Notes: generated by a model not told the origin, from the letters alone. DNA of 24,310 nucleotides from Candidatus Mcinerneyibacteriota bacterium (GCA_016937175.1 JAFGWL010000023.1:1-24310), one strand, 5' to 3'; positions 1 to 24,310 are shown, counted from the first letter of the stretch. Program-made: numbers and translations.

Positions 1-123
1 AACAGGGAAAAGACCGGCCCCTGCCCTGTGGAAGCCCTGGCTGCGGAGATCGAGGACCCTGGGGAAGCCTGGGCGGCGGTGGGGCGTTTTCTGGAAGAGA
101 TCAACGCGAAAGGAGAAGCATGA
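1..123 (+). CDS. C-terminal end of a DUF1893-like protein (partial)
   Basis: An open frame enters at base 1 and runs 40 codons to TGA at 121-123, overlapping the next ATG by the four bases ATGA. The visible tail begins NREKTGPCPVE and ends in an acidic helix-like stretch. The N-R-x-x-T-G-x-C-P-x-E pattern resembles the C-terminus of the small DUF1893 family (Thermotoga TM1506-like proteins), whose role is unknown. That match is from memory of the family pattern and only the last third of the protein is visible, so another family is possible. The 4-base overlap suggests translational coupling with the reductase gene that follows. Confidence 0.55.
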   Translation, partial: NREKTGPCPVEALAAEIEDPGEAWAAVGRFLEEINAKGEA

Positions 124-1253
124 AATACAGAACGATGCCATCTACAGGGGACAAAATATCTGTACTGGGATTCGGCTGCATGCGCTTTCCCAAAAGGGAA
201 GACGGATCCATCGATGAAGAGAAAAGCGAAGCGATGCTCACCGAAGCTGTCAGGAAAGGCGTCAATTACATCGATACGGCCTGGCCCTACCATGAGGGGA
301 AGAGCGAACCTTTCGTGGGGAAAGTCCTTCATGACAACAAGCTGCGTGACAAAGTCTTCCTGGCTACCAAACTCCCCACTTTCCTCATCAAAAAAGAAGA
401 AGATTTCGAAGATTACTTTCAGCAGCAGCTGGAACGTCTGCAAACAGACCATATCGACTACTATCTTGTCCATACATTGAACCGGAGATTATGGAAGAAT
501 GCCACAGAGAAGGGGCTTTTCGCTTTTCTCGACAGGGTCAAAGCAGATGGCAGGGCCCGCCATATAGGTTTTTCCTTCCATGACCATATCGATGTCTTCA
601 AGGAGATCGTCGATGCCTACCCCTGGGAATTCTGTCAGATCCAGTACAACTACCTGGACGTCGACTATCAGGCAGGACGCGAGGGGCTTCTCTATGCCCG
701 GGCTAAAGGGCTGGGGGTCATTGTCATGGAGCCGCTGCGGGGGGGAAGCCTTGTCCATAAGCTCCCTTCCGACGTAAAAGCGGCCTGGGACAAGTCATCT
801 GTAAAACGGTCACCGGTGGAATGGGCTCTCAAGTGGGTCTGGAACCATCCCGAAGTGGACCTTCTCCTCAGCGGTATGAGTGAACCGGAGCATGTGACAG
901 AGAACATACGCCTGGCAGGAGAGGCTGAACCCGGAGAGCTAACGGAATCGGAACTGAAATTGGCCGATGAAGCCCGGTCACGGTTTTTGGAAAAACTGAA
1001 GGTCAACTGCACTGCCTGCGGATATTGCCTTCCCTGTCCCCACGGGGTTGCGATCCCCTCGGTCTTCGGGATCTACAACGATGCCTCGCTCTTTGAAGAT
1101 ATGGAAGGGGGGCGTGAACGCTACCTCAACTGGATCAAGGAGGAGAACAGAGCCTCGCGCTGCGTAGAATGCGGAGCCTGTGAGAAGGCCTGTCCCCAGC
1201 AGATCCCTGTCATACAAAAGTTGAAAGACGTCGTCTCTGTTTTTGAAAACTAA
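120..1253 (+). CDS. Aldo/keto reductase with C-terminal 4Fe-4S ferredoxin-like domain
   Basis: This 377-residue protein is predicted to be a cytoplasmic oxidoreductase. Residues 1-290 form an aldo/keto reductase barrel with the usual tetrad visible as Asp52, Tyr57, Lys84 and His118. The last 80 residues carry Cys297, Cys300, Cys303 and Cys306, then Cys348, Cys351, Cys354 and Cys358, the spacing expected for two 4Fe-4S clusters. This is a well-known AKR subgroup of anaerobes in which electrons probably pass through iron-sulfur clusters; the substrate is unknown. AGGAG at 111-115 lies four bases before the ATG and supports this start. It overlaps the upstream DUF1893-like gene, and the next gene follows after 12 bases. 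Confidence 0.93.
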   Translation: MKYRTMPSTGDKISVLGFGCMRFPKREDGSIDEEKSEAMLTEAVRKGVNYIDTAWPYHEGKSEPFVGKVLHDNKLRDKVFLATKLPTFLIKKEEDFEDYFQQQLERLQTDHIDYYLVHTLNRRLWKNATEKGLFAFLDRVKADGRARHIGFSFHDHIDVFKEIVDAYPWEFCQIQYNYLDVDYQAGREGLLYARAKGLGVIVMEPLRGGSLVHKLPSDVKAAWDKSSVKRSPVEWALKWVWNHPEVDLLLSGMSEPEHVTENIRLAGEAEPGELTESELKLADEARSRFLEKLKVNCTACGYCLPCPHGVAIPSVFGIYNDASLFEDMEGGRERYLNWIKEENRASRCVECGACEKACPQQIPVIQKLKDVVSVFEN

Positions 1254-1265
1254 GAGGAGGAGTTA

Positions 1266-1796
1266 ATGATGATAAATACCAAAACTGCGACTCAAATAGG
1301 TACCCGGGCCCTGGCCCTTACGATGATACTTGCTTTTTCAGTGGCTGTGCCCTTTTTCTTCCATCTGGCGGGGCTTTCAGGGCATGTCTTTTTGCCCATC
1401 TTCACCGTACTGGTCATCGGGGCCTTTTACGTCTCCCCTGCGGTCCTGACAGGGGCAGCTCTTCTGATACCTCTTCTTAACACGGTGATCACAGGGATGC
1501 CGGCTCTTGAGCCCCTTCCTATGATGCCTCTTCTCACGGTGGAGATGACCTTCACAGCCCTGGCTGCATCGGTTCTCAGAAAGAAAAAGAGCCTCACGAG
1601 GCTTCTTGTCCCCCTGACGCTGGGAAGGCTCATGTCACTCCCCTTTGTCCTCCTGGCTTCCGATCTTTCTTTGTCCTGGTGGCTTAGGCACTACACGGCG
1701 GGCCTTCCGGGAATGGCCCTCAATATGGCTCTGGCCGGAACGGTTCTCTTTGTCTTTCCTCCTGCGGGGAAAAGAAGAACTCCGGAAAACCGTTAA
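1266..1796 (+). CDS. ECF transporter S component (substrate-binding membrane subunit)
   Basis: This 176-residue, very hydrophobic protein has about five to six predicted membrane segments. The stretch with FLPIF near residue 42, the hydrophobic TGAALLIPLLNTVITGMP at about 61-78 and the following P-L-P-M-M-P-L-L-T-V-E-M resemble the S components of energy-coupling-factor vitamin transporters, which bind a vitamin or other micronutrient in the inner membrane. No EcfA or EcfT gene is in the window, so it would need a shared energising module encoded elsewhere, the usual group II arrangement. The substrate cannot be read from the sequence. GAGGAGG precedes two adjacent in-frame ATGs (1266 and 1269); either may be used. 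tmk follows 11 bases later. Confidence 0.65.
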   Translation: MMINTKTATQIGTRALALTMILAFSVAVPFFFHLAGLSGHVFLPIFTVLVIGAFYVSPAVLTGAALLIPLLNTVITGMPALEPLPMMPLLTVEMTFTALAASVLRKKKSLTRLLVPLTLGRLMSLPFVLLASDLSLSWWLRHYTAGLPGMALNMALAGTVLFVFPPAGKRRTPENR

Positions 1797-1807
1797 GAAG
1801 AGGAGCC

Positions 1808-2422
1808 ATGAAGGGCCTTTTTTTTACCTTTGAAGGGGGCGAGGGAGTCGGAAAGACCACACAGTTGAAACGGGCTGCTGCCCGGCTTGAGAAGGAGGGG
1901 TATCACGTATTGACTACCCGGGAGCCCGGGGGGACACCTCTGGCCGAAGAGATCCGGGAGATGCTGCTCCGCCCTTCAGGAGAAAACGGCCTCCATGCCA
2001 AAACGGAGCTTTTGCTCTACCTTGCCGCCCGGGCTCAGCATTACTATGAAAAGATCCTTCCGGCCCTGGAAAAGGGGAGTATCGTCCTCTGTGACCGTTT
2101 TATGGATGCTACCGCCGCTTACCAGGGTTTTGCCCGAGGACTGGGGCTGGAGAAAGTCGAAGAGATGAACAGCTGGATCCTGGAGGGACGAGAACCTGAC
2201 GGAACGGTTCTTCTTTATACCGATATACGCTCCGGGCTGCAGAGAGAACGGGCTGTCAACCGGTTAAGCCTGGAGCCGGAGGATTTTCATGCCCGTGTCC
2301 TTGAAGGTTATCTGGAACTGGCCCGGCGGCATCCCGGGCGGATCCTGGCCCTGGACGTGACCGGACGGACTATAGACGAAGTCAACAGGCTCATCATGGA
2401 ACGCTTAAGGAAGTGGATGTGA
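1808..2422 (+). CDS. tmk: Thymidylate kinase
   Basis: Phosphorylates dTMP to dTDP with ATP, in the cytoplasm, on the path to dTTP for DNA synthesis. At 204 residues it has the normal family length. It shows a P-loop at residues 10-17 (GGEGVGKT), the substrate-binding TREPGGTPLAEEI motif near 38-50, and the Asp96-Arg97 pair in CDRF followed by the AYQGFARGLG segment. AGGAG at 1801-1805 sits just ahead of ATG 1808. The end overlaps the start of holB, so the two are probably translated together. This is the first of a tmk-holB-PSP1-metG group, an arrangement also found in Firmicutes. Confidence 0.97.
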   Translation: MKGLFFTFEGGEGVGKTTQLKRAAARLEKEGYHVLTTREPGGTPLAEEIREMLLRPSGENGLHAKTELLLYLAARAQHYYEKILPALEKGSIVLCDRFMDATAAYQGFARGLGLEKVEEMNSWILEGREPDGTVLLYTDIRSGLQRERAVNRLSLEPEDFHARVLEGYLELARRHPGRILALDVTGRTIDEVNRLIMERLRKWM

Positions 2423-3345
2423 ACACCGATTTTTTAATGCTCGAGAAAATGGCACGTGACAAGAGCCTTCCCTCTTCTCTCATCCTGCAGGAACAGAGCC
2501 CTGCCAGGCGCCTGGAGGTGGCCCTGGCCATGGCAGCCCTCCTCCAGGGGGATGATCCCGTAAACGGGCCTCCCCAGGGTGTTTTTCTTGTTGAAGCCCG
2601 AAGTTCCGGAACCGTCTCTGTGGAAGATATCCAGGAGGGGGCCGGGTTTCTTCTCAAGACCCCCTATGGAAAGGGAAAGAATATCCTTGTCGTGGATGGG
2701 GCCGATGCCATGACTCCCGAAGCGGCCAATTCCCTCCTCAAACTTCTCGAAGAGCCGCCGGGCCATGCGGCGATCTTCCTTCTTACGTCAGATGCCGGCG
2801 AACTCCTGCCCACCGTCCGCTCCAGATGCACCCTCTTCAGCCTGAGACAGGAGCCTTTTGAGGACTTTTTTAAAAGTTTGAATGAAAAATACCCCCAGGT
2901 GACCAGGGAGGAGGCACTCTTCTTCCATCATAACAGAAGCCTTATCACAGAGGACTTCCCTCTGAAGACATTAAGGGAGATGCTGGAAGCCTGGAAAGAA
3001 CTATTTGAAAAACGGCCCGGCCTGGCAGAGCTTCTGAAGGCGGCAGACAACTTTTACTCGATGGGGGTCTCCTCCCGCTCGGGAGACGACTCCCTTACAG
3101 CTTACCGATTGTTCCGGGCGGTCACAGCCTCCCTGTGCCGGGACCTTCTCATCCTGCATGAAAGGAAAGAAGGGCAGCTCATGCGTCCTTCCTGGCTGGA
3201 ACTCTATAAAAAGGTTGATTTTACGCCCAGGTTTCTTATACTCCTTGAAGAATTGAGCGAATTGCCGTTCAAAGAGAAAATGAATGTCAACAGGAGATTT
3301 ATTATAACAGAAATTGTTATAAAATTCTGGGATGAGGAGCATTAA
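2413..3345 (+). CDS. holB: DNA polymerase III delta' subunit (clamp-loader AAA+ protein)
   Basis: A clamp-loader subunit that helps open the beta clamp and load it onto DNA. The signature EAANSLLKLLEEPP follows the Walker B-like ILVVDGADAM, and the sensor-1/SRC region appears as TVRSRC, the canonical delta' arrangement. A clear Walker A motif and the zinc-binding cysteine module of DnaX/HolB are missing, so it is probably a non-hydrolysing delta'. The remaining C-terminal 170 residues are diverged. Start choice is uncertain: GTG at 2413 gives 310 residues, but AAGG at 2407-2410 is better spaced for GTG at 2419, which would give a 4-base GTGA overlap with tmk. The next gene begins 2 bases after the stop. 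Confidence 0.88.
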   Translation: MDVNTDFLMLEKMARDKSLPSSLILQEQSPARRLEVALAMAALLQGDDPVNGPPQGVFLVEARSSGTVSVEDIQEGAGFLLKTPYGKGKNILVVDGADAMTPEAANSLLKLLEEPPGHAAIFLLTSDAGELLPTVRSRCTLFSLRQEPFEDFFKSLNEKYPQVTREEALFFHHNRSLITEDFPLKTLREMLEAWKELFEKRPGLAELLKAADNFYSMGVSSRSGDDSLTAYRLFRAVTASLCRDLLILHERKEGQLMRPSWLELYKKVDFTPRFLILLEELSELPFKEKMNVNRRFIITEIVIKFWDEEH

Positions 3346-3347
3346 AG

Positions 3348-4217
3348 ATGATCGAAGTCGTATCTGTCCAGTTTCAGGACGCCGGGAAAATCTACTATTT
3401 TAAGCCTTGTGAAGAGCCTCTGGCTGCAGGGGATTATGTCATCGCTGATACAGAGAAGGGAGAGGCTGTGGGAAAAGTCCTTGCCCCGGCCAGGACTCTC
3501 TCTCTGGAAGAGATCGTCCTGCCTCTGAAAAATGTCATCCGCAAGATGACTGCAGGGGACTGGGCTACTCTGAGACAGCTGAAAAGCGAGGAGAAGGAGG
3601 CCCTGAGGGTCTGCCAGGAGCTTATCACCCAGCACGGGCTTCCCATGAAGCTCATCGATGCCCGGTATGCCTTTAATAAAAGTTATCTGATGTTCTATTT
3701 TTCCTCTGAAGGGCGTGTGGATTTCAGGGCTTTGGTCAAAGACCTGGCCCGGACCTTTAAGACACGCATCGAACTCAGGCAGATAGGAGTCCGTGATGTG
3801 GCCAAAAAGCTGGGAGGGGTGGGTATATGCGGACAGCAGCTCTGCTGTTCTACCTGGCTCAGGGAGTTTGACAGTATCTCCATCAAAATGTCCAAAGCCC
3901 AATATCTGTCGTTGAACCCCAATAAGATGTCCGGAGTCTGCGGACGGCTGATGTGCTGTCTGCGTTATGAAGAAGAGACCTACAAGAAACTGGCTGAAGC
4001 TTTCCCGGATATGGAATCGCGTGTTAAAACACCCCAGGGCCCCGGGAGCGTCAAAAATATCAATATATTTACTGATCAGATCATCGTCCATCTCGACCGG
4101 GGCGGGGAAGAGACCTATACCCTCGAAGAGATCAGCCCGGTGAAAGCCGAACCGCTTAAAAACAAAGATGTCGTCATCGACGATAAAGAGAATCACGACA
4201 GGGAGGCCGATTCATGA
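3348..4217 (+). CDS. ricT: PSP1 domain protein, RicT/YaaT family
   Basis: A 289-residue cytoplasmic protein of the PSP1 family. Its hallmark is two matching cysteine clusters: Cys161, Cys166 and Cys167 in GICGQQLCC, and Cys198, Cys203 and Cys204 in GVCGRLMCC. In Bacillus subtilis, RicT (YaaT) joins RicA and RicF in a complex carrying 4Fe-4S clusters that affects RNase Y processing and phosphorelay signalling; whether that holds here is unknown. Its position between holB and the aminoacyl-tRNA synthetase gene metG matches the housekeeping context seen in other phyla. AGGAG at 3335-3339 is spaced 8 bases before ATG 3348. The stop overlaps the metG ATG (ATGA). Confidence 0.93.
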   Translation: MIEVVSVQFQDAGKIYYFKPCEEPLAAGDYVIADTEKGEAVGKVLAPARTLSLEEIVLPLKNVIRKMTAGDWATLRQLKSEEKEALRVCQELITQHGLPMKLIDARYAFNKSYLMFYFSSEGRVDFRALVKDLARTFKTRIELRQIGVRDVAKKLGGVGICGQQLCCSTWLREFDSISIKMSKAQYLSLNPNKMSGVCGRLMCCLRYEEETYKKLAEAFPDMESRVKTPQGPGSVKNINIFTDQIIVHLDRGGEETYTLEEISPVKAEPLKNKDVVIDDKENHDREADS

Positions 4218-6142
4218 AAAAGAGCTACTATATCACCACACCCCTCTATTATGTGAACAGCAAGCCCCATGTGGGAAGTGCCTATACCACCATCGTTGCC
4301 GACGGACTGGCTCGTTTCAAGAGGATGGCCGGCTATGATGTCTTTTATCTCACCGGAACAGACGAACACGGGCTGAAGATCTACCAGGCAGCCAGAGAGA
4401 AGGGGCGTGATGTCAAGGAGTTCGTGGATGAAGTAGCAGGACAGTTTATCGATATCTGGAAGAAGCTTGATATCCGCTATGATTATTTCATCCGCACGAC
4501 AGACCCCGACCATGAACAGTCCGTTCAGGCCTTTTTCAAAAAGCTCATGGATAAAGGGGATATCTATAAGGGACATTACGAAGGGTGGTATTGTGTCCAT
4601 GACGAGCGCTATTATACGGAAAAAGAGCTGGGGGAGGGCAACCTCTGCCCTGAATGCAAACGGCCTGTCCAGTGGATCAGGGAAGAGAACTACTTTTTCA
4701 GGCTCTCGAGTTACCAGGAGGCTCTGATCCGTCACTACGAAGAGCATGAAGATTTCGTCGCGCCCGATTTCAGGCGGAACGAGATGCTCATGCGGCTGAA
4801 AAGTGAACCCCTTGAAGACCTGAGCGTGAGTCGTAGTTCGTTTCCCTGGGGCGTGACCATGCCGGGGGATGAGAAACACGTGATCTATGTCTGGTTCGAT
4901 GCCCTCCTCAACTACATCACGGCCCTGGGTTACGGCAAAGAGGATGACAGCGCCTTCAAAAAGTATTGGCCCGCCGATGTCCATTTCATCGGCAAAGAGA
5001 TCAACTGGTTCCATTCGGTGATCTGGCCGGCCATGCTGCTGGCGGCTGACATTCCCCTTCCCAGGAAAGTCTTCGCCCACGGATGGCTTACAGTGGACGG
5101 AGAGAAGATATCCAAATCCATGGGAAACGCCATCGACCCTGTGGCCATTGCCGAGGAGTACTCCCTGGATGCCCTCAAGTATTATATGTTGCGCGATATC
5201 AAATTCGGCCGGGATGGTGATTTTTCAAACGAAAACTTAAAAAAACGGTTCAACTATGACCTGGCCAACGACCTCGGAAACCTGGTCAGCCGGACGGTTC
5301 AGATGATCCTCCAATACAGGAACGGGAGAGTCCCGGAAGCCAAAGAGCCTTTTACGGAAGAAGATCTCTCTATTCAGGAGTCGGCCCGCGGCCTTTACCC
5401 GTCTGTGGAGCGTTATATCGACGCCTTTGATTTCACCGAGGCCCTGGAGACTATTTGGAAATTTATCCGGAGGACCAATAAATATATCGATGAGACTGAG
5501 CCCTGGAAGCTTTTCAAAGAGGGAAACGGGGCGCGCCTGGACAATGTCCTTTTTCACCTGGCTGAAGCTATCCGATTTGCGGCCCTTCTTATCGCCCCCT
5601 TTATGGAACTGACGGCCCGAAAGATCTTCGATCAGTTGGGATGCGACCCCGATGAAGAGATGAAGAGGGGGTTCGGAGGCCTCAGCTGGGGAGGCGTCCG
5701 GGGAAAGACTGTCCGAAAGGGAGAGATCCTGTTTCCCCGTCTGGAAGACGAGAAGAAAAAAGAAAAGAAGAGCCGGCCGGATAAAGAGCAGAAGAAGCCC
5801 CCCGAGGGGATTACCTTCATCACATATGATGATTTCGCCAGGGTCAGCCTCAGGGCAGGGCTTATCGAAAAAGCCGAAGATATTCCCGGAGCCGATAAAC
5901 TCTATGCCCTGAAAGTCCGCATCGGTCAAGAGACCAGGACGATTGCTGCGGGTATAAAAGCCTGGTACTCCAAAGAGGAGCTCCCGGGCAAACAAGTGGT
6001 CGTCGTTGTCAACCTGGAGCCCCGGAAACTGAGGGGTATCGTCTCGGAAGGAATGCTCCTGGCGGCTTCAACAGACAAAGGCCTCTCTCTGGTCACCCTC
6101 GACCGGAAAGACGATTTCTTCAACGGCGCTGCGGTGCGCTAA
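4214..6142 (+). CDS. metG: Methionyl-tRNA synthetase with C-terminal tRNA-binding domain
   Basis: Charges tRNA-Met in the cytoplasm. This 642-residue class I synthetase has the HIGH-equivalent PHVG at residues 18-21 and KISKS at 298-302. A lysine-rich linker near 515-535 leads to a C-terminal EMAP-II/Trbp111-type tRNA-binding domain (about 540-642), which normally mediates dimerisation and tRNA binding. The zinc-knuckle region is incomplete: Cys145 and Cys148 form CPEC, but the first pair reads CVHD (Cys127, Asp130) rather than CxxC. ATG 4214 overlaps the upstream stop. It is the final member of the tmk-holB-PSP1-metG set. Confidence 0.96.
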   Translation: MKKSYYITTPLYYVNSKPHVGSAYTTIVADGLARFKRMAGYDVFYLTGTDEHGLKIYQAAREKGRDVKEFVDEVAGQFIDIWKKLDIRYDYFIRTTDPDHEQSVQAFFKKLMDKGDIYKGHYEGWYCVHDERYYTEKELGEGNLCPECKRPVQWIREENYFFRLSSYQEALIRHYEEHEDFVAPDFRRNEMLMRLKSEPLEDLSVSRSSFPWGVTMPGDEKHVIYVWFDALLNYITALGYGKEDDSAFKKYWPADVHFIGKEINWFHSVIWPAMLLAADIPLPRKVFAHGWLTVDGEKISKSMGNAIDPVAIAEEYSLDALKYYMLRDIKFGRDGDFSNENLKKRFNYDLANDLGNLVSRTVQMILQYRNGRVPEAKEPFTEEDLSIQESARGLYPSVERYIDAFDFTEALETIWKFIRRTNKYIDETEPWKLFKEGNGARLDNVLFHLAEAIRFAALLIAPFMELTARKIFDQLGCDPDEEMKRGFGGLSWGGVRGKTVRKGEILFPRLEDEKKKEKKSRPDKEQKKPPEGITFITYDDFARVSLRAGLIEKAEDIPGADKLYALKVRIGQETRTIAAGIKAWYSKEELPGKQVVVVVNLEPRKLRGIVSEGMLLAASTDKGLSLVTLDRKDDFFNGAAVR

Positions 6143-6155
6143 GGGAAGGGGAGAG

Positions 6156-6788
6156 GTGAATCTAACGGTTTTTCTCCAGGCCAGCGGTGTCTGGGGATAT
6201 CCCCTTTTGATTTTGTCGGTGATCGCCTTGGCGGCTATTCTGGACCGGTTTATCTTCCATCTCCGCCTGCTGGTGAAAAGGGCCCGGTTTAAGGGACTGG
6301 ATGCGGCTCTTTTCCTGAGAAAGAATCACTCTCTCAAAGATTATCCTTACGGCGGGATCATTATGGATGAGATCAAGGAGAATGTCGCATCCCTCTCGTT
6401 TTTCGATTATGAGCGGGCCCGGGGGATCGTCGCCACGTATCAGGGCCTTTCTGAAAGACGGATGGGCCTCCTGAGTTTTGCTGTGACGGCGGCTCCTCTC
6501 CTGGGGATCCTGGGGACCATCAGCGGCATTATCTCTTCTTTCCGGGTCCTGGGAGTCTTTACCCTGGAAAAGAAGGATCTTCTCACTGCCGGCATTTCGG
6601 AAGCTCTTCTGACAACAGCGGCAGGGCTGAGCATCGCCATCGTCACGTTAGCTTCGACAGCTCTTATCAGGCGGCTTCAGAAAACAGTCTTTCTCCCCTA
6701 TGTCACTTTTCTCCGGTTTATGAAAGCAGCGGTCCTGGATGTTCAGGACACTCAGAAAAGGAGAAAAAGGCCCGCCGAAGCCGAATAG
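6156..6788 (+). CDS. ExbB/TolQ/MotA-family proton-channel protein, without partner
   Basis: A 210-residue inner-membrane protein with predicted helices at about 14-33, 104-126 and 149-171. The motifs LLGILGTISGIISSF and ISEALLTTAAGLSIAI match the conserved second and third helices of ExbB and TolQ, which with ExbD or TolR form proton-driven motors that act on the outer membrane. No ExbD/TolR gene is adjacent, so its partner must be elsewhere or it acts alone. The GTG start at 6156 is preceded by the purine-rich AAGGGAAGGGGAG. The last 37 bases overlap, in antisense, the end of the convergent outer-membrane protein gene. It follows metG by 13 bases and probably shares its transcript. Confidence 0.85.
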   Translation: MNLTVFLQASGVWGYPLLILSVIALAAILDRFIFHLRLLVKRARFKGLDAALFLRKNHSLKDYPYGGIIMDEIKENVASLSFFDYERARGIVATYQGLSERRMGLLSFAVTAAPLLGILGTISGIISSFRVLGVFTLEKKDLLTAGISEALLTTAAGLSIAIVTLASTALIRRLQKTVFLPYVTFLRFMKAAVLDVQDTQKRRKRPAEAE

Positions 6789-7813
6789 CCGCTTCCACGG
6801 CTCCAGTAATCCTCAGATTCATAGTCGTCCCACTCCCATGAAAAGGACGTTGCCAAAAAGGGCGCAAGAAAGAAACGCCCTTCAGCGCTGATATTCCATC
6901 CTTTGATGGTGACTCCCGCATCAGACGGGGTGATCTCATCAAGAAAAGAGTAGCGTTCGGGATACTCTTTATAAAAATAGTTCACGGCCGGATTGAGATA
7001 GAGACGTCCCAGGGAGAGAGAGGCCTCGATGAGGATTCCGTAGCAGTGATAAGTGTCGGCATCCTGTTCTACGAGAGGTTCTATCTCGGCAGGGATAATG
7101 GCGGCCATATTGCTGTTTTGTGATTCCCAGTAGAGGCGAGGGGTAAGGGTAAAAGCGGTTCTAAGTGAAAGTTCTGTAGAGAGCGAGAGGCCGAAAAGGT
7201 CTGAAGAGGGGGTCAGGAGAGTTCCGGCGTGGCCGGTCTCAAGACGACGTTCTTCCCAGATATGGTGTCTGAAGTAGCCCGAAAGGGTAAGGGAGTCATC
7301 CAGGGCGTAATAGTACTGGAAAGAAGCCGATCCCTCGAAGAAACTGTTGGAAGCTGTCTCCAGCCCGTATTTGCTCGACCCTAAGGAGGCTCTCAAAGTC
7401 GTCCGGATTCTGGACAGGTCGTCGTAGATGTAGGAAAAAGAGCCTTTGAGGCCGGTCAGGTCTGCCTTTTCCCATTCTGTATAATCACTGAGCCCCCATT
7501 CGCCCAGCAGGCGGAGAGTGCTTTGCATGCTGAGAAGCAGATCATAGGAAAGAGAGAGGTTCATAAGAAGCTGGTTTTCGCTTGCTTCCGATGTAAAACC
7601 CATATGACTGACAAAAGCCTCGGCCAGGAAGGCGGAGGAGGAGTAGGTAGCGAAAAGAGATTCTTCAAGGAATGCTGAGGAGATTTGCGAAGAATCGCGG
7701 TAGATATTTTCGTCGTACCCGTAGGTGACCCCTGTGAGAAGCGAGGCTTCCGCGTGAAGTGCTGTCAGGGATGCCGCCAGAAGAAAGACGAGGATAACGA
7801 GTTCTTTTTTCAT
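6752..7813 (-). CDS. Predicted outer-membrane beta-barrel protein
   Basis: A 353-residue protein with a signal peptide (MKKELVILVFLLAASLTALHA). The mature part is rich in aromatic residues and alternating polar/hydrophobic short strands such as YDLLLSMQSTLRLLGEWGL, and it ends in phenylalanine (GLFLLF), the typical C-terminal signature for BAM-inserted barrels. I do not recognise a named family. It is the last gene of the minus-strand operon; its ATG overlaps the upstream stop by ATGA. The final 37 bases overlap the ExbB-like gene on the other strand. It could be the structural output of the sigma-factor operon, perhaps a porin or surface barrel, but no substrate or ligand can be inferred. 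Confidence 0.72.
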   Translation of the reverse strand: MKKELVILVFLLAASLTALHAEASLLTGVTYGYDENIYRDSSQISSAFLEESLFATYSSSAFLAEAFVSHMGFTSEASENQLLMNLSLSYDLLLSMQSTLRLLGEWGLSDYTEWEKADLTGLKGSFSYIYDDLSRIRTTLRASLGSSKYGLETASNSFFEGSASFQYYYALDDSLTLSGYFRHHIWEERRLETGHAGTLLTPSSDLFGLSLSTELSLRTAFTLTPRLYWESQNSNMAAIIPAEIEPLVEQDADTYHCYGILIEASLSLGRLYLNPAVNYFYKEYPERYSFLDEITPSDAGVTIKGWNISAEGRFFLAPFLATSFSWEWDDYESEDYWSRGSGYSASAGLFLLF

Positions 7814-8400
7814 GAGAGGTCCTCCAGTTGTCGTTTAATGAAAGAGATGGAATAGCCTTCGCGGAAAAGAGAGATGAGACGTTTTTTCCGGGATTCGCTT
7901 TTCATCCCAAAATCCCTTCCGTGAAGGGTTTTGATAAGCCCGGTGAGGACGGTGAGGTCCCGACGGGAATAGTTCCTTAAAGCAAAGGCTTCAGCCAGGA
8001 CTTCCAACTCCTCGGGGGTGGCCTGAAGATAGCCCGCCGCTACGCTGAGAAATCCGTTAAGAGCCTTCAAAAGCTCATCAGAAGCTTCTTTGGCATTGAG
8101 GATCCCGGCCAGGGAATCGGCGGAAAGCCCCAGGTCGCTGTAATAAAGGTAATGGGAGATGTCTTGCGCCTGAAAAGAGGAACAGGACTCTTTCAGGCGG
8201 TGCAGAAAAGATAGGCGGGAAGTGATGATCCCTTCGATCTCAGCTTCGCGTCTGTGCAGCCTGGCCATACGGATGTAGGTGTCCCAGTAATCCGACTGAA
8301 ATCCGAGTTCTTTGATACGCTTCTCCACGCTTGGGGGCATCTGCGCTGCAGCCTGAAGCGTCAGGGATAAGAGAAGGGCAAGGAGAGCAAGAAAGCGCAT
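7810..8400 (-). CDS. Exported helical protein of unknown family
   Basis: A 196-residue protein starting at ATG 8400 (MRFLALLALLLSLTLQAAAQ), which begins with a classical signal peptide. A longer open frame reaches back to 8436, but that would place 12 charged residues before the signal peptide, and ATG 8400 sits directly on the upstream stop (TGATG). The mature protein is mostly alpha-helical, with a central segment containing two Leu/Ala-rich helices and a basic C-terminus (KSESRKKRLISLFREGYS). I do not recognise it. The operon position, between a charged exported protein and a barrel, suggests a periplasmic partner of the barrel; that is an inference. Confidence 0.65.
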   Translation of the reverse strand: MRFLALLALLLSLTLQAAAQMPPSVEKRIKELGFQSDYWDTYIRMARLHRREAEIEGIITSRLSFLHRLKESCSSFQAQDISHYLYYSDLGLSADSLAGILNAKEASDELLKALNGFLSVAAGYLQATPEELEVLAEAFALRNYSRRDLTVLTGLIKTLHGRDFGMKSESRKKRLISLFREGYSISFIKRQLEDLS

Positions 8401-8810
8401 CAACGGCTGTTCCCCGCTCCCGGCTCTTCGCTCCACCTGGGAGACCTGAACTCCCTGCGTTTTTCCACGCTTTCTTTCCGGGCCTCTCGTTTTCTTTCAC
8501 GGACAACCCAGGCCTTAGCGTATTTTTCTTTGGATGTTTCAGAGCCCCTCTCTTTTTCCATCTTTTCCAGAGACTCACGGGACATCCGGCAAATCCGCTT
8601 GAGGGCTCTGATCTCTTCAGACAGGGTATTTGAGCGTTCTGAAAGCCGATGAAGAAGGCCGTCGGCCTTCTCTTCGCTCAAGCCTTTTTCCATAAGCTCG
8701 CTTCTGGTATGACGGCGGATCATCTCCGTCTTTTTTTCCAACGTCAGCCCTGAAGCGGGAAGAGTTGAGAAAAAGAGGATAAGGGCGAGAAGAGGGAGAT
8801 ACTGTTTCAT
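8400..8810 (-). CDS. Small charged exported protein
   Basis: A 136-residue protein with a signal peptide (MKQYLPLLALILFFSTLPASG) followed by a Lys/Arg/Glu-rich, strongly helical body that may form a coiled coil around residues 35-85, and a basic, Arg-rich tail. The start at 8810 has an excellent AGGAGG (reverse strand of about 8818-8823), so a longer upstream reading to 8966 is not needed. It somewhat resembles periplasmic helical sensors such as CpxP/Spy in size and helix content, but lacks their LTxxQ motifs, so I make no family claim. Its ATG overlaps the CBM48-protein stop by ATGA, and its own stop overlaps the next ATG by one base. Confidence 0.62.
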   Translation of the reverse strand: MKQYLPLLALILFFSTLPASGLTLEKKTEMIRRHTRSELMEKGLSEEKADGLLHRLSERSNTLSEEIRALKRICRMSRESLEKMEKERGSETSKEKYAKAWVVRERKREARKESVEKRREFRSPRWSEEPGAGNSR

Positions 8811-9250
8811 ATATGTTCCTCCTTTGAACCGTTGACATGGACGAGTGAGACATCTCCTCCGTAAGGGTCTGAGAGTAGGGCCGAACGCGGGTCGGGAACT
8901 GCTCCTCCGTCTACCGAGAAGAGATATCTGTAGGAACCGGGTTCCAGTTTCAGTGTTACAGTCCATTCACCGGACTGTGTTTCCGTCATGGGGATACCGG
9001 GCTCTCCCCATTGGTTGAAATCACCCAAAAGGGAGACCTGCCGGGCTTCAGGGGCAAAAAGTGTGAAGGTGATACGATGCTCCGGCCCCTGCAGGCTGTG
9101 AAAGGGGAAGAAAAGAGTGAAGAAGAGCAGGGTGCTTCCTGCAAAGAGGAGAAGGATGCGAAAGGCCCGGCGCGATGCCCGGTAACGGAAGATACGGTCC
9201 ATTACCCGGTCCGCTGCCTGGGCGGGGAATCTTTCAGGAGCGTGATGCAT
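8807..9250 (-). CDS. Single-pass membrane protein with CBM48/AMPK glycogen-binding-like domain; possible anti-sigma factor
   Basis: A 147-residue protein with a 30-residue basic N-terminus (MHHAPERFPAQAADRVMDRI), one membrane helix at about 31-48, and an extracytoplasmic early-set/CBM48 domain at about 58-140. That domain carries LLGDFNQW with Trp81, GEW with Trp96 and the YRYLFSVDG...DP end, the positions that bind glycogen-like sugars in AMPK beta. In other phyla, similar TM-CBM48 proteins lie directly after sigma-factor genes and are suspected anti-sigma or sensor proteins. Here it follows the sigma gene with a 17-base overlap and a strong AGGAGG. No zinc-finger (zf-HC2) motif is present, so its anti-sigma role is inferred from context only. 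Confidence 0.8.
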   Translation of the reverse strand: MHHAPERFPAQAADRVMDRIFRYRASRRAFRILLLFAGSTLLFFTLFFPFHSLQGPEHRITFTLFAPEARQVSLLGDFNQWGEPGIPMTETQSGEWTVTLKLEPGSYRYLFSVDGGAVPDPRSALLSDPYGGDVSLVHVNGSKEEHI

Positions 9251-9782
9251 GAAGGCCTCCTTTCCAAAAGACCTCTTTGATCTTTTGTCTTATACGGAAA
9301 AGGATGATTTTGATATTGGAAGGGCTTTCACCGGTGAGTTGAGAGATCTCCCGGACGGTATAGCCGTCTGAGTAGTAGAGATGGAAGATCTCTTTCTGTC
9401 CGTCGGGGAAATCCTCCAGGAACTCATCCAGGCGGCCGGGGAGGGAAGAGGGGAGAGACGTCCGGCTGTCGGGGAGAAGGGAGAGGTCTTTTTCGACGAA
9501 CTGGGGGCGGGATCTTTTTTTGCGTAATTCACTGTTGACCATATTGAGGGTGATCCGGTAGAGCCAGGAGAAAAATTTGTATTTCGGGTCATATTTTTTC
9601 AATTTACGGTAGACGTGGAAAAAGAGGTCCTGAGAAAAGTCCACGGCATCCTCATGGGAGTTGAGGCGTCTGTAAGCCATCCGGTAGACGAGGTCGCCGT
9701 ATCTGTTCATGATCTCCCGAAAAGATTCCGGGTGCCCTTTCAGAATATAACTTACTACCATACGATCATCCCAATCATGCAT
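9234..9782 (-). CDS. ECF-type RNA polymerase sigma factor
   Basis: A 182-residue sigma70-family protein. Region 2 lies at about 8-75, including HPESFREIMNRYGDLVYRMAY and the DAVDFSQDLFFHVYRKL core. A variable linker and region 4 at about 120-172 follow, with the helix-turn-helix YTVREISQLTGESPSNIKI. It should direct RNA polymerase to its own promoter set. I choose ATG 9782 (MHDWDDRMVV) because region 2 then starts at the normal distance. The frame stays open upstream to 9902, but that part does not look like a sigma factor. A sigma70-like promoter places the ATG at the predicted transcription start, so the message may be leaderless. It heads the five-gene minus-strand operon. Confidence 0.92.
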   Translation of the reverse strand: MHDWDDRMVVSYILKGHPESFREIMNRYGDLVYRMAYRRLNSHEDAVDFSQDLFFHVYRKLKKYDPKYKFFSWLYRITLNMVNSELRKKRSRPQFVEKDLSLLPDSRTSLPSSLPGRLDEFLEDFPDGQKEIFHLYYSDGYTVREISQLTGESPSNIKIILFRIRQKIKEVFWKGGLHASRS

Positions 9783-9788
9783 TATCAA

Positions 9789-9817
9789 AATATACCTGAT
9801 TTTCGCCCTTTCTGCCA
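9789..9817 (-). promoter_or_regulatory. Promoter candidate of the sigma-factor operon
   Basis: On the minus strand CTGGCA (9817-9812) lies 17 bases before TATATT (9794-9789), close to sigma70 consensus. The start codon at 9782 begins seven bases past the -10, where transcription would normally start. There is no Shine-Dalgarno sequence at the usual spacing (the only AGG is about 12 bases upstream and inside the promoter). Confidence 0.5.
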
Positions 9818-9861
9818 GAAAATACGCAAGAATAAGCCAGATGGTTACAGGGAAGTTCCGA

Positions 9862-9890
9862 TTGAAGCAGAAGGGGTTTTCTGCTATAAT
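9862..9890 (+). promoter_or_regulatory. Sigma70-type promoter of the membrane protein-thpR-cyclase-trpS operon
   Basis: TTGAAG (9862-9867) is 17 bases before a perfect TATAAT (9885-9890), which also has the extended -10 element TGC. The next ATG, at 9897, begins seven bases past the -10, at the expected transcription start. No Shine-Dalgarno precedes it. It is the strongest promoter I see in the window and is back-to-back with the sigma-factor promoter, with 44 bases between their -35 boxes. Confidence 0.7.
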
Positions 9891-9896
9891 CATCTC

Positions 9897-10220
9897 ATGC
9901 ATTACAGGACGCTACTCTATCTGGTCTTAGTGCTTTACGGCCTTGTGGCCTGGCTGATCATCCGGATCGCCTTGAAGAAAAAAAGCGGAGAGACCCTCTA
10001 TGAATCCATCGTCTTCTACATCTTCCAGGCGGGCTGCGCTTTTGCCCTGGCCTTTCTCTTCCTGCTGGCGACTCTGAAGACCCTTTACCTCTATCTTCCC
10101 CTTGTTAATTTTGAATCCATGAGGATCGTCGTCGTGGGGATGCTGGTCACCGCCCTGTCGTTGGCGGCCCTCTCCTATATCAACTACAGGACTCTTAAAC
10201 AGCTGGGGCAGAAAAAATGA
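9897..10220 (+). CDS. Small integral membrane protein of unknown function
   Basis: A 107-residue protein starting at ATG 9897 (MHYRTLLYLVLVLYGLVAW), with three predicted membrane helices at about 5-24, 40-65 and 77-95 and a basic C-terminus (KQLGQKK). I do not recognise the family. The frame is open back to 9615, but that part lies opposite the sigma gene and has no start signal, while a strong promoter ends just before 9897. It overlaps thpR by ATGA and so heads the nine-gene operon that includes the cyclase and several translation-related genes. A function in nucleotide or RNA metabolism cannot be claimed. Confidence 0.62.
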   Translation: MHYRTLLYLVLVLYGLVAWLIIRIALKKKSGETLYESIVFYIFQAGCAFALAFLFLLATLKTLYLYLPLVNFESMRIVVVGMLVTALSLAALSYINYRTLKQLGQKK

Positions 10221-10768
10221 GACTCTTTATCGCCCTTTCCGCGCAGCCCTCCTTTCTGAATGAGATACGGCCGTTTCTCAGCTCAGCGCGCCGGATATGG
10301 CCCGGTGTCAAATGGGTCGGCGAAGAGCAGATCCACTTGACTGTCAAATTCCTGGGGGATGCCGGAGATCTCTCCTGTATCATACCCGCTCTGGAAAGGG
10401 TCCGTTTTGCACCCTTTGAAGCTGTAACGGAATCCGGCCTGCTTTTTTTAGGTAAGGAGAGGGAGGTGAGGGTCATCGCCTTAAAACTGGACAGCCTTTT
10501 GCCTGAGGAGCTTTTCAAAGAAGTGGAAGAGGCCCTCGCGGAGTGCGGTATTCCCCGGGAAACACGCCCCTTTCTCCCTCACATCACCTTGGGACGAATC
10601 AAAGAAAAGGTGTCCCGTCGTGAAGCCGAAGCCAGGCTGGCGGGGGCGAGCCCTCTTCCCCGGGCCTCTTATCCCTGTCCGGGAATGAGCCTTTATGAGA
10701 GCATCCTCAGAAAAGAGGGGCCTGAATATATCCTGCGCAGAGATTATCCCTTCAGTGAGGGGAGGTAG
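10217..10768 (+). CDS. thpR: RNA 2',3'-cyclic phosphodiesterase (2H phosphoesterase)
   Basis: A 183-residue 2H-family protein. The two catalytic H-x-T/S motifs are His40 (HLTVKFLG) and His122 (HITLGRIK). ThpR/LigT proteins hydrolyse 2',3'-cyclic phosphate ends of RNA and may also make 2',5' RNA links in vitro. It fits the RNA-modification flavour of this operon. The ATG overlaps the preceding stop (ATGA). The ribosome-binding GGAGG of the following cyclase gene overlaps this gene's last codons. Confidence 0.94.
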   Translation: MRLFIALSAQPSFLNEIRPFLSSARRIWPGVKWVGEEQIHLTVKFLGDAGDLSCIIPALERVRFAPFEAVTESGLLFLGKEREVRVIALKLDSLLPEELFKEVEEALAECGIPRETRPFLPHITLGRIKEKVSRREAEARLAGASPLPRASYPCPGMSLYESILRKEGPEYILRRDYPFSEGR

Positions 10769-10770
10769 CT

Positions 10771-12669
10771 GTGAACATTTTTGATGTCATTGCTCCTGTC
10801 CGGATAGACGAAAGCGAGAAGCCCTCCTATTTTAAACAGCCGCTTCCGGGCTTCCCCGACCCGGTGATGAGGGGCGGGATCGCCACCTATCCTGTCTATC
10901 TCGATGCCAGGCTCCGGGTTGCCATGGAGCGCCTGATCGAACACCTCTTCCGCTCTTATCAGGATGAGAAGTATCGTTTTCGTTTTGAGTTCCGGTCGGT
11001 GAAAAGAAACGACGGAGACCTTTCCTCAGTCCAGGAGTATGATTACAGAAGAGAGCTCTACAAGACCCTGGAAAATATCCTCCATTTCGATGATCGCGGG
11101 ATGTATCTGAATCTCTTTTTTGTGGCTCTGAGTACGGCCTTTGCCGCTACAGTCAAACGCCATTACGCCAAAGAGGATACAGTCTGGCTCATCAACAATA
11201 TCGTCTACGATATCCACAGGCAGGTTCTGGCCAAGGCCCTGAAAGCCTTCGAGTTGAAATTCTCTTTTCTCTACAAGAATAATTTTCTCCATATGAACAG
11301 AGAGCTTGTGGAGTTTATCATCCGCGACCAGCTGGCTTTTTTCGCTTCCGGGACCGAAACAAGCCCCGAAGATTTTCTCTTTCCCCAGAGCAGTTCCCGG
11401 ATCAACTCACGATTTCTCATCTCCCGGGAAGCTTACCGGGCCATACGTGAGATGATGAAAAAGACCATGGCTGTCATGTCCAGACAGGCCAGATACGAGT
11501 CGCTCTACCTTCGCAAAGGGATCTCGAAAAAAGATATCGAAACGGGGAATGTCGATAACCTGAGAGTCCTGACCTTTCTTCTCCGTAACGACCATCTTCT
11601 TGCCCAGCTTTTAAAAAGCAGCTGTCTGAAGGCAGAGCAGGATAAACTCCAGCTCTCCCTTCAGGAGATCCTCTATCTCTATGAAGACATCGTCAAGGCG
11701 CGGAAACGTTTTCTGATCCTGAGTCTCATCAGAAAGAAGATCTATCTGGTAGAGGGAAGCCGCGATGTGGAGAAGATGAGTGAAGAGTTTCAGAAAGGAG
11801 AACTCTTCTGGTTTTCAGAGAACCATAAAGTACATCTTCAGATCGTCCCGGCGGCTATCTTTTTTCTGGATATCAGGAATTTTTCACAAAGGTCAAAATT
11901 CCTTCACCCCGATGAGACCATCCGTCAGCTTCATCTGATCTTTGACCCTATACCCGAAGTCTTCGGGCAATTCACCGGCTATGTGGATAAGATTCTCGGG
12001 GACGGGGTCATGGGTGTCTTTAAGGAGGGAGCCGACACCCGCGCCTATGCTCTTGCAGCTATCCGGTCCGGGATCATGATCTTCGAACACTTCCTCTCGG
12101 TGCGCCGGGAGACAGACTTCGAGGATATCGGTATCGGCATTCATCTGGGAAATGTCTCCATGGCCCAGCTGGGACAGCTCACCCCCATCGGGGAGACCGT
12201 CAATATGGCGGCCCGCCTTTCCAGTTCACAGAAGAGCAGTCCCGAAACCGTATCGGGGGGGATGGACGTGGTTCATGGAGCTACCTACGTCATCGAAGAA
12301 AGACTGGGGCGGGGAGAGCGGACGGGAGACGGCCTTAACAGACGAGTATACGTCAGCGGATCCGGCGAACTCTTCAACCGCGGTATCGCCGTAAGCGGCG
12401 ATGTCTTTGACGCCCTCAAGGATTACTGCCCCATGGAGACTATCGCCGTCAACGATGCCTACTGTTATTTGACCTATGACAGTGTCATCCAACGCAATAT
12501 CATTTTTCTCATGGCAGGCCGAGCCGAGTTGAAAGGGTTCGGCAAGCAGCGGGTCTTTGAAGTCCTCTGGGATCCCGATTCAGTGGCTCTGGTGAAAAAA
12601 AACGGCCGCACCGACCGGATGGGTTCTTTGCTCAAAGAGTGGATGAAAAAGGGGGAGCATGGATCTTAA
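10771..12669 (+). CDS. Class III adenylate cyclase with unrecognised N-terminal half
   Basis: A 632-residue protein with no obvious membrane helix. Residues about 360-480 and 570-605 form a class III nucleotide cyclase core: metal-binding Asp367 (FLDIRNFS) and Asp411 (KILGDGVMGVF), and transition-state Asn/Arg in VNMAARL. The specificity positions read Lys in DKILGDG and Thr in LTPIGETVN, the pair typical of ATP-using enzymes, so it should make cAMP. The first 350 residues are helical and match no domain I know. About 60 residues (RLSSSQKSS to SGELFNRG) are inserted after the NMAARL motif, longer than usual. GTG 10771 has GGAGG with a 5-base spacer. It overlaps mtnA by 11 bases. Confidence 0.88.
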   Translation: MNIFDVIAPVRIDESEKPSYFKQPLPGFPDPVMRGGIATYPVYLDARLRVAMERLIEHLFRSYQDEKYRFRFEFRSVKRNDGDLSSVQEYDYRRELYKTLENILHFDDRGMYLNLFFVALSTAFAATVKRHYAKEDTVWLINNIVYDIHRQVLAKALKAFELKFSFLYKNNFLHMNRELVEFIIRDQLAFFASGTETSPEDFLFPQSSSRINSRFLISREAYRAIREMMKKTMAVMSRQARYESLYLRKGISKKDIETGNVDNLRVLTFLLRNDHLLAQLLKSSCLKAEQDKLQLSLQEILYLYEDIVKARKRFLILSLIRKKIYLVEGSRDVEKMSEEFQKGELFWFSENHKVHLQIVPAAIFFLDIRNFSQRSKFLHPDETIRQLHLIFDPIPEVFGQFTGYVDKILGDGVMGVFKEGADTRAYALAAIRSGIMIFEHFLSVRRETDFEDIGIGIHLGNVSMAQLGQLTPIGETVNMAARLSSSQKSSPETVSGGMDVVHGATYVIEERLGRGERTGDGLNRRVYVSGSGELFNRGIAVSGDVFDALKDYCPMETIAVNDAYCYLTYDSVIQRNIIFLMAGRAELKGFGKQRVFEVLWDPDSVALVKKNGRTDRMGSLLKEWMKKGEHGS

Positions 12670-13645
12670 AACCGTTACTTTCGAAGAGGGAGTCATTTCT
12701 GTTTTGGACCAGCGAAAGTTGCCTCTCGAGGAGAAACGGGTCATCATCAGGAGCGTGCGCGATGCCTATGACGCTATCGCTTCCATGGCCGTCCGGGGAG
12801 CGCCACTGATCGGAATCGTCGCGGCTTTCGGCGCCTCTCTTTCTCTTTGCGAAACCCGGGAGGAGTGGGAAAATGCTTTCTATGAGGGAACGCGTCTTTT
12901 GGCCCGGTCCCGTCCCACAGCCATAAACCTTCATTGGGCTCTCAAACGGGCAGAAAAGGCTTTCGAGAAGGCCCGGTCTTCGGGCCGTGAGGCAGCTTAC
13001 CGGGCTGTCATAGAGGAAGCCGAAGCTATCCGGCGGGAGGATGCGCTTCTCTGCCGGAAGATCGGAGAAAACCTTCAGCCCTTTATACGTGACGGAGGGC
13101 GGTACCTTACCCATTGCAACGCCGGAGCCCTGGCCACAGCTGCTTACGGGACGGCATTGGCCGGCTTCTATGTGGCCCGGGAAGAGAATAAGAAGATCTT
13201 TGTCTGGGTGGACGAGACACGGCCCTGGCTTCAGGGATTGAGGCTGACTGCCTGGGAGCTCACCCGGGGGATGATCCCTCACAAGGTGATAGCCGATTCG
13301 GCAGCGGCTTTTCTCATCTCACGGGGCGAAGTAGATGCTGTTTTCACCGGAGCTGACAGGATCGCTGCCAACGGAGACACAGCCAATAAGATCGGGACCT
13401 ATGCTCTCTCTCTGGCCTGCAGGGCCCACGGTATTCCCTTTATCGTCGCGGCGCCCCGTTCGACTCTCGATCCGTCATGTCCCGGCGGAGAGGAGATACC
13501 CATCGAAGAGAGGGGCGGAGAAGAGATCACCCGGATCGCCGGGATGGGTGAGATGGCGGAAGAGGCTTACAATCCGGCTTTTGACGTGACTCCCTACGCC
13601 AATATTACAGCGATCGTCACCGAGGAGGGAGTATGGAGACCTTAG
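12659..13645 (+). CDS. mtnA: S-methyl-5-thioribose-1-phosphate isomerase
   Basis: Converts methylthioribose-1-phosphate to the ribulose form in methionine salvage. This 328-residue protein is of the eIF2B-alpha-like family and shows the family motifs RGAPLIGIVAAFGASL, THCNAGALAT (Cys153), DETRPWLQGLRLTAWEL, and TGADRIAANGDTANKIGTY (Asp233). Cys153 and Asp233 are in the positions of the two catalytic residues. No other salvage gene (mtnK, mtnB, mtnC, mtnD, mtnN) is in the window, so the rest of the pathway, or an alternative such as a DHAP shunt, would be elsewhere. Related aIF2B-like ribose-1,5-bisphosphate isomerases exist, but the length and motifs favour MtnA. GGGGGAG precedes the ATG. Confidence 0.93.
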   Translation: MDLKTVTFEEGVISVLDQRKLPLEEKRVIIRSVRDAYDAIASMAVRGAPLIGIVAAFGASLSLCETREEWENAFYEGTRLLARSRPTAINLHWALKRAEKAFEKARSSGREAAYRAVIEEAEAIRREDALLCRKIGENLQPFIRDGGRYLTHCNAGALATAAYGTALAGFYVAREENKKIFVWVDETRPWLQGLRLTAWELTRGMIPHKVIADSAAAFLISRGEVDAVFTGADRIAANGDTANKIGTYALSLACRAHGIPFIVAAPRSTLDPSCPGGEEIPIEERGGEEITRIAGMGEMAEEAYNPAFDVTPYANITAIVTEEGVWRP

Positions 13646-14367
13646 CTTTCCGGCACCGCCTCTTTTTTCTGGATAGCCTGGAGTGGACGACAGAGACGGC
13701 AGAGATCTCGGGTGATGAATACAGGCATATCCGTGTCCTCAGGCCACGCCCCGGCGACAGGGTGGCCCTGACCAACGGGAAAGGGCTTTTCGCCCTCTGC
13801 CGGCTGGAGAGTCTGGACAAGGAGCAGTGCCGGGGGGTCATCGAAAAGAAAGAAGACATCCCTCCTTATCCGGCCCGGATAACTCTGGCTTTTGCTCCCA
13901 CCAAGAGAGACAAATGGGAATGGCTTGTGGAAAAAGCAACAGAAAACGGGGTAATCTCCTTTGTCCCCCTGATCACCCGGAGAAACCGGGAGTACACAAA
14001 AGAGTTTTCAGGGAAGGCCGAAAGGTTCGAAAAAATAATCCGCGGTGCCGTGAAACAGTCGAAACGCGCCTGGTTGCCCGCCATGGCTCCGGCTCTGGCC
14101 CTGGATAAAGAGATTGATTTTTTCACAAAGTTCGATACCATAGCCCTGATGAATCCCGGAGGACAGGAGTTTCAGGGCTACTCCTGGGAAGGGTGTCGGG
14201 ATGTCATCATCGTCGTCGGCCCTGAAGGAGGCTGGGAAGAGGAAGAGACCGAAGCTTTCCGGAAGCTGGGAGCCCGGGAATGTGCCCTGGGGCCGTATAT
14301 TCTGAAGACCGAGACCGCTGCCCTGAAAGCAGCCTTTCTTATCCAGTATCTCTGCGGGGGAGAATGA
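13633..14367 (+). CDS. rsmE: 16S rRNA (uracil1498-N3)-methyltransferase
   Basis: A 244-residue SPOUT-class methyltransferase that adds a methyl group to U1498 of 16S rRNA. The knot region carries VGPEGG at residues 195-200 and LGPYILKTETAALKAAFLIQYL near the C-terminus, the expected SAM-binding trefoil elements. The N-terminal PUA-like part (HIRVLRPRPGDRVALTNG) fits the family. It overlaps mtnA at the start by 13 bases and the next gene by ATGA. Confidence 0.93.
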   Translation: METLAFRHRLFFLDSLEWTTETAEISGDEYRHIRVLRPRPGDRVALTNGKGLFALCRLESLDKEQCRGVIEKKEDIPPYPARITLAFAPTKRDKWEWLVEKATENGVISFVPLITRRNREYTKEFSGKAERFEKIIRGAVKQSKRAWLPAMAPALALDKEIDFFTKFDTIALMNPGGQEFQGYSWEGCRDVIIVVGPEGGWEEEETEAFRKLGARECALGPYILKTETAALKAAFLIQYLCGGE

Positions 14368-15566
14368 AACAGTTCGCTCTGGTGACCTTCGGGTGCAAAG
14401 TCAATCAATATGAATCGGAAAAGATCCGGTTTTTCCTCAACCGTTACGGATATACCCCTGTGGAGGATTGGCATCAGGCGGATGTCATCATCGTCAATTC
14501 CTGTGTAGTCACTCAGAAAAGCGAGCAGAAAAACAGACGCCTGATAAGGAAGATGAAACGTGAAAATCCCAGTGCCAGGATCATCGCCGCAGGGTGTCTT
14601 GCAGAGATGGGCCCGGTGGAGGGAGCCGATGAGACTGTGGGGAATCAGGAGAAGATCAACCGGGTCCTGGGACTACTTCAGGCCCGGCAGGATGCCCCCC
14701 TGGGTGCTTTCAGCGACAAGACGCGCGCTTTCATAAAAATAGAAGACGGTTGCAACCAATTCTGCTCCTATTGTATCATTCCCCTGACAAGGGGCCGGGA
14801 GGCGTATCTCCCCGTGGCGGATATTCTGGACGAGGCCCGCGCCCTGGCTGAGAACGGGTACCGGGAGATCGTCCTCACGGGGATTCACCTGGGGCGGCAT
14901 CCCGACCTTCTGAAGATTATCCGGGGCGTCATCGCCCTGGAGAAGGTCAGCCGTCTGCGTCTCTCCTCGATTGAGATCATAGAAGTGAAAGAAGAGCTCC
15001 TTTGTCTCATGCAAGGACATCCCAAAGTGATGCCTCATCTTCATATCCCGCTGCAGAGCGGAAGCGATAAGGTCCTCAGGGCTATGAACCGCCCTTATTC
15101 GGAAGAGGAGATGATCCGGCGCCTGGAGCGGATAAGAAGCTTTCTTCCTGAAGGGGGGCTGACTACCGATATCATCGTAGGGTTTCCGCAGGAGTCTGAA
15201 GAAGATATCCGGAAAAGTGAAGAGGTCATACGAAGGTTTGCTTTTCACCGTGTCCATCTCTTTCCCTTTTCTCCACGCCCGGGGACGAAAGCCTTTATCA
15301 TGGAAGGAAAGCCGGAAAGAGAAGCTGTATCGGAAAGGATGGAGCGCATGGCGGAGGCCGCCCGGGAAGGGCAGAGACGTTTTCTGGAGAAAGTGTCCGG
15401 ACACCCCACATCCCTCCTTATCGAGAGTGAAATCTCGCCGGGATGTTTTACAGGCTATACACCTGAATATTTACGTGTTACACTATCGGGGAACTATGAG
15501 TTGAACACCATTGTGCCTGTCACTGTTGACAGCAGGCTGCAGGCCAGGGAGATCACAGACGTATAA
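14364..15566 (+). CDS. mtaB: tRNA (N6-threonylcarbamoyladenosine37-C2)-methylthiotransferase, MtaB/YqeV type
   Basis: A 400-residue radical-SAM enzyme that converts t6A37 to ms2t6A37 in tRNA. The N-terminal domain has Cys11 (GCKVNQYES), Cys47 (NSCVVT) and Cys78 (AAGCLAE), which bind a second Fe-S cluster. The radical-SAM motif is Cys130, Cys134 and Cys137 in CNQFCSYC, followed by HLHIPLQSGSDKVLRAMNR. GCKVNQYES is the MtaB form; MiaB would read GCQMN. A longer frame starts at 14280, but ATG 14364 overlaps the rsmE stop and is the natural start. Confidence 0.93.
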   Translation: MKQFALVTFGCKVNQYESEKIRFFLNRYGYTPVEDWHQADVIIVNSCVVTQKSEQKNRRLIRKMKRENPSARIIAAGCLAEMGPVEGADETVGNQEKINRVLGLLQARQDAPLGAFSDKTRAFIKIEDGCNQFCSYCIIPLTRGREAYLPVADILDEARALAENGYREIVLTGIHLGRHPDLLKIIRGVIALEKVSRLRLSSIEIIEVKEELLCLMQGHPKVMPHLHIPLQSGSDKVLRAMNRPYSEEEMIRRLERIRSFLPEGGLTTDIIVGFPQESEEDIRKSEEVIRRFAFHRVHLFPFSPRPGTKAFIMEGKPEREAVSERMERMAEAAREGQRRFLEKVSGHPTSLLIESEISPGCFTGYTPEYLRVTLSGNYELNTIVPVTVDSRLQAREITDV

Positions 15567-15582
15567 GGGAAGGGAGATGACG

Positions 15583-15852
15583 ATGGAAAAAAATCAAAAT
15601 ATGGACGGAAGCAACGAATTTTATTCCACCCGGCTCCGTGCCGGACGCCGCACCTATTTTTTCAACGTGAAGATGACGAAAAAGGGTGAAAAATATATGG
15701 TCCTCAACGAGATACGGAAAAAAGATGACGGAAGCTTCGAAAGGACACGCATTATGATCTTTGAAGAGGACATCTACGGCTTTTTAAACAAATTCAAAGA
15801 GACCTTTGACGTGATGACCACAGGCGCCAAAGGGGAAGGAGAGAAAAAATGA
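15583..15852 (+). CDS. PUR-family DNA/RNA-binding protein (DUF3276)
   Basis: An 89-residue single PUR-repeat protein. RRTYFFNVKMTKKGEKYM and IMIFEEDIYGFL match the strand-and-helix pattern of Borrelia BpuR and Bacteroidota homologues, which bind single-stranded nucleic acid and, in Borrelia, affect gene expression. Its presence is my best taxonomic clue. I choose ATG 15583 because GGGAG at 15572-15576 is then six bases away; ATG 15577 is in frame two codons earlier and also possible. The stop overlaps yqeY by ATGA. Confidence 0.85.
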   Translation: MEKNQNMDGSNEFYSTRLRAGRRTYFFNVKMTKKGEKYMVLNEIRKKDDGSFERTRIMIFEEDIYGFLNKFKETFDVMTTGAKGEGEKK

Positions 15853-16295
15853 CTCTGGAAGAGCAGCTTAAGACTGATTTGACCCGGGCCATGAAGGAGA
15901 AGGAGGAAGTGAAGACTTCGACCCTGCGTATGCTGATCTCGGATATCCGGTATGCACAGATCGAAAAAAGAGCCCCGCTCACCGATGAGGATATCCAGGC
16001 TGTGATCTCCAAAAGTGTGAAAAAACATCAGGATTCCATCGAGATGTATTCAAACGGAGGGCGTGACGACCTGGCTCAGCGTGAAGAAGCGGAGATAGAG
16101 ATCCTGAAAAGCTATCTTCCCAGACAGCTTTCCCGCAGCGAGATCGCTCAGCTTGTGGAGGAAGCCATTATGCAGACAGGGGCTTCGAGCCGAAAAGAGA
16201 TGGGAAAAGTGATGCAGGCGCTGATGCCTCAGGTAAAGGGAAAGGCCGACGGGAAGCTTGTGAGCTCCGTGGTACAGGAAAAACTGGCAGAATAA
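15849..16295 (+). CDS. yqeY: GatB/YqeY domain protein
   Basis: A 148-residue all-helical protein of the GatB/YqeY family, related to the C-terminal tRNA-binding domain of GatB. TLRMLISDIRYAQIEKR, EEAEIEILKSYLP and MGKVMQALMPQVKGKADGK are the characteristic blocks. A link to tRNA amidation or other tRNA biology is assumed for the family but not proven. It overlaps the PUR gene (ATGA) and is 14 bases from trpS. Confidence 0.92.
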   Translation: MTLEEQLKTDLTRAMKEKEEVKTSTLRMLISDIRYAQIEKRAPLTDEDIQAVISKSVKKHQDSIEMYSNGGRDDLAQREEAEIEILKSYLPRQLSRSEIAQLVEEAIMQTGASSRKEMGKVMQALMPQVKGKADGKLVSSVVQEKLAE

Positions 16296-16309
16296 TAGGG
16301 GAGGAAGCC

Positions 16310-17281
16310 ATGCGTGTCGTTTCAGGAGTCAAGCCCAGCGGAAAGATGCATGTGGGCAACTATCTCGGTGCGGTAAAACGTTTCATCGAATTTCAGAACA
16401 GCGCCGAAGAGTCTTTCATCTTCGTCGCAGATTATCATGTCCTCAACACATACCCCGATCCCGCTCATCTGAGAGAGAGCACCATGGACATCCTTCTGGA
16501 TTACCTGGCTCTGGGGCTGGACCCTGAAAAGACCACCCTTTTTCTCCAGTCTTCTGTCCCCGAAGTGACGGAGCTGACCTTTCTTCTCTCCAATTACACC
16601 CCCATGGGCCTCCTGGAGAGGGCGCATGCCTATAAAGATGCTCTCTCCAAAGAAAAGAACATCAACCACGGGATGTTTACCTATCCTGTCCTCATGGCGG
16701 CGGATATTTTAGCCTATCATGCCGATTTTGTCCCGGTGGGGCGGGACCAGAAACAGCATATCGAGATCACCCGCGATATCGCCATGCGGTTCAATAACAG
16801 ATTCGGCGATATCCTCACTGTCCCCGAGCCCTATATCGAAGAGTCTGTGGCCGTGATCCCGGGCACAGACGGACGGAAGATGAGTAAGAGCTACGGGAAT
16901 ACCATCGAGATCTTCAATACACCGAAGATGATGAAGAAACAGGTCATGAACATCGTGACGGATTCCACTCCCATGGAAGAGCCCCTGGATGCCGAATCCT
17001 GTAATGTCTTCGCGCTTTACCGCTTTTTTGCCACCCCGGAAGAGTGCCGGGAGATGAAAAAGAAATATGCTTCCTCTACCTTCGGGTACGGACATGCCAA
17101 ATTAGCCCTTTTTGAAAAAATGAACAAGTACTTCACCCCCTTCAGGGAGAAACGGGAGGAGTTAAAGAGGGATGAGGAGAAGGTCCGGGAGATCCTGCGC
17201 AGGGGAGGGGAGAAGGCACGCCGTGAAGCTCAGAAGACTGTTTCCGAAATCCGGAGGGCTGTGGGAATCGTCGAGATCTAG
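16310..17281 (+). CDS. trpS: Tryptophanyl-tRNA synthetase
   Basis: Charges tRNA-Trp. At 323 residues it has normal bacterial TrpRS length. The class I signatures are HVGN at residues 14-17 (HIGH equivalent, after SGVKPSGKM) and KMSKS at 190-194. TYPVLMAADILAYHADFVP and GRDQKQHIEITRDIA are strongly conserved TrpRS blocks. GGGGAGG precedes the ATG at 16310. It appears to be the last gene of the operon that starts at 9897; the next gene has its own promoter after a 114-base gap with no clear terminator. Confidence 0.97.
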   Translation: MRVVSGVKPSGKMHVGNYLGAVKRFIEFQNSAEESFIFVADYHVLNTYPDPAHLRESTMDILLDYLALGLDPEKTTLFLQSSVPEVTELTFLLSNYTPMGLLERAHAYKDALSKEKNINHGMFTYPVLMAADILAYHADFVPVGRDQKQHIEITRDIAMRFNNRFGDILTVPEPYIEESVAVIPGTDGRKMSKSYGNTIEIFNTPKMMKKQVMNIVTDSTPMEEPLDAESCNVFALYRFFATPEECREMKKKYASSTFGYGHAKLALFEKMNKYFTPFREKREELKRDEEKVREILRRGGEKARREAQKTVSEIRRAVGIVEI

Positions 17282-17332
17282 GATTTCCCCCTTTCCCCCT
17301 TCGGCAGGGTTTTTCAAGGCACTTTTCCATTC

Positions 17333-17375
17333 TATACGGTATAAACCTTGCATTTTTTCGCAATACGGATATAAT
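17333..17375 (+). promoter_or_regulatory. Promoter candidate upstream of the pil operon
   Basis: TATAAT (17370-17375) is preceded at 16 bases by TTGCAT (17348-17353). AGGAG (17384-17388) then sits seven bases before the TTG start, giving a leader of only about 14 bases. Upstream is the palindrome TATACGGTATA (17333-17343); its ATACGG recurs at 17363-17368 against the -10 box, 29 bases on. The repeats may be operators. Confidence 0.5.
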
Positions 17376-17395
17376 AAAAAAAAAGGAGTGCCGTT

Positions 17396-18367
17396 TTGCA
17401 TAGTTTGATTTTATTCCCCACGGGAAACAACATAAAGGCCCTTGTCTTTGAAAAGGCATTCCAATATCTTAGGCAGGTCCTCTCATTTGAATACAGCGGG
17501 GCTGTCTCCGACGGCGTAGCCAGGCTGCTGGATCAGGTCGCTGTCCGGAATTTCGATGACATCGTTTTTATCGCCCCTTTTAACGAGACCTTTGTCAAGA
17601 CTCTGACAGTCAACAAAGTAGAGCGGAAATATCTCAAACAGATCATCATCAACGAATATGAGGATATCCTCCAGCTGAAAGACGATAATTTTATCTGGGA
17701 TTTTGATGTGGTGGACGATATGGGTCCCGACAAGGAGCATATCATCGTTTCCGGGGTCAAAAAGAAGTATTTTGAAAGGTGGATCCCCCAGCTTACCATC
17801 AACAAGCTGGAGCCTACCGTCATCTTCCCGGAGCAGATCTCCCTTCTCAACGGCCATTTTAATTTTGCCGGCTACAGCCCGGTCATCTTTGTGGACCTGG
17901 GGAGAAAAAACAGCAATATCATCATCTACGACAAAGAAAAGGATTATTTTCAGATGGATATCCCTGTCGGGGGGAATGACATGATCCGCAATATCAAGGA
18001 TATATGCGGTGTAGAGTGGGAAGAGGCGGAAAAGATCCTCAAAGGGGAGCAGGAAGTCCCCCGCGGGCCGGGGAAATTCAAGATCATCGCCCCCATTTTG
18101 GACCAGATCATCTATGAGATCAAAAGAGCTCTTATCTTCTACGAAAACCGATATAAAGGAGCTCTTTTTCATCAGATCAATATCTCGGGGGGAGTCTCAG
18201 CCATCCCCGATATCGCCTGGTATATGAACTATGAACTGGGGATCCGAGTGGTCAAAAACGATTATTTCGCCATGATCAAAAAGAGTTTCAGCGAAGAGGA
18301 GGCCCGGCATCTCCGTGAAGGATTCGGAGCCTATGCTTGTATGGTGGGAGGGATGTTCGCCTTATGA
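17396..18367 (+). CDS. pilM: PilM-like actin-fold ATPase of a type IV pilus-type assembly
   Basis: A 323-residue cytoplasmic protein with the FtsA/PilM fold. VIFVDLGRKNSNIIIY (Asp167, Gly169) and VGGNDMIRNI are its phosphate-binding elements, and INISGGVSAIPDIAWYM is the C-terminal adenosine motif. PilM normally binds the N-terminal INLLP tail of PilN and links cytoplasmic and periplasmic parts of the machine. The TTG start (17396) is supported by a well-spaced AGGAG. It overlaps pilN by ATGA. The N-terminal third is diverged. The equivalent GspL-type protein is less likely, given that pilN follows with its INLYP tail. Confidence 0.82.
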   Translation: MHSLILFPTGNNIKALVFEKAFQYLRQVLSFEYSGAVSDGVARLLDQVAVRNFDDIVFIAPFNETFVKTLTVNKVERKYLKQIIINEYEDILQLKDDNFIWDFDVVDDMGPDKEHIIVSGVKKKYFERWIPQLTINKLEPTVIFPEQISLLNGHFNFAGYSPVIFVDLGRKNSNIIIYDKEKDYFQMDIPVGGNDMIRNIKDICGVEWEEAEKILKGEQEVPRGPGKFKIIAPILDQIIYEIKRALIFYENRYKGALFHQINISGGVSAIPDIAWYMNYELGIRVVKNDYFAMIKKSFSEEEARHLREGFGAYACMVGGMFAL

Positions 18368-18927
18368 ACTATTTTTCCATCAACCTATATCCCCAGGGAG
18401 AGAAGAACAGACAGAGACGGGTCATCATCCGCCAGATGGACATCATCCATCGGGTTCTGCTTATCAGCGCCCTCTTTCTGACAGCGGTCTACCTATACTT
18501 CATCATCAACAGCCTCTCCATCAAATCAAAGATCAACAGAGAGCTTGATTCTCTCAAGGCCGTAGCAGCAGACCAGCGCCTGACCACCCAGGAGAAGGAC
18601 AATATCCTCTTTATGCTGAGTAAAGAGAAGCATGAAGTGGTCATGGGCTCCTTTTTAAGGGTGGTCAATAAATACCTTATCCGGAACATGTATGTGACGG
18701 GGATCCAGTTCAAGCGCCTTCCCTTTGAGCTCCACTTTTCGCTGGAGTTGAAATCGTCCGGTGTTTCCCGCTACAAGGTCAATGATATCGAAGCCATGAT
18801 CGACAATATCATCAACGATAAAGAGTATAAGCTGAAGATCACCGATGTGGCCGTCCAGGAGATGAATATCCAGAAGGGGAATCTTCTGAACGTTACCATC
18901 AACGGGAAAGTGAGGATCTTTGAATAG
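18364..18927 (+). CDS. pilN: PilN-like inner-membrane assembly protein
   Basis: A 187-residue protein starting at ATG 18364 (MNYFSINLYPQGEKNRQRR). INLYP at residues 6-10 is the PilM-binding motif of PilN (usually INLLP). A single membrane helix spans about 31-48, followed by a periplasmic coiled coil (KSKINRELDSLKAV) and a ferredoxin-like domain at about 90-187. A longer frame opens at 18337, but 18364 overlaps the pilM stop as ATGA. The stop overlaps the TTG of the next gene. Confidence 0.85.
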   Translation: MNYFSINLYPQGEKNRQRRVIIRQMDIIHRVLLISALFLTAVYLYFIINSLSIKSKINRELDSLKAVAADQRLTTQEKDNILFMLSKEKHEVVMGSFLRVVNKYLIRNMYVTGIQFKRLPFELHFSLELKSSGVSRYKVNDIEAMIDNIINDKEYKLKITDVAVQEMNIQKGNLLNVTINGKVRIFE

Positions 18928-19381
18928 GACACTCATCGCCCTGATCATCGCCATGTTTATGGCCAATATAATGATCCTCTCCCGGATCAGGGATGATATC
19001 AACAGCAAAAAAGGAGAATTGAAACAGCTGAAACAGGAGATCGCCCAGTGGGAGTATGTCCACAACAATGAGGAGCTCCAGAAGATCCTCAACCAGAACA
19101 AGATCATCCCCCTCTACTCTTATACAGAAGCTATCAAGGATACCATCTCCCTCTTCCAGCGCCGGGGGATCAGCCTGGGAAGTGTGGATGTCAAGCGTTC
19201 CGTAGCCAACTCCGTGGATATCCATATCGAGTTTTCCTGCACCATGGCCTCCTATATCCGGCTTATGGACCTCATCAACAACAATGACAACATCATCGTC
19301 GTAGAGGAAGCGGATATGGAGAGCCAGAATGGCTACAACCAATCCTGGAAACTAAAATTAAAGAGGTACTTTAACTTATGA
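18920..19381 (+). CDS. pilO: PilO-like inner-membrane assembly protein
   Basis: A 153-residue protein: one N-terminal membrane helix (TLIALIIAMFMANIMIL), a coiled coil (DINSKKGELKQLKQEIAQWEYV shown at about 26-47) and a small periplasmic alpha/beta domain. This is the PilO layout, and it usually pairs with PilN in a heterodimer. Sequence identity to known PilO is not obvious by eye; the call rests on topology and gene order. The TTG start at 18920 has GAGGA only three bases upstream, an unusually short spacing, and lies inside the end of pilN, so translational coupling is likely. It overlaps the next gene by ATGA. Confidence 0.7.
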   Translation: MNRTLIALIIAMFMANIMILSRIRDDINSKKGELKQLKQEIAQWEYVHNNEELQKILNQNKIIPLYSYTEAIKDTISLFQRRGISLGSVDVKRSVANSVDIHIEFSCTMASYIRLMDLINNNDNIIVVEEADMESQNGYNQSWKLKLKRYFNL

Positions 19382-19782
19382 GAAGCAGGATAACCGGGTT
19401 CATTATTTTTATCGTCTTTCTCATGGTCTTTATGACCGGAGCCCAGATCTCCAAGGACATTCTCTTTACCCGCTACGAAGTGACTGAGATCAATGAGAAC
19501 GATCTCTTCATCGACAATGTCAAGGTCCTCCTGGAGCAGATCAAGATCATTCGCGCCAAACGGAAAGAGTTTACAGAGGCAGCCCGGCGTGAGGAACCGG
19601 TGAATATCTCCGTCTTCTACATCATGGTCTCTCCGCGTAAAGAAGCTGGTCTCTTCTACAACGGTGCTGAGTGGCTGGTCCATGAAGGGGATCTTGTGGG
19701 ATCCCGGATCCGTATCGAAGAGATACGTTCAGATGGCATTATCGTAAAACAGGGAGAACGCTCCTATTTCGTTTCCAAATAA
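19378..19782 (+). CDS. PilP/GspC-like periplasmic alignment protein
   Basis: A 134-residue protein with an N-terminal membrane anchor (residues 8-24) and a C-terminal beta domain. The segment NGAEWLVHEGDLVGSRIRIEEIRSDGIIV, from about residue 95, resembles the HR/PilP domain that connects the inner-membrane PilNO complex to the secretin. It lacks the lipoprotein cysteine of Neisseria-type PilP, so it would be held by an uncleaved helix as in GspC. The position between pilO and the secretin gene supports the call. Symbol withheld because PilP and GspC-type cannot be told apart here. Confidence 0.68.
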   Translation: MRSRITGFIIFIVFLMVFMTGAQISKDILFTRYEVTEINENDLFIDNVKVLLEQIKIIRAKRKEFTEAARREEPVNISVFYIMVSPRKEAGLFYNGAEWLVHEGDLVGSRIRIEEIRSDGIIVKQGERSYFVSK

Positions 19783-19792
19783 AGGGGGATTT

Positions 19793-21067
19793 ATGAAAAA
19801 GTTGATTTTATTGCTGATCATTTCCATAAGCGCCATTTCATTACTTTACGGACTGGAAGGGGATCCGAAAATCAGCTTTGAAGCGACCAATGCCCCCGTA
19901 ACCACCGTTCTGCGCAGCATCGTCCAACAGAACAACCTCAACCTCGTCCTGGGTTCTGCCATTATCGATCAACGGATATCCATCTCTCTCAAAAACGTGA
20001 CCCTGGAGGTGGCATTGGGCATGATCGCCAAGGCGGGCGGATTCGCTTACGAGCGTATCGGCAATACCATCCTGGTGGACTCTCCTGAGCATATCGGGAC
20101 ACAGTTCACTTCCAAGACCCGGGTCTACCCCCTCAATTATATCAAGGCCGAGGATGTGGCCTCCTCTTTTTCCGGGTTGAAAAATATCGTTATCAACGTG
20201 AACCGGTCAGCCAATGCCATCGTCGTATCGGCTACCCCCGAGATGCATATGGAAGTGGCAGCCCTGATCGAGCAGCTGGACCAGGCCCCCAAACAGATCC
20301 TCATCCAGGCCCGGCTCATCGAAGTCTCCCTGGACAAGACCCGGGCAGCGGGTATCAACTGGGATAAACTTACCAGCCAGACCTTTATCTTTGCCGAGAA
20401 CGGGGCGGGACTCTCTTCTGAACCCGGAGTCATCCCCGATGATATGGGGTATATCGGTATCGAGGAGGTCGGGGATTTCGCCCGTCAGATGAAGGTCTTC
20501 CAGGCTACCATCGATATGATCATGAACCGGGGCTACGGAAAGATCCTTTCCAATACCAAACTGGTAGCCATGAACAACCAGGAAGCGACCATCCATATCG
20601 GTGACATCATCCCTTATGTGGTCAAGACCGAAGAGGGGGAAAACACCAACTATCAGGTGGAGCGCGAAGAGATCGGGATCAAGCTTTCCATTCAGCCGCG
20701 TATAGCCGAAGAGGGAAGCATCACCGTCCATGTGAAACCTGAAGTAAGCAATATCTACGGGTGGAAGGGGGAGAACGCCGACATCCCCTGGGTCAAGACA
20801 AGGACTGCAGAGACCATGGTCACCGTCAAAGACGGAGAACCCATTATCATCGCCGGCCTCCAGAACGAGACCGAGACCATCGAGCGCAAAGGGCTCTGGC
20901 CTCTCTCTGAGATTCCCCTGGTAAAGCTCTTTTTCTCCTACAAGAAGAAGGTCGTCCAGAAGACGGACCTCATCATAGAGATCACTCCTCACATAGTGAG
21001 CAACCCCGGGGGGGACGCTGCTGAGATGAACAAAGCCATGGATGAAGCCATCAGCAACGCCCGATGA
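19793..21067 (+). CDS. pilQ: Short secretin, PilQ/GspD family
   Basis: A 424-residue outer-membrane channel subunit. A signal peptide (MKKLILLLIISISAISLLYG) precedes an STN/N0 domain (about 27-95), one N1/NolW-type domain (about 105-165, TRVYPLNYIKAEDVASSF...LIEQLDQAPKQI), and the secretin core (about 230-400). The core shows GYGKILSNTKLVAMNNQEATIHIG and, near the end, KDGEPIIIAGLQ and KTDLIIEITPHIV. The protein is shorter than typical PilQ (often 600-900 residues) and has no AMIN domains and only one N1 module, so it may be a reduced channel. AGGGGGA at 19783-19789 precedes the ATG. It overlaps lnt by ATGA. Confidence 0.93.
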   Translation: MKKLILLLIISISAISLLYGLEGDPKISFEATNAPVTTVLRSIVQQNNLNLVLGSAIIDQRISISLKNVTLEVALGMIAKAGGFAYERIGNTILVDSPEHIGTQFTSKTRVYPLNYIKAEDVASSFSGLKNIVINVNRSANAIVVSATPEMHMEVAALIEQLDQAPKQILIQARLIEVSLDKTRAAGINWDKLTSQTFIFAENGAGLSSEPGVIPDDMGYIGIEEVGDFARQMKVFQATIDMIMNRGYGKILSNTKLVAMNNQEATIHIGDIIPYVVKTEEGENTNYQVEREEIGIKLSIQPRIAEEGSITVHVKPEVSNIYGWKGENADIPWVKTRTAETMVTVKDGEPIIIAGLQNETETIERKGLWPLSEIPLVKLFFSYKKKVVQKTDLIIEITPHIVSNPGGDAAEMNKAMDEAISNAR

Positions 21068-22548
21068 CCGTTATTGACCATTTCATCGGGTCCCGGCTCA
21101 GCCTTCTTTTTCTGGCCATAGGAGGGCTGGCGGCAGGATTCCTTCTTTTTATGCCCTTTGCAGGTTTCTGGGTCTCCCTTGTTGCTTACGTTCCCTTCTA
21201 TCTCATCATCATGTGTGAGATGAAGAGGGGAGCGAGGGTACTAAACCTTTTCGTTTATGGATTTTTCTTTTTTCTTCCCAATATCTACTGGATCTACCGC
21301 TTTACGGTCCTGGGGATCTTTCTTGTCATCCTCTATCTGGCCCTGGCTGTGGCTCTTCTTATTCCGGTTGCCCGGATTCTGAGGCGTTTTCACGGAGGAG
21401 TGTTTCTTCTTCCGGGGATCTGGGCCCTTATCGAATGGGGGAAGGGGACCGGAGCTCTGGGCTATCCCTGGAATGAACCGGGTAACGCCGCCGTGACCTT
21501 TCTGCCGGCAGCCTCAGCAGCCCAATGGGGTGGTGTCCATCTTCTTACCCTGGTGATCCTGATGATCAATTTCCTGGTCGCTAAAGCATTCATAGAGCGT
21601 CATAAAGGATATATCAGGGCCGCTGCGGTTCTGCTGGCGGCCCTGCTGCTCTCCCATTTTGCCGCTCCGGGCCCCCTGACAAACGGACAAAGAATCAGAG
21701 TGGCCCTGATACAGCCTTCCATAGACCTCTATGCCAAATGGGATGAAGCCTTTATCATGAACAACATGGAGATCTATAAAGGGCTTGCATCACGTGTCAG
21801 TGCCGAGACAGACCTTGTCATCTGGCCTGAGACGGCTTTCTCTTCCGGGATACTCTGGTATGAGCCTGAAAAAAAGGCTCTTGTGGATATCATCAAAAGC
21901 CAGAAGGGGAGCAGCGCCCACCTGGTGGGGAGCACTCATTATGACAGAAGCGGTGTCTACAATTCCCTCTTCCTCATAGACCATACAGGAAGCTATACCC
22001 GCTATGACAAGATCCAGCTTCTGCCTGTAGCCGAGTTCCTCCCGTTTCCAAAGTTTACGTCCTTTCTTATGGACCTCTACCCCATCCAATACACACTCAC
22101 ACGGGGAACCAGGACAGAGCCTTTTGAGATGGGCCCTTTCCGTTTCACGGGAGTGATCTGCTTTGAATCCATTTTCAGCGGATTCGTCAACGCTCTCATG
22201 GGCGAGGGAAGTGAGTTCCTTGTCGTAAGTACAAACGACGGATGGTTTGAAGGGACTCTGGCCCCCCTCCATCATCTCCAGATGACCCGCCTGAGAGCCA
22301 TCGAGCAACAGGCCTATGTGGCCCAATGCGCCAATTCCGGGATATCAGCCATCATCGACAACACCGGCCGGGTGGTCCGTAAGACCGGGATGCGTCAACG
22401 CACTGTCCTGGAAGGGGCCCTTTATCCCCGTAAAAAGCCCTCTTTCTATGCGCGTCACGGCCAGCTTCTTTTTCTTGTCTCTCTGTTTCTCTCCTTCTCC
22501 CTTCCTCTTTTTCTGGTTCTGATCCGTAAGAAGAGGCGTAGAGAATAG
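21064..22548 (+). CDS. lnt: Apolipoprotein N-acyltransferase
   Basis: Adds the third acyl chain to lipoproteins in the inner membrane. A 494-residue protein with about six N-terminal membrane helices, a periplasmic carbon-nitrogen hydrolase domain (about 215-465) and a last helix (FLVSLFLSFSLPLFLVLI). The catalytic triad is visible: Glu256 (IWPETAF), Lys316 (YDKIQLLP) and Cys366 (GVICFES). Normal family length is about 500. It is coupled to the secretin gene by ATGA; the link is not functional in any known way and could simply share the envelope-biogenesis transcript. Confidence 0.96.
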   Translation: MTVIDHFIGSRLSLLFLAIGGLAAGFLLFMPFAGFWVSLVAYVPFYLIIMCEMKRGARVLNLFVYGFFFFLPNIYWIYRFTVLGIFLVILYLALAVALLIPVARILRRFHGGVFLLPGIWALIEWGKGTGALGYPWNEPGNAAVTFLPAASAAQWGGVHLLTLVILMINFLVAKAFIERHKGYIRAAAVLLAALLLSHFAAPGPLTNGQRIRVALIQPSIDLYAKWDEAFIMNNMEIYKGLASRVSAETDLVIWPETAFSSGILWYEPEKKALVDIIKSQKGSSAHLVGSTHYDRSGVYNSLFLIDHTGSYTRYDKIQLLPVAEFLPFPKFTSFLMDLYPIQYTLTRGTRTEPFEMGPFRFTGVICFESIFSGFVNALMGEGSEFLVVSTNDGWFEGTLAPLHHLQMTRLRAIEQQAYVAQCANSGISAIIDNTGRVVRKTGMRQRTVLEGALYPRKKPSFYARHGQLLFLVSLFLSFSLPLFLVLIRKKRRRE

Positions 22549-22550
22549 CT

Positions 22551-22591
22551 CCCCCGGTTGCTGGAAAGCGATTTCCTGTTGCTCCCGGGGG
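22551..22591 (+). promoter_or_regulatory. G/C-rich hairpin between lnt and pyrC
   Basis: CCCCCGG (22551-22557) pairs with CCGGGGG (22585-22591). Inside, GGAAA (22563-22567) pairs with TTTCC (22572-22576) around the GNRA-type tetraloop GCGA. No T-tract follows, so it is not a standard terminator. It could protect the lnt 3' end or act as a pyr attenuator. Confidence 0.4.
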
Positions 22592-22607
22592 GATTCCCTT
22601 GTAAAAT
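22579..22607 (+). promoter_or_regulatory. Promoter candidate of the pyrC-pyrK operon
   Basis: TTGCTC (22579-22584) is 17 bases before TAAAAT (22602-22607). A leader of about 14 bases with GAGG (22619-22622) leads to the ATG at 22628. The -35 lies within the 3' part of the hairpin above. The -35 match is only 3 of 6, so confidence is low. Confidence 0.4.
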
Positions 22608-22627
22608 GGTTCAAAAAAGAGGCGACA

Positions 22628-23911
22628 ATGGATACTGTTTTTCGAAAAATCACCATGGTAGATCCCTTCGGCCCTGAGATCAGAGGAGATCTGGTTGTCC
22701 GGAAAGGGAGGATTGCAGGGATATATCCATGCGGAGAAGCTCCGGAAGCCGAGCGTGAGATCCCGGCTGAGGGGCTGACTGCCTTTCCCGGCGTCATAGA
22801 CATGCATGCCCACCTGCGTGAGCCGGGAGATAACCCGGAAGATATCGAGAGTGGCACTCGGGCGGCGGTGTCAGGGGGGATTACCACACTTGTGGCCATG
22901 GCCAATACCCGTCCGCCCTGCGATTCCCGGCGGGTCTATGAGGAGATCATGTCTGTGGTTGCAACAAAGGCTTCCTGTGAGGTGATCCAGGCTTTTGCCG
23001 GGACAACCGGCCTCGAAGGAAGGGAGCTTTCCGGATTTCCTGCTCTTGATTCCCTGAAGGCTGTCTCCGATGACGGTGTCAGTGTGGAAGATTCAGGGCT
23101 TCTGAGGGAGGTCTTCCGTCATTGCCGTCAAAAGGGGCTTGTCTACCTCTCCCATGCCGAAGACCTTTCTCTCCGCCGTGATGGGGTCCTCCATGAAGGG
23201 GAGAAGAGCCGTGAACTGGGACTGCCGGGCATCCCGGGAGCCGTGGAAGATATCAGGACCTACCGGGACGGGGCGCTGTCCCTTCTGGAAGGGAACAGGC
23301 TCCACTTCTGTCATGTCTCCACCGAAGAGAGCCTGGAACTCATCCGACGCTTCAAAAAGTTTACCGATAAAGTAACCTGTGAAGTGACTCCCCACCATTT
23401 CACTCTGTGTGATGCCGATATTCCAGGTGATGACGCTCTTTATAAGATGAACCCGCCTCTGCGGAGTGCTGAAGACCGTGAAGCCCTCATCCGTGGGATC
23501 CTTGACGGCACCGTCGATGTCATCGCCACAGACCATGCCCCTCATCCTGCTGAAGAGAAGGCCGGAGGTTTTCAGGGGGCGCCCTTCGGGATTACCGGTT
23601 TTGAGACCCTGATCCCTCTTTCCATAGAGATCCTCCATTACAAAAACGGAGTCTCTCTGAGCCGTATTGCTCAGCTTCTCTCAGCTAACCCCGCCCGTAT
23701 CCTGGGCCTTTCCGGCCGCGGCCGCATCGAAAAGGGACAGGAAGCATGGCTCACTGTAGTGGATCTGGCAGGACACAGGGCCCTTACGGCCGAAACCCTG
23801 AGGACAAAGGGGAAAAACACCCCCTTTACGGGGCTGTCGCTCAGGGGAGTGCCGCGATTTACCATGATGAAAGAAAAATTATTCGATATCGAAAAGGACA
23901 AGTGGTTATGA
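22628..23911 (+). CDS. pyrC: Dihydroorotase, class I
   Basis: Cyclises N-carbamoyl-aspartate to dihydroorotate in pyrimidine synthesis. At 427 residues it has class I length. Metal-binding His60 and His62 lie in DMHAHLREPG. SDDG at 147-150 supplies the bridging Asp of this subgroup (replacing a carboxylated lysine), SHAE and HFCHVST carry further histidines, and ATDHAPH ends at His306 with catalytic Asp302. All residues look intact, so this is probably an active enzyme rather than a pseudo-dihydroorotase. It overlaps pyrK by ATGA. Confidence 0.96.
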   Translation: MDTVFRKITMVDPFGPEIRGDLVVRKGRIAGIYPCGEAPEAEREIPAEGLTAFPGVIDMHAHLREPGDNPEDIESGTRAAVSGGITTLVAMANTRPPCDSRRVYEEIMSVVATKASCEVIQAFAGTTGLEGRELSGFPALDSLKAVSDDGVSVEDSGLLREVFRHCRQKGLVYLSHAEDLSLRRDGVLHEGEKSRELGLPGIPGAVEDIRTYRDGALSLLEGNRLHFCHVSTEESLELIRRFKKFTDKVTCEVTPHHFTLCDADIPGDDALYKMNPPLRSAEDREALIRGILDGTVDVIATDHAPHPAEEKAGGFQGAPFGITGFETLIPLSIEILHYKNGVSLSRIAQLLSANPARILGLSGRGRIEKGQEAWLTVVDLAGHRALTAETLRTKGKNTPFTGLSLRGVPRFTMMKEKLFDIEKDKWL

Positions 23912-24310
23912 AAGTCAAAGATGTCGAGGTCAAAGAGAATATTCAGCTTACGGAGAAAGTCTTTCTGTTAAGTGTCTCTGATGCAGAGCTGGCAGCCCTG
24001 ACCCGCCCGGGACAGTTTTTCAATATCCTTGTCTCAGGACAGCTGGACCCTCTTTTAAGGCGCCCCGTGAGTATCGGGGATGTCCGGGGCGGGACCCTCT
24101 ACTTTTTCTATAAAGTGGTGGGAAAGGGGACAGAGATCCTCGCTGCAAAGAAGCGGGGGGAGTCCCTAAGCCTTATGGGGCCTCTGGGAAGAGGGTTTTC
24201 CCTGGACAAGGGATCAAACATCCTTATCGGAGGAGGCATCGGAGCTGCGCCCCTGGTCTATCTTCTCAGGGCTCTTCTGGAAGAGAAGAGAGAAGCTGTC
24301 CTCCATGCCG
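23908..24310 (+). CDS. pyrK: Dihydroorotate dehydrogenase electron-transfer subunit (partial)
   Basis: The first 134 residues of an FAD-dependent subunit that passes electrons from PyrD to NAD. RPVSIGDV is the FAD-binding motif, GKGTEIL is the usual following block, and ILIGGGIGAAPL starts the NAD-binding half. The gene runs off the end of the window, so the C-terminal 2Fe-2S cysteines are not visible. Its ATG overlaps the pyrC stop, and pyrD is expected next. Confidence 0.93.
   Translation, partial: MKVKDVEVKENIQLTEKVFLLSVSDAELAALTRPGQFFNILVSGQLDPLLRRPVSIGDVRGGTLYFFYKVVGKGTEILAAKKRGESLSLMGPLGRGFSLDKGSNILIGGGIGAAPLVYLLRALLEEKREAVLHA

Follow-up and report, generated by a model that had tools for sequence, protein, structure and literature searches.

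What does a sigma-factor operon sense when its membrane protein carries a carbohydrate-binding domain and its remaining products are exported? The operon in question occupies positions 6752-9782 of the window (the whole stretch of 24,310 nucleotides that was analysed), where five minus-strand genes are chained by overlaps of 17, 4, 1 and 4 bases. The first encodes an ECF sigma factor (9234..9782, 182 aa) and the second a transmembrane (TM) protein with a CBM48 domain (8807..9250, 147 aa). These are followed by the genes for P3 (8400..8810, 136 aa), a small exported protein that is helical and charged, P4 (7810..8400, 196 aa), an exported protein predicted to fold as an all-helical solenoid, and P5 (6752..7813, 353 aa), a probable outer-membrane barrel with Phe as its last residue. 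The initial annotation, made from the sequence, had these genes and overlaps correct to the base. The block probably encodes a transmembrane sigma/anti-sigma module whose periplasmic CBM48 domain reads a complex formed in the envelope by the exported proteins of the same operon.

A weak sigma-70-like promoter match (CTGGCA-18-TATATT) lies upstream of the sigma gene (9789..9818, minus strand); as two such matches were observed against 2.2 expected from shuffles, it carries no weight for function. At the other end of the block, an ExbB/MotA-like gene (6156-6788) is convergent with the P5 gene and overlaps it by 37 bases. The homologue of this ExbB-like protein in a genome of the same genus (G001) aligns only as far as residue 196 of 210.

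The sigma factor and the CBM48 domain

The sigma factor matches Pfam Sigma70_r2 (2.2e-14) and r4 (6e-8) and NCBIfam TIGR02937 (4e-29). It contains region 2 and region 4 only, the domain content of an ECF factor. Three genomes of the phylum are present in the collection: the window genome, G001 and G002 (Candidatus Mcinerneyibacterium aminivorans, VSIX01000029.1). In a phylogenetic tree, the window sigma factor is sister to the module sigma factor of Ca. Mcinerneyibacterium (support 100/99), and the module sigma is separate from three ECF paralogues common to all three genomes. It is found in two of the three and is more diverged than the shared paralogues.

The CBM48 domain of the second protein covers residues 58-131 (8858..9079, minus strand; Pfam coordinates), with matches to CBM_48 (2.7e-14, 53.7 bits against a cut-off of 22.4) and AMPK1_CBM (2.2e-11, 44.2 bits against a cut-off of 26.8). 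Among solved structures its best match is AMPK beta, with whose glycogen-binding domain it shares the CBM48 fold. The glycogen contacts of AMPK are W100, K126, W133, L146 and T148, and mutation of such contact residues lowered glycogen binding (PMC2642990). The window domain is bacterial and extracytoplasmic and, in contrast to AMPK beta, has lost four of these five contacts, W100 alone being kept; K126, W133, L146 and T148 are likewise gone from the orthologue in Ca. Mcinerneyibacterium aminivorans. The AMPK-type contact set is thus not present in the window protein.

These losses bear on the alternative that the protein is a glycan sensor, in which CBM48 would bind an alpha-glucan or envelope sugar directly, in the manner of RsgI/SigI, with the exported proteins as a sugar-handling output. 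CBM48 is a carbohydrate-binding fold, and the RsgI/SigI pairs of cellulolytic clostridia similarly combine an anti-sigma factor with an extracytoplasmic domain of carbohydrate-binding type. The sigma group of SigI is a different one, and RsgI, which occurs in Gram-positives, has CBMs of other kinds. The window proteins gave no Pfam or NCBIfam match to the RsgI N-terminal domain or a SigI-type sigma factor, the window sigma being a two-domain ECF factor. Polysaccharide-sensing anti-sigma factors are known, as with RsgI of Clostridium thermocellum (PMC12203970). Many relatives of the window protein also retain equivalents of W133 (12 of the 23 family members) and N150 (15 of 23), but that of K126 is missing from all 23, and no polysaccharide-degrading enzyme is encoded within the five-gene block. 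With W100 the only AMPK contact kept, direct sensing of a glycan is less likely in the window, and the alternative as a whole is considered unlikely. The initial annotation had suggested an envelope or extracellular glycan as the ligand, which finds no support for this protein in view of the lost contacts.

The probable anti-sigma end of the CBM48 protein

A single N-terminal TM segment was placed from the sequence at approximately residues 32-50 (9101..9157, minus strand; TM segments were computed for the family members), with the N-terminus inside by the positive-inside rule. The 17-base overlap with the sigma gene is the adjacency looked for in class I anti-sigma genes. No Pfam match to an anti-sigma domain was obtained for the window protein. 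The full four-helix domain is absent, with approximately 31-39 residues preceding the membrane in this protein and its orthologue, and only the last, pre-membrane helix remains. This helix, AADRVMDRI (codons 12-20; 9191..9217, minus strand), was located with a family profile trained on 21 other members, the window protein and its orthologue left out and the columns anchored on the window sequence. It matches the last anti-sigma helix of the family, with a score reached by none of 20,000 shuffled N-termini.

Among the 23 family proteins, eight match Pfam zf-HC2 (best 1.6e-8) and one RseA_N, and a HxxxCxxC motif is found in four (L050, L070, L138, L139). The cytoplasmic ends form a graded series across the family, with a complete domain at one extreme and a short stub at the other. 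Contact with sigma region 2 is made by the fourth helix in class I anti-sigma domains (PMC7406223), and the pre-membrane helix of the family may correspond to this helix 4.

The cytoplasmic part of just ~31 residues and the lack of a Pfam anti-sigma domain would also suit a membrane protein that acts as a positive co-factor or has a structural role, expressed alongside a sigma factor that is itself controlled in some other way. This is very improbable, as the homologues that share the TM-CBM48 part have anti-sigma domains beside ECF sigma genes, and the last anti-sigma helix is kept in the window. For the same reasons the window protein is very probably a membrane anti-sigma factor, an assignment well supported by a nine-residue helix motif together with the family context. 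The anti-sigma role had already been proposed in the initial annotation; of that interpretation as a whole, this role and the absence of known families among the exported proteins are upheld, and glycan sensing by the CBM48 protein is not supported.

Comparison with class I membrane anti-sigma factors (RseA, RsiW, the ChrR-type domain) is consistent with this. Adjacent or overlapping genes, a single TM segment and a cytoplasmic sigma-binding end are shared, zf-HC2 and RseA_N domains occur in the relatives of the window protein, and the protein itself keeps the pre-membrane helix. It differs in lacking helices 1-3, the three-helix bundle, and in having CBM48 as its periplasmic part.

Recurrence of the block and of the wider module

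The five genes recur in Ca. Mcinerneyibacterium aminivorans (L017:4004-7188), in the same order and strand. Identity to the window proteins is 34% for the sigma factor, 35% for the CBM48 protein, 22% for P3, 22% for P4 and 23% for P5. The orthologues of P4 (BLASTP E 4e-16) and P5 (E 2e-18) are secure; the P3 counterpart is weak (E 0.007) and is considered orthologous by position. The block is not a chance arrangement, given that gene order and strand recur with these P4 and P5 matches. Uniqueness of the order to one genome, which the initial annotation had named as evidence against the module, was therefore not found.

In G001, both flanks are present at 70-72% DNA identity and nothing lies at the site of the block. 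Comparison of window positions 6752-9782 with L156:2947-3040 is a clean case of presence and absence between same-genus genomes with syntenic flanks. The block is read as an accessory unit, being absent from a same-genus genome at the syntenic site. In G002 it lies at a different chromosomal place than in the window genome, and its G+C content is in line with each host (52% in the window genome, 25% in G002). From these sequence features, the block would appear to be a long resident that has been lost or moved.

Outside the window, the arrangement seen here, a TM-CBM48 gene that overlaps an ECF sigma gene or comes shortly after it, occurs at 22 distinct loci in approximately 20 lineages. These include Spirochaetales (L070), a deltaproteobacterium (L050) and Gemmatimonadaceae (L072, L119), mostly with overlapping genes. 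Two WOR-3 loci (L049:6013-7830 and L052:6070-7887) were rejected as members, there being no sigma gene nearby; their proteins are exported, have CBM48 at the N-terminus ahead of a long C-terminal part, and are followed by a CBM48 lipoprotein.

Downstream of the pair, most of the other loci encode a protein that is exported, all-helical and marked by an E-G-x-x-K motif. These proteins form one family, as judged by leave-one-out profile tests (E 1e-4 to 1e-27). A search of 386 genomes, in which CBM48 was not required and neighbours were scored in 1.5-kb flanks, gave 27 matches in 22 genomes. A CBM48 gene was adjacent to 26 of them and an ECF sigma gene to 23. For the 15 matches outside the seed loci, a CBM48 gene was adjacent in 14 and an ECF sigma gene in 11. 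The sole match of the 27 without a CBM48 neighbour resembles a dynamin-type GTPase.

Some loci contain a CBM48 lipoprotein gene between the anti-sigma and helical genes. Others have an added barrel-like protein, which in Gemmatimonads bears a C-terminal CBM48. The fusion and the intervening lipoprotein point to contacts between CBM48 and its partners in the periplasm.

Further genes were observed around these modules. A second small CBM48 gene follows the anti-sigma gene in L132, L136, L137, L140, L141 and L142, and is lipoprotein-like in several of them. A DUF4382 lipoprotein gene lies beside the sigma/CBM48 module at L017:3103-3972, L070:3927-4859 and G063:C18:287787-288209 (by Pfam) and at L072:4295-4969 (by eye); no DUF4382 was found in the window genome.

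The exported proteins and the proposed signal

P3, P4 and P5 have signal-peptide-like N-termini and match no Pfam or NCBIfam family, which upholds their description as three exported proteins of no recognised family. The AlphaFold model of P4 (pLDDT 84) is a helix-hairpin repeat, a predicted alpha-solenoid. Fold searches with P4 returned nothing beyond modestly scoring designed helical repeats and arrays of the TAL-effector and mTERF types, with no specific relative. Across the 386 genomes its only relatives are the two phylum members; a weak full-length match in G237 was rejected, as it sits among regulators judged by eye to be of GntR type. P5 is a probable outer-membrane barrel on the basis of its composition, with a high aromatic content, and its high strand alternation; its AlphaFold model (pLDDT 28) is uninformative.

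The window order of P4 (solenoid) and then P5 (barrel-like) is that of other lineages in position and type. Against the exported helical family (A7), P4 gives a weak profile match (E 0.0046). Its score of 24.3 is above those of 44 controls (maximum 19.4) and 100 column shuffles (maximum 16.5) and below that of every left-out true member (33 to 166), and P4 was not matched at 1e-5 in the 386-genome search for the family. As this similarity is weak, P4 is equated with the helical family by position and type, homology being unproven. Comparison of P5 with the barrel-like proteins of other lineages was not significant (hhalign E 0.11 and 0.15), and homology of P4 and P5 to those exported proteins is only suggestive. 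Two candidate relationships of P3 were discarded. An initial profile match to the helical family (E 0.00018) came from the signal peptide alone and was gone after trimming, and there was no similarity to an exported protein of 143 aa encoded upstream of the sigma gene in L026.

The view that P3-P5, as unrelated lineage genes, have nothing in common with the sigma/anti-sigma pair beyond a transcript is the least credible of the alternatives: it would fit their lack of a detectable family and the sub-significant similarity to module proteins elsewhere, but the five genes are found together at different chromosomal places in two divergent genomes and are jointly absent in the third, and an exported helical protein followed by a barrel-like one occupies these positions in other lineages too. 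The layout is thus not unique, and the lack of known families for P3-P5 stands.

An anti-sigma factor with CBM48 outside the cytoplasm and co-encoded exported proteins probably reports on the state of the envelope. In the preferred reading, that of a sigma/anti-sigma module reading an envelope complex, the CBM48 protein would tether the ECF sigma factor to the inner membrane by means of its short cytoplasmic helix, putatively what is left of a class I anti-sigma domain. The periplasmic CBM48 domain would be the sensor, touching a complex of the P4 solenoid and P5 barrel, perhaps with P3, by protein contact. The likeliest signal would be the presence or assembly state of this complex. A change in that state may lead to inactivation of the anti-sigma factor, probably through regulated intramembrane proteolysis by an M50 protease, and the freed sigma factor would then transcribe its targets. 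Genes for site-2 proteases (M50) are present in the window genome. Judged by the fusion and the loss of contact residues only, CBM48 as a docking domain rather than a glycan reader is the favoured interpretation.

The window operon shares with FecIRA-type cell-surface signalling the grouping of an ECF sigma factor with a regulator in the inner membrane and a probable outer-membrane barrel. It differs in that neither a FecR domain nor a TonB-dependent receptor was matched by Pfam in the CBM48 protein or P5, and in that helical exported proteins accompany the barrel.

The operon analysed here represents a lineage-specific form of a signalling unit that is widespread in bacteria. The open-licence literature searched yielded no published account of the module; as it excludes most subscription papers, this is weak evidence of absence. 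The suggestion that the module is undescribed is thereby retained for its combination and breadth, which are apparently undescribed, and set aside for its component parts, which are of known kinds. A bolder reading, held tentatively, is that of an undescribed, phylum-spanning module in which CBM48, a domain known for binding glucans, serves as a protein-docking sensor between an anti-sigma factor and an outer-membrane solenoid/barrel assembly, with an anti-sigma end in the window protein that is more reduced than any other in the family series.

ECF sigma systems are a main bacterial route for envelope sensing, with the signal known for only a minority of them. A fixed CBM48 sensor with recurrent exported partners across approximately 20 lineages offers a case in which the partners point to the likely signal, and it ties an exported helical family without a Pfam entry to a regulatory role. 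Hosts of the module belong to groups that have been cultured, Gemmatimonadota and Spirochaetota among them, which makes it amenable to testing.
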